From an uncultured Bacteroidota bacterium (GTDB taxonomy: Bacteria; Bacteroidota; Bacteroidia; B-17B0; Aurantibacillaceae), in NCBI GenBank assembly GCA_937873155.1, contig CALMVZ010000012.1:1-64000 (forward strand): a DNA stretch of 64,000 nucleotides, written 5' to 3'. Of this stretch, positions 1-64,000 are shown one piece after another (within the stretch, counting starts at the first letter, position 1; each line of letters starts with the position of its first letter). The position numbers and the translations under genes are program-made. The notes under the pieces are model-generated. The model was given only the letters and a program-made list of their open reading frames with translations. It did not search any database and was not told the origin of the DNA.

Positions 1-309
1 TGTAATTCAAGTGATGTGGTGAATGTTGTGATAGGAGAAAAGAAATTATCAGAACGGTTCCCAAATGTAATTACACCGAATGGTGATAAAATAAACGACT
101 GGATCTTTTTTACAAATTATGATTTTGAAGAACTCGAATTCATTGTCTACGACCGATGGGGAAGAGAAAGTTTAAAGATCACAAACCCTTATGAAAAATG
201 GGAACCAACTGAACTTGAGAACGGAACCTATTTTTATGTAGCCAATTACAAGTCAAGTTGTATAGGTAAATTTGCTACTGATAAAGGATTTATAAGTGTG
301 TTTAAGTAG
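1..309 (+). CDS. C-terminal end of a secreted T9SS-sorted protein (CHU_C / gliding-motility-associated C-terminal domain), 5' end outside window
   Basis: The frame is open from base 1 and ends with TAG at 307-309, so the first ATG-like codon is not the real start. The last ~85 residues read FPNVITPNGDKINDW, then IVYDRWGR and NGTYFYVA. This is the layout of the gliding motility-associated C-terminal domain (CHU_C, TIGR04131) that directs proteins through the type IX secretion system in Bacteroidota. The cargo domain lies upstream of the window, so the protein's own function cannot be stated. Call is firm for the domain and open for the function. Confidence 0.85.
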   Translation, partial: CNSSDVVNVVIGEKKLSERFPNVITPNGDKINDWIFFTNYDFEELEFIVYDRWGRESLKITNPYEKWEPTELENGTYFYVANYKSSCIGKFATDKGFISVFK

Positions 310-662
310 TATGCATGTGGTTTCGACTACACTCAGTCACAATAAAATCCTTAAAACCCTGTCCCAGTGCAGGTTTCCACGCTTTTTTAGTCTAATTTTT
401 CCACCGCCTTTATTCTGGTTTCTGGCTATTAAAAGACCTTTCTTACCGAATTAATTCTTTTAAATAAGGTATTTTTTTGTTTTTTGTATAATGGCGTAAT
501 AATGCGGTTTTTATGAGTTTTTTTATTGTATTTTAGGTAACAGGAAATACTCTCAAAAAATTTAATGATCACATTAAATTGCATGTTGAAAAAGTGGAAG
601 CCGTGAAGTAGACCAAAGGACACTTCACGACTAAAGAAGAAAACGAACTAACCTTATTTACT
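310..662. other. Intergenic region, 353 bp, one palindromic repeat arm and the upstream region of the poly-HAMP kinase
   Basis: No credible gene on either strand. It contains an orphan copy of a GTGGTTTCGAC...CTCAGTCAC repeat at 317-340, which recurs as an inverted pair at 15488-15547. The AT-rich stretch 440-560 probably holds the promoter of the 663 gene, but no TAnnTTTG box with a good -33 partner was convincing. Confidence 0.5.
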
Positions 663-3600
663 ATGAAAACTAAATCCGTAAAACGCAGAGCGAAAAAACT
701 GAAGTCGGCTACTATCGCTCACAAAACTAACGGCGTACACAAATCTAACGGTAACGGAACTAATGGCGTATCCCATAAGAACGGAAGCGACAAAGCCAAC
801 GGAATTACTCACAAGAACGGTAAATCGATAAAACTGAACGGAAGCCATAAAACAAATGGGACTTCTAAAAAAGGAACGTATACAGTTGAACACCGCGACC
901 CAAACGCTGTGATAACCGTTGAGGAAAGCTTAGTTATCAGCGACATTGATCTTATCAAAACACTTGTAAAAGTAAAGAACGGGGATTTCACTGTTCGTTT
1001 ACCGGAAGGACAAATAGGGGTTAAAAAAGCTATTTGCGATACCATTAACGATATCATTGACCTTAACGAACGAATGGCTATCGAATTCGAAAAAGTAGGT
1101 AGCAACATTGGTAAAAAAGGAAAATTAAATAACCGCTGTTCTCTCGACGGCGCACGTGGTCAGTGGAACTCCTGCGTGGATTCAGTGAACATGCTTATTT
1201 CCGATCTTGTGCATCCGACTATTGAGATCGCTCACGTAATTACCTCGGTGGCGAAAGGTAACCTCTCACAAGAAATGCCTTTATCCATCGAAGGAAATCC
1301 ATTGCAAGGGGAGTTCTTACGTATCGCGAAAGAGGTGAACGGGATGGTGAAACAGCTGAATTTATTCTCGATGGAGGTAACCCGTGTGGCGAGAGAGGTA
1401 GGTACAGAAGGAAAATTAGGAGGACAGGCAAAAGTACGAGGCGTTGCGGGTGTGTGGAATGACTTAACTGACTCTGTAAATAAAATGGCATCTAACTTAA
1501 CAGGTCAGGTGCGTAACATTGCCGAGGTAACAACCGCGGTAGCGAAAGGTGACTTATCGAAAAAAATTACGGTGGACGTAAAAGGTGAGATCCTCGAATT
1601 AAAGAACACAATTAACACGATGGTGGATCAGCTGAACTCATTCTCTTCTGAGGTAACACGCGTGGCGAGAGAGGTAGGTACTGAAGGAAAATTAGGTGGG
1701 CAAGCCCAGGTGAAAGGTGTTGGTGGTACTTGGAAAGACTTAACTGACTCTGTAAACCAAATGGCGTCTAACTTAACCGGCCAGGTGCGTAACATCGCTG
1801 ATGTAACAACTGCGGTAGCAAAAGGTGACTTATCGAAAAAAATCACTGTAGACGTAAAGGGTGAGATCCTCGAATTAAAAAATACGATCAACACAATGGT
1901 GGATCAGCTGAACTCATTCTCATCTGAGGTAACACGTGTTGCGCGTGAGGTAGGTTCAGAAGGGAAATTAGGCGGCCAGGCACGTGTACGTGGTGTTGGT
2001 GGTGTGTGGAAAGATCTTACCGATTCAGTAAATCAAATGGGAAGTAACCTTACCAACCAGGTACGTAACATTGCGGAAGTAACAACCGCGGTAGCGAAAG
2101 GTGACTTATCGAAAAAAATTACGGTAAACGTTGCGGGAGAGATCCTCGAGCTAAAGAACACTATCAACACAATGGTGGATCAGCTGAATTCGTTCTCATC
2201 AGAGGTAACCCGTGTGGCGCGTGAAGTAGGTTCAGAAGGGAAATTAGGGGGACAAGCTAAAGTAAAAGGAGTTGGCGGTACATGGAAAGACTTAACTGAC
2301 TCCGTAAACTTAATGGCTTCAAATCTTACAGGTCAAGTTCGTAACATCGCGGAAGTAACAACGGCAGTAGCTAACGGCGACTTATCGAAAAAAATAACGG
2401 TTGTTGTGGAAGGTGAGATCCTTGAGTTGAAAAAAACTATCAACACGATGGTGGATCAGCTGAACTCATTCTCATCTGAAGTAACACGCGTGGCGCTTGA
2501 AGTAGGTACAGAAGGAAAATTAGGCGGACAGGCAAAAGTAAAAGGCGTTGGCGGTACATGGAAAGACTTAACAGATTCTGTGAACCAAATGGCATCTAAC
2601 TTAACAGGCCAGGTGCGTAACATCGCTGAAGTAACAACTGCGGTGGCAAAAGGTGACTTATCACGCCAAATTACGGTTGATACAAAAGGAGAGATCCTCG
2701 AATTAAAAAATACGATCAACACAATGGTGGGTCAGTTGAACTCATTTGCGTCAGAGGTAACACGTGTGGCACGCGAAGTAGGTTCAGAAGGAAAATTAGG
2801 AGGACAAGCACAGGTAAAAGGTGTTGGTGGTACTTGGAAAGACTTAACAGATTCTGTAAACCAAATGGCATCTAACTTAACAGGCCAGGTGCGTAACATC
2901 GCTGAAGTAACAACTGCGGTGGCGAAAGGTGACTTATCACGTCAAATTACGGTTGACGTAAAAGGTGAGATCTTAGAATTAAAGAACACTATCAATACGA
3001 TGGTGGATCAGTTAAGAGGATTTGCATCCGAGGTAACGCGTGTTGCACGTGAAGTAGGTACAGAAGGAAAATTAGGAGGACAAGCAGACGTACCGGGTGT
3101 TGCAGGAACATGGAAAGACTTAACTGACTCTGTAAATAAAATGGCAGGTAACTTAACTGCACAAGTACGTAATATTGCCGATGTGGCGATCGCTGTGGCG
3201 AATGGTGATATGTCGCAAAAAATCACGGTTGACGTAAAAGGTGAGATCTTACAATTAAAAGAAACTTTAAATACAATGGTGGATCAGCTTCGCGCATTCG
3301 CATCAGAGGTAACTCGTGTTGCACGTGAAGTAGGTACAGAAGGAAAATTAGGAGGACAAGCAAGTGTACCCGGTGTTGCAGGAACCTGGAAAGACTTAAC
3401 AGATTCTGTGAACCAGATGGCAGGTAACTTAACTGCACAAGTACGTAACATCGCCGAAGTAACTATCGCTGTAGCAAACGGGGATATGTCGAAAAAAATT
3501 ACGGCTGATGTACGCGGGGAGATCCTTCAATTAAAAGAAACTATCAATACGATGGTGGATCAGTTACGTGCGTTCGCATCAGAGGTAACGCGTGTTGCGA

Positions 3601-6600
3601 GAGAGGTAGGTACAGAAGGAAAATTAGGCGGACAAGCATTCGTGCCGGGTGTTGCGGGAACATGGAAAGACTTAACTGACTCTGTAAATCAGATGGCGGG
3701 TAACTTAACTGCTCAGGTACGTAACATCGCCGAAGTAACAAAAGCGGTAGCAGGTGGTGACTTATCGAAAACCATTACTGTGGATGTGAAAGGCGAGATC
3801 TTCGACTTAAAGAACACGATCAATACGATGGTGGATCAGCTGAATTCATTCGCATCAGAGGTAACCCGTGTTGCGCGTGAAGTAGGTACCGAAGGAAAAT
3901 TAGGCGGACAAGCTCAAGTAAAAGGTGTGGGCGGTACGTGGAAAGACTTAACTGATAACGTGAACCAAATGGCATCTAACTTAACAGGTCAGGTGCGTGG
4001 TATCGCTAAGATCGTAACATCAGTAGCAAAAGGAAACCTGAAACAAAAACTGGAAATTGAAGCGAAAGGTGAAGTAGCTCAATTAACAGAAACGATAAAT
4101 GAAATGATCGATACGCTGGCAACGTTCTCCGACCAGGTAACATCAGTGGCACGTGAAGTAGGTGCTGAAGGAAAATTAGGTGGGCAAGCGAACGTACCAG
4201 GTGCATCAGGAACATGGAAGAACTTAACAGAGAACGTAAATCAATTAGCTGCGAATTTAACAACACAAGTACGTGCGATCTCTGAGGTGGCATCTGCGGT
4301 AACACAAGGTGACTTAACCCGTAAGATCCGCGTGGAAGCGAAAGGTGAGGTGGAAGCGTTAAAAGATACCATCAACTTAATGATCACCAACCTTAAAACA
4401 ACTACACTCAGAAACCAGGAGCAGGACTGGTTAAAATCAAACTTAGCGAAGTTTACCCAGATGTTACAAGGCCAGAAGGAATTAAATTCTGTAACATCGA
4501 AGATCCTTTCTGAATTAGCATTAGTTGTAAATGCTCAGCATGGTTTATTTTATGTTTTAAATGAAGAAGATAAATACGCAGATTCAACTTTAAAACTGAT
4601 CGCATCATACGCTTTCAAGAAAAGAAAAAATGTTCCTACAGAATTTGCTATGGGCGAAGGATTGATCGGCCAGTGTGCAATGGAAAAGGAGCGCATTTTA
4701 TTAACCGATGTTCCTGATAATTATATAAAGATCAACTCAGGTCTTGGTGAAGCAAAACCTGTTAACCTGATCGTTCTTCCTGTATTATTCGAGAACAGGG
4801 TAAAAGCGGTTATTGAATTAGCATCTTTCGATAACTTCACAAGAACTCACTTAGACTTCTTAGAAGGTTTAACAGAAAGTATCGGTATTGTTTTAAATAC
4901 TATTGCGTCTAATTCCAGGACAGAAGCTTTACTTGTACAATCGCAATCATTGGCTAGTGAGTTAAAGAGTCAGCAGGAAGTATTAAGAAATACTAACGAA
5001 GAATTGGAAGAAAAAGCGATCTTACTTGCGAACCAAAAAGAAGAAGTGGAGTTGAAGAATCAGGAAGTAGAGGAAGCAAGAAAGGCCTTAGAAGAAAAAG
5101 CGAACCAGTTAACGCTGACCTCAAAATATAAATCAGAATTCTTAGCGAACATGTCGCATGAGTTAAGGACACCGTTGAACAGTTTACAGATCTTAGCGAA
5201 TGAATTAATCGCTAATCACGATGGTAACTTAACTGAAAAACAAATTCAGTATGCAAAAACGATCAATGGTTGCGGTAATGACCTTATCCAGCTGATCAAT
5301 GATATCTTAGATCTTTCTAAAATCGAGTCCGGTTATATTTCGGTGGATTACTCACCAATTTCATTCTCAAGTATTACTAAATTCGTTGAGAATACATTTA
5401 ACCACATTTCAGAATCCAAGCATCTCAAATTCACTGTTGAAGTGGAGGAAGGATTGCCGGATTATATAGACACCGATTCGCAGCGCCTGAACCAGATCTT
5501 AAAGAACTTATTATCGAATTCATTTAAATTCACTGAGAAAGGTGAAGTTAAACTGAGGATATACAGAGCGCATAATAACTGGAAGACTAAGAGTGAAAGT
5601 TTAGCACAGGCCAATACAGTGATCGCATTTGAGATCTCAGACACCGGAATTGGAATTTCCAAAGAAAAACAAAACATCATCTTCGAAGCATTCCAGCAAG
5701 CTGAAGGTTCTACAAGCCGTAAATATGGCGGAACAGGATTAGGATTATCCATCAGCCGCGGACTTTCTGATCTGTTAGGCGGTGTTATTGACCTTGAGAG
5801 TGATATTGACCAGGGTTCTAAGTTCACTTTATTCCTGCCGCTTGATTTTGTTCCTGATGTTACTAAAAAAGTTACATCAACAGGAACTTCGGATGGTTCG
5901 AAAGTAACACAAGCACTGCCTCAATCGGTTGCTAACCGTTCAGATATTGAAATGTTCTTTGTTGATGAAGTAGGTGATGACCGGCTTGACATTAAACCTG
6001 ACGACACAGTGTTATTAGTTGTTGAGGACGACGTGCGTTTCGCGAAGATCATGGTAGATAAAGCTCATGATAATGGCATGAAATGCATTGTAACAACAAA
6101 AGGCAACGACGTGATCGATTTTATCAATCAGTTCAATCCGGATGCAATTACCATGGACATCAATATGCCGGATACCAGCGGATGGAAAGTGTTAGACCGT
6201 TTGAAAACCGATCTTTCATTAAGACATATTCCTATTTACATTATTTCAGGAGAAGACGATCGCGCTAACGGATTGAAGCGCGGCGCAAGAAATTTCTTAG
6301 TGAAACCTGTAAAAGAAGAATCATTGAAACATTTGTTCAGTGACATCCATGATTTTAATAAAGAAAAAGTAAAAAATCTTTTAGTGATCGATGACAACGA
6401 AGAAGAGTTGAACAGGATCGTAAGTGCCGTAGAGTTTAAAGATATTGAGATCACAAAAGCGAAAAATGCAAAAGAAGCGATACAAGCTGTCCGTGAAAAA
6501 CAATTTGATTGTATCATACTTGATCTTGTATTGCCTGATGCAGACGGATTGGATATCGTAAAAGAATTAGAGAGCGAAGGTTCTGAAGTATCACCTGCAT

Positions 6601-7172
6601 TAATTGTGTATTCTGCCAAGGACCTAAACAATAAAGAGAAAATACGGTTGAACCGTTTTGTGAACCGCATTATTGTAAAAGACGCTCAATCACTTGACAC
6701 TCTGGTTGACCAGGTAGGATTATTCTTACACCGCAAATACGACCAGTTACCTGAACAAATGCGCGATATTATCTTAAGCGTACGCAGCCGCGAAGAAGTA
6801 TTGGTTGGAAGAAAAATATTATTAGTGGACGACGACGCACGTAATTTATTTGCGTTAACTACTGCCCTTGAACATTTCGGATTTGAAATGACAAGTGCGG
6901 AGAGCGGTCAAGAAGCGCTGAACATCCTCGAAAAGAGAAAAGACATCGACATTGTGTTAATGGATATCATGATGCCGGAAATGGACGGTTATGAGACCAT
7001 GAAACGCATCCGTTCGAATAAAGAAAATAAGGACCTGACCATAATTGCAGTAACAGCAAAAGCGATGAAAGGTGACAGGCAGAAGTGTATTGAATCAGGA
7101 GCATCTGATTATATCACTAAACCTGTTAACATCGATCAACTGGTTGGTTTAATGAAAGTATGGTTAAAATAA
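663..7172 (+). CDS. Giant soluble poly-HAMP hybrid histidine kinase with GAF, HisKA, HATPase and three receiver domains
   Basis: 2169 residues. Residues 1-85 are a basic, Asn/Gly-rich tail with HKTNG-like repeats; there is no signal peptide or membrane segment, so it is expected to be cytoplasmic. Residues ~120-236 are a degenerate HAMP unit, then ~237-1248 hold eleven 92-residue units, each with an EGKLGGQA block and a KGEI(L/F)xLK block (two HAMP modules per unit). A GAF domain (~1275-1420), a coiled coil (~1425-1490), HisKA with H1499 in SHELRTPLN, and a HATPase ([16 protein letters not shown]) follow. Three receivers carry acceptor aspartates D1832, D1954 and D2101. The 92-residue poly-HAMP plus kinase plan resembles fungal group III (Nik1/Os-1) kinases. 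It heads an operon: the next gene starts 24 bp downstream. The input signal is unknown. Confidence 0.95.
1371..4406 (+). repeat. Eleven tandem 276-bp repeats encoding HAMP pairs
   Basis: The block beginning GAGGTAACNCGTGT recurs at about 1371, 1647, 1923, 2199, 2475, 2751, 3027, 3303, 3579, 3855 and 4131, an exact 276-bp period. Central copies are very similar at DNA level, while copies 10-11 diverge ([22 protein letters not shown]). Third-position differences are scattered, which fits an old array under repeated homogenisation rather than a very recent expansion. Confidence 0.95.
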
Positions 7173-7196
7173 TTCAAAGAAAAAAGGTAAATAAAA

Positions 7197-7586
7197 ATGA
7201 AAACAACAGATATCTATAACATTCACTTTGACAAGAACATTAATGCTGTTGTAATGGAGTGGAATGGTTATGCAAACAGTTTGCAATTTCGTGAAGGCAC
7301 GGAATTAATGTTGAATACCCTTATCCAGAATAAGTCGACAAAAGTTTTAGCACAAGTACAGAATATGACATTGATCGGATCAGAAGACCAGGTCTGGTTA
7401 CAGAATCATTTTTTACCGCGAGCCATTCAATTCGGATTCAGATCTATTGCCATTGTAAAACCGCAATCGCATTTCAATAAAGTAGCCATTGAAAGTGTGG
7501 CAGAAAAAATTGACAAGGATAAGATCTCAGTTAAATTTTTCGATAATACTGATGAAGCTATAGAATGTTTGAAGCAGATCAATTAA
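7197..7586 (+). CDS. Small SpoIIAA/STAS-like protein between two hybrid kinases
   Basis: 129 residues, no signal peptide or membrane helix. The pattern is YNIHFDKNINAVVMEWNGYA (beta hairpin), a helix, then VLAQVQNMTLIGSEDQVWL and FRSIAIVKPQSHF. This alternating fold and length match the SpoIIAA-like (STAS/SEC14-like) small proteins that accompany sensor kinases in Bacteroidota. It starts 24 bp after the poly-HAMP kinase and ends 20 bp before the next kinase, so it is almost certainly co-transcribed. A role as a partner or signal carrier of the kinases is inferred from position. Fold call is moderate; exact family was not tested. Confidence 0.65.
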   Translation: MKTTDIYNIHFDKNINAVVMEWNGYANSLQFREGTELMLNTLIQNKSTKVLAQVQNMTLIGSEDQVWLQNHFLPRAIQFGFRSIAIVKPQSHFNKVAIESVAEKIDKDKISVKFFDNTDEAIECLKQIN

Positions 7587-7606
7587 AATAAGAAGAGGGA
7601 ACTATT

Positions 7607-9607
7607 GTGAATACTAAGACAGAAGTGCCGGCTAAAATATTATTGGTGGATGACAGGCCTGAGAACCTGCTTGCACTTGAAGTGATGCTTGAAAAAAGCA
7701 ATTACCAACTGGTAAAAGCAACTTCAGGTAAAGAGGCCTTGATGATCCTTCTTAAAGAACAGGACTTCGCACTCATTTTAATGGATGCATTAATGCCTGT
7801 CATGGATGGTTTCGAAACTGCGGCCATGATCCGCAAAAGCCAGAAATTAAAATACGTTCCTATCATTTTCCTTACAGCACAAATGCAGGCACCCGATGAA
7901 GTTTTCAAAGGATACCAGGCCGGTGCGGTAGATTATATGTTGAAACCTATTGCAGCAGAGATCTTAAAAGCTAAGGTCGCTGTTTTTGTTGACCTGTACA
8001 GGAAGAATAATGAGCTATTGGCCCAGGAAGCTGAAATGAAAGTAAAGATCAACCAGCTTGCAGAAGCGCAATGGTTAGCACACATTGGAAGCTGGGAATG
8101 GGATATCACTTCTGATACTATAGAATGGTCAGATGAATTATACAGGATCTTAGGGCTTGGTCCGCAAGAATTTGAGGCGAGCTACGAAAAGTATTTGAAA
8201 TTTATTCATCCTGATGACAGGGAAAATGTTGACAGGATCATACAGCAGGCAAAAAAAGACCACCTGCCATTCAATTTCTACCACAAACTGGTACGCGATG
8301 ATGGTGAAACACGTATCGCCAATAGTATCGGAAAAGTGATAGTGGAATACAGCGGGAAGATCCTTAAACTAACCAGTACCGTTCAGGATATCACGGAACA
8401 AAAACAAGCAGAAGAAAAAGCCTTAAAATTAATTGAAGAAAAGAATTTAGCCCAACGTGAAAAAGAAGTAGCAGAGGAATCTGCAAAATCAAAACAGCGG
8501 TTCTTATCAAATATGAGTCATGAGATCAGGACACCGCTGAACTCGATCATTGGTTTTACAAATGTAGTTCTGAAAACTGAGCTCAGTGAAAAGCAAAAAG
8601 AATATTTAAATGCAATAAAATTATCCAGCGATTCTCTGATCGTTCTGATCAACGATATTCTGGATCTTGCAAAAGTGGATGCCGGTAAAATGACCTTTGA
8701 AAAGGCACCATTCAAAATTATTGAATCGATTGATTCGGTTTTGTACTTATTTGAAACAAAGTTAACTGAGAAAAACCTGAAGCTGGAAACAAATTACGAT
8801 GCAGATATTCCGCCTGTGATCGTTGGTGATGCGGTTCGTTTACACCAGATCATAATGAATCTTGTGAGTAATGCTATAAAGTTCACTTCAAGAGGAAAGA
8901 TCAGCGTTAGTTTAAAACTGGTATCGCAAACTGAAGAAAATTGCACGATCGAGTTTAAAGTTTCTGATACGGGTATCGGAATCCCGAAAGAAAAACTTAA
9001 AAGTATTTTCAGCGCATTTCAACAAGCCACAACAGATACAACCCGGTTGTATGGCGGAACTGGTTTAGGACTTGCGATAGTAAAACAATTAGTAAAGGCA
9101 CAGGAGGGGGAGATATCAGTAGAAAGTAAAGAAGGGGAAGGTACAGCATTCATATTCAAATTAAGTTTTGGAAAAACAAATGTAAAGATCCGGGAGGTGA
9201 GCGATGATCATAGTATCCCTGAAAAACGTGAAGAAAAGATCAGGGTATTAGTTTCAGAAGACATTAAATTCAATCAGCTTTTAATGAAAACCCTTTTAGA
9301 AGGATTCGGCTTCAGTTACGACATTGCTGAGAACGGAAAAGTAGCGATCGATAAATTAAAAGCAGGCGAATACGACCTCGTGTTAATGGATCTGCAGATG
9401 CCGGTAATGGATGGTTTTGCTGCCACTGAATTTATCCGTAAAGACATGCACTCCGATATTCCGATCATTGCGCTGACAGCCGATGTAACAACTGTTGATG
9501 TTGAAAAATGCAAGACTGCCGGAATGAACGATTATATTTCTAAACCGGTAGATGAAAAGATATTGTATAATAAGATCGTGAAGTACGCAAAGAAGAACGT
9601 GGTTTGA
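7607..9607 (+). CDS. Hybrid histidine kinase, REC-PAS-HisKA-HATPase-REC
   Basis: 666 residues with a GTG start preceded by AAGAGGGA. Order: receiver 1 (ILLVDDRPEN, acceptor D60 in LMDALMP), a short coiled coil, a PAS fold (~155-265: GSWEWDITSDTIEWS, PxxY-like KFIHPDDREN, RDDGETRI), HisKA with H305 in MSHEIRTPLN, HATPase (N box LHQIIMNLVSNAIKF, DTGIGIP, GGTGLGLAIV), and receiver 2 with D595 in LMDLQMP. No membrane segment. The N-terminal receiver suggests it takes phosphoryl groups from another kinase, plausibly the poly-HAMP kinase of the same operon (inference). No separate DNA-binding output regulator is adjacent. Confidence 0.93.
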   Translation: MNTKTEVPAKILLVDDRPENLLALEVMLEKSNYQLVKATSGKEALMILLKEQDFALILMDALMPVMDGFETAAMIRKSQKLKYVPIIFLTAQMQAPDEVFKGYQAGAVDYMLKPIAAEILKAKVAVFVDLYRKNNELLAQEAEMKVKINQLAEAQWLAHIGSWEWDITSDTIEWSDELYRILGLGPQEFEASYEKYLKFIHPDDRENVDRIIQQAKKDHLPFNFYHKLVRDDGETRIANSIGKVIVEYSGKILKLTSTVQDITEQKQAEEKALKLIEEKNLAQREKEVAEESAKSKQRFLSNMSHEIRTPLNSIIGFTNVVLKTELSEKQKEYLNAIKLSSDSLIVLINDILDLAKVDAGKMTFEKAPFKIIESIDSVLYLFETKLTEKNLKLETNYDADIPPVIVGDAVRLHQIIMNLVSNAIKFTSRGKISVSLKLVSQTEENCTIEFKVSDTGIGIPKEKLKSIFSAFQQATTDTTRLYGGTGLGLAIVKQLVKAQEGEISVESKEGEGTAFIFKLSFGKTNVKIREVSDDHSIPEKREEKIRVLVSEDIKFNQLLMKTLLEGFGFSYDIAENGKVAIDKLKAGEYDLVLMDLQMPVMDGFAATEFIRKDMHSDIPIIALTADVTTVDVEKCKTAGMNDYISKPVDEKILYNKIVKYAKKNVV

Positions 9608-9781
9608 TCAGCAGCCTGAACTTTTATTAAGATCCGGACCTAACAACCACTCTTTGACCTGGTCTGCTTCGGTAAACACTTTAAACGGAAATTCAATTTT
9701 TACAACGTTCCGGAAGGAATTCGCTCCCTGTTCAACTAATACACTATTCACCAATACAGCATTTCCGTAAATGCAAGCTAT
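9608..9781 (-). pseudogene. 5'-truncated remnant of a STAS/SpoIIAA-like small protein gene
   Basis: On the minus strand a 57-codon frame ends with TGA at 9608-9610 and reads ...NAVLVNSVLVEQGANSFRN... and FKVFTEADQVKEWL. This is the C-terminal pattern of Bacteroidota STAS-like proteins (helix, KxFTDxxxAxxWL). The frame has no start codon and meets an in-frame TAG at 9782-9784, and nothing upstream restores the N-terminal half. It converges on the kinase gene, with stop codons one base apart. Best read as a decayed relative of the 7197-7586 type of gene; a fortuitous open frame is possible. Confidence 0.5.
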
Positions 9782-9853
9782 CTATAAAGTATCTGGGTGT
9801 ATACTTATTCGGTAGGAACAGGCAAATTCTAGCTATAAAAGTACGATAAAGAA

Positions 9854-10495
9854 TTAAACTGTTGAAGGCTTATAAAATATCTCTTTATCAGAAGGATGGA
9901 TTCCTGAAATGATCTTTGAATGCGAGCAGCAAATGCTATGTAAAGATTCATCTATGCTTTGTGTAAATCCTGATTTAGGATAGGCACAAAAAAGGCTGAA
10001 TGCTTCTTTCTCACAGAATTTATTCCACAAATGTTCTAATTGTACAGTAGCACCATTATGCCCCTGGGCCCAAAGCAAAGCAACCATTTCTCCAAAAGCC
10101 CGTACATTACGGTTCTTTGCATGTGCTTTACAGATTATCTTAGTGATGACCTCATTGAACAGAGTCTCATCAGGCCATCCATCCCTCATAAATACATTAA
10201 GCATTTCGCCGGCATTAATAGGAATATACTGGTCATCGCTCTCAAGGGCATTCGTATCATATGCCAGGTTTTTCAGACGCTTATTAAGGGCGTGCAAATG
10301 TTCATCTGTAGCAATTACTATTACGCAATCATTATTAGAGAAGCCGTCCGCAGCAAAACCTTCCAGCATGTCGAGGAAAACGCCTTTGTCTTCATAGATC
10401 TGAAGTACATGTTCACAGGGTGCAATTTCACCCCAAAATACCTGCGGGTTACAGGATTGCCATTCGTTATGGCGGTCAGTGTCATTAGAACTCAT
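9854..10495 (-). CDS. MEDS-domain sensor protein
   Basis: 213 residues. The run HVLQIYEDKGVFLDMLEGFA, then DCVIVIATDEHLHALNKRL, IPINAGEMLNVFMRDGWPDE and VRAFGEMVALLWAQGH, matches the MEDS domain (PF14417; methanogen/methylotroph DcmR sensory domain). This is a RecA-like domain found with histidine kinases and regulators. The protein is MEDS alone, with no kinase or HTH attached, so it probably works with another signalling protein such as the kinases upstream (inference). It has an isolated transcript: a 250-bp gap precedes it on its own strand. Confidence 0.85.
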   Translation of the reverse strand: MSSNDTDRHNEWQSCNPQVFWGEIAPCEHVLQIYEDKGVFLDMLEGFAADGFSNNDCVIVIATDEHLHALNKRLKNLAYDTNALESDDQYIPINAGEMLNVFMRDGWPDETLFNEVITKIICKAHAKNRNVRAFGEMVALLWAQGHNGATVQLEHLWNKFCEKEAFSLFCAYPKSGFTQSIDESLHSICCSHSKIISGIHPSDKEIFYKPSTV

Positions 10496-10747
10496 TTAAT
10501 CGCAATTAGTACGACAATAATTTTACTTGTTTAAATCAAATTGAAGTTCAAATAAACAAAGGTTAGCAAAGGTACAACAAAACAACTTGTACCAGTTACA
10601 AAAATCCTATTTAAAAGATCATTATTATTTCAACAGAACAAATACAGCTTTCGGCTTTTAATAATTTGTTTCAACCGAAATAAAAAAAATAATCCGCCTT
10701 CACAGCTCTACTTTTATTCCAGATTGATAATTAAAATAAAAAGAATT

Positions 10748-10921
10748 ATGAAGCCACCGGATCTGCATTATATGCGGTTATTTATCATCATTTCATTATT
10801 CATGAATTCATGTACGATCGTGGGTGGTATATTTAAAGCCGGAATGGGGGTAGGGATATTCCTTGCATTTCTTGTTGTGGTATCAATCCTATTTCTTATT
10901 ATGCGTTCAAACAAAAAATAA
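10748..10921 (+). CDS. Very small membrane or lipoprotein stress peptide
   Basis: 57 residues from the ATG at 10748, which is preceded by an A-rich leader (a TTG 24 bp upstream is less likely). It reads LFMNSCTIVGGIFKAGMGVG, then a hydrophobic helix and MRSNKK. This is the pattern of a common Bacteroidota short protein with a SC-VVGGIFKAGMG core that sits next to DUF1328 genes and is often mislabelled phosphatidate cytidylyltransferase; it is far too short for that enzyme. The cysteine may be lipidated. DUF1328 follows 87 bp downstream, so the two probably act together in the envelope. Confidence 0.7.
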   Translation: MKPPDLHYMRLFIIISLFMNSCTIVGGIFKAGMGVGIFLAFLVVVSILFLIMRSNKK

Positions 10922-10935
10922 GTATAAAACAGGAA

Positions 10936-10981
10936 GGATGTATTCCTGCATAAAAAATAAACGGGCCCCGGGAATACATCC
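10936..10981 (+). terminator. Perfect 11-bp inverted repeat between two small membrane-peptide genes
   Basis: GGATGTATTCC at 10936-10946 pairs exactly with GGAATACATCC at 10971-10981, with the palindrome CGGGCCCCG in the loop region. There is no T-run after it, so it may be a processing or attenuation hairpin that sets the expression ratio of the flanking genes rather than a true terminator. Confidence 0.45.
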
Positions 10982-11008
10982 AACGGGCTAAATTAAAAAC
11001 CTACAATT

Positions 11009-11179
11009 ATGTTAAGATGGACAGCTATTTTTCTGGTGATCGCTATAATAGCGGCAATTTTCGGATTCACGGGTATTGCAGAAGGCGCAGCCTCAATCGC
11101 TAAAACGATCTTTTTTATTTTCATCATCCTTGTTGTTTTAACAGGAATACTGGGAGTAACCATTTTCAAGAAAAATTAA
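11009..11179 (+). CDS. DUF1328 (YtjA-type) small membrane protein
   Basis: 56 residues, start [20 protein letters not shown], then [23 protein letters not shown] and a short FKKN tail. Two hydrophobic helices around the [11 protein letters not shown] loop are diagnostic of DUF1328/YtjA. These proteins are stress-induced inner-membrane peptides of unknown biochemical role. The ATG follows an A-rich leader (AAAAACCTACAATT). The neighbouring small peptide upstream and YihY protein downstream suggest an envelope-stress gene group. Confidence 0.9.
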
Positions 11180-11210
11180 ACTTCCCCTCAGGAGGTTTAT
11201 ATCAGGTGTA

Positions 11211-11232
11211 TCCCCGGAAACGCCTCCGGGGA
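11211..11232 (+). terminator. GC-rich hairpin after the DUF1328 gene
   Basis: TCCCCGG at 11211-11217 pairs with CCGGGGA at 11226-11232 around an 8-base loop. No long T-run follows, so termination may be partial. Confidence 0.45.
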
Positions 11233-11254
11233 GCATTTGATCATTCCGAATTTA

Positions 11255-12175
11255 ATGCTTATGGAAAAAGGGAAACTAAGAAAGATCCGCGAAGTATTTA
11301 AAATAACAATAAAAAAGTGGTGGGGTCGGGATCCCTTCCGCGAAAGTGCGGTTATTGCTTACAACGCTATTTTTTCCTTACCGGGATTATTAGTTGTTGT
11401 AGTAACCGTAGCCGGTTATTTTTTTGGTGCTGAAGCGGTAAGCGGAAAATTACACCAGCAGATCTCTGAAGCAATGGGGCCTGATACCGCCTACCAGATA
11501 AAAGAAATGTTGGCTGCTGCGAACAAAAGTAAAGATTCGTGGTGGGCTACTGCAATAGGGGTCTTAGTTATTATTATTGGTGCCACTGGCGTATTTGTTC
11601 AATTACAAAAATCTCTGAATAATATCTGGGAAGTAAAAGCGAGTGAAAAAAAATCCGGAATGCTGACGCTTTTAAGAACCAGGCTTTTTTCATTCGGACT
11701 GATCTTATCAATTGCTTTTTTATTGCTTGTTTCTTTAGTGGTGTCTTCTGTACTGGCAGCTTTAGGCGATTGGATCAGTGGTTTTGGTGCAGAATCGTTA
11801 CTGATACTTTTTAAGATCATCAATTTTATAATTTCTGTTGGTATCATCACTTTACTTTTTGCGCTAATGTTCAAAATATTACCGGATGCGAAGATCCAAT
11901 GGAATTTTGTTTGGGTAGGAGCATTTTGTACGGCTTTGTTATTTACCTTGGGTAAATCTGCCTTGGGATTATATTTCGGAAAAGCAGATCCTGGTTCAGG
12001 GTATGGTGCGGCCGGTTCTATTATCCTGATCTTGCTCTGGACCTCTTATTCTTCGATGATCGTTTTCTTCGGTGCTGAATTCACAAAAGTGTATACAGAA
12101 TTATTCCATGGAGAAATTGCGCCATCAGAAAATGCAGTAAAGAAAATTACCTATCCGCTTCCTACGAACAGTTAA
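11255..12175 (+). CDS. YihY/UPF0761 (BrkB-like) inner-membrane protein
   Basis: About 306 residues from ATG 11255 (ATG 11261 is equally possible; the TTG at 11237 lies against the preceding hairpin). The N-terminus carries the family pattern KWWGRDPFRESAVIAYNAIFSLPGLL, followed by about six hydrophobic helices, with DGATGVF-like IIGATGVFVQLQKSLNNIWEV and GSGYGAAGSIILILLWTSYSS near the end. YihY proteins were once called ribonuclease BN in error; they are membrane proteins of uncertain function, proposed transporters. The gene is followed after 9 bp by ku, so it may share a transcript with the NHEJ genes. Confidence 0.88.
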   Translation: MLMEKGKLRKIREVFKITIKKWWGRDPFRESAVIAYNAIFSLPGLLVVVVTVAGYFFGAEAVSGKLHQQISEAMGPDTAYQIKEMLAAANKSKDSWWATAIGVLVIIIGATGVFVQLQKSLNNIWEVKASEKKSGMLTLLRTRLFSFGLILSIAFLLLVSLVVSSVLAALGDWISGFGAESLLILFKIINFIISVGIITLLFALMFKILPDAKIQWNFVWVGAFCTALLFTLGKSALGLYFGKADPGSGYGAAGSIILILLWTSYSSMIVFFGAEFTKVYTELFHGEIAPSENAVKKITYPLPTNS

Positions 12176-12184
12176 ATTTAAACC

Positions 12185-12955
12185 ATGAGATCTATTTGGA
12201 AAGGCGCTATTAGTTTCGGACTCGTGAACATTCCGATCAAATTGTATAGCGCAACGCAGCAAAGTAACCTGGACCTTGATATGGTAGACAGCCGTGACAT
12301 GGGAAAAGTACGCTTCCAACGCGTGAATGAAGAAACAGGAAAAGAGATCAAATGGGAAAATATCTCTAAAGCTTATATGCTAAAAGACAAGTATGTGGTT
12401 CTGGATCCGGCAGATTTTGAAGAAGCAGCCCCTAAAAAAAGTAAAGTGATAGAGATCGATCATTTCATTAATGAAAAGGAGATTGATACCATTTATTTTG
12501 AAAATTCGTATTATATTGAACCCGAAAAATCAGGACATAAAGCTTATGCCTTACTAAGAGAAGCATTAGCGAAGTCAGGAAAAGTAGGAGTGGCGCAATT
12601 CGTTTTAAGGACTGCTGAAGCTTTAACTGTGATAAAACCAATGGGAAATGTACTTGTACTAAGTAAGATCCGTTTTGCAGAAGAGATACGGAGCACAGAA
12701 GATTTTAATTTACCGGCAAGATCTGTTGTTAAACCCTCAGAATTAAAAATAGCGCTTGCTTTGATAAAACAATACAGTAAAACTTTCAATATCAAAAAAT
12801 ATAAGGATGAATATGCAACTGCTTTATTAAAACTGATAAAAGCAAAAGCCGCAGGCAAGAGAAAGAGTAAGGTGAGAAAACTGAAAATAGTTCATTCTAA
12901 AACGGAAGACCTGATGTCGCAATTAAAAGCAAGTCTTTCTAAAAAAGCATCTTAA
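12185..12955 (+). CDS. ku: Ku protein of bacterial non-homologous end joining
   Basis: 256 residues starting MRSIWKGAISFGLVNIPIKLY, the invariant start of prokaryotic Ku. VRFQRVNEETGKEI, KYVVLDPADFE, IDHFINEKEIDTIYFENSYYIEP and LALALIKQY-like motifs follow. It is the minimal Ku core with a short basic tail (KAAGKRKSKVRKLK). Ku forms a homodimeric ring on double-strand ends and recruits LigD. The stop codon shares one base with the ligD start (TAATG), so the two are translationally coupled. Confidence 0.96.
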   Translation: MRSIWKGAISFGLVNIPIKLYSATQQSNLDLDMVDSRDMGKVRFQRVNEETGKEIKWENISKAYMLKDKYVVLDPADFEEAAPKKSKVIEIDHFINEKEIDTIYFENSYYIEPEKSGHKAYALLREALAKSGKVGVAQFVLRTAEALTVIKPMGNVLVLSKIRFAEEIRSTEDFNLPARSVVKPSELKIALALIKQYSKTFNIKKYKDEYATALLKLIKAKAAGKRKSKVRKLKIVHSKTEDLMSQLKASLSKKAS

Positions 12956-15477
12956 TGAGTTTAACGCTGTATAAAAAGAAACGAAATTTTAAGAGTACAC
13001 CCGAACCAAAAGGAAAAAAAGAGGCTAAAGGTCCTAAACTTTCTTTTGTTATACAAAAACATCATGCTTCACATCTTCATTATGATTTCCGTTTAGAAAT
13101 GAAAGGTGTTCTAAAAAGCTGGGCTGTACCCAAAGGACCTTCAATGGTTGCCGGTGAAAAACGTTTAGCTGTACATGTTGAAGATCATCCCTTACCTTAT
13201 GGAAAATTTTATGGTGAAATTCCGGAAGGGAATTATGGCGCAGGTATGGTGGAAATATGGGACAATGGTACTTATACTACAACGGAGGCGACTAACGATC
13301 CAGAAAGAACTTTACTAAAACAATTAGAGAAAGGGAATTTAAAATTCACAATGAACGGTAAACATTTAAAAGGTTCCTTCGCGCTTGTGCGTATCAATGA
13401 TGGAAAAGAAAAGAATTGGCTACTTATTAAAAAGAGTGATGAATACGCTGCAAAAAAATATAACATTGAAGATATCCGATCTTTAAAGGTAAAGAAGAAA
13501 GTAAATTCAAAGAAAAAGGAAGAGAAAAGAACAAACCTGTTTAAAAAAAAAGCCAAAAAAGAAAAGCCGATAAAAAAATATAAGTTCCCTTCCGGTATTC
13601 CGCAGCCAATGCTGGCAAGGCAATCAAAAGCAGTGATCGATGAACCGGACTGGTTCTATGAAACAAAATATGACGGCTACAGGATCATTTCCGCTATCCA
13701 TGACCGGGAAGCGGAATTATACTCAAGGAATGGAAAAAGTTATAGTTCGACTTTTGGAACAATAACTAAAGAGTTAAACACAATAAACGATTCGATAATT
13801 CTGGACGGGGAAGTGGTAATAGAAGATAAAAGAGGAATAAGTAATTTTCAGCTGCTTCAGAATTATCAAACAACAAAACATGGCACTTTAAAGTATTTTG
13901 TGTTTGATATTCTTTACCTGAACGGACATGATCTTAAAAAAATTCCGCTAAAACAGCGGCGGGAATTACTTCAACACTTCTTCAAACACAATAAATTCAG
14001 AAATATTTTTATTTCTGAATTACAAGTTGGAAATGGCACAAAACTATTTGAAAAATTGTCTGCCAAAGGTTATGAAGGCATCATTGCCAAAGATCCTGCG
14101 AGTTTATACTTTGAAGGAAGAAGGGCTGATACATGGCTAAAAGTAAAATCCATAATGATGCAGGAAGCCATCATTTGCGGATACACAACTCCTCAAAAAA
14201 GCAGAAGTCATTTCGGGTCGATCATCCTGGGAATGTACAAAGGAGAGAAATTAGTTTACATTGGCAACTGCGGAACGGGCTTTACAGAAACATCACTAAA
14301 GGAATTGAATGATCTTTTTCAAAAATTAAGAATAGATCAGTCACCGTTCGATCTTGTTCCAAAACTTACCGGCGCGAAAGGAAAACCATTTTGGGTCAAA
14401 CCAAAATTGGTGTGCAATGTAAAATTTTCAGAGTGGACGCAGGATGAAAATATGCGTCACCCTGTATTTATGGGCTTACGTGAAGATAAAAAAGTAACTG
14501 AGATCATTAACGAAAGTAAAGACGAAAGCCTCATGGTAAAACCCAAGACCAAAACAAAAGAAACTAATTCGGATAAAGAGATAAAAGTTGGTGGAAAGAA
14601 AGTGAAATGCACCAATTGGAATAAAGTGTACTTCCCCAATGAAGGTTATACTAAAGGCGAGATCATTGATTATTATAAACGAATCAGCAAATATATCCTT
14701 CCGTATCTAAAGAACAGGCCTCAATCGTTGAATCGTCACCCGAATGGAATAACCGGACAAAGTTTTTACCAGAAAGATATGGAGGTGAAACAAATTCCGG
14801 ATTGGGTGAGAACACAGAAGATCTATTCCAAATCGAACAAAGAGTATATAGATTATTTGATCTGTAATGATGCAGCCACTTTGATCTACATGGCGAATCT
14901 AGGGTGTATTGAAATAAATCCCTGGCACAGTACTTATGATAAACCGGATCTGCCAACTTACATGATGCTGGATCTTGATCCCGGAGAGATCTCTTTTAAA
15001 CATGTTGTGGATACAGCCTTAGTTATAAAAGAAATTTGTGATGAAATAAAAATTCCTTGTCATTGTAAAACAAGCGGCGCAACGGGTTTACATATTTACA
15101 TTCCGTTAGGAGGGAAATACACCTATGATGAAGTGAAATTATTTGCGGAGATCATGGCAGGAATGGTTCACGCCAGATTGCCTGAAACAACTAGCATAGA
15201 AAGAAGTACAGCTAAACGGAAAGATAAGATCTATGTCGATTTTCTTCAGAACCGCAAAGGACAAACCATTGCTGCCCCATATAGCGTTCGTCCAAAACCA
15301 ATGGCGACGGTTTCAACACCGTTATTATGGAAAGAAGTGAATCATAAATTAACGCCGCAATTATTTACTATAGAAAATATAGAAAAGCGTCTAAAGAAAG
15401 TAGGGGACCTGTGGAAACCGGTTCTGGGAAAAGGAATTGATATACAAAAAGCTTTAAAGGCTATTGAGAAACTATAG
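12955..15477 (+). CDS. ligD: ATP-dependent DNA ligase D, PE-LIG-POL order
   Basis: 840 residues. The 3'-phosphoesterase domain (~30-165) carries FVIQKHHASHLHYDFRLE and HVEDHPLPYG, with the metal/catalytic His, Asp and Arg present. A lysine-rich linker (~178-210) leads to the ligase domain (~215-510), with adenylation lysine K238 in ETKYDGYR, DGEVV and EGIIAK. The primase-polymerase domain (~550-835) carries the DxD pair D673/D675 in MLDLDPG and SGATGLHIYIPLG. The domain order matches the Pseudomonas type, not the mycobacterial POL-PE-LIG. It repairs double-strand breaks with Ku, including gap filling. All active-site motifs seen are intact. Confidence 0.96.
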   Translation: MSLTLYKKKRNFKSTPEPKGKKEAKGPKLSFVIQKHHASHLHYDFRLEMKGVLKSWAVPKGPSMVAGEKRLAVHVEDHPLPYGKFYGEIPEGNYGAGMVEIWDNGTYTTTEATNDPERTLLKQLEKGNLKFTMNGKHLKGSFALVRINDGKEKNWLLIKKSDEYAAKKYNIEDIRSLKVKKKVNSKKKEEKRTNLFKKKAKKEKPIKKYKFPSGIPQPMLARQSKAVIDEPDWFYETKYDGYRIISAIHDREAELYSRNGKSYSSTFGTITKELNTINDSIILDGEVVIEDKRGISNFQLLQNYQTTKHGTLKYFVFDILYLNGHDLKKIPLKQRRELLQHFFKHNKFRNIFISELQVGNGTKLFEKLSAKGYEGIIAKDPASLYFEGRRADTWLKVKSIMMQEAIICGYTTPQKSRSHFGSIILGMYKGEKLVYIGNCGTGFTETSLKELNDLFQKLRIDQSPFDLVPKLTGAKGKPFWVKPKLVCNVKFSEWTQDENMRHPVFMGLREDKKVTEIINESKDESLMVKPKTKTKETNSDKEIKVGGKKVKCTNWNKVYFPNEGYTKGEIIDYYKRISKYILPYLKNRPQSLNRHPNGITGQSFYQKDMEVKQIPDWVRTQKIYSKSNKEYIDYLICNDAATLIYMANLGCIEINPWHSTYDKPDLPTYMMLDLDPGEISFKHVVDTALVIKEICDEIKIPCHCKTSGATGLHIYIPLGGKYTYDEVKLFAEIMAGMVHARLPETTSIERSTAKRKDKIYVDFLQNRKGQTIAAPYSVRPKPMATVSTPLLWKEVNHKLTPQLFTIENIEKRLKKVGDLWKPVLGKGIDIQKALKAIEKL

Positions 15478-15487
15478 AATCATATTT

Positions 15488-15547
15488 GTGGTTTCGACAG
15501 GCTCAACCACCAATTTTAATGCCGGTGACTGAGCTTGTCGAAGTCAC
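15488..15547. repeat. 23-bp inverted repeat between converging ligD and arsC-like genes
   Basis: Arm 15488-15510 (GTGGTTTCGACAGGCTCA...) pairs with 15525-15547 (...GAGCTTGTCGAAGTCAC) with few mismatches around a 14-base loop. It can form a strong bidirectional hairpin. A single arm recurs at 317-340, and a looped-out form (GTGGCTGAGC...GTCGAAGCCAC) at 16078-16123. It probably acts as a shared terminator; it may also be a dispersed palindromic element. Confidence 0.7.
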
Positions 15548-15891
15548 TATAGCGCTGCTTTTGCAGCAGCCACATTCTTCGGGCTATTCCCGATAAAGAT
15601 CTCCTTACCAATAAAAATAACCGGACGTTTCAGATAAGTACATTCTTCAAGAATTAGTTTTTTATATTCACTTTCCTTTGTCGGTTTTACTTTAAGTGCT
15701 TTGTATTTTATAGCAACGCGACTGAATAAAGCTTCGTAACTGCCGGCTTTTTCTTTCATCTCTTCCAATTCAGCCGGAGTTGTATTGCTGGCTTTTATAT
15801 CACGGAAAGTAAATCCTTTGTTCTTTAATCCTAATTCTTTTATGATACGCTCGCAAGTAGTGCAAGTACCGTGGTAATAGATTTTCTTCAT
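15547..15891 (-). CDS. ArsC/Spx-like thioredoxin-fold protein
   Basis: 114 residues. It reads KIYYHGTCTTCERIIKEL with C10 and C13 in a CxxC motif, then RDIKASNTTPAELEEM, SYEALFSRVAIKYK and LKRPVIFIGKEIFIGNSP. This is the ArsC family (arsenate reductase-like, also Spx/MgsR-like). No arsenic resistance genes are nearby, so arsenate reduction is only one possibility; a thiol-redox role is equally likely. Stand-alone gene with its own promoter region in 15892-16034. Confidence 0.85.
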   Translation of the reverse strand: MKKIYYHGTCTTCERIIKELGLKNKGFTFRDIKASNTTPAELEEMKEKAGSYEALFSRVAIKYKALKVKPTKESEYKKLILEECTYLKRPVIFIGKEIFIGNSPKNVAAAKAAL

Positions 15892-15960
15892 ACTCTTTAG
15901 ATTTACTCATGAAATTAGCTTTATTTTCCAAATCAAACAACCGCTATTCATTTATTTCGA

Positions 15961-16017
15961 GTTTCGGGTTAGTTGTCACAATTTTAAAACTCCTTAGAAA
16001 TCAAATTAACCCGAAAC
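15961..16017. repeat. 11-bp perfect inverted repeat GTTTCGGGTTA / TAACCCGAAAC
   Basis: Arms at 15961-15971 and 16007-16017; ACCCGAAA recurs just after, at 16022-16030. The same CCCGAAAC-type words recur between genes at 46838, 51230-51260 and 57535-57560, so this is a small dispersed repeat rather than a unique site. Confidence 0.6.
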
Positions 16018-16034
16018 AATAAACCCGAAATAAA

Positions 16035-16060
16035 AAACCCCGATATCTCTACCGGGGTTT
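16035..16060 (-). terminator. Rho-independent terminator of clpC
   Basis: AAACCCC at 16035-16041 pairs with GGGGTTT at 16054-16060. Read on the minus strand the hairpin is followed by TTTTTTATT, the expected order for a clpC terminator. Confidence 0.8.
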
Positions 16061-16126
16061 CAATTTATAGTCTAACGGTGGCTGAGCTGCATGTGTGCAA
16101 GTCCGTGCGAGTCGAAGCCACTGACG

Positions 16127-18676
16127 CTAAGCCTTGTCTTCCTTCTTGCCTTTTTTAGCTTTTGGCTTGTGAGTGCTTACAGTGATCAGATCTTTTTCTT
16201 TATCGTAATCCACTTCAATTTCATCACCTTCCACCAAATTATTTTTAATGATCTCCTCTGCCATTGGATCTTCAAGGTATTTCTGAATAGCCCGTTTTAA
16301 AGGACGCGCACCATATTGTACGTCGTATCCTTTTTCAACGATATAATCTTTAGCAGCATCAGTGATTTTAATCTGGAAACCTAAACTGTTAACACGGTTG
16401 AACAGATTTCCTAATTCAATATCAATGATCTTGTGAATGTCTTCCCTGCTTAATGAGTTGAACATAACAACGTCATCAATACGGTTTAAGAACTCAGGAG
16501 CAAATGCTTTCTTTAACGCATTCTCAACAACACCTTTTGAGTGTTCATCAGCCGCATCTGTTTTCGCTGCAGTTCCGAAACCAACACCCTGACCGAAATC
16601 CTTCAATTGACGCGCACCAATGTTAGAGGTCATGATAATAATAGTGTTCTTGAAATCGATTTTACGTCCTAAACTATCAGTTAATTGTCCGTCATCCAAC
16701 ACTTGTAATAACATATTGAATACATCCGGATGCGCTTTTTCGATCTCATCTAATAACACAACAGCGTAGGGGCGGCGACGAACTTTTTCAGTTAACTGTC
16801 CGCCTTCTTCGTAACCAACGTAACCCGGAGGCGCTCCGATCAAACGTGTCACCGCGAATTTCTCCATGTATTCACTCATGTCAATACGGATCAGCGCTTC
16901 ATCATTATCAAATAAATGTTTCGCCAGAATTTTTGCCAATTGCGTTTTACCAACACCTGTAGGGCCTAAGAAAATGAATGAACCAATTGGTTTATTCGGA
17001 TCTTTTAATCCTGCACGGTTACGCTGAATTGCTTTTACTACTTTTAAAAGTGCAGCATCCTGTCCGATAACTTTACCTTTTAAAAGTTCGTTCATCTTAA
17101 CAAGTTTGTCGCTTTCGTTCTGGTTCACACGCTGAACAGGAACACCGCTCATCATACTCACCACTTCAGCAACATTATCTTCAGTTACCGTAACACGGTT
17201 CTGTTTTGTTTCTTCTTCCCATGCCTTTTTAGCAGCTTCTAATTGCGATTGTAATTGTTTTTCAGAATCGCGTAATTTTGCAGCTTCCTCATATTTTTGA
17301 GAGCGTACAACCTGGTTCTTTAATTCTTTAATGTCCTCCATTTTCTTTTCCAATTCAAGGATATTCTGAGGGACATTGATATTTGTGATGTGAACACGTG
17401 ATCCGGCTTCATCTAAAGCATCGATAGCTTTATCCGGTAAGTGACGATCCGTAATATAACGCGCGGTTAAACTAACGCAAGCTTTGATCGCTTCTTCAGT
17501 ATATGTTACGTTATGGTGTTCTTCGTATTTTGCTTTGATATTATTTAAGATCTGTAAAGTTTCATCCTGTGTTGCAGGTTCAACAATTACTTTTTGGAAA
17601 CGGCGCTCTAAAGCCCCGTCTTTTTCAATGTACTGGCGGTACTCATCTAAAGTAGTAGCACCGATACATTGTATCTCGCCACGTGCTAAAGCAGGCTTGA
17701 ACATGTTGCTGGCATCTAACGATCCGCTCGCACCACCTGCTCCGATAATAGTGTGAATTTCGTCAATGAATAATATAACATCAGGCGATTTTTCCAATTC
17801 ATTCATAACCGCTTTCATACGTTCTTCGAACTGGCCACGGTATTTTGTTCCTGCAACTAAACTTGCCAAATCGAGAGTAACTACGCGTTTTCCGAAGAGA
17901 ACACGTGAAACTTTACGCTGAACGATACGGAGGGCTAAACCTTCGGCTATAGAGGATTTACCAACGCCGGGTTCACCGATTAATATCGGGTTATTCTTTT
18001 TACGGCGCGACAGGATCTGGGAAACACGCTCTATTTCCTTCTCACGGCCTACTACAGGGTCTAATTTGCCATCTTCAGCCATCTTGGTCAGATCCCTGCC
18101 AAAGTTGTCCAGAACAGGCGTTTTCGACTTCGATTCGCCTTGTTTTTTGGTCGAGCCGGATTGTCCGCCGCCTGAACCGCCAAAACCTGACTCTTCTCCT
18201 TCATCATCATCAGCTGCTGTATTCTCTATTTTGTGAGGGTTATCCATAAAATTCTCTAATTCCACTCTAACGGCCTCATAATCTACACCAACTTTTAACA
18301 AAGCTTTAGTTACAACATTATCGGCGTCTTTTAAGATACAAAGCAATAAATGCTCTGTGCCAATTTGTACTGCCTTGAACGTTTTGGCTTCCAGATATGT
18401 CAGTTTTAATGTCTTTTCGGCTTGTTTTACCAATGGGATATTGGCAAGGTTATTTGATTTCCGGGTACCCGGAGTTAAACTATTCTCAATATTTTTTCTT
18501 AGTTCCTGAGTATCAATAGTTAGTTTTTTCAGGAGGCGGATCCCAACTCCTTCACCGTCACGTATCATACCTAACATCAAGTGCTCTATGCCTATAAAAT
18601 CGTGCCCTAATCGCAATGCTTCCTCACGGCTGTAAGTAATTACGTCTTTAACTCTGGGCGAAAATTTTGCTTCCAT
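16127..18676 (-). CDS. clpC: ClpC-type AAA+ unfoldase of the Clp protease
   Basis: 849 residues from ATG 18676 ([20 protein letters not shown]). Two Clp N-terminal repeats (~1-145) are followed by AAA-1 ([16 protein letters not shown]), a middle region with a UVR-like [23 protein letters not shown]-2 ([25 protein letters not shown]) and a C-terminal D2-small domain. It unfolds substrates for ClpP in the cytoplasm and replaces ClpA/ClpB-type roles in Bacteroidota. A longer frame reaches TTG 18718, but that TTG is the -33 box of the promoter, so ATG 18676 is the start. The terminator at 16035-16060 ends the single-gene transcript. Confidence 0.95.
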
Positions 18677-18688
18677 AATGGTTCTTTT

Positions 18689-18718
18689 TAAAGTTATATA
18701 GCATATAGTATGCCACAA
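18689..18718 (-). promoter_or_regulatory. Bacteroidota-type promoter of clpC
   Basis: On the minus strand, TTG (18716-18718), a 19-base spacer and TAACTTTA (18689-18696) match the TTG-N19-TAnnTTTG consensus of the Bacteroidota primary sigma factor. The leader before ATG 18676 would be very short (about 6-10 bases). Confidence 0.7.
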
Positions 18719-18963
18719 TCAAAAGTAGTGTTTAAATAGTGCTTTGGACCGAGGTAAAACTCACATTTTTTAACAATAAAAATGTTGATAAGTATCTAGT
18801 TCCAATACCGCTTTTTTGGCTAGTTTAGGGGGAAATAATACGGTTTTTATGGTGTACGATTTTTATGATTTCAAGGTTTCAAAATGACCTTTTTTTTATT
18901 CATAGAACAGGGCTCGGAAAAATCAAAATAACTTAAATAAACAAACAAAATTAACTAGCGACT

Positions 18964-21495
18964 ATGGCAGACGGAGAGAAAATTATCCCCATTAACATTG
19001 AAGATGAAATGAAAACGGCCTACATCGATTATTCGATGTCGGTAATTGTATCGCGCGCATTACCTGATGTACGCGATGGTTTAAAGCCGGTTCACCGCCG
19101 TGTACTTTACGGAATGTTAGAACTTGGATTGATGCACAACAGGCCCTATAAAAAAAGTGCCCGTATAGTTGGGGAAGTTTTAGGAAAATATCACCCGCAT
19201 GGTGATGCAAGCGTTTACGATACAATGGTGCGTATGGCCCAGGATTGGAGCTTACGTTACATGTTGGTTGACGGACAAGGAAATTACGGAAGTATCGATG
19301 GAGATCCTCCTGCAGCAATGCGTTATACAGAAGCACGCTTAAGAAAGATCGCGGAAGAAATTATTGCTGATCTTGAAAAAGACACTGTAGATTTCCGTCC
19401 GAACTTCGACGACTCATTAACTGAACCGACAGTAATGCCGACACGTATTCCTAATTTATTAGTGAATGGTGCATCAGGAATTGCAGTAGGTATGGCAACA
19501 AACATGGCCCCGCATAACTTAACAGAAATTTGTGATGCTTGTATCGCTTATATTGATAACCGTGACATTGATGTTGCAGGTTTAATGCAATTTGTAAAAG
19601 CGCCTGATTTCCCGACGGGCGGAACTATCTATGGTTTTGCAGGTGTGAAAGAAGCATTTGAAACAGGAAGAGGAAGAATTGTATTGCGTGCAAAAGCTAC
19701 AATTGAGACTGTAAAAGACAGGGAGAGAATTATCGTGAACGAAATCCCGTATCAATTGAACAAAGCGGAAATGATCAAAAAGACCGCCGAGTTAGTGAAT
19801 GAGAAAAAATTAGAAGGCATTTCTGATATCCGCGATGAATCAGACAGGGATGGAATGCGTATCGTTTACGAATTGAAACGTGATGCTATTTCGAATGTAG
19901 TATTAAACAATCTCTACAAATACACTTCTCTACAAACTTCATTCTCAGTAAATAACATTGCGTTAGTTGGCGGAAGGCCAATGATGCTGAATTTAAAAGA
20001 CCAGATCCATTATTTTATTGAGCACAGGCATGATGTGGTTGTGCGCCGTACAAAATTCGACCTGGCACAAGCTGAAAAACGCGCTCACATTTTAGAGGGA
20101 TTATTAATTGCGATCGATAATTTAGATAAAGTAATTAAGATCATCCGTGAAAGCGAAACGCCTGATATAGCCCGCGATGAATTAATGAGCAATTTCAGCT
20201 TAAGCGAAATTCAAAGCCGCGCTATACTCGACATGCGTTTACGCGCTTTAACAGGTCTTGAAAGAGATAAATTAAAAGGCGAATACGAAGAACTTAAAAA
20301 GTTAATTGATTATTTAACCAGTGTGCTGAACGATGAAGGCCTCCGTTACAAAATAATTAAAGAAGAAGTAGCTGAGATAAAAGAAAAGTATGGTGATGCA
20401 CGCCGAACAGATATCGTATTCTCAGGAGATGATATCAAAATGGAAGACATGATCGCTGATGAAGATGTGGTGATCACGATTTCTCACATGGGTTATATCA
20501 AACGTACTAACCTTGACGAATACAGAGCTCAGGGCAGGGGAGGAAAAGGCAGTAAAGGTTCTTCAACTCGTGAAGAGGACTTTATCGAACACATGTTCAC
20601 CGCTTCAACACATAACTATTTATTATTATTCACTGAAAAAGGGCAAGTCTTCTGGTTACGCGCGTTTGAAATTCCGGAAGGAAATAAAACAAGTAAAGGC
20701 CGTGCAATTCAAAATTTATTGAATATTCCTGCTGATGATAAAGTAAAAGCATTTATTAATGTTAAGAATTTATCGGACGATGAGTACATCAATAATAACT
20801 TCATTATCCTTTGTACTAAAGAAGGTATCATTAAGAAAACAACGCTTGAAGCATATTCTCGTCCGCGTGCAAGTGGAATTAACGCGATCACCATACGCGA
20901 AGGCGATGTTTTATTAGAAGCAGCTTTGACCAATGGTAAGAATGAGATCATGTTAGCAACCAAACTTGGAAAAGTTTGCCGTTTCAATGAAGAGAAAGTT
21001 CGTCCGATGGGAAGAAACGCATCCGGTGTGATCGGTATCGATCTTGCTGATGAAGAAGGCGACAAGAATGAAGTTATTGGCATGATCTGTATAGATAATC
21101 CAAGCGCTAACGTTCTGGTGGTATCTGAAAAAGGATACGGTAAACGTTCTGAGATCGAAGAATACCGTGTAACGAACCGGGGCGGTAAAGGTGTTAAAAC
21201 TATCAATATCACCGATAAAACAGGAAACCTCGTAGCTATTAAATCGGTTACTGATGAAAATGACCTTATGATCATTACCAAAAATGGTATTACCATTCGT
21301 ATGAATGTGAAAGACCTGAGGGTAATGGGTCGTGCAACGCAAGGCGTAAGGTTAATTAACATCCAGGAAACCGACGAAATTGCTGCTGTTACCAAGGTTG
21401 ATCACGAAGATGAGCCGGAGAATGAAGGAGGAGGAGAGGTTCAAAATGACGGGACGCCTGAAAATAATACACCAACGGGGGATATCACGCAATAA
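18964..21495 (+). CDS. gyrA: DNA gyrase subunit A
   Basis: 843 residues. The N-terminus has [21 protein letters not shown], and the catalytic tyrosine is Y121 in [10 protein letters not shown]. The GyrA box AQGRGGKG, which distinguishes gyrase from topoisomerase IV, is present at nt ~20527-20550 inside the C-terminal pinwheel (six-blade region ~505-815). The tail is acidic ([12 protein letters not shown]). In the quinolone region the sequence is HGDASVYD: Ala82 occupies the position of E. coli Ser83, as in mycobacterial GyrA. GyrA cuts and reseals DNA to introduce negative supercoils with GyrB, which is not in the window. It stands alone, divergent from clpC. Confidence 0.97.
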
Positions 21496-21551
21496 GTGGT
21501 ATAAGTTTAATGTAATTTTAATTTAATTTAGCGACTCAAAATAACGAAGTA

Positions 21552-21570
21552 GTCCGCCTAAAAAGCGGAC
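21552..21570 (+). terminator. Hairpin between gyrA and the M16 protease gene
   Basis: GTCCGC (21552-21557) pairs with GCGGAC (21565-21570) around CTAAAAA, and flanking GAAGTA/GCTTC partly extends the stem. No T-run follows; it lies 24 bp before the next ATG, so it may instead affect the leader of that gene. Confidence 0.4.
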
Positions 21571-21594
21571 GCTTCATTACTAAAAAAACAAAAA

Positions 21595-24459
21595 ATGAAA
21601 AAAAGCATCATTGCATCGATTTCGTTAAGTATTTTAGGCTTAACAAGTTTAATGGCTCAGCCTACACTGGTAGAGAAAGTAGAACCGCAAGCCGGTAAAC
21701 TGGTGATTCCATACGAAAAATGGAAATTACCGAATGGTTTAACCATCTTGCTCCACGAAGATCATTCTGATCCTGTGGTGAACGTAATGGTAACTTATAA
21801 GGTAGGTTCGAATCGCGAAGATATAGGCCGTTCAGGATTTGCTCACTTTTTTGAACATATGATGTTCCAGGGTTCTTTACATGTTGCAGATGAAGAACAT
21901 TTTAAAATGGTAAGTACCGCAGGTGGAAATATGAATGGTTTCACACAGGAAGATAAAACCGTTTATTACGAGACCTTGCCATCAAACTACCTTGAAATGG
22001 GTCTTTGGTTAGAAGCTGACCGTATGGGTTTCTTACTGGACTCTTTAACTACAAAGAAATTCGAGAACCAGCGTGATGCCGTAAAAAACGAAAAATCGCA
22101 GAACGTAGAGAACCAACCATATGCAATGGCGTTTGTTGAAGAGATCAATAAGGCTCTTTATCCTTCAAAGCATCCATACAGCTGGCCGGTTATTGGTTAC
22201 GTTGATGATCTGAATCGTGCTACAGTTGATGACGTGAAAGCATTCTTTTTACGTTGGTACGGACCAAACAATGCGATCTTAACTGTTTCAGGTGATTTCA
22301 ATCCGAAAGACGCATTAACTATGATCGACAAATATTTCGGAACTATTAAACCATGTCCTGAAGTAAAAAAATTACGCGTTCCGCCTGTTGTGATCCCAAC
22401 TGATAAATACACTGCTTATAAAGACAGAACATATTTTCCACTTAACTTACGTGTTTACCCTACAGTTCCGCAATACCACCGTGATGAACCGGCCTTAGAC
22501 CTTTTAGGTATGATGATGGGTGGAGGAAACAACTCTGTATTCTATAAGAACTTTGTGAAAAATGAAAAAGCTGTTCAGGCATCTGTTAATCACCGCGGAA
22601 AAGAATTATCAGGTGAATTCTCGATCCAGATCTTCGCCTATCCGCCTGAAGATTTCAACTTAGAGAAATTATTCACTGAGATCGACGAGAGCGTTAAGAA
22701 AAGCATAGATGATTTCGAAAAAACCGGAATTACTGATGAAGCGTTATCCCGTGCGAAATCGGAAGTTGAATCAGGTTTTTATTATGGTTTGGATGAAGTG
22801 TTCAATAAAGCTTCAACGATATCTGAGTGGGAGCGCTTATTAGGAAAGAGCTCTAACGTTTCTGAAGAGATCGACCGTTACAATAAAGTAACTAAAGAAG
22901 ATATCGCACGCGTATTCAATAAATACATCAAAGGTTCAGGTGCAGCCATCTTAAATACATATCCTATAACTAACCAAAAAGATTCAGTAAAATCTGTGAA
23001 TCCGTACGCAGGAATGGCAGGACCGTTAAGTCCTGAGGTTTTAGCATTGAAATATGCTCAGAATCCTGATAAATTTGACCGCGCCGCTCGTCCGGTTCCG
23101 GGCACCCCTAAAACAGTTAAAGCTCCTGAGTTCTTCCAGACATCTTTAAAGAATGGAATGAAAGTTCTGGGAACAAGTTCAACTGAAAGCCCGATCATCA
23201 CTATCAATATCAATCTTGAAGGCGGTACCCTTGCGTTATCTCCTGATCAGTACAAAAAGATGGGTATTCCTGAAATGTGTGCAGGGATCTTAAATGAAGG
23301 CACCAAGAATTACACCACCGAGCAAATGTCAGCCGAACTGGAAAAATTAGGAAGCTCTATCTATTTCAGTTCCGGAAAATATAATAATTCGATCAGTGTA
23401 TCTTGCCAGAAGAAGAACCTGGATGCTACATTAAAATTATTAGAAGAGAAGCTATTGAATCCAGGTTTCAACCCGGAAGATTTCAAGCGTGGAAAAAAAC
23501 AATATAAAGAGAGTATCAAAAACGATAAGACCAGTCCGAACACAATGGCAAGCAAAGCTTTTGCTCAGGCTATTTACGGTGCATCTTCCGTTCTTGGTAT
23601 GGAGCCAACAGCGAAATCTGTTGACGCTATCGAATTACAGGACCTGAAAGATTATTTCGCATCTGCTTATTCATCAGCAAATGGTAACATTGTTGTTGTA
23701 GGTGATATTAAAGAAAGCGAGATCCTTCCAAAATTAGAATTCCTGAATAAGATGTCGAGCAAACCTGTAAAAATGCAGCCTATACCTGAATCACCTGCTG
23801 CTTCCGGGCAACAGTTCCTGATCGTTGATAAAGTTGCTGCTCCGTCTTCGGTGATCACTATGGGATATCCTTCATTGAAATATGATGCAACAGGCGATTA
23901 TTTCAAGAACCAGATCGCTAACTTTATTTTCGGTGGTAATTTTAACAGCCGTCTGAATTTGAATCTGCGTGAAGACAAAGGTTATACTTACGGTATCTAT
24001 TCACGTTTCAACGGAAATAAATATACCGGAACATTCTCAATCGGTTCTTCCGTAAAACGTCCTGCTACTATTTTATCTTTAATGGAGATCACTAAAGAGT
24101 TCAATAAATTCGTAAATGAAGGTTTAAATGATAAAGATCTTGAGTTCACAAAGAATTCAATGCTGAATGTGGAAGCTTTACGTTATGAATCACCATACCA
24201 AAAAGCAAGCTTCCTTGGTAACATCGCCTATTATAACTTACCAAAAGATTATGTTACACAGCAAAACACAATTCTGAAGAACATCACTAAAGAAGAACTG
24301 AACGCACACATCAAGAAGAACTTTGATATGAGTAAAATGACAACTGTGATCGTTGGTGACAAGAATTATATTGAAGCAAAATTAAATGACGCGCTGAAAG
24401 ACAACAAGAACAAGGAAGCGTTAAACAATGTTAAGTTCAAAAAAATGTCTGTTGATTAA
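21595..24459 (+). CDS. Secreted two-domain M16 (pitrilysin-like) zinc protease
   Basis: 954 residues with signal peptide MKKSIIASISLSILGLTSLMAQ. The first M16 half carries the inverted zinc motif HFFEH (H84, E87, H88) and the distal glutamate near E166 (VKNEKSQN). The second half (~490-950, starting FQTSLKNGMKVLG) has the M16 fold without HxxEH and keeps the typical LREDKGYTYG pattern. Such fused pairs degrade peptides in the periplasm and form a closed chamber. A pair of TPR proteins follows 51 bp downstream and could be co-transcribed. Confidence 0.92.
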   Translation: MKKSIIASISLSILGLTSLMAQPTLVEKVEPQAGKLVIPYEKWKLPNGLTILLHEDHSDPVVNVMVTYKVGSNREDIGRSGFAHFFEHMMFQGSLHVADEEHFKMVSTAGGNMNGFTQEDKTVYYETLPSNYLEMGLWLEADRMGFLLDSLTTKKFENQRDAVKNEKSQNVENQPYAMAFVEEINKALYPSKHPYSWPVIGYVDDLNRATVDDVKAFFLRWYGPNNAILTVSGDFNPKDALTMIDKYFGTIKPCPEVKKLRVPPVVIPTDKYTAYKDRTYFPLNLRVYPTVPQYHRDEPALDLLGMMMGGGNNSVFYKNFVKNEKAVQASVNHRGKELSGEFSIQIFAYPPEDFNLEKLFTEIDESVKKSIDDFEKTGITDEALSRAKSEVESGFYYGLDEVFNKASTISEWERLLGKSSNVSEEIDRYNKVTKEDIARVFNKYIKGSGAAILNTYPITNQKDSVKSVNPYAGMAGPLSPEVLALKYAQNPDKFDRAARPVPGTPKTVKAPEFFQTSLKNGMKVLGTSSTESPIITININLEGGTLALSPDQYKKMGIPEMCAGILNEGTKNYTTEQMSAELEKLGSSIYFSSGKYNNSISVSCQKKNLDATLKLLEEKLLNPGFNPEDFKRGKKQYKESIKNDKTSPNTMASKAFAQAIYGASSVLGMEPTAKSVDAIELQDLKDYFASAYSSANGNIVVVGDIKESEILPKLEFLNKMSSKPVKMQPIPESPAASGQQFLIVDKVAAPSSVITMGYPSLKYDATGDYFKNQIANFIFGGNFNSRLNLNLREDKGYTYGIYSRFNGNKYTGTFSIGSSVKRPATILSLMEITKEFNKFVNEGLNDKDLEFTKNSMLNVEALRYESPYQKASFLGNIAYYNLPKDYVTQQNTILKNITKEELNAHIKKNFDMSKMTTVIVGDKNYIEAKLNDALKDNKNKEALNNVKFKKMSVD

Positions 24460-24510
24460 TTATGCATTTGCATGCTATTTGCGTCATTAATTAAAAAGAA
24501 ATAAACCTAT

Positions 24511-25665
24511 ATGAAATCATTCTTGACCATTACACTGGCTGCCCTGAGTGCTATAGCAATAGCTCAGGACAACCAGGTGTTGAACTCGATCAATTACCTT
24601 AAGAGTAAGGAATTTGATAAAGCTAAAGCTGCAACTGATCTGGCGGCTGAAAATGAAAAAACAAAAGGTTCCGCTAAAATGTGGAAAGCTCGCGGAGATG
24701 TTTACCGTGCCATCTACGCTGATACTTCCTCAAAAGTGAGAGCTCTTGATGAAGAGGCAGAAGAAAAAGCCCTGAAAGCTTATATCAATTGTTTAGCCAT
24801 CGACTTAAAAGAAAATGCAAAAGATCCGATCTACAAACCGGATGTAAAAGGCCCGATAGTTATGGCTGCCAATGCTACGAACAAAAAAGCCGCGCGTTAT
24901 GGCCAGGCGAAAATGTTCGATAAAGCTTTAGCCGCTTATGACCTGGTTGAAAGTGCGCTTATTTATGATTTTGATGAAGGGATGAAGCGAAACAACATCA
25001 CCAAAGAAAAATTAATGTATAACAGGTACGATATGTATGGAAGAGCTAACGACATTCCTAAAATGCAGGAATACGCGGATAAATTGATCGCTATCAATTA
25101 TAAAGACCCGAAGGTCTTTGTTAATATGTCGAACGTTATGATCGGCGCAAAGGATACCGCTAAAGCTTTATACTATATTGAAAAAGGAAAAGTATTGTTT
25201 GATGATAATATGGATCTTGTGAATCAGGAGATCAACATTTACCTGGCTCGCAAAAAAACAACGGAGTTAAAAGATAAATTAATAGCAGCCATTGCAGCTA
25301 ACGATAATGAGGTCCTGCATGCTATCCTGGCTAACATTTATACAAAAACAAATGAATTAGAGAAAGCTGAAGCTGAATATATGAAAGCTTTAGAGATCAA
25401 GCCTGATTACGAAGTAGCGAATTACAACTTAGGCGTTGTGTATTTTAATAAAGGTAACGAATGGAGTAAAAAAGCCGGAGACCTTCCTCCGAAAGAAGCT
25501 GCAAAAGCAAAAGAATACGATGCTAAAGCTTTGGAAGACTGGAAAAAAGCGATCGTGTATTTTGAAAAATCATACGAAGTAACACCTGATAAAGCAACTA
25601 AACAACGTTTACGTCAGCTATTATTAAAAACAGGCGAGACTGAAAGAGCTGAAAAATATAAATAA
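24511..25665 (+). CDS. Exported TPR-repeat protein
   Basis: 384 residues; signal-like start MKSFLTITLAALSAIAIAQ. Helical repeats throughout, clearest at ~260-320 (ANIYTKTNELEKAEAEYMKALEIKPDYEVANYNLGVVYFNKGN) where TPR positions W/L-G-Y-A-P are visible. A further TPR lies near the end (AIVYFEKSYEVTPD). Likely periplasmic scaffold protein. It is followed after 17 bp by a paralogous TPR gene. Confidence 0.85.
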   Translation: MKSFLTITLAALSAIAIAQDNQVLNSINYLKSKEFDKAKAATDLAAENEKTKGSAKMWKARGDVYRAIYADTSSKVRALDEEAEEKALKAYINCLAIDLKENAKDPIYKPDVKGPIVMAANATNKKAARYGQAKMFDKALAAYDLVESALIYDFDEGMKRNNITKEKLMYNRYDMYGRANDIPKMQEYADKLIAINYKDPKVFVNMSNVMIGAKDTAKALYYIEKGKVLFDDNMDLVNQEINIYLARKKTTELKDKLIAAIAANDNEVLHAILANIYTKTNELEKAEAEYMKALEIKPDYEVANYNLGVVYFNKGNEWSKKAGDLPPKEAAKAKEYDAKALEDWKKAIVYFEKSYEVTPDKATKQRLRQLLLKTGETERAEKYK

Positions 25666-25682
25666 TACCAAATTTGTTCTCT

Positions 25683-27011
25683 ATGCTTAAAAAAATAATT
25701 GTCTCTGCTTTATTGATCAGTTTAAGCACATTTTGCATTGCTCAAAAATCAAAAGTTAATGCAGCCTGGAGGGGATTGACGGATTATCAGTCAACCCTGA
25801 AAGAAAAACCGGATCCTTCCTATTTAATGAAAGCGAAGGAAGCTATTGATGCTGCGGCGGCTAATGAAGAGACAAAGAGCAATCCGAAGATGCATGTTTA
25901 CAGAACGCAGATCTATTACGAGGTTTTTAAAAGTAATTTAAAAGCTGAAGAAGAAAAAGCGGCTGCAACATCAGGAGACAAAAAAGCGAGAATGGAAACA
26001 GCTTACAGTAATGTAAGTACAAAAGAATTCTCAGAAGCTATCAAGTCGATCGAATTCGTAAAAACAAATTCAAAAGATCAAAGCCAGTTCCAGGAATTAT
26101 TAACTACCGGATTATCGATGATCGATGACCTTAACAATTTAGCGGTTGGTTCATACAAAGCAAAAAAATACGATGAGGCTTCAGATTATTTCGAGAGTTC
26201 ATTTAGTTTAAGCGGTATGTTGAACCAGGGCAGGAAGGATACCGTTAGTTTATTCAATGCTTCATTATCTGCTCAAAAGGCAAAGAACTATGCTAAAGTA
26301 GTAAAGATCAACCAGCGCATGGTAGATGAGAAAATGGCGAATGCCGGTACTTATCAATATCTCTACAACGCTAAAATAAATACACAGGATACCGCGGGCG
26401 CATTCACAACTTTACAGGAAGGCCGTAAATTATATCCGAATGATATGACCTTGCTGAACCTGGAAACAGATTACTTCCTGCAACGCGGCAGACAGCAGGA
26501 ATCAGTAAATAATTTATTACTGGCTTTAGAGAAAGATCCGAATAACGCCATTCTTCATTTGATCGTAGCAAATACATTCGATAACATGGCTAATCCAAAA
26601 ACAAAAGGTCCGGATGGAAAAGATGTAGACATGGTTAAGCCGGAGAATTTTGCTGAACTATTCGGAAAAGCGGAAGAACATTATAAAAAAACCGTTGAAT
26701 TAAAACCAGGCAATCCGGAATACAGTTTTAACGCACTGTATAATTTAGGGGCTTTGTATTATAACTACGGTACTTATATGTACAACAAAGAAATGAACGA
26801 CGCTACGATCACTAAATTAGCTTCAAAGCAAAAAGAGATCATGGCGAAATGTACAGAGCAGTACAAGAAAGCTATTCCGTATTTTGAACAAGCTTTAGAA
26901 TTCAAAGCAGATGACAATTCAACATTGCAATCGCTCCGCCGGTTATACCTATTGGTAGGTAATGAAGCCAAAGCTGCGGAGATCACCGCCAAACTTAATA
27001 AAGGAAAATAA
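25683..27011 (+). CDS. Exported TPR-repeat protein, paralogue of the preceding gene
   Basis: 442 residues from ATG 25683 (MLKKIIVSALLISLSTFCIAQ); an upstream in-frame TTG at 25674 is less likely. Same plan as the 24511 gene: an N-terminal DAAAANEETKSNPKMHVYR segment resembling ATDLAAENEKTKGSAKMWK of its neighbour, then TPRs, with DPNNAILHLIVANTF and KPGNPEYSFNALYNLGALYYNYG. Tandem duplication is evident from the shared layout. A strong terminator follows 4 bp after the stop. Confidence 0.85.
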   Translation: MLKKIIVSALLISLSTFCIAQKSKVNAAWRGLTDYQSTLKEKPDPSYLMKAKEAIDAAAANEETKSNPKMHVYRTQIYYEVFKSNLKAEEEKAAATSGDKKARMETAYSNVSTKEFSEAIKSIEFVKTNSKDQSQFQELLTTGLSMIDDLNNLAVGSYKAKKYDEASDYFESSFSLSGMLNQGRKDTVSLFNASLSAQKAKNYAKVVKINQRMVDEKMANAGTYQYLYNAKINTQDTAGAFTTLQEGRKLYPNDMTLLNLETDYFLQRGRQQESVNNLLLALEKDPNNAILHLIVANTFDNMANPKTKGPDGKDVDMVKPENFAELFGKAEEHYKKTVELKPGNPEYSFNALYNLGALYYNYGTYMYNKEMNDATITKLASKQKEIMAKCTEQYKKAIPYFEQALEFKADDNSTLQSLRRLYLLVGNEAKAAEITAKLNKGK

Positions 27012-27015
27012 ATTT

Positions 27016-27040
27016 AAGCCCCTAGAACAGGGGCTTTTTT
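27016..27040 (+). terminator. Rho-independent terminator after the TPR genes
   Basis: AAGCCCC TAGAACA GGGGCTT followed by TTTT, immediately after the 27011 stop. Confidence 0.92.
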
Positions 27041-27349
27041 AATGGCATAAAACTAATAAAATGAAAGTAGAATCAATTAAAATAAAATCAATCTTTGGGT
27101 GAGTTGTATAAGTATTTCATGAAATCTATTTAACATAATGTTAATTATAGTCGGCGAGTCCAAGACAGTAACACGCTGATTTCAAGCGCCGAACTATAAT
27201 ATATCGTTATGTCTGCGGAACTCGCGTTCCTTGCCCTAAATGGTAAATAGCCCCACGAATTAAAGATAAATACCTTCGGTGAGCTTTAATTCCTGCATAT
27301 CCCACACCTCTCGCTCCAAAAATTTCAGCTTTATTCGTAAATTAGAGGT
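27041..27349. other. Gene-free 309 bp with an imperfect long inverted repeat
   Basis: ACATAATGTTAATTATAG at 27133-27150 faces CTATAATATATCGTTATGT at 27194-27212; inner arms TTATAGTCGGCG and CGCCGAACTATAA extend the pairing. A direct copy of the outer word lies at 28013-28031 and related words border the 30.4-31.5 kb toxin-antitoxin module. No gene is visible; the last ~40 bp supply the leader of the 27350 gene. Confidence 0.6.
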
Positions 27350-27547
27350 ATGAATAAAGATATTGTTGGTAAAAAAATAAGACATAAAGAAACAAAAGAA
27401 ATTTGTCTTATAACCCGAATTAGAGAAAACGATAATAAGTTAAACGCCTATTTCGTGCCACTAAATAATGACGGAAAAGGAGAAGATAACGGAATAGAAA
27501 TGTTTATTGATATTAACCTTCTTGAGGAGTTTTATGATCTTGTTTAA
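27350..27547 (+). CDS. Small orphan protein, unknown
   Basis: 65 residues: MNKDIVGKKIRHKETKEICLI, then NKLNAYFVPLNNDGKGEDNG and an acidic end. The IVGKKIRHKETKEICLITRI start looks like a small beta-barrel module (ATG context GGT-ATG), but no family is recognised. It overlaps the converging 27513-27698 frame by 35 bp. It lies in the accessory stretch between repeat elements, and its coding status is probable rather than certain. Confidence 0.5.
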   Translation: MNKDIVGKKIRHKETKEICLITRIRENDNKLNAYFVPLNNDGKGEDNGIEMFIDINLLEEFYDLV

Positions 27548-27698
27548 AAAACTCAATCGCATCCACTTCCAATTTCATTTTATAAACTTCACCTTCCGTA
27601 ATGTTTATGTAGGGATGTTTTTTTTTAAACGAAGTGATTAGCTCATTTATTTGATTTTCAAAATCATTTTTTTCTTTTATTAAGTCTTTAATTAGCAT
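27513..27698 (-). CDS. Small orphan helical protein, unknown
   Basis: 61 residues: MLIKDLIKEKNDFENQINELITSFKKKHPYINI..., a predicted helix followed by a short strand region (VYKMKLEVDAIEFF). Proteins of this shape occur as lone genes in accessory DNA. It overlaps the converging neighbour at the 3' end. No function can be given. Confidence 0.5.
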   Translation of the reverse strand: MLIKDLIKEKNDFENQINELITSFKKKHPYINITEGEVYKMKLEVDAIEFFKQDHKTPQEG

Positions 27699-28108
27699 AG
27701 TTTATTTAATAGGTGTTCTTAAAAGCGCCAAACGGATATACAAACAACGATGAAGGTCTTAACAATCGTTCTCGCCGTAATTGGTGGTTTGACTTTAACT
27801 TGGGAGATTTTAAAATATTGCTTTCTTGAAAAGCATGATTCAATAAACTATTACTTTTCTTTATTTTAGAACTAACGGTCATCGTCTTACCGTCTATTCG
27901 ATTTCTTTGAAATCGTAGTATCATCTCTTCGATGAAATTTTTGCCCTTCTGCTTCTCTAACGTACCGCTTACACTGTCAGCTTTGGCGGTACTTTTAGCC
28001 AAAGCTATATTAACATAACGTGAAATTATAGATATATTTAAAACATTGATTTAAAGTGATTTAAGTGATATTTATTGTAAATATAAGGATAATTCCTTAC
28101 CATTGTAT
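27699..28108. repeat. Hairpin-rich non-coding element
   Basis: Contains perfect hairpins CGATTTC-TTT-GAAATCG (27899-27915) and TCATC-TCTTC-GATGA (27921-27935), GTACCGC/GCGGTAC (27962-27968/27986-27992), and the overlapping alternative AGCTTTGGC/GCCAAAGCT (27979-27987/27998-28006). It ends in ACATAACGTGAAATTATAG (28013-28031). It also shares CTTTnCTTTAnTTTA-ACTAACGGTC (27854-27880) with 39375-39400. A 98-codon minus-strand frame covers it (27706-28002), but the density of hairpins argues for a structured element. Confidence 0.6.
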
Positions 28109-29116
28109 ATGAAGTATTCCATCTTCTCCGTCCAGGATCATCACCCTTCTTTTAAGCGCTCAATTCCTAAACTTTATATAGAAGTTTTAGAACAAGGGAT
28201 CCTCGCCGATCAATTGGGTTACGATTCTTTTTTTGTGGCTGAACATCATTTCCATGAATACGGAGCTGTTCCTAATCCCGCCATCTTTTTAACGGCTTTA
28301 GCCCAACACACCAAACGCATTAAACTCGGTCCTGCAATCTCAATTCTAACCTTCCACAATCCTTTAACAGTAGCTGAGAATTACGCAATGCTAGATATCT
28401 TATCCAACGGACGCGTAATCCTTGGTGTCGGCTCCGGTTATTTAAAACACGAATTTGAAGGCTACTCTATAAACCCCGAAGAAAAACGCCAACGCTTTGA
28501 TGAGAACCTCTTTGTATTAAAACAAGCTTTGGCCGGACAAAAACTGAATTTTAAAGGAAAATTCGGTTCTTATAATAACGTGCAAACTAACGTCCAGGTT
28601 ACACAGGCTCAAATTCCTTTGTATGTCGCGATTCTACGTTCTGAAGCGGCTTATTACGTCGGTAAACAAGGAAATAACATTATTTGTGTCCCGTACGCTT
28701 CGTTAAACGATTTTTCAGAGATAAAAGATCTTTATACAGATTTTAAAAAAGGGTTTTCAGAATCCGGTAAACAAGATCCTCAAGCTTTATTCGCATTTCA
28801 CGCCCATGTCGCTGAAACTAATGATCTCGCCCGTAAAAATGCTGAAGATGCTTTTAATTTGTACGTCCGCACCCGTTTATACGCGAAACAACAAACTTAT
28901 AACGACGTTTTACAAACAGGATTACATTTATTCGGTTCTGTTGAAACTGTTGCAAATAAAATCGTAGAGTTGCATAAAATTGGTATAGATCATCTCCTGT
29001 TATTACAAAACTTCGGAATGTTGCAACCCGAATTAGTAAAGAACTCCATGAAACTTTTTATTGAACAGGTAAAACCACTTGTTCAGCAAAAGATCTCTGC
29101 TTCCGCATCAAATTAA
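28109..29116 (+). CDS. LLM-class flavin-dependent oxidoreductase (luciferase-like monooxygenase)
   Basis: 335 residues from ATG 28109 (MKYSIFSVQDHHPS); the TTG 6 bp upstream is not needed. Luciferase-like TIM-barrel motifs: FVAEHHFHEYGAVPNPAIFL, KLGPAISILTFHNPLTVAE, ILSNGRVILGVGSGYLKHEF and PLYVAILRSEAAYYVGKQG. These enzymes use reduced FMN to oxidise small organic molecules; the substrate cannot be told from sequence. It stands alone, and the base composition of the coding region looks slightly richer in CCG/CGC codons than its neighbours. Confidence 0.9.
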   Translation: MKYSIFSVQDHHPSFKRSIPKLYIEVLEQGILADQLGYDSFFVAEHHFHEYGAVPNPAIFLTALAQHTKRIKLGPAISILTFHNPLTVAENYAMLDILSNGRVILGVGSGYLKHEFEGYSINPEEKRQRFDENLFVLKQALAGQKLNFKGKFGSYNNVQTNVQVTQAQIPLYVAILRSEAAYYVGKQGNNIICVPYASLNDFSEIKDLYTDFKKGFSESGKQDPQALFAFHAHVAETNDLARKNAEDAFNLYVRTRLYAKQQTYNDVLQTGLHLFGSVETVANKIVELHKIGIDHLLLLQNFGMLQPELVKNSMKLFIEQVKPLVQQKISASASN

Positions 29117-29190
29117 GAATCTTTTATCGTTTTGACAGAAAGTTCCGCTTCTTCCGGCAATTAACTTCCTCTGCTTCAATATAAATTTCT

Positions 29191-29207
29191 TTGGCAAGGT
29201 TAATGTA
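29191..29207 (+). promoter_or_regulatory. Possible sigma-54-like promoter, leader 1
   Basis: TTGGCAAGGTTAATGTA: GG and the G of GT are spaced as the -24/-12 elements of a sigma-54 promoter, but the -12 GC is GT. The same frame of letters (TTGGCA-N8-TGTA) lies at the equivalent place upstream of the 29981 gene, which is why it is listed. Confidence 0.35.
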
Positions 29208-29333
29208 TATATACTATCAGATAACCAAGACTTAAAAAAGAAGATAAAGTTGCATTCATTGCAAAAGGGCCCGGGGCCTACAAACGAAATAGCAACAAGT
29301 GAAATAGAAGTTGAGAGACAGATAAGTCATGGT

Positions 29334-29367
29334 AAACCGCTCTAAAGAAATTTGGGGCGGTTTTTTT
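29334..29367 (+). terminator. Terminator-like hairpin in the leader of the 29398 gene
   Basis: AAACCGC (29334-29340) pairs with GCGGTTT (29357-29363) followed by TTTT, 30 bp before ATG 29398. It is either an attenuator or the end of a ~150-nt small RNA transcribed from about 29215. The stem is identical to that at 29943-29974. Confidence 0.65.
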
Positions 29368-29397
29368 AACACAATAACTGAAAAGGATCAAAAGAAA

Positions 29398-29637
29398 ATG
29401 AAAAAAGGACTAATAAAATATTTTGCGATTTTTATCTACGGTATGGGTATGTTAATTGTATTGAGTAAAAAAGAACATTCTAATTATTCAACAGCGACTA
29501 ACGGTCATAAAGCAAAGACATATTCGAATACAACCGATTTTACTGATGTAAAACATGTAAGTGCTCAGAAATTTTTTAGCAGCAACGAACGGTTTACACT
29601 TCGTTTCTCAGATAACGATTTATCATTCCTGTATTGA
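29398..29637 (+). CDS. Small membrane-anchored or secreted protein, unknown
   Basis: 79 residues from ATG 29398 (MKKGLIKYFAIFIYGMGMLIVL), one hydrophobic N-terminal segment, then a Ser/Thr/Asn-rich tail ending SDNDLSFLY. Earlier in-frame starts would place the terminator hairpin 29334-29367 inside the coding region, so they are rejected. No family recognised. It sits behind a leader that parallels the one before the 29981 gene. Confidence 0.6.
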   Translation: MKKGLIKYFAIFIYGMGMLIVLSKKEHSNYSTATNGHKAKTYSNTTDFTDVKHVSAQKFFSSNERFTLRFSDNDLSFLY

Positions 29638-29980
29638 TCCTATCATTTTGATAAAATTTAAACGTTCTTTAAAAACTTAAATCACAGTAAGTCAATCAAA
29701 AGCACTTTGGCACTCAGTTTGTAGTATTATGTATAGGCCGGGTTTTAGGATACTAAATACCAGCGGGCTTTGAAAAAGTAGTTGTTAAACAGACTCCTGG
29801 TAAATTGGATATATAGATCCTCTCCGGAGCACACAGCAAGGAATTAATCCTAAACAGCTACAACGAATATATAAATAGAGGCGGCAGATGCAGGTCAGGA
29901 TTCATAGGGGAAAGAAAAATAATTCAATCTCCGCTTCTATTCAAACCGCTTCGGTTCTACCGGGGCGGTTTTTTATTAAA
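29638..29980. other. 343-bp leader region 2, no gene
   Basis: Contains TTGGCACTCAGTTTGTA at 29707-29723 (sigma-54-like spacing, -12 GC replaced by GT), a CTCCGGAG palindrome near 29822, and the terminator hairpin 29943-29974 ending 6 bp before ATG 29981. The length (about 250 nt from promoter-like motif to ATG) is unusual for this genome, where leaders are generally short. Confidence 0.5.
29943..29974 (+). terminator. Terminator-like hairpin immediately before ATG 29981
   Basis: AAACCGC (29943-29949) and GCGGTTT (29965-29971) with an inner CGGT/ACCGG pairing, then a T-run to 29974. Its position 6 bp upstream of the start codon would block expression unless antitermination occurs. Confidence 0.65.
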
Positions 29981-30352
29981 ATGAAAAGAACACTTACATA
30001 TTTGATCCTGGTCTTGGCATTAACTGTAAATACTATTTCGTCTCAGGTTGTCATGCATCCGCCGGAAGCAAAAGGAAAAACGCAAACCCGTTTTTATTAC
30101 TTACCGGATCACCAAATATACTATGATCTTCAAAGCTCTCATTTCATCTACTGGAATGGAACTGAATGGAAAGACACAGATCTATTACCGGTTAAATATT
30201 CTCAAGTTGACATTAACAACACAGAAAAAGTAATGTTGAATGATTACAGCGGCAATAAACCTTATCTGCATTTCGCAGCACATAAAATAAAATATCCGAA
30301 AGGTTATAAAAATCCGGCGCCGAGAAATACTAAGCCATATGATCTGAGATAG
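29981..30352 (+). CDS. Small secreted protein of a Bacteroidota Tyr-rich type
   Basis: 123 residues from ATG 29981; signal peptide MKRTLTYLILVLALTVNTISS. The mature part has RFYYLPDHQIYYDLQSSHFIYWNGTEWKDTDLLP, the YYYPDxxxYYD...YxYxxGxxW pattern of short exported Bacteroidota proteins of unknown role. Upstream in-frame ATG 29888 would put a terminator within the gene and is rejected. Expression is likely controlled by the leader hairpin. Confidence 0.7.
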   Translation: MKRTLTYLILVLALTVNTISSQVVMHPPEAKGKTQTRFYYLPDHQIYYDLQSSHFIYWNGTEWKDTDLLPVKYSQVDINNTEKVMLNDYSGNKPYLHFAAHKIKYPKGYKNPAPRNTKPYDLR

Positions 30353-30527
30353 TAGTTTCCGACCCTCTTCGCGGGCCCCCATGTCAAGACGTAACTATAT
30401 ATTAGTTTACCACAAAAATCACTTATTCGGTAACACAAAGTTTTTGTAATATAAATATGTTTTAATTGTTTGATAATCAATATTTATAAGCTAATCACAA
30501 AAGAATTATTTTAATCTTATTTAATAT

Positions 30528-30573
30528 AAAGGCAAAATTGCCTTTTAAAAATGGAAAAATTACCTTATATTTG
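30528..30573 (+). promoter_or_regulatory. Promoter and operator of the Xre-RES operon
   Basis: The palindrome AAAGGCAA-AA-TTGCCTTT (30528-30545) is followed by a degenerate second copy (AAATGGAA...TTACCTT, ~30548-30565) and by the -7 box TATATTTG (30566-30573). This fits autorepression by the antitoxin. Because the -7 box lies downstream of the ATG at 30551, that ATG cannot be used from this promoter. Confidence 0.7.
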
Positions 30574-30577
30574 TAAT

Positions 30578-31000
30578 ATGAAAACAGCTGAAATAGAAAT
30601 GTTGGAAGAAATTCCCTCGACAATTGACACAGATAAAACGCTTCAACTGCTTAAATCAAGCAAGGGAAGTAAAAGATATTTTGGTATGCTTAAGTCATTG
30701 ACAAATGAAGATGATAAAGAGATATCTCATTGGTTAGATATAAGCGTAAAAACTTATAGAAGTTACAAAAACACCAAAAAGGTTACTAAGTTATCTTTAG
30801 TCGAACATGTTATTATGCTTCTTTCTCTATTTAAACATGGTTTAGAAATTTTCGGTTCTTATACCGATTTTAAACAATGGCTTGAAAAAGAAAATTTTTA
30901 TTTTGATAAAAAACCGCCTAGTGAATTTATGGATAGTATAAGCGGCATAAAATTTATTGATGATAGGCTTACTGCTTTAGAATTTGGTGACAATGCATAA
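30578..31000 (+). CDS. Xre/MbcA/ParS-type antitoxin
   Basis: 140 residues from ATG 30578 (MKTAEIEMLEEIPS). The middle (KEISHWLDISVKTYRSYKNTKKVTKLSLVEHVIMLLSLFKHGLEIFG) is the divergent HTH and start of the toxin-binding domain of Xre-RES antitoxins; it ends FKQWLEKENFYFDKKPPSEFMDSISGIKFIDDRLTALEFG, the typical C-terminal DUF2384-like segment (here G-xKP-like KKPPSEFMDS). ATG 30551 is rejected because the promoter -7 box follows it; the message is leaderless or nearly so. The toxin starts 2 bp downstream. Confidence 0.88.
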   Translation: MKTAEIEMLEEIPSTIDTDKTLQLLKSSKGSKRYFGMLKSLTNEDDKEISHWLDISVKTYRSYKNTKKVTKLSLVEHVIMLLSLFKHGLEIFGSYTDFKQWLEKENFYFDKKPPSEFMDSISGIKFIDDRLTALEFGDNA

Positions 31001-31002
31001 CG

Positions 31003-31461
31003 ATGGAAGTATTTAGAATCTCAAGTAGTAAATACTCTAATAAATTAGTCGCGTCAGGAAAAGCTGCCCGGTGGAATCGAGACAATCAGTTTGTCCTTTA
31101 CACAGGACAATCAATAGCATTATCTACGTTAGAAGTTGTCGTTCATAAAAGCAGTATAAAAACAGCAATCAGATATGATTTGATGGTTATTTCACTCACC
31201 GAAGACGAACGTTTTTATACAAGGAAATTTATTAAGGATATGCCAACCAACTGGAGAGATATTAAGGCTTATCCGGCGTTACAAGACATAGGTAGTGAAT
31301 GGTATACCAATAATCAATCTTTAATTCTGCAAGTACCCTCTGTTATTGTTCCCCAAGAATTTAATTATATAATTAACCTTCATCATCCGGACTTCTTAAC
31401 AAATGTTTCATTAGCAAGAAATGAAGAGTTCTTCTGGGATGACAGATTATTGATTTTATAA
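31003..31461 (+). CDS. RES-domain toxin
   Basis: 152 residues. RES pattern: VFRISSSKYSNKL, then ARWNRDNQFVLYTGQSIALSTLEVVVH with R23, Y33 and E44 at the expected active-site places, and the end LARNEEFFWDDRLLIL. RES toxins of this group act on NAD+ (phosphorolysis or hydrolysis) or ADP-ribosylate a target; which one cannot be decided here. Follows the antitoxin with a 2-bp gap. The pair is bracketed by a 25-bp inverted repeat. Confidence 0.9.
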   Translation: MEVFRISSSKYSNKLVASGKAARWNRDNQFVLYTGQSIALSTLEVVVHKSSIKTAIRYDLMVISLTEDERFYTRKFIKDMPTNWRDIKAYPALQDIGSEWYTNNQSLILQVPSVIVPQEFNYIINLHHPDFLTNVSLARNEEFFWDDRLLIL

Positions 31462-31562
31462 AAAGAAATTATAAATTATTTTCATAATACGATTAACCAA
31501 ACAATAAACTAACAATTAAAGTTGTGGTAAACTAATATATAGTTATGTTTAACAAGAGGAGA

Positions 31563-31577
31563 TGTCACGCAGTGACA
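31563..31577. repeat. Palindrome TGTCAC-GCA-GTGACA
   Basis: Perfect 6-bp stem with a 3-base loop within GAGATG...AGAGGGGT. It lies just outside the right arm of the toxin-antitoxin bracket, and may be a dispersed palindromic element or the 3' hairpin for the converging genes. Confidence 0.5.
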
Positions 31578-31616
31578 GAGGGGTCGAACTAATGATGCTG
31601 ATCAATAATACATACC

Positions 31617-31847
31617 TTACCTGATCTCCCCATCCTCGAGAAGCTCAATATAAAGTTGCTCCACTTTTTTACGCGCCCAATCAGTTTTTCTCAAAAAAGT
31701 TAAACTGGATTTAATCGTCGGATTCTCATTAAAACAACGGATCCGGATAATACTCCCTAATTCTTCCCAGCCAAAATGAAAGACAAGTTGCTTAACTATC
31801 ATTTCTAAAGTCCTTCCGTGAAGCGGATCTGTCGATTTGTGTTCCAT
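31617..31847 (-). CDS. VF530-family (DUF2132) small DNA-binding protein
   Basis: 76 residues: DPLHGRTLEMIVKQLVFHFGWEELGSIIRIRCFNENPTIKSSLTFLRKTDWARKKVEQLY. The DPLHG, GWEEL, CF-xNP-xKSSLxFLRKTxWAR signature identifies VF530, a small helical protein reported to bind DNA. Complete and in line with family length. Last gene of a minus-strand series. Confidence 0.92.
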   Translation of the reverse strand: MEHKSTDPLHGRTLEMIVKQLVFHFGWEELGSIIRIRCFNENPTIKSSLTFLRKTDWARKKVEQLYIELLEDGEIR

Positions 31848-31908
31848 TACGACTTTAATCTCATTTTAATATATGGCCCCTCGTCAAGCTCAGGATGACA
31901 CTTCGTTT

Positions 31909-32352
31909 TTATTTTAAACGCATTTTTATATGTGGAATATCGTCTTCGAGATAACTCTCACCTTCACTTTTAAAACCAAGATCACCATAAAATTTTTCAA
32001 GATAGCATTGCGCTGAGATAACAATTTCGTTGGTATTGAATACTCTTTTGGTTTCTTCAATGGCCTTTTTCATCAGCTCCACTCCACTGCCCTTGCCCCG
32101 GGAATTTTTATCTACCACCACTCTGCCGATCGAAGCTTCTTTATAAGATAATCCCTGTGGTAAGATCCTTGTATAAGCAACCAGCTTTTTTTCGGAGTTG
32201 TATCCTAGTAAATGGTAAGAATCCTGGTCTTTATCATCCATATCCTGATAATTACAATTTTGTTCAATTACGAAAATAGCACAACGTAATTTCAACGCTT
32301 CGTATAATTCATCAACGCTTAATTCTTTGTATGCTTTTAAAACAAATTGCAT
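31909..32352 (-). CDS. elaA: ElaA-type GNAT acetyltransferase
   Basis: 147 residues. LRCAIFVIEQNCNYQDMDDKDQDSYHL is the ElaA signature; the acetyl-CoA loop is IGRVVVDKNSRGKGSGVELM (R/Q-x-x-G-x-G/A form RGKGSG), followed by ISAQCYLEKFYGDLGF. It is a cytoplasmic N-acetyltransferase of unknown substrate. Separated by 74 bp from the CoA-binding gene upstream and 61 bp from VF530 downstream. Confidence 0.9.
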   Translation of the reverse strand: MQFVLKAYKELSVDELYEALKLRCAIFVIEQNCNYQDMDDKDQDSYHLLGYNSEKKLVAYTRILPQGLSYKEASIGRVVVDKNSRGKGSGVELMKKAIEETKRVFNTNEIVISAQCYLEKFYGDLGFKSEGESYLEDDIPHIKMRLK

Positions 32353-32426
32353 TTAGATATATCTCTTTCGGGTCACTAATTATTTCAAATTCTAATTCCA
32401 TTAGTACAAATTCGTGTAATTCGCGG

Positions 32427-32792
32427 CTAATAATTCCCAACCGATAACATTACCAAAGTACAAGCTTCAACTGTCTCAATCCCTTTTTCGCGTGCAGCTT
32501 TTTCGAGAACAGGATTTTCAGTCCCGGGATTAAAAATCAGACGTTTCGGTTTCAAACTGAAAATGTAATCCTGCCATAACTCCTGGTTCTTAGGGCCGAC
32601 ATATAATGTGACAGTATCCACATTTTGAATATCCGGTTTGCCGGATTGAACTTCAATACCCTCAACGTTTCCTGCCCGCAGATCAACAGGATAAACTTTA
32701 TGTCCGTGCCTGTGTAAACTCACTGTAGCTTTGTAGCCGTACTTATCCGGACTTGAAGTAGCTCCTATTACAACTGTATTCTTGCTCATCAT
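32427..32792 (-). CDS. CoA-binding-domain protein (YccU-like)
   Basis: 121 residues. A Rossmann start (NTVVIGATSSPDKYGYKATVSLHRHGHKVYPVD) is followed by VDTVTLYVGPKNQELWQDYI and FNPGTENPVLEKAA, the CoA_binding_2 pattern of stand-alone YccU-like proteins. The ATG overlaps the stop of the MFS gene (ATGATG containing TGA), so the pair is translationally coupled. Biochemical role unknown for the family. Confidence 0.85.
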   Translation of the reverse strand: MMSKNTVVIGATSSPDKYGYKATVSLHRHGHKVYPVDLRAGNVEGIEVQSGKPDIQNVDTVTLYVGPKNQELWQDYIFSLKPKRLIFNPGTENPVLEKAAREKGIETVEACTLVMLSVGNY

Positions 32793-34045
32793 TCTGTATA
32801 ATTTAGATCCTTATGGAATGTTTCTTTAATATTTAATAAAGCGGCAATTGAAAGTATGGCAACCACTACTCCAACAGCAAGCGCAGCGTATTGGGAATCC
32901 GGTTTTCCTTCCGGAGTTCTGAATACAGTTTCAAAATAACGGAAACCAAACGTTAAAAGTATTACAGAACCCCTTACAAAATTCGGGGCGGTTGTTGTTG
33001 CCGTTGACCGGATGTTTGTACCGAATAATTCGGATGCTGTACTGATGAACACCGCCCAATAGCCTGTAGCAAATCCGATCATTGTGATTATTACATAGTA
33101 ATATACTTCCGATATAACTGCGAATTTAAAATATAGAAATACCGAAGCGAATGTCATTAATAAGAACAGCGCTAAAGCTTTTTTTCTGCTTTGCAACAGT
33201 TGACTGATCGCACCGCTGGCCAGATCGCCGGCAGTAATTCCTAAATAAGCATACATGATAGATTTCCCCGCATCAGGTTTGAAATGTGTAATTCCCATTG
33301 AAGCGAAAATTTCCGGCGCAAATGTGATCAGGATCCCCATCACATACCAAACCGGAACTGCGATCATGATAATACTTAAATATTGAAATGCTCTTTGCGG
33401 TGTTTTGAAAAGATCGATAAAATGGCCTTTTCTCACATCACTCTTCTTAACTTTCTCAAACATTCCCGATTCAAAAACACCGATACGTAAAATTAACAGC
33501 ACAAGCCCCATACCTCCGCCAATGAAAAAACTCCAGCGCCAATTGTGTATCACATCTCCCATAAAACCGGCGACGACCGCGCCGAATACACCAACTGTTG
33601 CGACTATCATTGTTCCAATACCACGTTTCTCTTTACTCATAGTTTCACTTACCAAAGTAATTCCCGCTCCTAATTCCCCTGCTAAACCAAATCCGGAAAT
33701 AAAACGTAAAGCTGCATACCAGGGAATATTTGTCACAAAACCATTCGCAATATTGGCAAGGGAGTACATTAAGATAGATCCGAACAGAACTGATAAACGT
33801 CCTTTCTTATCACCCAGCATTCCCCAGAATAATCCGCCGACAAGCATACCACCCATTTGCCAATTGAGGAGTGACATACCAATGGTCTTTAAATTTTCAG
33901 GAGTTGCTTCAGTACCTAAGATCTGCGTTAAACTATCTTTCCGTTCAACACTGAATAACACAAGGTCATAGATATCTACAAAATAACCGAGTGCGGCAAC
34001 AATAATAAGTTTATTAAAGTACTGGGAACCTTTTACAGAATTCAT
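32789..34045 (-). CDS. MFS transporter, metabolite:H+ symporter type
   Basis: 418 residues with about 12 hydrophobic helices. The loop 2-3 motif is GMLGDKKGRLSVLFGS, and GSELGAGITLVSETMSKEKRG-like sequence is seen as GLAGELGAGITLVSETM. This resembles the sugar/metabolite porter subfamily; the N-terminus (FVDIYDLVLFSV) is typical for dicarboxylate/aromatic-acid porters. Substrate undetermined. It sits 3 bp after the secreted subtilase gene and overlaps the CoA-binding gene by 4 bp, so these three are probably one operon. Confidence 0.87.
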   Translation of the reverse strand: MNSVKGSQYFNKLIIVAALGYFVDIYDLVLFSVERKDSLTQILGTEATPENLKTIGMSLLNWQMGGMLVGGLFWGMLGDKKGRLSVLFGSILMYSLANIANGFVTNIPWYAALRFISGFGLAGELGAGITLVSETMSKEKRGIGTMIVATVGVFGAVVAGFMGDVIHNWRWSFFIGGGMGLVLLILRIGVFESGMFEKVKKSDVRKGHFIDLFKTPQRAFQYLSIIMIAVPVWYVMGILITFAPEIFASMGITHFKPDAGKSIMYAYLGITAGDLASGAISQLLQSRKKALALFLLMTFASVFLYFKFAVISEVYYYVIITMIGFATGYWAVFISTASELFGTNIRSTATTTAPNFVRGSVILLTFGFRYFETVFRTPEGKPDSQYAALAVGVVVAILSIAALLNIKETFHKDLNYTE

Positions 34046-34048
34046 AAA

Positions 34049-35707
34049 TTACTGTTTCAAGATTTTTTTAGTGATATTAAATCCTGCGCCCGAAAGATTT
34101 ACAAAATACATTCCCTGTTTATACTCAGCAACTTCATTTAAGTGAATAACTCCGCCACCAGGACCCGTTAAAGTTTGATCATACAAAGTTTGTCCGAGAA
34201 CATTCGTAATAGCTACATGAATATTTTCAGAAGGCAGATCATTGATCCAAATATTCACTTCCCCTGAAAAAGGATTCGGATAGATCCTGATATTGTGATC
34301 GATTGGTGATTGTTCATTTACAGAAACAGTAATTAAAGTGGAATATGATTTGGCTGCACACATGTCCGGTATCCCCCACCCTATCCGGTTATTTGGAGCT
34401 GACGCGCTGTCCGCTGTTGCTTTCAAAGCCTGGATGATCTGCATATTAGTAGCAGCTTTTCTCGATTGCCATAAACAAGTTGCAGCTCCTGCTAAAACCG
34501 GCGTGGCAAATGAAGTTCCGTTACCAAAACCACAACCGCTATAACAAACATAAGCAGGTCCGCCTTGCGCAACAAGATCAGGTTTGATCCTTCCGTCAGA
34601 GGTAGGTCCGTGTGAACTAAATCCGGAATAAGAACCTGTAGATCCTACTGAACCTACACTTATTATACTATCAGCATCTGCAGGTACACCCACATAATAC
34701 CACGGGCCTCCTCCTTCGTTACCGGCAGCATTCAATACCAGCATACCTTTGCGCGCTGCCATGGTTGAAGCAATACTCATAGGAGCGGTTTTTCCATCAA
34801 GCTGCGCATAAGTATGATCATTCAATCCGCCGTCAAATTCAGTATAACCTAATGATGTAGTAAGAACATCTGCACCAACACTGTCGGCGAATTCCGCACC
34901 ACGGATCCAGTTGTATTCTTCGCTGATAGTTTCAGAAGAAACATCTTCAGTACGCAGTAACCAATACATTGCTTTAGGAGCAGTTCCGATAATATTCCCC
35001 GGATCTAATCCCGCCATGGTAGATAAACATTGTGCGCCATGAGTATGATCTTCGAATACCATTGTGTCACCCGTCACAATATCACGTGTACCTAATAATC
35101 TGTTCTGCATGAACAAACTATCATAAATATTATCTAAATGAACATCCTTGAAACCTGCATCAAGTACAGCAATGGTCATGCCTTGTCCGCGGAAACCCAT
35201 ATTATGTAAACAATCTGCCCCGACCATGGTAGCTTGTCCGGCAGCCATTCCATAATTGAACGCTGCAGTTTTATTGGAGCTGTTATCCGGGTTGATCTCT
35301 GTTTCTGCTAGAGGGAAAGAAATTTTATAACGGTTGACAGGACTGGTACTCTGAACAAACGTAAAACTATTGATAGTAGCTAAAGCAGTCGCCGTAAACG
35401 AATTCCCGATACTAACCACTACGCCATTCAACCATTTTGAACGGTATAATACCATTACATTCGTTACCCCATCCACCTGGGTAACATAAGAAGGCGTTAC
35501 CGGGAGATCCGTATTATCCAGCATGATATTCTGATCGATACGGCGCTGAATGGATTTTGCAGATAAGAACGCAGAAGCAGCTCCTAACGAATACGGCGTT
35601 CCGTTCTTATTCTTGAATTTTATCCAGAATTTTTTCTGTGCTGAAACATTCTCAGAAAGGACCAAACTGAAAATGATAGTAAGTGCGAAAAGTATTTTTT
35701 TTGTCAT
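34049..35707 (-). CDS. Secreted subtilisin-like (S8) serine peptidase with T9SS sorting domain
   Basis: 552 residues. Signal peptide (~1-23), prodomain with RSKWLNGVVVSI, catalytic D183 (IAVLDAGF), H223 (DHTHGAQ), oxyanion N330 (NAAGNEG) and nucleophile S399 (GTSFATPVLAG). All catalytic residues are intact. The C-terminal ~85 residues (IRIYPNPFSGEVNI... GMYFVNLSGAG...KKILKQ) form a type A T9SS sorting domain, so the enzyme is exported to the surface or medium. Likely first gene of a unit with the MFS and CoA-binding genes. Confidence 0.95.
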   Translation of the reverse strand: MTKKILFALTIIFSLVLSENVSAQKKFWIKFKNKNGTPYSLGAASAFLSAKSIQRRIDQNIMLDNTDLPVTPSYVTQVDGVTNVMVLYRSKWLNGVVVSIGNSFTATALATINSFTFVQSTSPVNRYKISFPLAETEINPDNSSNKTAAFNYGMAAGQATMVGADCLHNMGFRGQGMTIAVLDAGFKDVHLDNIYDSLFMQNRLLGTRDIVTGDTMVFEDHTHGAQCLSTMAGLDPGNIIGTAPKAMYWLLRTEDVSSETISEEYNWIRGAEFADSVGADVLTTSLGYTEFDGGLNDHTYAQLDGKTAPMSIASTMAARKGMLVLNAAGNEGGGPWYYVGVPADADSIISVGSVGSTGSYSGFSSHGPTSDGRIKPDLVAQGGPAYVCYSGCGFGNGTSFATPVLAGAATCLWQSRKAATNMQIIQALKATADSASAPNNRIGWGIPDMCAAKSYSTLITVSVNEQSPIDHNIRIYPNPFSGEVNIWINDLPSENIHVAITNVLGQTLYDQTLTGPGGGVIHLNEVAEYKQGMYFVNLSGAGFNITKKILKQ

Positions 35708-35759
35708 AATTCTATTTTTTATTTATGATGAAATGTGTCCCGAAAGGGATTCTGCTTCA

Positions 35760-36485
35760 TCACTCTGTTCCATAACTAACAACCCTTGATGTATAAATAA
35801 CTCCTGATTTTTGAGCAATGTTTATTGGCTGAACTGTAAGCGATACAACACCGGGCATTTTAAGATCAATGATCTCCCTGTAAACCAATCCGACGTTCTT
35901 AGCATATTTCTCTGCAAAATATTCACGTGAAATCAGGGTCGGGAAATTCTTGTGCTCTATCAAAGCAACTTTTTCAAAATTATGTCCGTTAATAGTCTCC
36001 GGTTGGTCCACAAACAAATATTTGTATTCCATTTCACCAAGTGTATTAGTTGCATTCCCGTTCCAGGTGCTGCCTTCCTTTACAGGAAAGATCAGTTTCA
36101 CGAAACGTATATTCTCTTCTACTACCTCTAAAGTTTTACCGGTATGATTGAACTGCCACACATCTTTAATGGTCCACGGCATAGCAGTATAAGAAACAGC
36201 CGCATTGAATTTCTTTATATAACGGTGTAATTTAAAAGCCTGTTTCCCTGCCGGATCAGTAAATTCGGCTTCTACCTTTTCTTTTACCTGGTACTTATAA
36301 TGCGTTGAATCAAAGGTGAATTCATCGTATACAATGCTATCCACATCATACACCACATATTTGCCAATAACTGCAGGATAATAAGCCTCTCCAAGATCAA
36401 CTTTTTCAGGTTCTTTCTTCTTTTTACAGGAGAAAATTCCCAGTCCCGTAAACAGGAGAATGAGTATAAAAAGCCTTTTTTTCAC
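35760..36485 (-). CDS. Lipoprotein of unknown function
   Basis: About 241 residues using the GTG at 36485, which begins KKRLFILILLFTGLGIFSC and gives a normal lipoprotein signal with lipidated Cys. The frame is open far upstream, but that part (WYNPSIKLYQNI...) is not signal-like and overlaps the divergent promoter region. The mature part begins KKKKEPEKVDLGEAYYPAVIGKYVVYDVDSIVYDEF and ends with beta-strand-rich sequence; it resembles Bacteroidota lipoproteins with a YYPxxxGxYWVYxVDSI start. Probably faces the periplasm or surface. Confidence 0.75.
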   Translation of the reverse strand: MKKRLFILILLFTGLGIFSCKKKKEPEKVDLGEAYYPAVIGKYVVYDVDSIVYDEFTFDSTHYKYQVKEKVEAEFTDPAGKQAFKLHRYIKKFNAAVSYTAMPWTIKDVWQFNHTGKTLEVVEENIRFVKLIFPVKEGSTWNGNATNTLGEMEYKYLFVDQPETINGHNFEKVALIEHKNFPTLISREYFAEKYAKNVGLVYREIIDLKMPGVVSLTVQPINIAQKSGVIYTSRVVSYGTE

Positions 36486-36654
36486 TTCCACTAATTTACC
36501 AATAATATTGTTGAAATAAAAACCCTTATTTATACTAACTTTCAAGTGATTTATAGTGTTATTTAAGGGCACTTGGAATGGTATAATATTTTGATATAAT
36601 TTAATTGAAGGATTATACCATTTCTTACTAAATTCGTACCTTAAAATCAATAAA

Positions 36655-37812
36655 ATGGCAGATTTCTCTAAACATAAATTCGGCACCAAAGCTATTCACG
36701 CAGGTGCCGATCCCGACCCAAGTACAGGCGCAATTATGACCCCAATTTACCAGACCAGTACCTATGTACAGGAAAGTCCCGGTAAGAATAAAGGCTACGG
36801 CTATGCCCGCGGTAAGAACCCTACCCGTGAGGCCTTACAAAAGAACATTGCTGCTTTAGAGAACGGTAAACATTGCCTTTGTTTCAGCAGTGGTATGGGT
36901 GCCACAGATGCGGTTATAAAATTATTACGTCCCGGTGATGAAGTTATTACAGGCGATGATCTTTACGGAGGTTCATACCGGATGTTCACCAAGATCTTTG
37001 AACCTTACGGGATCAAATTCCATTTCATTAATCTGAATGATGCGAACAATATTAAAAAGTACATCAACAAGAATACAAAAATGATCTGGGCCGAAACGCC
37101 GACTAACCCAACAATGCAGATCATTGATATCGCGGCTTGTTCTGCAATTGCGAAAGAAAATAATTTGATAATGGTGTTAGATAATACTTTTGCCTCTCCG
37201 TATTTACAAAATCCTCTGGCTTTAGGTGCCGATATTGTGATGCATTCCGTTACAAAATATTTGGGCGGACACAGTGATGTGGTGATGGGCGCTTTGATCA
37301 CCAATAGCGATAAATTACACGAACAATTATATTTCATTTTAAATAGCTGCGGTGCTAACCCAGGACCAATGGATTGTTTTTTAGTGATGCGTGGCATTAA
37401 AACTTTGCATTTACGTATGGAACGTCATTGTTACAACGGAAAGAAGATCGCTGAATATTTAAAAACGCACCCGAAAATTGAGAAAGTATATTGGCCGGGC
37501 TTTACCGATCATCCGAACCATGAGATCGCGAAAAAACAAATGCGTGATTTTGGCGGCATGATCTCCTTTGTATTAAAAGGTGCAGACCTTAATGCGACAT
37601 TTAAAATTGCCTCTTCCTTCAAAGTATTTTCATTAGCTGAATCATTAGGCGGAGTTGAATCTTTAATTAATCATCCTGTAACCATGACCCACGCTTCTAT
37701 TCCAAAAGAAGAAAGAGAAAAAGCTGGTGTGGTAGACAACCTGCTTCGTTTGAGTGTTGGAGTTGAAGATGTGGAAGATCTGTTGGAAGATCTGAAACAA
37801 GCTTTGGGGTAA
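36655..37812 (+). CDS. Cystathionine gamma-synthase/lyase family PLP enzyme
   Basis: 385 residues. KAIHAGADPDPSTGAIMTPIYQTSTY, YARGKNPTREALQ, SSGMGATDAV, VLDNTFASPYLQNPL and the PLP lysine K201 in HSVTKYLGGHSD are all present; ESLGGVESLINHPVTMTHAS closes it. This is the Cys/Met metabolism PLP family; the motif set fits cystathionine gamma-lyase/gamma-synthase better than O-acetylhomoserine sulfhydrylase, which is longer. It acts in cytosolic trans-sulfuration. No met genes flank it. Confidence 0.92.
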   Translation: MADFSKHKFGTKAIHAGADPDPSTGAIMTPIYQTSTYVQESPGKNKGYGYARGKNPTREALQKNIAALENGKHCLCFSSGMGATDAVIKLLRPGDEVITGDDLYGGSYRMFTKIFEPYGIKFHFINLNDANNIKKYINKNTKMIWAETPTNPTMQIIDIAACSAIAKENNLIMVLDNTFASPYLQNPLALGADIVMHSVTKYLGGHSDVVMGALITNSDKLHEQLYFILNSCGANPGPMDCFLVMRGIKTLHLRMERHCYNGKKIAEYLKTHPKIEKVYWPGFTDHPNHEIAKKQMRDFGGMISFVLKGADLNATFKIASSFKVFSLAESLGGVESLINHPVTMTHASIPKEEREKAGVVDNLLRLSVGVEDVEDLLEDLKQALG

Positions 37813-38010
37813 AATTTAATAAAGCGATAAGGATTACAAAAGTTCTTCTATAAGCTAGTTACAGTTAATGCGCCAAGACGACGAAAAGTGGTTGACTTGA
37901 AATTTAGACTTTTCACTCTTTTACTTTAAAAAAGCCTAAAACCAAGACAATTTATTCCCAAAAGGGGTATTTTTACACCCAAACCGGCATAAAATTAGTG
38001 TATATTTTAC

Positions 38011-38018
38011 TATCTTTG
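38011..38018 (+). promoter_or_regulatory. -7 box TATCTTTG of the MazF-type toxin operon
   Basis: A consensus Bacteroidota -7 element 42 bp before ATG 38061. The -33 TTG is not clear. GTTATAAGG (38031-38039) lies in the leader and resembles words bordering the cassette at 58.6 kb. Confidence 0.55.
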
Positions 38019-38060
38019 TAGTACTAGTTCGTTATAAGGACATTACTTAATTTAGCAACA

Positions 38061-38831
38061 ATGTTATCGCCAGCCTTAAATTACGACTTTATTTGTTACC
38101 CTTTAAAAACCCAGTATTTTGATCGGTTAAGTAGCTCCTTGCAAAACGAGGTGACAAATCTTTTTTCGACAATAGAAAAAGGTTTAATGAACGATCACGA
38201 TTTGAAATCATTCTCGGCTTCACAATTGAAAAATCTTTTCAATTTAAGAATGAAAGCAATCGGATGGTTTCTGGAAGACAATCATCTAAATGACTTAAAC
38301 CAAACCATTGACGAATGTTATGACGCTTTTGATTCATTGAATCAGAATTCTAAAATGGTTTATTTCGTAGAGAATCTAAAATATGCTTTAAGAGCAAACA
38401 GACGCCTTTTAAATTCCTTTGTTGAGCACGCTCATTCATCTGGAAATTCTGAGCAAATTGAAACCGAACTTAGATCTTCATTTTTAGAAATTAACTACGA
38501 CCAATTCATAACTTCAATCGCTCTTGGTGTACCAGATGAGGATGCAGCACAAAGAATAATAGATTTAGTTGGCGCCTCATTATTAATAGAGTTTTCTGCT
38601 ATCTCTGGCGGAATTTTAATAGAAAAGAAAATTGAGTTGTCAGAAGAAAAAGCTATTCAATTGACATCAGTAATTTCTTCCGCTGGACAAGACTATTCTG
38701 CAATTTGTTATGAGCTAGGTTTGTTTAGTCGTGCTAAATCTACCCATCCGCAAATGCAATTTGACAATGACTTTATTAAAGAACAACAACAGTTGGCTGA
38801 CCTTGGTTTAAATGACTTATTGGAAAATTAA
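38061..38831 (+). CDS. Unusually large candidate antitoxin or partner of a MazF-like toxin
   Basis: 256 residues, mostly helical, no signal peptide, no recognisable HTH or ribbon-helix-helix. Contains NLFNLRMKAIGWFLEDNHLNDLNQTIDECYDAFDSLNQ and LKYALRANRRLL; the last 25 residues (FDNDFIKEQQQLADLGLNDLLEN) resemble the acidic toxin-binding tail of MazE-like antitoxins. It is followed after 2 bp by a MazF/PemK gene, so the two are one operon. MazE partners are usually 70-100 residues, so this is either a fusion of an antitoxin tail to another domain or an unrelated immunity protein. No family recognised. Confidence 0.65.
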   Translation: MLSPALNYDFICYPLKTQYFDRLSSSLQNEVTNLFSTIEKGLMNDHDLKSFSASQLKNLFNLRMKAIGWFLEDNHLNDLNQTIDECYDAFDSLNQNSKMVYFVENLKYALRANRRLLNSFVEHAHSSGNSEQIETELRSSFLEINYDQFITSIALGVPDEDAAQRIIDLVGASLLIEFSAISGGILIEKKIELSEEKAIQLTSVISSAGQDYSAICYELGLFSRAKSTHPQMQFDNDFIKEQQQLADLGLNDLLEN

Positions 38832-38833
38832 GA

Positions 38834-39184
38834 ATGGCGGATCAATTTAAAACCGGGGACGTTGTTGACATAAATTTAGGCTCTCCTCCAGATCAAGTTA
38901 AAGGACATGAACAAGGCGAAAATCGTCCTTGCTTAATTATCAAATCATTTGAAAGACTGGGTCTTTTGATTGTTATTCCGGTAACGAGTACACAACAAAA
39001 ATACTCTCTCTATACAATCGTAGAACTTCCAACTGGTTCAGGTGGCTTGACAAAAACGTCTTATGCTCTTTGCCATCAAATAAGAACTGTCTCTCTAAAA
39101 AGAATTACAAAAAGACGAGGCTCGATTACTTCTAGGGACTTGAGTAAAGTTATCACTGTTCTGAGAGACACCTTAGAAATCTAA
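38834..39184 (+). CDS. MazF/PemK-family mRNA interferase
   Basis: 116 residues: GDVVDINLGSPPDQVKGHEQGENRPCLIIKSFERLGLLIVIPVTST, then ALCHQIRTVSLKRITKRRGSITSRDLSKV. GxVxxVxL...xGxEqxGxRPxLII, PxTS and QIRtvs-xRl are the conserved MazF/PemK positions. It should cut RNA endoribonucleolytically. It follows the 256-residue partner with a 2-bp gap, and a structured repeat region begins 37 bp after the stop. Confidence 0.9.
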   Translation: MADQFKTGDVVDINLGSPPDQVKGHEQGENRPCLIIKSFERLGLLIVIPVTSTQQKYSLYTIVELPTGSGGLTKTSYALCHQIRTVSLKRITKRRGSITSRDLSKVITVLRDTLEI

Positions 39185-40002
39185 AAAGTTTATTTCGTTT
39201 TTGCGGACATTGACAGAAAACTGTGTGCGGCACACAACCTATAACAGCACCTACTAGCCATTGGGCGGAAGAGGGTCATTGTCGCGCGCTATTAAAAGGT
39301 CGCTTCGCGAAATTTAATTTACTGCGGCTATTTTTGGGATCATTAGAACTTAATGCAGTAGATTTAGGAAAGTTCTTTGCTTTACTTTAAACTAACGGTC
39401 GGCAGACAGTGGTTAAGTAGTGTTTTAGCATAGTGTAGTAAGAAAGTTGCGATGTGCAGCAGCGTTTTAACAATGTGCAGTAGTGTTTTAACAATGGGCA
39501 GTAGCATACTGCCATAGTTATCGTGTAAACACCGTTAGTCGTTTAACATTTTTGGGAATGTCCAAAAGACTGTGTAAATGAAAAACCGGATTCGCCAACA
39601 CGCAATTATAACAGGTGGACTGACATCCGTATGCGTCTCGAAGACGTTTTGTACTTCTCACGTCGCCTATACGCTCATATCCGCGTCATGTTATCACCAG
39701 TGCCCGTCGACCGGTGTGTATCAACTAGAACCGGCCAAACTATGTGTATCGACCTATGTGTAGGCGGAAACACAAAATGCAAACACTTTCACCGTGTTAA
39801 CATTAAGATCAGTTCTACGCATACAACATGGTGAACATCTGGGTGGCCGCTACTGTTTATAACACAAGGTAAGCTCAATGCTGGTAGACCGGCGTTCAGG
39901 AAATTTTGTATCTTTATAAACGTAAAGCGGTTAAATGTTCTAGCCTCCTAATAGATTAGACTCGTAGTGACAAAATTAAATTAATTTAAACAACTATTAA
40001 TT
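39185..40002. repeat. 818-bp gene-free region of structured repeats
   Basis: In order: hairpin TGTGTGC-G-GCACACA (39222-39236); a ~95-bp element starting CCTATAACAGCAC (39238-~39335) that matches 59347-59445; CTTTGCTTTACTTTAA-ACTAACGGTC (39375-39400, shared with 27854-27880); inverted repeat ACTAACGGT (39391-39399) / ACCGTTAGT (39531-39539) enclosing 21-bp tandem copies (39454-39474, 39475-39495); and the -7-like TATCTTTA near 39910 that may serve the 40003 gene. Two overlapping open frames (39578-39834) show no protein-like sequence. Confidence 0.65.
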
Positions 40003-40461
40003 ATGAAAAAGTTGCAATTCAAAATAAGCATCAATGCACCTGTAAGCAAAGTTTATGATTCCATGCTTGGTATTAAGAGTAAGTCAACGTATGAACAATG
40101 GACTGCTTTGTTTAACCCCACATCTACCTATGAAGGAAGTTGGGACAAGGGAAATAAAATTCTTTTTATTGGAGTAGATGAGAAAGGAGAAAAGGGAGGC
40201 ATGGTTTCCAGGATAGCTGAAAACATTCCATACCGGTTTGTTTCAATTCAACATTACGGCCTTGTTAAAGCCGACAAAGAAATTACAGAAGGGCCTGAAG
40301 TGGAAAAATGGGCAAACGGATTAGAAAACTATACCTTCGAAGAAAAGAATGGAACTACAACTGTTACTATTGACTTAGACACCATTGAAGATTTTTTAGA
40401 TTACATGAATGAAACTTACCCAAAAGCACTCAATAAATTGAAAGAAATTTGTGAAAAATAA
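40003..40461 (+). CDS. SRPBCC (START/Bet v1-like) domain protein
   Basis: 152 residues: LQFKISINAPVSKVYDSMLGIKSKSTYEQWTALFNPTSTYEGSWDKGNKILFIGVDEKGEKGGMVSRIAENIPYRFVSIQHYG, then a helix NETYPKALNKLKEICEK. The INAP-xKVYD start, W-x-A-F, G-W-xxG and long C-terminal helix match the activator-of-Hsp90-homologue-1-like SRPBCC group. It probably binds a hydrophobic ligand; none can be named. Followed after 50 bp by a small exported protein gene. Confidence 0.85.
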   Translation: MKKLQFKISINAPVSKVYDSMLGIKSKSTYEQWTALFNPTSTYEGSWDKGNKILFIGVDEKGEKGGMVSRIAENIPYRFVSIQHYGLVKADKEITEGPEVEKWANGLENYTFEEKNGTTTVTIDLDTIEDFLDYMNETYPKALNKLKEICEK

Positions 40462-40511
40462 CATTTCAATAATAATTTAAAATACAAACTAAAGGCAAAC
40501 CGTTAAGAAAC

Positions 40512-40988
40512 ATGAAACGCCTTACTTTACTATTAGCCATATTTGTTTCAAGTATTTCATTCAAAGCTTTCGGGCAAGAGGTATGGACAATCGGCCCTAT
40601 GTTGCATTATAACTTTGGTGGTGAAAAAAGACATTTTTCATGGGCGCTGGAAATAGCTTACTGGAATATAAAAAATGTCCCGTATAGTATAGATGGAGGT
40701 ATTGAATTTGGAAAGAAACGAATAAGGTTTTACAGTGAGGTGCAAACCGGCATCGGCGTTACGGGTATTGCTGTAGGCCCGGTACTGGAAATCAATAAAG
40801 CTGAACATAAAGCGCGTTTAGGATTTCAAACAACTTTATGGGTGAATTATTTTATAGGTGTTGATTACAGGTACAGACGCATCGATAAAACCGGTTTTAA
40901 CTGTGTAGGCACTTATGCTAAACTTCCATTTGCAACAAAAGACATGAAATCCTCGAAGGGCGGCGGCTATCATGATTGGGACGATTAG
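40512..40988 (+). CDS. Exported protein, probable small outer-membrane beta structure
   Basis: 158 residues with signal peptide MKRLTLLLAIFVSSISFKAFGQ. The mature part alternates short strands (WTIGPMLHYNFGG, FSWALEIAYWN, YSIDGGIEFGKKRIRFYSEVQTGIGVTGIAVGPVLEI, LGFQTTLWVNYFIGVDYRYR) as in outer-membrane beta proteins. No family recognised. The next gene's upstream region overlaps its end by frame, but the next likely start is 54 bp after the stop. Confidence 0.7.
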   Translation: MKRLTLLLAIFVSSISFKAFGQEVWTIGPMLHYNFGGEKRHFSWALEIAYWNIKNVPYSIDGGIEFGKKRIRFYSEVQTGIGVTGIAVGPVLEINKAEHKARLGFQTTLWVNYFIGVDYRYRRIDKTGFNCVGTYAKLPFATKDMKSSKGGGYHDWDD

Positions 40989-41041
40989 AAATTGCCGGAA
41001 CGACTCTTATATATAAAACAATGCTCTATACTTTCTGCGTT

Positions 41042-42403
41042 ATGACAAAAAACAAATTCTTTATATTTTCTATCCTGCCTGTCTTCTTATTTATTTCCGC
41101 ACATTCACAAGATGCAGGGCCGAAATTAAATTCAAAAGACATTGGTGTTTTAGTTGACAGTGTTACCAAAGCACTTAACCGCTGGTATATTTTTCCTGAT
41201 AAATCCGCTTTAGTAGAAAAAACTCTGAAAACGAATTACAAAAAAGGCCTTTATAACAAAGCTAACAACAGCAGGGAATTGTCCATGCTATTGAATACTG
41301 ATATCCAGGCAACTTACAAGGATAAACATTTAGCAGTGCGCTATAATCCAATGATAGAACGTCACTTGCTGACTACAACTCCGGATTCCATAATAAAACT
41401 AGAAGAAGAAATGATGCTGCAGGATGACAGGAACAGGAATTTTGATTTTATTAAAGTAGAAAAACTTCCCGGTAACATTGGTTATTTACGCTGGGATGGT
41501 TTTGCCGGCAATTTAACTGAAGTAACTCCTATAATGGATGGGGCTTTCCGTTTTGTCGCAAATACAAAAGCTCTGATCATCGACATGCGTTATAACGGTG
41601 GTGGTTCTCCTCAAACTGTTCTTGCAATGGAAAATTATTTCTTCGATAAAAAAATTCCAATGACACATATTATTGATTTCAACAAGGACACACTGAAACA
41701 ATACATCGATCCGGCAAAAACAACTTTCAAATTAAAAATGCCTGTTTATATTCTCACCGGCAAAATAACTTTTTCGGGTGCTGAAGATTTTACATACGGT
41801 ATGAAACATTCAAAACGCGCTGTTGTTGTTGGAGATACTTCAGGTGGCGGCGCTCACCCTACTGATGGTTTTTTAGCAGGCAAAGGATTTATAATTAATA
41901 TCCCAACTGCGCGTTCTTACAGCGAATACACAAAAACCGATTGGGAAGGAACAGGCGTTTACCCGGATTTTCCGATTAAGTCTGAAAAGGCAATGGCAAA
42001 AGCGCAAGCATTAATTCTTTACGATCTTCTCTCAAAAACAAATGATGAAGACCAGAAAAAAAGATTGAAATGGGATCTGAATGCACTAAGAGTAAAAGTA
42101 TCTGCAAAAGACAGCCTGAAAGTTCCGAATGAGGTCTTGTCAAAATATTGTGGTGAATACACACCTGACGTAATTGATCAACAGAATTCAAATTTATCCT
42201 TTATTCTTTCTTGTGATAATTTGATCAGGAAACATCCGCATCCTTCCGTACCAGATGTTACTTTAATTCCTGTATCAAACAATAAATTCATTTATGGAGA
42301 TGACACAGGAAAAACACTCGAATTCGTAACCGATAAGAACGGAAAAGTGACTGACCTTTTCTTCAGATGGTGGACAGGCGAAATTCATTTTAAAAAATTG
42401 TAA
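41042..42403 (+). CDS. Secreted S41-family (tail-specific/IRBP-like) serine peptidase
   Basis: 453 residues from ATG 41042 (MTKNKFFIFSILPVFLFISAHSQ signal peptide). An N-terminal helical domain (~35-110: VTKALNRWYIFPDKSALVEKTL...YKKGLYNK) precedes the catalytic core IGYLRWDGF, IIDMRYNGGGSP, TGKITFSGAEDFTYGM with nucleophile S245 and VVGDTSGGGAHPTDGF. This is the retinoid-binding-like S41 type lacking a PDZ domain. ~80 C-terminal residues (YTPDVIDQQNSNLSF...) form an extra domain. Earlier starts overlap the previous gene and lack a signal peptide. Confidence 0.9.
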   Translation: MTKNKFFIFSILPVFLFISAHSQDAGPKLNSKDIGVLVDSVTKALNRWYIFPDKSALVEKTLKTNYKKGLYNKANNSRELSMLLNTDIQATYKDKHLAVRYNPMIERHLLTTTPDSIIKLEEEMMLQDDRNRNFDFIKVEKLPGNIGYLRWDGFAGNLTEVTPIMDGAFRFVANTKALIIDMRYNGGGSPQTVLAMENYFFDKKIPMTHIIDFNKDTLKQYIDPAKTTFKLKMPVYILTGKITFSGAEDFTYGMKHSKRAVVVGDTSGGGAHPTDGFLAGKGFIINIPTARSYSEYTKTDWEGTGVYPDFPIKSEKAMAKAQALILYDLLSKTNDEDQKKRLKWDLNALRVKVSAKDSLKVPNEVLSKYCGEYTPDVIDQQNSNLSFILSCDNLIRKHPHPSVPDVTLIPVSNNKFIYGDDTGKTLEFVTDKNGKVTDLFFRWWTGEIHFKKL

Positions 42404-42852
42404 TACTCCCATTTCGGAAAACAAGTGTTTTCCACTCTTAGATACTTGAAAATTTAAATTATTTTAGTCAATCTAAAATTTTAGAATCACTCCGTCTAAA
42501 GTATCTCATAATTCATCGGGGGCTTTAATACATTCATTTACATGTTAATAATTATAGGCTTTCACTCCAATATTTTAACAAAAAAGGCAAGAATTCATTT
42601 GTAAATTTACGTGTCCCAATTTTATTGCGAGTAGATCAAGTGAACACCCTAGAGGGGAATCCCTGCCCCGAAACCGCTTCCGACTATCACATTAGATTAA
42701 AATTAAAACCAAGCATTGCGTTTTGCGTTGCTGAGTTTTAAGTATTGATCGGACTAAAGTGTTTTTTCAAATGAAAAGACCTTACTGAACGATCTATGCC
42801 TGAACTTTTGGGTTTAATAGGAGTATTTAGAAACTAAAAATGTAAATATAAA
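42404..42852. other. 449-bp intergenic region, nothing coding seen
   Basis: AT-rich. AAATTTAAATTATTTTAG and TCTAAAATTTTAGAATC words and an AGATACTT/AAGTATCT pair (near 42440 and 42497) could form a weak hairpin. A GC-richer patch CCCTAGAGGGGAATCCCTGCC lies at 42649-42669. No promoter match was good enough to list. Confidence 0.4.
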
Positions 42853-43158
42853 ATGAGAACTGTATCCTTTGTATCTGTCCTCTTCTGTGCTTTATCTGTT
42901 TCCGCACAAAACACGGAAAACAGGAATGTAACGGTTAGCGCCACTCCACCATCTACTGTACCGGTAGCGGCAGCACGGCCTTCAAATGTTCCACTTACTG
43001 CAACCGAACCTTCAACAGTAGCTTTAACCCAGCGTAGTACAGATCCTGCGAATCCAACTCCGGAACAACAAGGCTATACTAAAAAGATCATTGGCGGTAA
43101 AGAAGTATACGTAAAGGAAACCGGGCAAATGACATTTTATTACGAACCAAAAAAATAA
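42853..43158 (+). CDS. Small secreted Thr/Ser/Pro-rich protein
   Basis: 101 residues; signal peptide MRTVSFVSVLFCALSVSAQ. Residues 28-68 contain a repeated P-S/T-x-V-P/A-x-x-x-A motif (PPSTVPVAAARPSNVPLTATEPSTVALTQRS), followed by EQQGYTKKIIGGKEVYVKETGQMTFYYEPKK. Low-complexity linker plus a short conserved-looking tail; function unknown. The next gene begins 9 bp downstream. Confidence 0.65.
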   Translation: MRTVSFVSVLFCALSVSAQNTENRNVTVSATPPSTVPVAAARPSNVPLTATEPSTVALTQRSTDPANPTPEQQGYTKKIIGGKEVYVKETGQMTFYYEPKK

Positions 43159-43167
43159 TAAGGCGTC

Positions 43168-44607
43168 ATGAAACAGAAATTACTTTTATTTATTGCGGTA
43201 TTCATTCTTTTGATCCGGAGCACAACAGTTTTTTCACAAGCTACTTGCGCAAGTCCGTATAACATGGGTACAATTGGAACCGGGTCTACCTGTGCGACGT
43301 TTGCAGGTTCCGGCACTACCGGAAGCGCTCCATGTGCGGGTGCCGGTTACGGAGGCAGCGGAGGCGTTACCTATGTCAGATTCTGTACCGGGGCGAGTGT
43401 ACAATGTATAAACTTCACTATAACCGATGGAACCACTACCGGAGGCAACTGGGCCGTTACTGTTTACAGCGCTAATTGCTCAACAGTTATGGATGCACAA
43501 TGTTTAGGGAACAGCGGAACAGGTGCAACTTATAATACCGCAAGTCCTTCTACAAATACATTTGCACCGAATAGTTGTTATATAGCAAGATTCTGGAGCG
43601 CAAACGCCGGATCATTCTCTTTATGCGCCCAGGCGATGACGCCGCCAAACGATCTTTGTTCAGGTGCAACTCCGATCGGGCCTTCTTCTTTAGCAGGAAA
43701 TAATTTTTGTATGACCTCTTTATCTCCGGGTGATCCCGCCCCTGCAGCATTTTGCGCGGGCTCTTTAGAGAATAATGCATGGTATACCTTTACAACTTCT
43801 CCAACTTGTATTTCACCTTGTACAGTAGTTGTCACAATTTCAAATATCACTTGTTCAGGCGGTGGTGCAGGATTCCAGATCGGCTATTTTACCGGAGCTT
43901 GCGGATCCCTGACCAACATTGGTTGTTCTTCAGGCGCCGGCGGAACAGTAACTGCAACAATCACCAATTTAACACCAGGACAAGTTGTAACGATCGGTAT
44001 TGATGGTAACGCGGGTGCGAATTGTACTTATAATATCAGTGCTTCTAATACTATTCCGGTTCTTCCTATTGAATTATATGAATTCAAGGCGACTAAAGAA
44101 GATGATTATGTTCGTTTATTATGGAAAACTGTAACCGAACGTAACAATGATTATTTCACGGTTGAAAGAAGTGATAACGCCGTAGATTTTTATTCAATAG
44201 CTAAAATAAACGGAGCCGGAACAAGCCATAAACCCCTCTCCTATTCTTTTGATGATCATAACCCTTCAACCGCGGTTACTTATTACCGTTTAAGACAAAC
44301 AGATTTTGACGGGAAATTTGCTTATTCAGATCCGATAGCGGTGGTAAATACAACAGATGACAAGCTCTCTGTTGCGCCAAACCCGGCGAACGACGCGATC
44401 ACTATAAGCTATAATTGCGTTGCTTCCTCAAAAGAAGTGATGAATATTTACGATAACAAAGGTAATATTGTAATGACAAGGGAACTGATCTGCAGTGAAG
44501 GTTCGAATAAAATGAATGTTGAGATCAGCGGATTGGATAATGGCTTGTATATGGTATTCATCAGTCTTGGTGATAAATTATATAAGACACGTCTTATTAA
44601 GAATTAA
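43168..44607 (+). CDS. Secreted cysteine-rich beta-sandwich protein with T9SS sorting domain
   Basis: 479 residues; signal peptide ends ...VFSQ. Two repeated Gly/Ser/Cys-rich sandwich domains (~25-150 and ~155-290; second has PPNDLCSGATPIG and ENNAWYTFTTSPTC typical of exported adhesin-like domains), a fibronectin-like segment (IELYEFKATKEDDYVRLLWKTVTERNNDYFTVERS) and a C-terminal sorting domain (LSVAPNPANDAITISYN ... GLYMVFISLGDKLYKTRLIKN). Likely exported by T9SS to the surface. Cargo function unknown; adhesion or matrix is a guess. Confidence 0.88.
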   Translation: MKQKLLLFIAVFILLIRSTTVFSQATCASPYNMGTIGTGSTCATFAGSGTTGSAPCAGAGYGGSGGVTYVRFCTGASVQCINFTITDGTTTGGNWAVTVYSANCSTVMDAQCLGNSGTGATYNTASPSTNTFAPNSCYIARFWSANAGSFSLCAQAMTPPNDLCSGATPIGPSSLAGNNFCMTSLSPGDPAPAAFCAGSLENNAWYTFTTSPTCISPCTVVVTISNITCSGGGAGFQIGYFTGACGSLTNIGCSSGAGGTVTATITNLTPGQVVTIGIDGNAGANCTYNISASNTIPVLPIELYEFKATKEDDYVRLLWKTVTERNNDYFTVERSDNAVDFYSIAKINGAGTSHKPLSYSFDDHNPSTAVTYYRLRQTDFDGKFAYSDPIAVVNTTDDKLSVAPNPANDAITISYNCVASSKEVMNIYDNKGNIVMTRELICSEGSNKMNVEISGLDNGLYMVFISLGDKLYKTRLIKN

Positions 44608-44610
44608 GTC

Positions 44611-44688
44611 ATGACCAAACGTATCTATTTTCTTATCTTATTACTGACCCTGATGGTGGTTGGCACTATCGGGGCTGTAACTTTTTAA
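44611..44688 (+). CDS. Possible 25-residue single-helix membrane peptide
   Basis: ATG 3 bp after the preceding stop opens MTKRIYFLILLLTLMVVGTIGAV-TF, a charged start plus one transmembrane helix. Its end is embedded in a perfect 8-bp hairpin (GGCTGTAA/TTACAGCC, 44673-44699), so the message would end there. Coupled position favours translation, but a peptide this short could be chance. Confidence 0.3.
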   Translation: MTKRIYFLILLLTLMVVGTIGAVTF

Positions 44689-44816
44689 TTTTACAGCCGG
44701 AAAAAATATTGTTTCAGCTACATTTCCTACCCGGTTAACTTATTTAAAAACTTGATGTAACGCGATGCGTTTTTCATGATCGTACTTTTATAGTGTTTAA
44801 CTAAAAAAATACGACC

Positions 44817-45389
44817 ATGAAAAAAATATTACAAGGACTTGCACTTCTTACTATTCTGAGTTTAGGATTCATTTCGTGCAAAACTGCTTCGGTAATGAAG
44901 CGGCATTACAATAAGGGTTATTATGTAAGTAAGAAACATAAGCACGGCGAAATAAAAACAACAGAACAAACAGCACGAAAAGAAAGTACAGTTTCATTGG
45001 ATCCTGCTCCCGGTGAAAAACTTGTAAAAATAACAGCACCTGAATTTAAACAGGATGTTATTATGAAAGATGAAATGCCTGTTGAAAATACAAGCACAGA
45101 TCCGATCGCAAACAAAAAAGAAAAAGATAAAGCCATCGCAAACGCTTTTGGCGGGAAAGACCTGTTCAAAGGTATCACAAGTATGCCGCGCAGTCTCAGA
45201 TCAGGTTTGGTTGGTCAAGATGATGTTGCGCGCGATGCATTAAGTTTATTGTGGATCGTTATTGTGGTGCTCCTGATCGTTTATATTGTTGGTTTGTTAC
45301 TTGATCTGTTTGGCATCGGACCGATCTTCCACATCCTCGGTGCTATAGTATTGGTGTTACTGATCCTTTGGTTACTGAGAATTATTTAA
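44817..45389 (+). CDS. Membrane-anchored lipoprotein of the KRxYxKGYY type
   Basis: 190 residues. Lipoprotein signal with C21 (LGFISC), then KRHYNKGYYVSKKHKHG, a charged linker, and two C-terminal transmembrane helices (~141-190: LLWIVIVVLLIVYIVGLLLDLFG and HILGAIVLVLLILWLL). The KRxYxxGYY(V/L) motif just after the lipidated Cys is shared with the genes at 60393 and 61211, which have the same lipoprotein-plus-two-helix plan. Probably inner-membrane; function unknown. Confidence 0.75.
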   Translation: MKKILQGLALLTILSLGFISCKTASVMKRHYNKGYYVSKKHKHGEIKTTEQTARKESTVSLDPAPGEKLVKITAPEFKQDVIMKDEMPVENTSTDPIANKKEKDKAIANAFGGKDLFKGITSMPRSLRSGLVGQDDVARDALSLLWIVIVVLLIVYIVGLLLDLFGIGPIFHILGAIVLVLLILWLLRII

Positions 45390-45415
45390 TTCTGTAACAT
45401 TTTGCAAAGATTCCT

Positions 45416-45450
45416 GTAAAGATGCGGCACCGAAAATGTTGCATCTTTAC
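45416..45450 (+). terminator. Strong hairpin after the 44817 gene
   Basis: GTAAAGATGC (45416-45425) pairs perfectly with GCATCTTTAC (45441-45450) around a 15-base loop; only TTA follows. It lies 23 bp before the next ATG. Confidence 0.55.
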
Positions 45451-45473
45451 TTATAACCATAAAAAACAAGACC

Positions 45474-45818
45474 ATGAATACTTTATACGCTATAATCGGA
45501 TTATTTGCAATCGGAGCGCTGGTCGGCTTGTACCTCTTAGCTCTTGTTCTGCAAAATAAAGAAACACCAAAGCTTGTTACATTGATTCACGGTACATTTG
45601 TGGCCACGGCCCTGATCATGCTGATCTATTATACTATGAATACAGCACCTCGGCCGGTTGAAGCGGTTGTTCTGTTCATTCTGGCTGCCATTGGCGGAGT
45701 GGTCGTTTTTTACAAAGACATTTCAAGACAGCCTATTCCAAAGTGGCTGGCTGTCGGACATGGCTTGATTGCAATTACAGGATTTATTTTTCTCCTGATG
45801 TATACGTTCGGTTCTTAG
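45474..45818 (+). CDS. Small integral membrane protein, four helices
   Basis: 114 residues with four hydrophobic segments (~4-26, 35-56, 63-82, 92-112) separated by short charged loops (QNKETPK, NTAPRPVE, YKDISRQPIPK). No catalytic motif; family not recognised with confidence. Converges on the glycosyltransferase gene with 1 bp between stop codons. Confidence 0.7.
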   Translation: MNTLYAIIGLFAIGALVGLYLLALVLQNKETPKLVTLIHGTFVATALIMLIYYTMNTAPRPVEAVVLFILAAIGGVVVFYKDISRQPIPKWLAVGHGLIAITGFIFLLMYTFGS

Positions 45819-45819
45819 G

Positions 45820-46824
45820 TCAGCGAGCCCAACGGACGATACATTTAGATAATAACCTGGCGCGACTGCCATCATACAGCTTACTCCATTTCGATTTTAA
45901 ATAAAAGAAATATGCTTTCGGTCCGAGATTAGTTATTCCACAAGCGTCGTACCATTGTTTGGCAAGGATCTTTTCAAAAACAGATTGATCAATGTACTTG
46001 ATCTTTCTATTTTGTTCCAGCATTTTACTGAACCAGAACGACAGTACAGCAAGATCCTTTAAAGAAGTGATGATCTGTGAATTTCCTAATAAGCAATGCA
46101 TTCTTAATTCTCTTTCAGTAAAACGGAAGCCGGCTCTTTCCAATAAAATTCTTCTCACTTTATTTCCATTCTCCATTTGTTCGTCACGGAATTGTCTGCT
46201 CACCTGCGAAGCATGTATCCTGTATTTTAACAAAATTTCAGGAATATCAGCGAACTTCGTTTTAAATAACAAACGGCTCCATAATTCATAATCTTCCGAA
46301 TGTTTGTACTCACTATTAAAATAAGGGCTTTCTTTTTTGATCACCGAAGAACGGATCATTAAAGCAGGATGCACAACAGAAGAATTAAACAACATCCATC
46401 CGGCTATCCAATCATGATCATGATGCGAGGTCAAAGCAATTTGTTTCCCTTTTCCGAAATGAATATAATCACTGCCGCACACGCCTACTTCCCTGTTCTT
46501 GTTCATGAACTCCACTTGTTTTTTCAATCTGTCAGGCAGACTAATATCATCTGCGTCCATCCGTGCAATGTAGTCACCATTGCAAAGATCAATCCCTTTA
46601 TTCAAAGTTTGAATTAAACCAAGATTAACGTCATTTTTAAAATAATTGATGCGGGGATCTTTAATGGATCTAATAAGTTCTTCAGAATTATCAGATGAGC
46701 CATCATTAATAACTATTAATTCGAAATTCCTGTAAGATTGTTTCAGAATGCTTTCAATGGAGTCTTTCACGAATCCACCCGCATTATAAACAGGCATTAA
46801 AACTGAAACAAGAGCTGAACTCAT
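45820..46824 (-). CDS. Family 2 glycosyltransferase
   Basis: 334 residues. GT-A start VSVLMPVYNAGGFVKDSIESILKQSYRNFELIVINDGSSD, then NLGLIQTLNKGIDLCNGDYIARMDADD with the DxD metal motif D90/D92 and KHSEDYELWSRLL. No membrane helices. Transfers sugar from a nucleotide donor, probably for surface polysaccharide. It follows mksB on the same strand after 74 bp, so read-through is possible, and a GT4 gene lies at the other end of the condensin operon. Confidence 0.9.
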   Translation of the reverse strand: MSSALVSVLMPVYNAGGFVKDSIESILKQSYRNFELIVINDGSSDNSEELIRSIKDPRINYFKNDVNLGLIQTLNKGIDLCNGDYIARMDADDISLPDRLKKQVEFMNKNREVGVCGSDYIHFGKGKQIALTSHHDHDWIAGWMLFNSSVVHPALMIRSSVIKKESPYFNSEYKHSEDYELWSRLLFKTKFADIPEILLKYRIHASQVSRQFRDEQMENGNKVRRILLERAGFRFTERELRMHCLLGNSQIITSLKDLAVLSFWFSKMLEQNRKIKYIDQSVFEKILAKQWYDACGITNLGPKAYFFYLKSKWSKLYDGSRARLLSKCIVRWAR

Positions 46825-46898
46825 AGTTTAAATTGTGGGTTTCGGGAAACCTCAATCCTTTTTTAATCAGGCCTTGAAGTTCCCGGAACCACTTAATG

Positions 46899-49800
46899 TT
46901 AAGCCTCCACCTCTGTAACAATACTAGGGAAGATACGTACGTTACCGGAGTCCTCCTTACGGAACTGGTATGTATAGCGGTAATGGCTTTCCAAACCACT
47001 CTTGTTCGGGAGACCATTGATCATCATAATATTTCTGTTCTTCGCGAATTTTAATAATTCACGTAAGTAGTGGGCAGAGATCTGACCTACCTCGTCAATG
47101 ATACAGTGTACTTTAAAATCAGAACTGCTCCTGTGAGAAGATTCTTTAATGAATACATGTAACAAAGTGATGTAGATAATAGCTTTCACAAGGATATCCG
47201 TTCCGGTACTTCCGATACTGTCGATCTTATGCGTCCATCCGGTTTCGTTCATACCTTCTTTAATATTGAACTTCAATTCGAACAGGTCTTGCAAACGGAT
47301 CTCTTCCTGGTCTTGCTCTTTAATTGCAGAACGTAATTGCTCTAACAATCTTACAGCACGTGTACTGATCTCGCGCTTTGAACCTGTAGCAAAATCGGTA
47401 TTAAATAACCCTTCACTGTACACTAAGCCATGTTCCTCACGGAATTCTTCGATCTTCTTCAGCAAACGGTAAACTTTATTATCCGATTCTTCGATCTTGA
47501 TCTTGATGAACTCGATAAGCTTACTTTCTTCGAACTCAGCTTTCTTAAAGTCTTCTGCGATCAAAGTAATGATGTGCTGGATCTTATCTTTTTGTCCGCT
47601 TAGCTCTTTTACTTTTGTAGCGATACTGTCGGTTACTAAACCAATTTGGGTTGCAGTTTCTGCCAACGACATCTCGATCTTATTCTCATTGATGAATGAA
47701 CGTAAATTCTGGGCAAAACGTTCGTATTCACCTTGCGTGGCATCATTACGGATGATAAAGTTAAAGTGGTTATCAAATCTGAATTTACCAGCATATTCAT
47801 TCACATAACGCTGGAATGCAGTGTACTCTTCATTAAAGTGAGATTCGTTCTTTAACATCTGAGTACACAATTCCATGATATTATGATTGGTGCGCTTCGG
47901 TTCAGCGCGGTCAATGATATCAGCATGTTTAGTAAATACCGGTGTATCGCGGAAATTGGTAGTATAAAAATTGATCCCGTTGTTGAATTCGATCAACTCT
48001 TCATCAAAAGCACGTTTTTGCTTATTCAACTCCATACGCTTCAGGTTGAATTTACGCGTAGCTTCTTCCATTTGACCCGCCATGTCATTCGAAGTTTTTA
48101 CGAACTCTTCTTTTTTCTGGATCAGGTCAGGTAATTTATCAAAGGTCTCACGCTTATCCTTTAAATAATCGTTTACCACTTGCTGGTATTGTTCGATCTC
48201 TTTTAAGGCTTCCTGAATTTCTTTGATACGGTTGTCGATCTGCTTGATCTGCTTACTGTCAACACCTTTAGCTTTGAAATTCGTTTCTTTCTCTTTCGAT
48301 AATTGTTCTTCTTTATCTTCGAATTCCTTTACCTGGTTCTTCTTCTCAACTTCCAGCTCAGAGATCTCTGTTTCCTGTCTTTCTTTCAATTCAGCGATAC
48401 GCTCTTCGTTATAAACGCGCAAACGTTCCAATTGAACATTGAAATCAGTCAAAACAGTATTTTTCTTTTTGTTTAGAACAGAAAGCTCTTCTTCAATTAA
48501 ATTCAACTTTGCACGGTTTCCGCTTAACGAGGTTTCAATTTCAGTACCTGCTCTTTGCTTCCACTCTTCTAACTCTTCTATTAATTTTTGCTCGCGTTTA
48601 TCAGCTAACTCTAACGAATAAGCTAAAACTTTCACGTCTTCTTTTAACTCACCTAATTGCTTACCGAAACGGTCAGCAGCCAACATTTTTTCTTCATTGT
48701 TTGCAACCTGGAATTGATTCAAAGATTCTTCAAGGTCTTTGATCTGGGCCAAACGCTCATTCTTTTCGTGCTGGTATTCTTCGATACTCTTAGAAACCAC
48801 TTCAACCTGGCCTAATTCTAATTGAATGCCATATAAAGTTTTAGAAGCTTCTTCCTTGAACTCCGGTGTAAGATCAGTTCTGAATAATAATTTCTCATTC
48901 ACAACCTTACCGATCGTAGTGTGCCAATCTTTTACGTGCTTTTCTAAATAACCATAGAACGCATCATGCTGAACATTTAACTTATCTTCAATTTCTTTGA
49001 TCTCGGTTTTGATCTTGATGATCTCACCATTGATCTTATTGATCTGGTTACTTAATGAGGTCTTTAATTTCAACTCCATCGCTTCCCACTCACGTGTTAA
49101 AGTTGCAACCATGTTCGTCTTGATAGCGCGCTCACTCTTGTTCTTATAATTCACAGCGCGCAATTCAGCCAGCTCAGTTTCCAAACCTTTTATCTCAGCT
49201 TCATAGAAACGGGTGTTACGGATAACTTTCTCTTCCGATTTTAATTCATTGAACTCGATCTGCTTTGCTGTAGTTTCCGCTGTTATTTCTTCAATAGTCT
49301 CTTCACGTTTTGCTTTTAACTCAGTGTCTTTTTTGTTGTATTCGTTCTTCTGTAATAATTGTAATTCGTTATAGTGATTGAATACTTCCCCTGTCTTCGA
49401 ATTGATCTTATTGATATAAGCACTCTTATCATTACGTAATTGCTCGATCAACGATGAATACTTCTGTTCAATACTTGATACGTTAGAAGTTAATGAATCA
49501 TATTCACGACGTGCAATATTTAAGTCGACCTGTAATTTTTCACGCTCTGCGTTCTTTTCAACAGCTTGCTCAATATTTTTTTCTTTGTACTCTTTTAATT
49601 TTTTGTTTGCGTCACGAATAGTACGGTCGTAATAACCTATCTCCTCGCGGATATCTTTTTGCTTTTCTTCTAAATTGGTTTTGAAAGTATCATGTGCTTC
49701 GATGAGTTGCTCTAATTCCTCTTCCTTCTGTTTGGCGGCTTCACGTATCGATTCATTTTGAGTTTCAGCGAAACGAAGGCTGCTTCCTAATTTATCAGCA

Positions 49801-50582
49801 AGATCCATCTGGGTTCCTTTCAACATGTGAACCTGGTCGTATTTCTTATCGATCAATTCAACCAGTTGTCCGCTTTCTTTCTTTAAAAAAGTCTCAATAT
49901 CCTGGTATTTTTCATTGAACTGGCGTAGCTGACGTTCTACCTGTTCTAATTTGATACTTGAATTCTCGGTTGTTAAAGAGTTAGCGATAAAATCTTTAAT
50001 AAAACGTGAATCGATACTGCTCTTGGAACTTAAGAATACATTGGTGATCGATTTAGGAATGTTCTGGTATTTTTCGTTACCTTTTAATAAATGGAATTTC
50101 GATAATTGCTTATCAGTTTCTGTCCCGTAAATGATATTCCTGTAACGTTCGAAAGTATCGATCTGGTTACTGATATAAATACCGCGTTTTTCAAAACCAC
50201 CGATAACTTCTTTTATCTTCATCGCCTCATCATTAGCATTCAGGAAGAAATCCGGGTTATAAGGAGCATCAAAAAAACGGAATACTAATTTATTGTGGCG
50301 GTAAACCATTACACAGAAAGCTGAATCTTCTGTGGTGATCTCATAAACCAAATACGAATTCTCGAAACGGAAATAGTGTTCCTCAAATGTTTTTTGTGAT
50401 TGAGCGATCCCTAATCCACGGCTGTTAGCGCTGTAAAAGAATAATATCGCACGCTGCAAAGATGTTTTTCCGTAATTGTTGGTACCAACGAAACAGGTAT
50501 TCCCGCACAACTCAATATCCGCGTATTTTACATTCGTAATATTGATCTCAACGATCCTGTTCAATATTCTGCAATTTTCCAT
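46899..50582 (-). CDS. mksB: SMC-like ATPase of an MksB/JetC (condensin) complex
   Basis: 1227 residues. Head N-half with Walker A G33-TNNYGKT-S (K39), about 750 residues of coiled coil (~230-980) with a hinge-like break near 560-600, and head C-half with a signature-like SIGSTGTDILVKAIIY and Walker B CIIDEVGQ (D1163, E1164), then MMINGLPNKSG. This is the MukB/MksB/JetC layout (wide head, long coil). It is third in the operon mksF-mksE-mksB. Acts as a DNA loop-extruding or plasmid-sensing motor with its kleisin (MksF) and KITE (MksE). The nuclease/topoisomerase partner MksG/JetD is missing from both flanks. Confidence 0.85.
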   Translation of the reverse strand: MENCRILNRIVEINITNVKYADIELCGNTCFVGTNNYGKTSLQRAILFFYSANSRGLGIAQSQKTFEEHYFRFENSYLVYEITTEDSAFCVMVYRHNKLVFRFFDAPYNPDFFLNANDEAMKIKEVIGGFEKRGIYISNQIDTFERYRNIIYGTETDKQLSKFHLLKGNEKYQNIPKSITNVFLSSKSSIDSRFIKDFIANSLTTENSSIKLEQVERQLRQFNEKYQDIETFLKKESGQLVELIDKKYDQVHMLKGTQMDLADKLGSSLRFAETQNESIREAAKQKEEELEQLIEAHDTFKTNLEEKQKDIREEIGYYDRTIRDANKKLKEYKEKNIEQAVEKNAEREKLQVDLNIARREYDSLTSNVSSIEQKYSSLIEQLRNDKSAYINKINSKTGEVFNHYNELQLLQKNEYNKKDTELKAKREETIEEITAETTAKQIEFNELKSEEKVIRNTRFYEAEIKGLETELAELRAVNYKNKSERAIKTNMVATLTREWEAMELKLKTSLSNQINKINGEIIKIKTEIKEIEDKLNVQHDAFYGYLEKHVKDWHTTIGKVVNEKLLFRTDLTPEFKEEASKTLYGIQLELGQVEVVSKSIEEYQHEKNERLAQIKDLEESLNQFQVANNEEKMLAADRFGKQLGELKEDVKVLAYSLELADKREQKLIEELEEWKQRAGTEIETSLSGNRAKLNLIEEELSVLNKKKNTVLTDFNVQLERLRVYNEERIAELKERQETEISELEVEKKNQVKEFEDKEEQLSKEKETNFKAKGVDSKQIKQIDNRIKEIQEALKEIEQYQQVVNDYLKDKRETFDKLPDLIQKKEEFVKTSNDMAGQMEEATRKFNLKRMELNKQKRAFDEELIEFNNGINFYTTNFRDTPVFTKHADIIDRAEPKRTNHNIMELCTQMLKNESHFNEEYTAFQRYVNEYAGKFRFDNHFNFIIRNDATQGEYERFAQNLRSFINENKIEMSLAETATQIGLVTDSIATKVKELSGQKDKIQHIITLIAEDFKKAEFEESKLIEFIKIKIEESDNKVYRLLKKIEEFREEHGLVYSEGLFNTDFATGSKREISTRAVRLLEQLRSAIKEQDQEEIRLQDLFELKFNIKEGMNETGWTHKIDSIGSTGTDILVKAIIYITLLHVFIKESSHRSSSDFKVHCIIDEVGQISAHYLRELLKFAKNRNIMMINGLPNKSGLESHYRYTYQFRKEDSGNVRIFPSIVTEVEA

Positions 50583-50618
50583 GTTTCTGTATACTTGTTT
50601 CTAGTTTCTGTTGTTCGA

Positions 50619-51227
50619 TTAATTGTAAATGATCCCGCCGCCACTATTGTTCTCTTCCCCGCTCTCTTCGTAAATAGCGATAGAATTGATAAGATCAAGC
50701 AGATAAGCATAAGCATCCATCACTTTATAGCTTTCTGTTTGTTCGTCTTCCAATTCTAAGAACGAATCTCTCGCCATCAGGTCACAGATATCACGTACTT
50801 TGTTCAATAAAGTTTCGGAACGGTACATCGGGATCTTTTGTAATTTTTGCTTCAAACGGACGTTCGCGTTACATTCTTCCGAAATTTCGCTCGGACGGAA
50901 ACGTGAGCCGATAGTGATCTTGTTATCCATACTCGCGAAAAGGTCAATTATATCGATATAACGCTCGAAGGTCTCAAGTTTTTTCTCGATGATACTGTTC
51001 GCTTCACTCGTTTTCGAAAAATAGAAATAATTATTCCCTCTCTCAATATTGTAACGGATCACATTGAAATACGCCTGTAAACGGTCAAAATTCTCCGGGT
51101 TGTTAATGATATCGTACAAACGCCCCATGTTATCTCGTGCTCCATTACTGGAAATAAAATGTCCACGCGCCATAATGGCGAAAATATCGTGTGTTTGCTT
51201 CGGTAATCCGTAATCTTCTGCTGTCAT
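50619..51227 (-). CDS. mksE: MksE/JetB-like KITE subunit
   Basis: 202 residues from ATG 51227 (MTAEDYGLPKQTHDIFAIMARGHFISS). The frame is open further up, but that part only translates the CCCGAAAC intergenic repeat (NPKPETRN), so it is rejected. Helical/winged-helix pattern: GRLYDIINNPENFDRLQAYFNVI, NNYFYFSKTSEANSIIEKKLETFERYIDIIDLF, RSETLLNKVRDICDLMARDSFLELEDE. Size and position between mksF and mksB match MksE. Binds the kleisin and DNA. Assignment rests mostly on gene order and general pattern. Confidence 0.78.
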   Translation of the reverse strand: MTAEDYGLPKQTHDIFAIMARGHFISSNGARDNMGRLYDIINNPENFDRLQAYFNVIRYNIERGNNYFYFSKTSEANSIIEKKLETFERYIDIIDLFASMDNKITIGSRFRPSEISEECNANVRLKQKLQKIPMYRSETLLNKVRDICDLMARDSFLELEDEQTESYKVMDAYAYLLDLINSIAIYEESGEENNSGGGIIYN

Positions 51228-51229
51228 AC

Positions 51230-51260
51230 TATTTCGGGTTTCGGGTTTCGGATTTCGGGT
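51230..51260. repeat. Tandem TTTCGGGTTTCGGG words between mksE and mksF
   Basis: CTATTTCGGGTTTCGGGTTTCGGATTTCGGGTTGG-type short tandem units (7-bp TTTCGGG) directly upstream of mksE. The same word forms inverted repeats at 15961-16017 and direct copies at 57535-57560. A length-variable leader repeat could influence mksE expression. Confidence 0.6.
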
Positions 51261-51327
51261 TGGCAAATTGCTTACCTATTATCCTTATCCATATTATTTT
51301 AAATTCTTAATTCTGCATTCTTAATTT

Positions 51328-52575
51328 TTATGCTGCTTTCTTTTTCTTTTTTCCTTTTTCGCTGTCTTCTGTAACCGGTAAGATCACAGTATAACCCAAG
51401 CGCTTTTTCTTTTCGCCTACTTCGTATTCGAAATAATTCAATCGGTATCTGAAATCTAATTCTTTCTCGTATTCCATCGCTATCTCAACGAATAACGATA
51501 AACGATCTTCAAATTTCACTTCGCCTATTGCTTTCGGGAATTTATAGTCCATCAGGTATTCGAACAAGTTTGATTTTTTCTGAGCCAGGAAACGATCTAC
51601 CAGTTTCTCGGTATCCATTTTGATCTGGTTATCGATGAGTTTATCCTTGAAGTTGCTGGCCATTTTACCTGCCATGCCCCTTGCCATTAAGCGGGAAATT
51701 TTATATTTCTCAGCAATCCGTTTACACAACACATGCCCGTCATCAGTAACTAAAAAGTCGAGTGCAATTTTTGTACGCGGACCTTTCACGCCATTGAAAC
51801 GTAAAGGTTTTACTTCCCTTACAATTTCGTTGAAGTTAGTACGGAAATGCAACGCGCCATGATCTTTTACCTCTTTCAATTTTTGCGCTTTCACGTACAC
51901 ATCCAATTGGAACTGAATCTTGTTGATGAAATCGGTAATGTCTGTTTGAATTTCAATCAGGAAGTCTAAGTTCTCAATTAAATTCGCCTTTAACGAGTTT
52001 ACAATTCCATACAATTCAGTATCGTTGGTCATGCTGAACAAACTTCTTGTTTCAGTGATAACTTCTTCTGTTTTCTGAATGAAATCGATGATGGTATCAC
52101 GTTTCTGGCGGTAATCTTCCAGTTTCTGGATTTTGATCCTGTAATTACTTTCGTTCTTGTAAGTGTCATCTACATTCTTCTGAAGCTTGATGATCTCGCG
52201 TGACAAAGCAATGTTGATGCGTTTTAAATATTTTTTTATGCTGCGTAAAAAGCGGTGTTCGTGAACTTCCTGGTAAAAACGGATGTGACGTTTTAGTTCA
52301 TTGATATAATCGTTTATGAAACCCGGAGTTACTTCACCGATCTCCATGAAATCTTCGAACATCGCAGTTACGGCATCGTTCAAACTAACAATACTTTCGT
52401 ATTCGTAAACAAGATCAAGAGAGCGTAATCGCTGGTACTGGTCGGCCGAGAGATCTTCGCGCGCGAGCAATTCGTTGACCGTTACATTTTCACGGTTAGC
52501 GAACAAGAATTCAACTACAGCACGATTGTGGTAAAGCTGGGATAATATGTCTTTTACATTGACCTGTAATGCCAT
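51328..52575 (-). CDS. mksF: MksF/JetA-like kleisin subunit
   Basis: 415 residues, soluble. N-terminal winged-helix-like region (ILSQLYHNRAVVEFLFANRENVTVNELLARED), a long central helical domain (~80-260 with LKRHIRFYQEVHEHRFLRSIKKYLKRI) and a C-terminal helix-turn region (KISRLMARGMAGKM), ending in a lysine stretch. First gene of the operon, 100 bp before mksE; this layout and size match MksF/JetA (MukF-like kleisin). No single diagnostic motif is known to me, so the call relies on the SMC gene in the same operon. Confidence 0.78.
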   Translation of the reverse strand: MALQVNVKDILSQLYHNRAVVEFLFANRENVTVNELLAREDLSADQYQRLRSLDLVYEYESIVSLNDAVTAMFEDFMEIGEVTPGFINDYINELKRHIRFYQEVHEHRFLRSIKKYLKRINIALSREIIKLQKNVDDTYKNESNYRIKIQKLEDYRQKRDTIIDFIQKTEEVITETRSLFSMTNDTELYGIVNSLKANLIENLDFLIEIQTDITDFINKIQFQLDVYVKAQKLKEVKDHGALHFRTNFNEIVREVKPLRFNGVKGPRTKIALDFLVTDDGHVLCKRIAEKYKISRLMARGMAGKMASNFKDKLIDNQIKMDTEKLVDRFLAQKKSNLFEYLMDYKFPKAIGEVKFEDRLSLFVEIAMEYEKELDFRYRLNYFEYEVGEKKKRLGYTVILPVTEDSEKGKKKKKAA

Positions 52576-52731
52576 TTCTAGAAGTATATCCTATAAAAAT
52601 ACGAAGGCTGTAGCCCGCAATTGGCGCGGGTTTTCAACAAAAACAGGAGTAATTCACAATGGTTTAAGAGAGGACTTGTAATAGGTTGATTTTAAGCGAT
52701 TAAGTAGGTTCTACAGAGGGAAATAAAGAAA

Positions 52732-53868
52732 TCAACACCTGTTATATAATTCTAACACCCTGTTGATAAATGTAGGCCAGAGGTATTTTGTTTTCTCGAG
52801 TTTTAAATTCCCGGTAAATTCATTTTCCCTGTTATTCTCAAAATAATCGATAATGCTCTCTGAAATCTGAGCTGTTTCTATTGGCACAGTATACCCTATC
52901 TTCTTGTGCGGTACTAACTCCGACAGCCCTCCGACATCAGTCACCAGCATTGGTTTTTCGTAATAATAACCTACCATGGTGACCCCGCTGTTTGTAGCAT
53001 TCCTATACGTTTGTGCCACTAGGTCAGAAGCACAGAAATAATATCTTACATCCTCATTAGGTATGAACTGCGAGTGAAAAATAACCGAATCCTTGAGCCC
53101 GTTCTTCTCAATTATATCGAGGTAAGGCTGTTTATCCTCATAAAATTCACCCGCCACCAATAGTTTCAGGTTCATTTTTTTGATCTTTTCATTAGCCATC
53201 GCTTCCAATAAAATATCAAGGCCTTTATATTTCCTGATCAAACCAAAGAATAAGATCACTTTATCGTTCGGGGAAATATTCAATTTTTTACGCGCTTCTT
53301 CCTTACTTACAGCTGAACCATAAGTTTCGTACATCGGGTGTGGCGAATACACTTTTTTATCTGTAGGTGTGAAAACAGAAATATCGTTAAAAACAGCCTT
53401 ACTCATTGTAATAAAACCATGACAAGCATTTACAAAATATTTTGTGAAGGGCTTATCTCCCGCTCTTTTTTCGTGTGGAATAATATTATCAGTAAGAGCG
53501 AGGATTTTAATATTAGTTCCTTTTCTTACCAATCTTCCAATAGTCCCTAAACATGGACCAAAGAATGGTAGCCAATAACGAAAAATGATAAAATCAGGCT
53601 TTTCCCTTTTGATAAAACGTGCCACACTGAACCAATTGAAAGGATTAACCGTATTGATCAAAGTATGGATCCTGATATCTGACGGTGCACTTCCGCTTGT
53701 TTCGTATTGAGAGCTGCCGGGAAATAAAAAATTCGGGTATTGTAATGAATAAGAAATGATCTGGGCGTCATGTCCCATCTTATTGAACTCACGGCAAAGA
53801 TTCTCATTGAATTGAGCCGGTCCGCCCCTTAAAGGGAAACCAGGACCTATGATAAATACTTTTGCCAT
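52732..53868 (-). CDS. Family 4 glycosyltransferase
   Basis: 378 residues. N-terminal FIIGPGFPLRGGPAQFNENLCREF (GT4 acceptor domain), GFITMSKAV, then NDKVILFFGLIRKYKGLDILLEAM, LLVAGEFY and a C-terminal NSGVTMVGYYYEKPMLVTDVGGLSELV, the ExxxxG-like nucleotide-sugar region. Cytoplasmic retaining glycosyltransferase, donor and acceptor unknown. Its upstream region holds the palindromic repeat array 53926-54521. Confidence 0.9.
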   Translation of the reverse strand: MAKVFIIGPGFPLRGGPAQFNENLCREFNKMGHDAQIISYSLQYPNFLFPGSSQYETSGSAPSDIRIHTLINTVNPFNWFSVARFIKREKPDFIIFRYWLPFFGPCLGTIGRLVRKGTNIKILALTDNIIPHEKRAGDKPFTKYFVNACHGFITMSKAVFNDISVFTPTDKKVYSPHPMYETYGSAVSKEEARKKLNISPNDKVILFFGLIRKYKGLDILLEAMANEKIKKMNLKLLVAGEFYEDKQPYLDIIEKNGLKDSVIFHSQFIPNEDVRYYFCASDLVAQTYRNATNSGVTMVGYYYEKPMLVTDVGGLSELVPHKKIGYTVPIETAQISESIIDYFENNRENEFTGNLKLEKTKYLWPTFINRVLELYNRC

Positions 53869-54538
53869 CCGGGAGTAAAATTACAATAAAATTATGGTTT
53901 GGAGATTCTCCGTCAAGAACAGTTAAATCCCTACGGGATTTCTTGTGTTGTTTTGGTGGTGGTATTACCGCTATTTAATCCCTACAGGATTCTTGTGTTG
54001 TTTGGGTGGTGGTATTACCGATATTTAATCCCTACGGGATTTCTTGTGTTGTTTGGTGGTGATATTACCAATATTAAATCCCTACGGGATAAAATATAAA
54101 CACAGATAAGGATCTCTAATCCCTATAGGATAAAATATAAAGGCAGATCAAGGATCTCCAATCCCGTAGGGATTCAATATCGGTAAAAGGAAAAGAAGGA
54201 AACTCTGAAATCCCGTAGGGATTCAATACCGGTAACATAAAAACAACAACAGACAAAATAATCCCATAGGAATTAAACATCGGTAAAAGCGAACCAAACA
54301 GTTTTAAAATCCCGTAAGGATTCAATATCGGTAAAAGGAAAGAAAGAAAACTCTGAAATCCCGTAGGGATTTAATACCGGTAACATAAAAACAACAACAG
54401 ACAAAATAATCCCATAGGGATTTAATATCGGTAAAAAGCGAACCAAAAAGATTTAAAATCACGTAGGGATTCAATATCGGTAAAAGGAAAGGAAGAAAAC
54501 TCTGAAATCCCGTAAGGGATTTAACCTATAAACGAATG
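53869..54538. repeat. Array of 13 AATCCC(T/G)A-type palindromes with patterned spacers
   Basis: Copies of AATCCCTACGGGATT or AATCCCGTAGGGATT start at 53926, 53977, 54027, 54077, 54118, 54160, 54209, 54260, 54308, 54357, 54408, 54457 and 54506 (spacing 41-51 bp). In the left part spacers read TCTTGTGTTGTTTGGTGGT...ACCGATATTT; in the right part they read (C/T)AATATCGGTAA..., which is the opposite orientation, so the array flips near 54090-54160. Right-hand spacers recur every ~148 bp in a three-type cycle. This is a REP/BIME-like array, not CRISPR. No gene in it. Confidence 0.85.
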
Positions 54539-55966
54539 TTAATTAAAAAAATCTTCAGAGAAATTGATCAGGTACACCTTTTCTTTAGCACGGGTAATTG
54601 CAGTATACAACCACCTCAGGTAATTAAAATCGATCATCTCTTTTGTAAGATAACCCTGGTCAATAAAAACTACAGGCCATTGTCCGCCTTGCGCCTTATG
54701 ACAGGTAACAGCGTAACAAAATTTAGCCTGAAGTGCATTATAATGCGGACTTTGTTTCAAATATGCCATTCTTCTGCCTTTCACCGGTTCATCGGCAACA
54801 TCTTCCATTACGCTTTGGTACAAGGACTGTTGTTGTTCCTGCGTAATACTGGAAGCGTCAGATAAAATGCTTTCCTGAATTATTTTTAATTGAAGGTCGG
54901 GCAACAAAGGATAATCCGTTAAACTAACAACACATTCAAGAAAATTGAATCCGTATAATTCTTCCCTTCTTATAATGCGTTTTATTTCAAAACTATCGCC
55001 ATTGGCAATAAAACCAATATCACTTTTTTCATCAAGCCAGAAATAATTATTCTTTACACTCATCAACAGATCACCGGCGCAAACATCGTCTTCCATATAA
55101 CGGACCCTTGCCCTTACCGCCTGGTTGAACAAGTTGGCGCGTTTATTACTTCGGGTAACGATAAGAACATCATTAAATCCGTACTTACTGTAAGCCATAT
55201 TTAAAACATCCTGCAATTCATCGCCCTCTACTTTTACAAAATCCCGGGTAAGGAACAATTTTGGTTGTTGGCCTTCGTAATTAGACAATAGTTCTCTTAA
55301 TTTGGTTGCATTTTCAAGAATTCCGCTCTCTAAACTTTGCCGCGCCACTTGTTTTAATTCACAGGAGAAAATATTAAGGTGAAAAGATGTTTTAAGGAAT
55401 TTTTCATTTAAAGCAGGACTTTCATTACAACCCACAGGTGGTAATTGGGCTGTATCACCTACAAACAACAATTTGCAATTTTCTCCTGAAAAAACATACT
55501 CGAACAAACTTTCCAATAAACCGGGAGCAGCATAAGTGCTTTGGGAATTTGAATCTAAGCCTATCATCGAAGCTTCGTCGACAATAAAAACCGTATTCTT
55601 GTGAAGATTCTCTCCTAATGAAAAGTAGACAGAACCACCTTCATTCACCGATTTCTTGAATATCTTTTTGTGAATCGTTAGCGCCGGACGTTTAGAATAT
55701 AAGGACAGGACTTTGGCTGCCCTTCCTGTAGGTGCCAATAGAACGCTTTTCCATTTAAATGTTGGCAGGACCTGTGATAATGCGGATACGAGATTTGTTT
55801 TCCCTGTTCCTGCGTAGCCTTTCAGGATAAAAAGACTTGTATTATTAACATCATTTACGAAAGCGGCCAGTTTAGCAATAGCATCTTCCTGGTCGGAATT
55901 GGCCGTAAATGGCAATTGCTCAGCGAATTGTTTAATAAAAGTACTTGTGTTGAACTGAGCAGGCAT
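54539..55966 (-). CDS. RecD-like / Dda-like SF1 DNA helicase
   Basis: 475 residues from ATG 55966 (MPAQFNTSTFIKQFAEQLPF); ATG-like start 7 codons upstream is possible. Walker A GYAGTGKT (50-57), Walker B FIVDEASMIG, motif III LFVGDTAQLPPVG, RSNKRANLFNQAV, and motif V/VI TCHKAQGGQWPVVFID and YTAITRAKEKVYLI. Compact single-chain SF1B form, without the N-terminal extension of RecD2. Likely 5'-3' helicase in replication or repair. Divergent from the DUF3822-rsmD operon. Confidence 0.92.
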   Translation of the reverse strand: MPAQFNTSTFIKQFAEQLPFTANSDQEDAIAKLAAFVNDVNNTSLFILKGYAGTGKTNLVSALSQVLPTFKWKSVLLAPTGRAAKVLSLYSKRPALTIHKKIFKKSVNEGGSVYFSLGENLHKNTVFIVDEASMIGLDSNSQSTYAAPGLLESLFEYVFSGENCKLLFVGDTAQLPPVGCNESPALNEKFLKTSFHLNIFSCELKQVARQSLESGILENATKLRELLSNYEGQQPKLFLTRDFVKVEGDELQDVLNMAYSKYGFNDVLIVTRSNKRANLFNQAVRARVRYMEDDVCAGDLLMSVKNNYFWLDEKSDIGFIANGDSFEIKRIIRREELYGFNFLECVVSLTDYPLLPDLQLKIIQESILSDASSITQEQQQSLYQSVMEDVADEPVKGRRMAYLKQSPHYNALQAKFCYAVTCHKAQGGQWPVVFIDQGYLTKEMIDFNYLRWLYTAITRAKEKVYLINFSEDFFN

Positions 55967-56034
55967 TGTATTGTAAAAGTATAACATTAATAAGAAACCT
56001 GCCAGTGAAACAGTACGTAAATAAGGAAAATTAG

Positions 56035-56042
56035 TAACTTTA
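56035..56042 (+). promoter_or_regulatory. -7 box TAACTTTA of the DUF3822-rsmD operon
   Basis: Close to the TAnnTTTG consensus and 8 bp before ATG 56051, implying a very short leader, as for clpC. The -33 element is not clear. Confidence 0.45.
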
Positions 56043-56050
56043 AAGCAGAA

Positions 56051-56905
56051 ATGTTAGCCACAGCCGAAATACAAAAAAATGTAATAGAACTAAAAGCCGA
56101 AAAACTTCCGGCAGAAGTATTGGTGATCAATATTTCAAATTACGGTTTTGAGGCGGTTAGTCTTACAAAATCACCCCATACCATTACAAAGATCGCTGAA
56201 TTGGTTGTTAAAGACCCGATCGCGCATGATGATGAATTAAGCAGGATGTTCCTGGATTTCATTTCTGAGAATAATTTTAATAAAGGAAATTATAAAAGCA
56301 TTTTAGTGAATTGGCTGGGAGATCATTTTACTTTGGTTCCTGCGTCTTTCTACGATCCTGAAAAAGCTAAAGAAATGCTTGAATTCAATGTTGGTGGTTT
56401 AAAAGGCGAACTTACATTTACAAACGATGTGAATGATATAAAATTAATATACGCTGTACCCTCCGGGTTGAAAGATGCTCTCGATAAAACATTCCCGAAC
56501 CATAATTTCAAACACATTGGTTACAGCAGCATGAAATTGTTCTTCACTCATTTCCAGTTGAAGAACGCTGATGTTTTTTTAAACTTACATCCGGGACAAA
56601 CAGAAGTACTTATTAAAAAAGACAAGAAACCCGTTCTGTACAACATGTTCAAAACACAAAATGATGAAGATGTGCTTTACTATTTATTGTTTTCCATTGA
56701 GCAGTTTGATCTTGATCCTGCTGCTCTGAAATTATTTATTTCCTCTAACAGATCTACAACAGATAATTTATTCACTGCCATTAAAAAATATGTGAAACAT
56801 GTTGATTTTACTGTTAGTGATAAGATAATTGTAAGGAAAGAAGCGTTCGAGCAAACGCCGCATCATTTCTATTTTTCGGCACTTAACCGTTTGTTGTGCG
56901 AATAA
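56051..56905 (+). CDS. DUF3822 family protein
   Basis: 284 residues. LVINISNYGFEAVSLTK, FISENNFNKGNYKSILVNWLGDHFTLVPASFYDPEKAKEMLEFN, NADVFLNLHPGQTEVLIKKDKKPVLYNMF and YYLLFSIEQFDLDPAALKL are the DUF3822 pattern, an actin/ASKHA-like fold restricted to Bacteroidota. Function unknown. Its stop overlaps the GTG start of rsmD by 10 bp, a common arrangement that suggests a link to ribosome maturation or to the next steps of translation-related metabolism (inference). Confidence 0.9.
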   Translation: MLATAEIQKNVIELKAEKLPAEVLVINISNYGFEAVSLTKSPHTITKIAELVVKDPIAHDDELSRMFLDFISENNFNKGNYKSILVNWLGDHFTLVPASFYDPEKAKEMLEFNVGGLKGELTFTNDVNDIKLIYAVPSGLKDALDKTFPNHNFKHIGYSSMKLFFTHFQLKNADVFLNLHPGQTEVLIKKDKKPVLYNMFKTQNDEDVLYYLLFSIEQFDLDPAALKLFISSNRSTTDNLFTAIKKYVKHVDFTVSDKIIVRKEAFEQTPHHFYFSALNRLLCE

Positions 56906-57423
56906 TTGGCGGAGTACATAGGGGAAAAACCATTCATGTCAAAAAAGGTCTTGACGTAAGACCAACAACTGATTTCGCCAAGGAAGGCCTCTTTAATATT
57001 CTAAATAACAAATTAGATTTTGAAGGGTTAGAAGTGCTTGATCTGTTTTGCGGAACAGGTAATATTGCTTTTGAATTTGCTTCTCGTGGCGCTAATGTAA
57101 CTTCAATTGATAAGAATGTTGATTGTGTAAGATTTGTTTCTTCAACTTCAAAAGATCTGAAACTAAATATTAATGTTTCGAAAGGAGATGTGTTCAAATT
57201 TCTGAAAACGCATTCTTATAAATACGACCTGATATTTGCTGATCCTCCATTCGTTTTAGAGAATATCCCTGAGATCCACCAATGGGTATTCCAAAATAAT
57301 TTATTAAAAGAAGGCGGCTGGCTGATCATTGAGCATGGTCCGACCACAAAATTAGATACCCTTCCTCATTTTGTTGAACAACGTAAATACGGTAATGTGA
57401 ATTTCAGCTTCTTTACGGCTTGA
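56896..57423 (+). CDS. rsmD: 16S rRNA (guanine-966-N2)-methyltransferase RsmD
   Basis: 175 residues, GTG start within the end of the DUF3822 gene. MRIIGGVHRGKTIHV, VRPTTDFAKEGLFNIL (RsmD signature), SAM motif LDLFCGTGNIAFEFASRGA, and catalytic DPPF (D116-F119). Methylates G966 (E. coli numbering) in 16S rRNA of the 30S subunit. Length is normal. Confidence 0.95.
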   Translation: MRIIGGVHRGKTIHVKKGLDVRPTTDFAKEGLFNILNNKLDFEGLEVLDLFCGTGNIAFEFASRGANVTSIDKNVDCVRFVSSTSKDLKLNINVSKGDVFKFLKTHSYKYDLIFADPPFVLENIPEIHQWVFQNNLLKEGGWLIIEHGPTTKLDTLPHFVEQRKYGNVNFSFFTA

Positions 57424-57562
57424 TGTTACGGTTTCTGGTTTTTCGTTTCTTGTTCAGGATGATGATAAATTATATCTTTACGAATAATAACAGGCTTCTC
57501 AATTTGAATCCATGTATCTAAATTAAGATAGACAACCCGAAACACTAAACCCGAAACAGCGA

Positions 57563-58552
57563 ATGTTCACTATAGACACACATACTCATATTATACCAAA
57601 GCATCTTCCCGATTACGCTAAACAATTCGGGTATGGACAATTCATAAAACTGGATCATCATGCACCGGGCCGGGCCTGGATGATGCAAGGTGACGTGAAA
57701 TTCCGTGAGATCGTTGAGAATTGCTGGGATCCTGAAGTACGTATCAAAGAAATGGCACAACACAAAGCTGACATGCAAGTGATCTGTACCATTCCGGTTC
57801 TCTTCAATTATTGGGCGAAAGCAAATGACGCATTGATCACTTCCCAATTCTTAAATGATGATATTGCTGCAACTTTCACAAAATACCCTGATAAATTCAT
57901 TGGCCTAGCAACAGTTCCGTTACAAGACGTAAAATTATCTGTGCAGGAATTAGAACGCTGCATGAAGATGGGATACAAAGGTGTTCAGATCGGAAGTAAC
58001 GTGAATAATAAAAATTTGAGTGAGCCCGAGTTCCACGAATTCTGGGCAGCTTGCGAAAGATTAAATGCTGCAATATTAATTCACCCGTGGCAAATGATGG
58101 GACAAGAACATATGGGCAAATACTGGCTGCCGTGGTTAGTTGGAATGCCTGCGGAGATAAGTCGTGCGGCATGCAGCATGATCTTTGGAGGGGTTTTTGA
58201 TAAGTACCCGAAATTAAAAGTTTGTTTCGCACACGGCGGAGGAAGTTTTTTACCAACTATCAGCAGAATTGAACACGGTTGGGATTGCAGGCCTGATCTT
58301 GTTGCTATTGATAATAAAAATAATCCAAAAACCTATTTAGGAAAATTCTGGGTTGACTCGCATGTGTGCGATCATAAAATGCTGCAATATGTAATTGATC
58401 TGATCGGTGCTGATAAAGTGATGCAAGGTTCTGATTATCCTTTTCCTTTAGGTGAAGCTGTGCCCGGAGAATTAGTTCGCTCTGCCCCACTCGATGATAA
58501 AACTAAAAAAGTTATTATGGGTGATTCTGCTAAGGAGTGGTTAGGGTTATAA
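57563..58552 (+). CDS. ACMSD-like amidohydrolase (2-amino-3-carboxymuconate-6-semialdehyde decarboxylase)
   Basis: 329 residues. Metal-site motifs: FTIDTHTHI (H7, H9), LIHPWQMMGQEHM, FAHGGGSF and GSDYPFPLGE. WDPEVRIKEMAQHKADMQVICTIPVLFNYWAK and WLVGMPAEISRAACSMIFGGVFDKYPKLKVC match ACMSD closely. In the kynurenine pathway ACMSD decarboxylates ACMS and diverts it from NAD synthesis. No other kynurenine genes are in the window, so pathway membership is inferred. Confidence 0.88.
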   Translation: MFTIDTHTHIIPKHLPDYAKQFGYGQFIKLDHHAPGRAWMMQGDVKFREIVENCWDPEVRIKEMAQHKADMQVICTIPVLFNYWAKANDALITSQFLNDDIAATFTKYPDKFIGLATVPLQDVKLSVQELERCMKMGYKGVQIGSNVNNKNLSEPEFHEFWAACERLNAAILIHPWQMMGQEHMGKYWLPWLVGMPAEISRAACSMIFGGVFDKYPKLKVCFAHGGGSFLPTISRIEHGWDCRPDLVAIDNKNNPKTYLGKFWVDSHVCDHKMLQYVIDLIGADKVMQGSDYPFPLGEAVPGELVRSAPLDDKTKKVIMGDSAKEWLGL

Positions 58553-58641
58553 ATTTTTGTAACTTTAGATATCAGACACTAAGTACGCCAATCCAGCTAA
58601 CGGGTGCGAGATTAGCGTAACTTTATGGCGCCTATAACATA

Positions 58642-59353
58642 GTTATAAGCGAGCAAACAGGACATGACAATAAATAAGACATTTACACTTCTATTGACCT
58701 TATTGACCTTTCAAAACATTACGTTAGGACAAGACAGGTTTCGCTTCGGTTTAAGCGGTGGCTTGACCTGTAGTTACGCAAAGACAACTCAAAAAAATTC
58801 ATACGGCAAAATTTCACCAGGCTTTGGACTAAATCTTTATTTCCCATTGTCAATCAAACTTAATGACAAATTAAGTCTAGAAACTGGCTTAGGTTATTAC
58901 TTCAACAAATTTAATCTAAAATATAGTGGCATTAGGTCTTCGGTCGGACAGGCTCATCCTTATACGCCGTTAAAAATTTGTTATACAAAATCACTTACAG
59001 ACAATAAGGCTTTATTTACAAACATTGGCTTTGTGCTTGACTATTTTCCAGTAAAGAATACTTTCACGAGCACTGACAGCATTAACCAAATCATTATTAT
59101 CGACAATTCGATCGGAAAAAGTAATCAGTATTTATCTTTTGAATTTGGTTTTAAAAAGACAACTATAAAGAATAAAATCCACCAAATCAGTTTACAATAC
59201 TTTTACGGGTTACAAGTAATTGCAAACGGGACAGCGTATCATCTTAACAATTCATCGAACCCTTTTAAATACACTTATTCGGGAGACTTTGCGACAATGC
59301 AGTATACGTTTTGGCTTGGCAAGAAAAACTAAGTGTATTTGCTAGCTTATAAC
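58642..59353. repeat. 13-bp inverted repeats tightly bracketing a beta-barrel gene
   Basis: GTTATAAGCGAGC at 58642-58654 (9 bp before the ATG) and GCTAGCTTATAAC at 59341-59353 (8 bp after the stop) match at 12 of 13 positions. The palindrome TATAAC-ATA-GTTATA (58633-58647) overlaps the left arm. The right arm begins a ~100-bp element shared with 39238-39335. Confidence 0.75.
58664..59332 (+). CDS. Outer-membrane beta-barrel (PorT-like) protein
   Basis: 222 residues; signal peptide MTINKTFTLLLTLLTFQNITLGQ. Amphipathic strands: FRFGLSGGLTCSYAK, ISPGFGLNLYFPLSIKLNDKLSLETGLGYYFNKF, FTNIGFVLDYFPVKNTF, YLSFEFGFKKTTIKNKIHQISLQYFYGL, and terminal MQYTFWLGKKN. This is the PorT/outer-membrane-beta-barrel 2 type. 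The coding region is bracketed by 13-bp inverted repeats only 8-9 bp from its ends, which suggests it moved as a cassette. Confidence 0.8.
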   Translation: MTINKTFTLLLTLLTFQNITLGQDRFRFGLSGGLTCSYAKTTQKNSYGKISPGFGLNLYFPLSIKLNDKLSLETGLGYYFNKFNLKYSGIRSSVGQAHPYTPLKICYTKSLTDNKALFTNIGFVLDYFPVKNTFTSTDSINQIIIIDNSIGKSNQYLSFEFGFKKTTIKNKIHQISLQYFYGLQVIANGTAYHLNNSSNPFKYTYSGDFATMQYTFWLGKKN

Positions 59354-59790
59354 AGCACATAGTGGCAACCGGGCGGACATCGGTCATCGCGGCGCGCAAT
59401 CTTTAAGACCCCTTCGGGACAATTTATTTGCAGCCGCTAAGAAACATTTGTATCTTCATATAAACGTTTGTGTGTGTAGACAGGTGATGCTTCGTAAGCG
59501 CACAAGGTAAATCTGCGGAACGTTAGACAGCATTGTGCGCACAGACTCGTTTTCTAACAAATCTCACAAAATTTAACTTGCATGTGTGTTTTGGGCGTTA
59601 CCTGCCTACGGACTCAAGGTTCCTTCGGAAAAGTTTACCTGCAACCACCCTTCGTCGGTCGACTCAAACACATTTTTTACTACCTTCATGTAACGGAACT
59701 TCCGGAGTCCAAAACAAAAACAACTGGCATGCAAAACCTATATCTGCAACAAGACAGATATTTCACCGGACAAAAAAAATCGGTAGATAA
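59333..59790. repeat. 458-bp gene-free region beginning with the shared structured element
   Basis: 59347-~59445 (CTTATAACAGCAC..GGGCGGA..GGTCATC..GCGCGC..CCCCTTCGGGA..) matches 39238-~39335 at roughly 70% by eye, including a loop TTC with changed stem bases. TATCTTCA near 59451 and a CACAAGGTAA word (also at ~39861) follow. GTGCGCAC lies near 59534. Two overlapping open frames (59533-59794) look non-coding. Confidence 0.6.
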
Positions 59791-60255
59791 ATGACAAAAA
59801 AACCTCAAATAAAAATTAACAATCCTTGTCCAATGACACCGAGCCGACTAAAAGACGGTAGCAATTTTTCTTGCAAAAGTTGTAATCAGACCTTAATAGA
59901 CTTTCGCGACAAGACAACTGAGGAAATTATTAAAGTTATCTCAGTAAAAAAGACTTGCGGTATTTTCAATCACAATCAGGTTATTGTTCCTGAATTTTCG
60001 TTTACTAATAATTTTATCTTTAAAGTATTGACAGTGTTTGCAATTTTTGGTTTTAATGTAAAGCCATTAAATGCGCAGACAAACCAAGTTGACAAAGACA
60101 GCATTAACATTCAAAAACAAAATGGCAAAACAGGCGAAAAAGTAGATGGCAGAATAAATCCTGCAGACACAAACCAAATTAAACCAAGAAAGAAAAAGTG
60201 GTGGCGCAAAAAAAAGAAGCCAAATTATAGGGTAATCGGGACTCCATCATTTTAG
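59791..60255 (+). CDS. Cysteine-motif membrane protein of a Bacteroidota-specific type
   Basis: 154 residues. N-terminus NPCPMTPSRLKDGSNFSCKSCNQTLIDFRDKTTEEII...TCGIFN matches the PC-x(n)-MTP-x-GxFCxxCxKxVxDFtxmsdeEi...CGxF pattern of short cytosolic domains at the front of Bacteroidota regulatory or carboxypeptidase-like membrane proteins; the four cysteines could bind a metal. One transmembrane helix (~70-92), then a Lys/Arg/Trp-rich tail (RKKKWWRKKKKP). The usual exported effector domain is missing, so this is a short form. Confidence 0.65.
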   Translation: MTKKPQIKINNPCPMTPSRLKDGSNFSCKSCNQTLIDFRDKTTEEIIKVISVKKTCGIFNHNQVIVPEFSFTNNFIFKVLTVFAIFGFNVKPLNAQTNQVDKDSINIQKQNGKTGEKVDGRINPADTNQIKPRKKKWWRKKKKPNYRVIGTPSF

Positions 60256-60300
60256 CTACTTCAGCAGACACTTAATCTGTGTTTAACTATATGCGCGTTT

Positions 60301-60354
60301 TCAGACGAATAAAAGAACCAAAAGTAAATGGACAATCCCCTTAATAGGTTTCAT
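60301..60354 (-). pseudogene. 5' remnant of a third lipoprotein paralogue
   Basis: On the minus strand from 60354, MKPIKGIVHLLLVLLFV then TGA. It aligns with the start of the 61211-62029 gene (MKPLKWIAYLILL...), and the preceding bases CATTTAATAT before ATG are the same as before the two intact copies. The rest of the gene is gone. Best read as a truncated duplicate. Confidence 0.6.
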
Positions 60355-60392
60355 ATATTAAATGTAATGATTAACATGAAAAACGAGTGGAT

Positions 60393-61190
60393 CTAAAAAC
60401 GGGTTATTACCAGAACTAATGCTAACACCAAAGCAGTATAAACCGCTACAACAATTAACGCCGCTAATGCTTTACCGCTTCCTTTATATTTATCAGGCAA
60501 CCTTTTGATCTTAGCAAGAGCCAAAACAGAGGATATCCATGTTGCGAAGTAAGAAAAAGCTCCCAATACCATAAAAAGTGCGAACAAGGGATAAAACTGG
60601 GTATATAAAGCAACTAATGCAATGATTCCGCAGGCAATAAATATAAGTCCGCAAATACCTGCAATATTGCCTATATCAAAAGCCGGTTTTTGATTTTGTG
60701 ATGCAACAGGGATAGTTGTTTTTCCGGCGGACAAGTTTTTTTTGATATCCTGGTAAGATTCTGTTATTCCATTGGCATACTTTACCTTTGAAATATTGTG
60801 TTGTGAAACTACGATAGTTGGTCCGTTAATATTAGCACAGCGCTTATACTTTATTTCAGTTTGAGTTACTTCCAATACTTTGACGCGTGAAACCACTCCT
60901 TCCCGTGTCCAAATGCTATCATTACAAATATCAGTAATAGAATCTTCCGGAATTTCCTTTGGTAATAAGATAAGTTGGTCGTCAGAAGACGCAGTTATAG
61001 GTTCTTCCAGGTGCCTTGAACTTATACCGGGTAAAGGAACAACCTCCTGTTCTTTTGACTCCTTTACTTTTACCTGATCAGATGAATGATGTACATAAAA
61101 TCCGTTGCGGTAATGGCGTTTTTGAAGTGTACATGAAGTCAATATAACAGCAACAAGAATTGCAACATTTAAATACTTCTTTAAAATCAT
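60393..61190 (-). CDS. Membrane lipoprotein paralogue A
   Basis: 265 residues. Lipoprotein signal with SC at C20, then KRHYRNGFYVHHSS, a linker, a soluble module VVSRVKVLEVTQTEIKYKRCANINGPTIVVSQHNISKVKYANGITESY, and three C-terminal helices (~175-262). The ExxxxIxYKRCxNxxGPxxxVxxxxIxxVxYxNG module is frequent in Bacteroidota proteins of unknown role. Close paralogue of the 61211 gene, with 20 bp between them and the same upstream word CATTTAATATATG. Confidence 0.8.
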   Translation of the reverse strand: MILKKYLNVAILVAVILTSCTLQKRHYRNGFYVHHSSDQVKVKESKEQEVVPLPGISSRHLEEPITASSDDQLILLPKEIPEDSITDICNDSIWTREGVVSRVKVLEVTQTEIKYKRCANINGPTIVVSQHNISKVKYANGITESYQDIKKNLSAGKTTIPVASQNQKPAFDIGNIAGICGLIFIACGIIALVALYTQFYPLFALFMVLGAFSYFATWISSVLALAKIKRLPDKYKGSGKALAALIVVAVYTALVLALVLVITRF

Positions 61191-61210
61191 ATATTAAATG
61201 TAACAATTAA

Positions 61211-62029
61211 TTATATAACCAACTTGTCCATGTAGATCAGAATGAGAGGAACAGCCGCAACCAAGGCGCCAAATAAAAGAATGAAAAGCGCCATTCCGGC
61301 CTTTGATCTTCCTGTATGTTTTTCAGGATTGGTCTTTATCTGGTAAAATGCATAGAGAGCGGTGAAAAAAGTAAGAAAGAACAGGATCACAGCCAAAATA
61401 AACCCTATCAAAAAAACAAGCGGAAGTTTTGTAATGATCCCAATCATCATCAGGAACCAGGCTGCTAAAAATAAAAAAGAAAATACCAAACTAACTACTG
61501 ACGTTGTATCGGGAGCAAACTTATCTTCCCCCTTAATTATTTTTTTCAGGTCATTTTTTTTGATATATTCAAATGTTACAACATTTCCGTTAACATAACG
61601 AATCCTCGCAACATCATTCTTATAAACTTTGATCAAAGGTCCGTTCAGATTTGCACACCGCTTATAAAAGACTTCGTCTTCCGTTACTTCCATGATCTGG
61701 ACTTTTGACGCTGTTCCGCTCCTTAAAATAAGACTGTCACCACAATCGTTATCACGAAATTCAAAATTCAGGCTGTTATTTTTTTTCGGAATAACAATTA
61801 TATTCTCTGAGCTTGCTAATAAAGATGATACCTCATTAGCAGGTCTCGGGCCATCTTTAATATACGGTGGAACTTTTGTTTCTTTTTGAGCTTTTACTTC
61901 CGCGACTTCCGAATTAGAAACCTTCCAATGCAAATAATACCCTTTTCTATAAGTTCGCTTTTGAAATGTACAGCCAGAAATAATAAAAGACAGTAAAATC
62001 AAATAGGCTATCCACTTAAGAGGTTTCAT
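61211..62029 (-). CDS. Membrane lipoprotein paralogue B
   Basis: 272 residues. Lipoprotein signal ISGC, then KRTYRKGYYLHW; soluble module SKVQIMEVTEDEVFYKRCANLNGPLIKVYKNDVARIRYVNGN; three C-terminal helices. Same plan as its downstream neighbour and same leader (GTTACATTTAATATATG). Together with the truncated copy at 60301-60354 this forms a tandem duplication array. A shorter relative with the KRHYNKGYY motif is at 44817. Function unknown. Confidence 0.8.
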   Translation of the reverse strand: MKPLKWIAYLILLSFIISGCTFQKRTYRKGYYLHWKVSNSEVAEVKAQKETKVPPYIKDGPRPANEVSSLLASSENIIVIPKKNNSLNFEFRDNDCGDSLILRSGTASKVQIMEVTEDEVFYKRCANLNGPLIKVYKNDVARIRYVNGNVVTFEYIKKNDLKKIIKGEDKFAPDTTSVVSLVFSFLFLAAWFLMMIGIITKLPLVFLIGFILAVILFFLTFFTALYAFYQIKTNPEKHTGRSKAGMALFILLFGALVAAVPLILIYMDKLVI

Positions 62030-62063
62030 ATATTAAATGTAACAATTAATCCGTAACCAGGCT

Positions 62064-63254
62064 TTACTGCCTGAACTTCATCCTGAATTCCAGGCCGCTG
62101 TTATTGATGAAGCTATGCTCAGCATTGATCTGTTCTGCTAAAGATCTTATTAGTTCGATCCCTAAAGAATTTGGTTTATTCTGATTGCCCTTCTCAATCC
62201 CTGGCCCATTGTCTTTTACGATCAACTCATTAAAACCCTCATTCTTTTTTAAACTGATGTCTATTTCAATAAGTTTTCCTTTTTCACCGGCGTGCTTATA
62301 TGAATTAGTGATCAATTCATTCAAAATTAAACCGCAGGGAATGGCATTACTCAATTCAAGGAATACATCTTCCATATCAAGGTTGGTTTTAACAGTTTTA
62401 GATCCGTTCAAAGAATTAATAATATCCTTCACCAGGTCCTTCGCATATTCATTAAAATTCAAACTAACTATACTTTTGCTGTTAAACACTTTCTGGTGGA
62501 CCAAAGCCATGGAATATACCCGGCTTCGGCATTCTTCTAATGCTTCTCTAACCTCGTATGAATCTGAAGAATTCTTTTTCAAACTCAGCAGACTGGTTAC
62601 AATATTCATGTTATTCTTAACACGATGGAATACTTCTGCCAATAATATTTCCTTCTCGTTGAGCATACTTTTTATAAGACGTTCCTGTGCCAAAGATTCT
62701 TTAACAACAACAACAATAAAAGCAATTGCTGTAAAAAAGCCGAGGATCATATTAAAGACCGCCAGATCACTTTCCATTTCAGGGCTTATCAACTTTGCCA
62801 TTACCTGATATTTAAAACCAAAAGCAATAGCAATGATCGAAAAAAAGCATAATAAACCTAAAGCAATCAGGTGCTTAATAGTTTCGCGTCTGCCCAGTAA
62901 TTGAACTAATGAAATGATCACAGGAAAATAAAACACAATTACATAAGAATGTATCCCCTCAGCCATATTTATGAAAAAGAAAAATATAAAACCGATCAAA
63001 TAAAAAGCGTAGGCTCCCCAAACATAATTCCTGAAGTAATTCAATATAAGTACAAAAGGCGCCGCAAAAAAAGCAAATACTAAATAGACAATGAATTGAA
63101 AGTATCCTAAACTCAAAAAGAAAATGGTGCCAGCCACCATATTAAACATTGCTATAAGAGTTACTATGTTTATCTTCCTGGTCAAATACATTTCCCAGGG
63201 CTGGAAGTTTGGCTTTACACCAATATTAAGGACCTTATTTAGTACAGTACTCAT
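62064..63254 (-). CDS. Membrane sensor histidine kinase, HisKA_2 type
   Basis: 396 residues from ATG 63254 (MSTVLNKVLNIG); the TTG four codons upstream overlaps the stop of the ABC-F gene. Six hydrophobic helices (~30-185) form the sensor. The dimerisation/phosphoacceptor box is LLAEVFHRVKNNMNIVTSLLSLK with H210, the HisKA_2 (HWE-related) form, and the ATPase has NELITNSYKHA and VKDNGPGIEKG. No response regulator is adjacent. It may follow the ABC-F gene in one transcript (4 bp gap). Confidence 0.9.
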   Translation of the reverse strand: MSTVLNKVLNIGVKPNFQPWEMYLTRKINIVTLIAMFNMVAGTIFFLSLGYFQFIVYLVFAFFAAPFVLILNYFRNYVWGAYAFYLIGFIFFFFINMAEGIHSYVIVFYFPVIISLVQLLGRRETIKHLIALGLLCFFSIIAIAFGFKYQVMAKLISPEMESDLAVFNMILGFFTAIAFIVVVVKESLAQERLIKSMLNEKEILLAEVFHRVKNNMNIVTSLLSLKKNSSDSYEVREALEECRSRVYSMALVHQKVFNSKSIVSLNFNEYAKDLVKDIINSLNGSKTVKTNLDMEDVFLELSNAIPCGLILNELITNSYKHAGEKGKLIEIDISLKKNEGFNELIVKDNGPGIEKGNQNKPNSLGIELIRSLAEQINAEHSFINNSGLEFRMKFRQ

Positions 63255-63258
63255 CGTG

Positions 63259-64000
63259 CTAGCCAAGTTTATCCTGCAACTCCAGCCATCTCATCGATTT
63301 AATATCTAACTCTTCAGAAATAGTTTTCAGCACTGCACTTATTCCATTCAACTCCTCGTAATTCGTAGTTGCAGATAATTTTGTTTCAAGATCTGCTTTA
63401 TTTCTTTCAAGTGACGCGATTTCTTTTTCCAGCGTCTCCATCTCATGTTTTTCTTTAAAAGATAGCCGTTTCGAATTATCCTGTTTAGGTTTTTCTATCG
63501 CAGCAACTTCGGCTTTGACCTCAATTTCGGCTTCAAGTTTAACCGACTTTTCCTCTGCTTTTTGATCCTGCTTCCATTCCCTGTATTCAGTATAATTTCC
63601 GGGATAATCTTTTATCTGTCCGTCACCTTCGAAAACAAAAACATGGTCCACTAATTTATCTACAAAGTAACGGTCGTGAGACACGATCATAACGCAACCG
63701 CCAAAGTCTGCTAAGAATTCCTCCAGTACCTGTAAAGTTGGAATATCAAGATCATTGGTAGGCTCATCTAATATTAAGAAATTCGGATTCTTTTGAAGTA
63801 CGGTTAAAAGGTATAATCTTCTTTTCTCTCCACCGCTTAATTTTTTCACATAACTATATTGCACATCGGGCGGAAAATTGAAGCGTGTTAATAATTGGGA
63901 TGCTGATAGCTGGGTACCGTTAGCTAATGGAATAAAATCTGCAATATCACGAACTACTTCAATTACGCGTTTATCCTCACTCACTTTAATTCCGCCTTGC
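63259..64000 (-). CDS. ABC-F ATPase (Uup-like), C-terminal part; 5' end beyond window
   Basis: The frame is open to base 64000 (QGGIKVSEDKRVIEVVRDIAD...), so the start lies outside. Second ABC domain: signature LSGGEKRRL, Walker B FLILDEPTNDLD, H-switch VSHDRYF. A charged linker (QKAEEKSVKLEAEIEVKAEV) leads to a C-terminal coiled coil (LSFKEKHEMETLEKEIASLERNKADLETKL), the C-terminal domain of Uup-type ABC-F proteins. Soluble; acts on ribosomes or on DNA transactions rather than transport. Confidence 0.93.
   Translation of the reverse strand, partial: QGGIKVSEDKRVIEVVRDIADFIPLANGTQLSASQLLTRFNFPPDVQYSYVKKLSGGEKRRLYLLTVLQKNPNFLILDEPTNDLDIPTLQVLEEFLADFGGCVMIVSHDRYFVDKLVDHVFVFEGDGQIKDYPGNYTEYREWKQDQKAEEKSVKLEAEIEVKAEVAAIEKPKQDNSKRLSFKEKHEMETLEKEIASLERNKADLETKLSATTNYEELNGISAVLKTISEELDIKSMRWLELQDKLG

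Follow-up and report, generated by a model that had tools for sequence, protein, structure and literature searches.

Our results point to a three-gene operon from an uncultured Bacteroidota bacterium as most probably encoding an MksBEF condensin with a housekeeping role; no other SMC condensin was recognised in this organism or its order. The operon occupies 46899-52575 of the window (the whole 64,000-nucleotide stretch of DNA analysed herein), where an ORF check placed MksF, MksE and MksB, in that order, on the minus strand (Table 1). In the mechanism that we propose, MksB would form dimers; the MksF kleisin would close them, with MksE assisting, and ATP would power the capture of DNA and loop extrusion on the chromosome. 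The complex would thereby do the work of Smc-ScpAB or MukBEF and be needed for segregation.

Table 1. Genes and ATPase motifs of the MksBEF operon and its two flanking genes, in window positions.
Feature	Position	Strand	Basis
MksF, probable kleisin, 415 aa	51328..52575	-	ORF, fold model, profile A2
MksE, KITE subunit, 202 aa (ATG start at 51227)	50619..51227	-	PF21980
MksB, SMC-type ATPase, 1227 aa	46899..50582	-	PF12128 (DUF3584)
MksB Walker A, GTNNYGKT, residues 33-40	50463..50486	-	G33, G38, K39 and T40 invariant in A1
MksB presumed ABC signature, GSTG, residues 1124-1127	47202..47213	-	Invariant in A1
MksB presumed Walker B, IIDE, residues 1161-1164	47091..47102	-	Invariant in A1
GT4 glycosyltransferase, flank, outside complex	52732..53868	-	Pfam, synteny
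GT2 glycosyltransferase, flank, outside complex	45820..46824	-	Pfam, synteny

MksB matched DUF3584 in Pfam at E 7.5e-67 and retains intact Walker A, Walker B and signature motifs that are invariant across the 16 rows of alignment A1, all order members, with a mean column identity of 84%; from general knowledge, we take GSTG to be the ABC signature and IIDE to be Walker B. Its profile had no match among PDB sequences up to E 0.001. MksE matched the MksE family in Pfam at E 5.3e-30 (105.4 bits; cut-off 27), with a mean column identity of 74% over 32 aligned rows. Its ORF (50619-51266) opens at TTG, and alignment A3, with 16 relatives, makes the downstream ATG the likelier start. The structure model of MksE was unusable (pLDDT 45), and one designed protein matching its profile in a PDB sequence search was taken as chance.

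MksF, also at 74% mean column identity (35 rows; L105/L240, tried in the MksF alignment, proved too distant and was removed), had no Pfam match up to E 0.5, and its profile showed no similarity to that of JetA and no match to PDB chain sequences up to E 5. Its AlphaFold model (mean pLDDT 73, pTM 0.43) returned chains of MukF or MukBEF entries as the first seven Foldseek rows, the chains being taken as MukF by length, with only 1t98 carrying the MukF name; the best E of 1.0e-3 (prob 0.99; none under 0.001 by the tool's own count) concerns a helical protein. In VIA, the model scored Z 13.4 for a MukE-MukF entry versus 13.1 for unrelated helical bundles. Fold and gene order, with no sequence match, thus make MksF a probable MukF-type kleisin. 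The preliminary description had called the two small proteins kleisin-like and KITE-like, which PF21980 bears out for MksE, and fold and gene order make probable for MksF, while the DUF3375 and DUF4194 matches that it expected were not obtained in Pfam. MksE matched no PADLOC model, MksF matched Cas5_IIId weakly (E 9e-4) and no Jet model, and MksB gave weak matches to AriA, LmuB and JetC1 (E 0.026 for JetC1); these, and NCBIfam matches of window proteins that all fell far below their cut-offs, were taken as due to ATPase similarity, coiled coils or chance.

Pfam matches on both neighbours agree with the GT4 and GT2 glycosyltransferase borders described earlier. A GT4 relative adjoins MksF in loci L067-L071 and L075 and lies beyond MksB in L072, and a GT2 relative adjoins the operon in L067 and L068 and is absent there in L070, with the contigs of L069 and L071 stopping inside mksB on that side. 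The neighbours of this operon (the core operon hereafter) vary from genus to genus, and no alternative effector, which had also been suggested, is linked to it. The only repeats around it are short families of two to four copies. Across the collection of named genomes, all three genes stand in F-E-B order on one strand in 61 of 75 core loci, 73 of which are titled as MAG. Of the remaining 14, 13 are cut short within or beside the genes, and in the last, G260 (L145), full-length mksF, mksE and mksB lie at three separate places.

Two profile censuses, combined and with partial genes counted, recovered MksE or core-type MksF from 79 of the 87 order genomes; among the 62 best (at least 90% complete and at most 5% contaminated), the count is 61. 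The MksF profile A2 matched 76 of the 87. Eight genomes showed neither protein, seven of them being at most 84% complete or more than 5% contaminated, and G263, at 92% completeness, likewise gave no match; the sole MksE match of G258 is a fragment below the Pfam cut-off. Smc (TIGR02168, E up to 1e-30) was matched in none of the 87, in a search whose control was positive in 11 of 14 named genomes and which, like the phylum-wide Smc and MksB searches, scored the best three to seven candidates per genome. The SMC_N profile gave 16 matches in the organism's own genome, all in frames no longer than 949 aa, and does not match MksB itself; because the absence of Smc is profile-based and SMC_N is blind to MksB, a strongly diverged SMC might escape detection. 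ScpB was matched in one of the 87 genomes (G231), as a 135-aa fragment beside unrelated ORFs at the end of a contig that is probably chimeric there. With Smc undetected in all 87 and this match discounted, MksBEF is, by profile, the sole recognised condensin of this Bacteroidota order.

The nearest relatives found are four-gene operons (L087-L089, L268-L271, L273 and L275) in which a downstream protein of about 285 aa, assigned to DUF7281, carries toprim-type motifs. Those at L087-L089 share the gene order of the core operon and 26-27% (MksF), 36-40% (MksE) and about 28% (MksB) identity with its proteins. The DUF7281 operons are scattered in the class, with a strong MksF match in 8 of 395 genomes outside the order and a weak one in a further genome, and three genomes of the same order hold such an operon, one with a split mksB. 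In tree 2, built on head domains, the core forms a clade (100/100) and joins the DUF7281 operons (100/99) apart from other MksB rows; tree 1 sets the DUF7281 operons apart as a separate clade next to the core (84/77). Tree 2 left out x_L240 and x_L100 (long branches) and core_L079 (differing start), all of which tree 1 kept, and fits DUF7281 operons as the sister group of the core as well as a paraphyletic arrangement (AU p 0.501). More distant operons carry JetD beside mksB (L093-L098, L101-L104 and L106) or divergent toprim-motif proteins in that position (L091, L099 and L100).

That the nearest relatives keep a nuclease suggests, by parsimony, a nuclease-bearing Wadjet-like ancestor from which the core would derive through loss of the nuclease gene. 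The reverse polarity, in which the complex was primitively nuclease-free and the DUF7281 relatives gained their nuclease, accords with the separate DUF7281 clade of tree 1 and the AU result of tree 2, but we regard it as unlikely, since a toprim-type nuclease adjoins mksB in more distant operons too, and an ancestral nuclease therefore needs fewer changes in this sample, which contains no nuclease-free outgroup such as MukBEF. With modest confidence, we lean towards an account in which a MukBEF-type SMC has, for a second time and independently, taken over the chromosome: a Wadjet-like, plasmid-cutting complex would have given up its toprim nuclease and come to serve as the only condensin, its nuclease-keeping relatives being still accessory; MukBEF occurs in a different phylum, so the case appears to be independent.

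A further alternative is that the complex is a specialised accessory SMC that, without cutting, serves plasmid silencing, repair or the control of transposons, and that the chromosome is left to nucleoid proteins or another complex. Condensin-less life does seem possible, given that the listed genomes of three families of the same class (f5, 14 genomes; f7 and f8, one each) show neither Smc nor MksB, and an excerpt of PMC10197239 describes two Bacteroidetes without condensin homologues. A wide MksB profile (A4), which matched 29 of 198 phylum genomes at E up to 1e-8, recovered no hidden condensin in the listed genomes of these families, its reach being limited in that it missed a short SMC-like protein (L240) of G186, a genome within the sample. 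From the same families, it may also be that Smc was gone before MksBEF arrived. We nevertheless consider an accessory role improbable, as near-universal retention, a dN/dS of about 0.02-0.03 for the operon genes against a congener (a rough figure, because dS is above 1) and the persistence of all three genes in G260 despite their dispersal are more readily explained by an indispensable function. Conservation and dN/dS together mark the operon genes, at the level of sequence, as more than chance. Near-universal presence in the order, no detectable Smc and strong purifying selection thus favour a housekeeping chromosome condensin, the first of the options that the preliminary description had offered.

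That description had also reported an MksF-MksE-MksB operon without JetD/MksG and proposed a search of the complete genome for JetD. In the organism's own 4.85 Mb genome, the JetD_C and DUF7281-nuclease profiles each gave 0 matches, and the claim holds within the reach of these profiles: JetD_C did not pick up the DUF7281 nucleases in G231 or G250, and the proteins of about 310 aa at L091, L099 and L100 fall below Pfam cut-offs, so divergent toprim proteins could escape. Nuclease references searched against the whole window with tblastn gave a single match (E 0.01, 25% over 124 aa, 23050-23421), which sits within an M16 peptidase gene and was dropped as chance; the same references had no match up to E 0.1 in the 75 core loci, 54 of which include at least 3 kb beyond mksB. 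Order-wide, JetD_C matched 7 and the DUF7281 nuclease 3 of the 87 genomes, one of them in both sets, giving nine with a nuclease and 78 with neither match. Each nuclease in the nine lies about 5 kb or less from a second, divergent MksE rather than the core MksE, within a separate accessory operon. A Wadjet in which JetABC draws on a nuclease from another genomic locus, and still restricts plasmids, would be in keeping with the architecture that JetABC and MksBEF share (from the portion of PMC10586767 available), with these nine genomes and with a more divergent toprim-motif protein beside its own mksB in G247 (L091); it is very improbable, given that the own genome and 78 of 87 lack a JetD_C or DUF7281 match and that the nucleases, where found, sit with their own accessory operons. 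A patchy defence island is ruled out for the core by the order census (79 of 87).

The kind of system is already known, both as MksBEF and as the MukBEF that replaces Smc-ScpAB in enterobacteria; what is new is the order-wide fixation of MksBEF without Smc, together with nuclease-bearing relatives. Among titles and abstract openings in the literature, there was no report of an MksBEF-only Bacteroidota lineage. The passage from defence SMC to chromosomal condensin is in print for MukBEF and Pseudomonas aeruginosa MksBEF as speculation, with the origin described as unresolved in the part of PMC10586767 at hand. Because a single class, and at times a single genome, contains both a fixed nuclease-free complex and relatives that bear a nuclease, the switch could be dissected through subunit swaps and by adding or removing the nuclease. 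Our findings also bear on the puzzle of Bacteroidetes without a recognisable condensin, as raised in the excerpt of PMC10197239: one order of the class has MksBEF throughout, whereas none is recognised in certain other families of the sample.

Among known systems, P. aeruginosa MksBEF has a demonstrated chromosomal role and stands alongside Smc-ScpAB, and MksBEF is sporadic in general (extracts of PMC7485682), whereas in this order it is fixed and Smc goes undetected; the contrast is drawn from distribution. A hinge-less SMC has been described in Actinobacteria (PMC12153180, in excerpt). Like Wadjet or MksBEFG (JetABCD), the complex has a three-gene architecture and a DUF3584-type SMC; unlike Wadjet, it has no detected JetD, its proteins are not recognised by the PADLOC Jet models, and it is near-universal in its order rather than patchy. 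The DUF7281 four-gene operons differ from the core in carrying a nuclease and in being scattered across the class. E. coli MukBEF, as portrayed in a section of PMC10586767, is a set of SMC, KITE and kleisin that takes the place of Smc-ScpAB. Unlike MukBEF, the MksB found herein matches DUF3584, and none of the three proteins matches a Pfam Muk model up to E 0.5; like MukBEF, the complex occurs where Smc is undetected (0 of 87, with ScpB in one of 87 as a probable chimera), it combines an SMC, a KITE and a probable kleisin subunit, and its MksF model resembles MukF.

The preliminary description had read the minus-strand trio studied here as kleisin-, KITE- and SMC-like, and our results bear this out by Pfam for MksE and MksB and, more tentatively, by predicted fold for MksF. 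Specifically, MksB matched DUF3584 (E 7.5e-67), with Walker A, signature and Walker B all present and invariant across 16 aligned rows, and MksE matched the MksE family (E 5.3e-30); MksF had no Pfam match. A model of MksF built from 35 sequences of the order (mean pLDDT 73, pTM 0.43) combined long helical bundles with a helix-strand domain at the N terminus and a strand-rich domain at the C terminus. In Foldseek, the top seven rows all came from MukF or MukBEF structures (best E 1.0e-3); 1t98 alone is named MukF, and the other chains were taken as MukF from their length. Because unrelated helical bundles reached Z 13.1 in VIA-align, versus 13.4 for a MukE-MukF entry, the fold evidence is supportive, not conclusive. 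Together with the gene order and the assignments of MksE and MksB, the predicted MukF-like fold supports a kleisin assignment. The dN/dS ratios against a congener (L069) were 0.025 for MksF, 0.030 for MksE and ~0.019 for MksB residues 1-720, rough values with dS >1.

The window's order and family comprise the same 87 genomes, among which profile searches (fragments counted) found MksE in 77 and core-type MksF in 76. One or both occurred in 79, and in 61 of the 62 genomes with completeness >=90% and contamination <=5%, G263 being the sole negative there; neither was found in G215, G252, G253, G254, G259, G261, G263 or G266. G210 carried only an accessory MksE, yet core MksF was present; G231 had core MksB and part of MksE at a contig end, and G258 an MksE fragment too short for assignment. 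Among 75 core loci from named genomes, drawn from the best 80 of 104 confirmed stretches, 61 had all three genes in the order F-E-B on a single strand, with flanks varying from genus to genus. Thirteen of the other 14 were cut in or beside the genes. The last, G260, has dispersed genes in open frames: MksF (413 aa) on contig C34, MksE (206 aa) at ~195 kb on C3, and MksB (1227 aa) ~98 kb along a 222,309-base record (L145) equal in size to C3. The locus titles, 73 marked as MAG and two from assembly AM_1111, mostly read Bacteroidetes, Bacteroidia or Bacteroidota, with some genus or family labels or just "bacterium", which suggests that members of the order are uncultured.

Some core loci depart from the compact layout. 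Of 17 (among the 75) examined for a long mksE-mksB gap, 15 hold a ~335-aa protein there (table) that, by the look of its start, may be secreted; L079 and L084 have ORFs of similar size at this position, with no Pfam match. The core genes of L239 (G240) are seemingly frameshifted at many sites, probably through a noisy assembly.

The further claim that the operon lacks JetD/MksG held for the window's own genome (4.85 Mb, 39 contigs, completeness 100), where neither the JetD_C profile, positive in one of 14 control genomes (Corynebacterium glutamicum), nor the DUF7281-type nuclease profile found a match. Further, none of the 75 core loci gave a tblastn match (E up to 0.1) to JetD, DUF7281 or divergent toprim-motif references, with >=3 kb of DNA beyond mksB in 54 and less in the rest.

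Nucleases do occur in the order, each near a second, divergent MksE: JetD_C in seven of the 87 genomes and DUF7281 in three, G281 having both (9/87). Accessory operons of three types turned up, namely canonical Wadjet, a four-gene DUF7281 type (MksF-MksE-MksB-DUF7281), and a ~310-aa toprim-motif type; at the second MksE of G238 (L092), the contig stops inside mksB, leaving the gene beyond out of view. The proteins of the order's DUF7281 operons are the nearest relatives found for the core. Across 395 genomes of the class, an MksF profile of the core and DUF7281 operons was positive in 24, 15 in the order and nine outside, in eight families. In six of those nine, a DUF7281 gene adjoins mksB (in L269, a fragment at a contig end); of the others, L274 is without one, L272 stops inside mksB, and L276 is a weak MksF match. 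Pfam DUF7281 scored above cut-off in L087, L089, L268, L270, L271 and L273, and below it in L275. The DUF7281 proteins retain ExN, GDxDxxG and QE, residues common to JetD, which we take to be toprim-type motifs. PADLOC, run on the whole L268 operon, returned weak JetC1, JetD1, JetD3 and JetB2 matches, and these scattered operons are a candidate for an undescribed Wadjet subtype. The ~310-aa proteins, with ExN and DxDxxG motifs and no Pfam match above cut-off, are likely further divergent JetD.

Features of the window and of the fetched loci (L numbers; genomes as G numbers)
Feature	Position	Strand	Size or remark
mksF, mksE, mksB, in this order	46899-52575	minus	three genes
MksF	within 46899-52575	minus	415 aa
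MksE	start ATG at 51227	minus	202 aa
MksB	within 46899-52575	minus	1227 aa
Gyrase or topoisomerase IV subunit A gene (PF00521)	18964-21495		~25 kb from operon
Fic-domain gene (PF02661)	L073:9548-10897		between mksE and mksF
Inserts between mksE and mksB	L122-L126, L129, L131-L133, L148, L151, L160, L165, L174, L175	as mksE/mksB	~335 aa
Canonical Wadjet	L093-L098		in order
DUF7281 operon	L087:1495-7767		in order
DUF7281 operon	L088		in order; split mksB
DUF7281 operon	L089:6799-13067		in order
DUF7281 operon	L268:4336-10622		outside order
DUF7281 operon	L269		outside order
DUF7281 operon	L270:2595-9876		outside order
DUF7281 operon	L271:8442-14765		outside order
DUF7281 operon	L273:3456-9769		outside order
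DUF7281 operon	L275:339-6628		outside order
MksF-MksE-MksB, ~310-aa protein	L091:4857-10997		in order (G247)
MksF-MksE-MksB, ~310-aa protein	L099:4864-10955
MksF-MksE-MksB, ~310-aa protein	L100:7652-13774
MksE, putative MksF, toprim-motif protein, SMC-like protein	L240:5779-10954		G186; 263-aa toprim-motif, 887-aa SMC-like
MksBEF of DUF7281 clade	L274:3753-9246		G403
DUF7281-type MksF remnant with upstream gene pair	L238:6852-9800		G211
Gene pair upstream of G281 operon	L087:1-1429

In L240, whose putative MksF has no Pfam match, the nuclease gene lies between kleisin and SMC, with a weak DUF7281 match (E 0.0011). Upstream of both the G211 remnant and the intact G281 operon lies a similar gene pair, on visual inspection resembling a toxin-antitoxin module of the nucleotidyltransferase kind.

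In MksB-head trees, the core formed a single clade (support 100/96 in one, 100/100 in the other), and in the latter tree the core and DUF7281 operons split from the other rows at 100/99. The first tree grouped the DUF7281 operons, L274 included, as a clade (84/77); the second left them paraphyletic, though weakly supported, and an AU test between these placements gave no decision (p 0.501). In the more distant operons examined, JetD (L093-L098, L101-L104, L106) or, by motif, a toprim-motif protein (L091, L099, L100) also adjoins mksB, which makes loss of the nuclease in the core the simpler, though not demonstrated, reading of trees that held no nuclease-free outgroup. L274, with no nuclease gene beside it, may be an independent second loss, or what is left of a system that decayed.

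Smc (TIGR02168, E up to 1e-30, best seven candidates per genome scored) was found in none of the 87 order genomes and in 11 of 14 controls. In the window's own genome, SMC_N had 16 matches, none in a frame longer than 949 aa and none of them MksB. ScpB was found in one of the 87, G231 (L237), as a fragment of 135 aa where contig C7 ends; the adjoining ORFs are unrelated, pointing to a probable chimeric assembly. MksBEF is therefore the only condensin recognised in the order. In a sample of 198 genomes of the phylum, Smc was found in 171, MksB in 29 (wide profile, E up to 1e-8, which missed the short SMC of G186) and MksE in 28. Besides the window's own, the 19 Smc-less genomes among those listed (7 more lie beyond the listing) are of the same class, from families f4, f5, f7, f8 and f10; hence, Smc absence is wider than the order. 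The wide profile found MksB in Smc-less G012 (f4) and G166 (f10, absent from the Smc-positive rows), and in no other listed Smc-less genome. With one genome of the order in this sample, we could show MksBEF to be carried throughout for no Smc-less group other than this order. The listed genomes of f5, f7 and f8 had neither Smc nor MksB by these profiles, in agreement with the published puzzle of Bacteroidetes that lack a condensin, two of which are reported to have no condensin homologue (PMC10197239).

We consider it quite likely that the core is a housekeeping, nuclease-free MksBEF, probably serving a Bacteroidota order as its sole condensin, a confidence lowered slightly because the nuclease and SMC profiles have limited reach; the full account, including loss of the nuclease, we favor only slightly. 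An origin of chromosomal condensins from defence SMC complexes has been raised, as speculation, for MukBEF and P. aeruginosa MksBEF (PMC10586767). Our literature search, which covered sources outside subscription, found no report of MksBEF fixed in an order without Smc. It is this order-wide fixation that would be novel, the MksBEF/MukBEF kind being already known: in enterobacteria, MukBEF apparently took over from Smc-ScpAB (PMC10586767), while in the window's order MksBEF is fixed and Smc was not detected.
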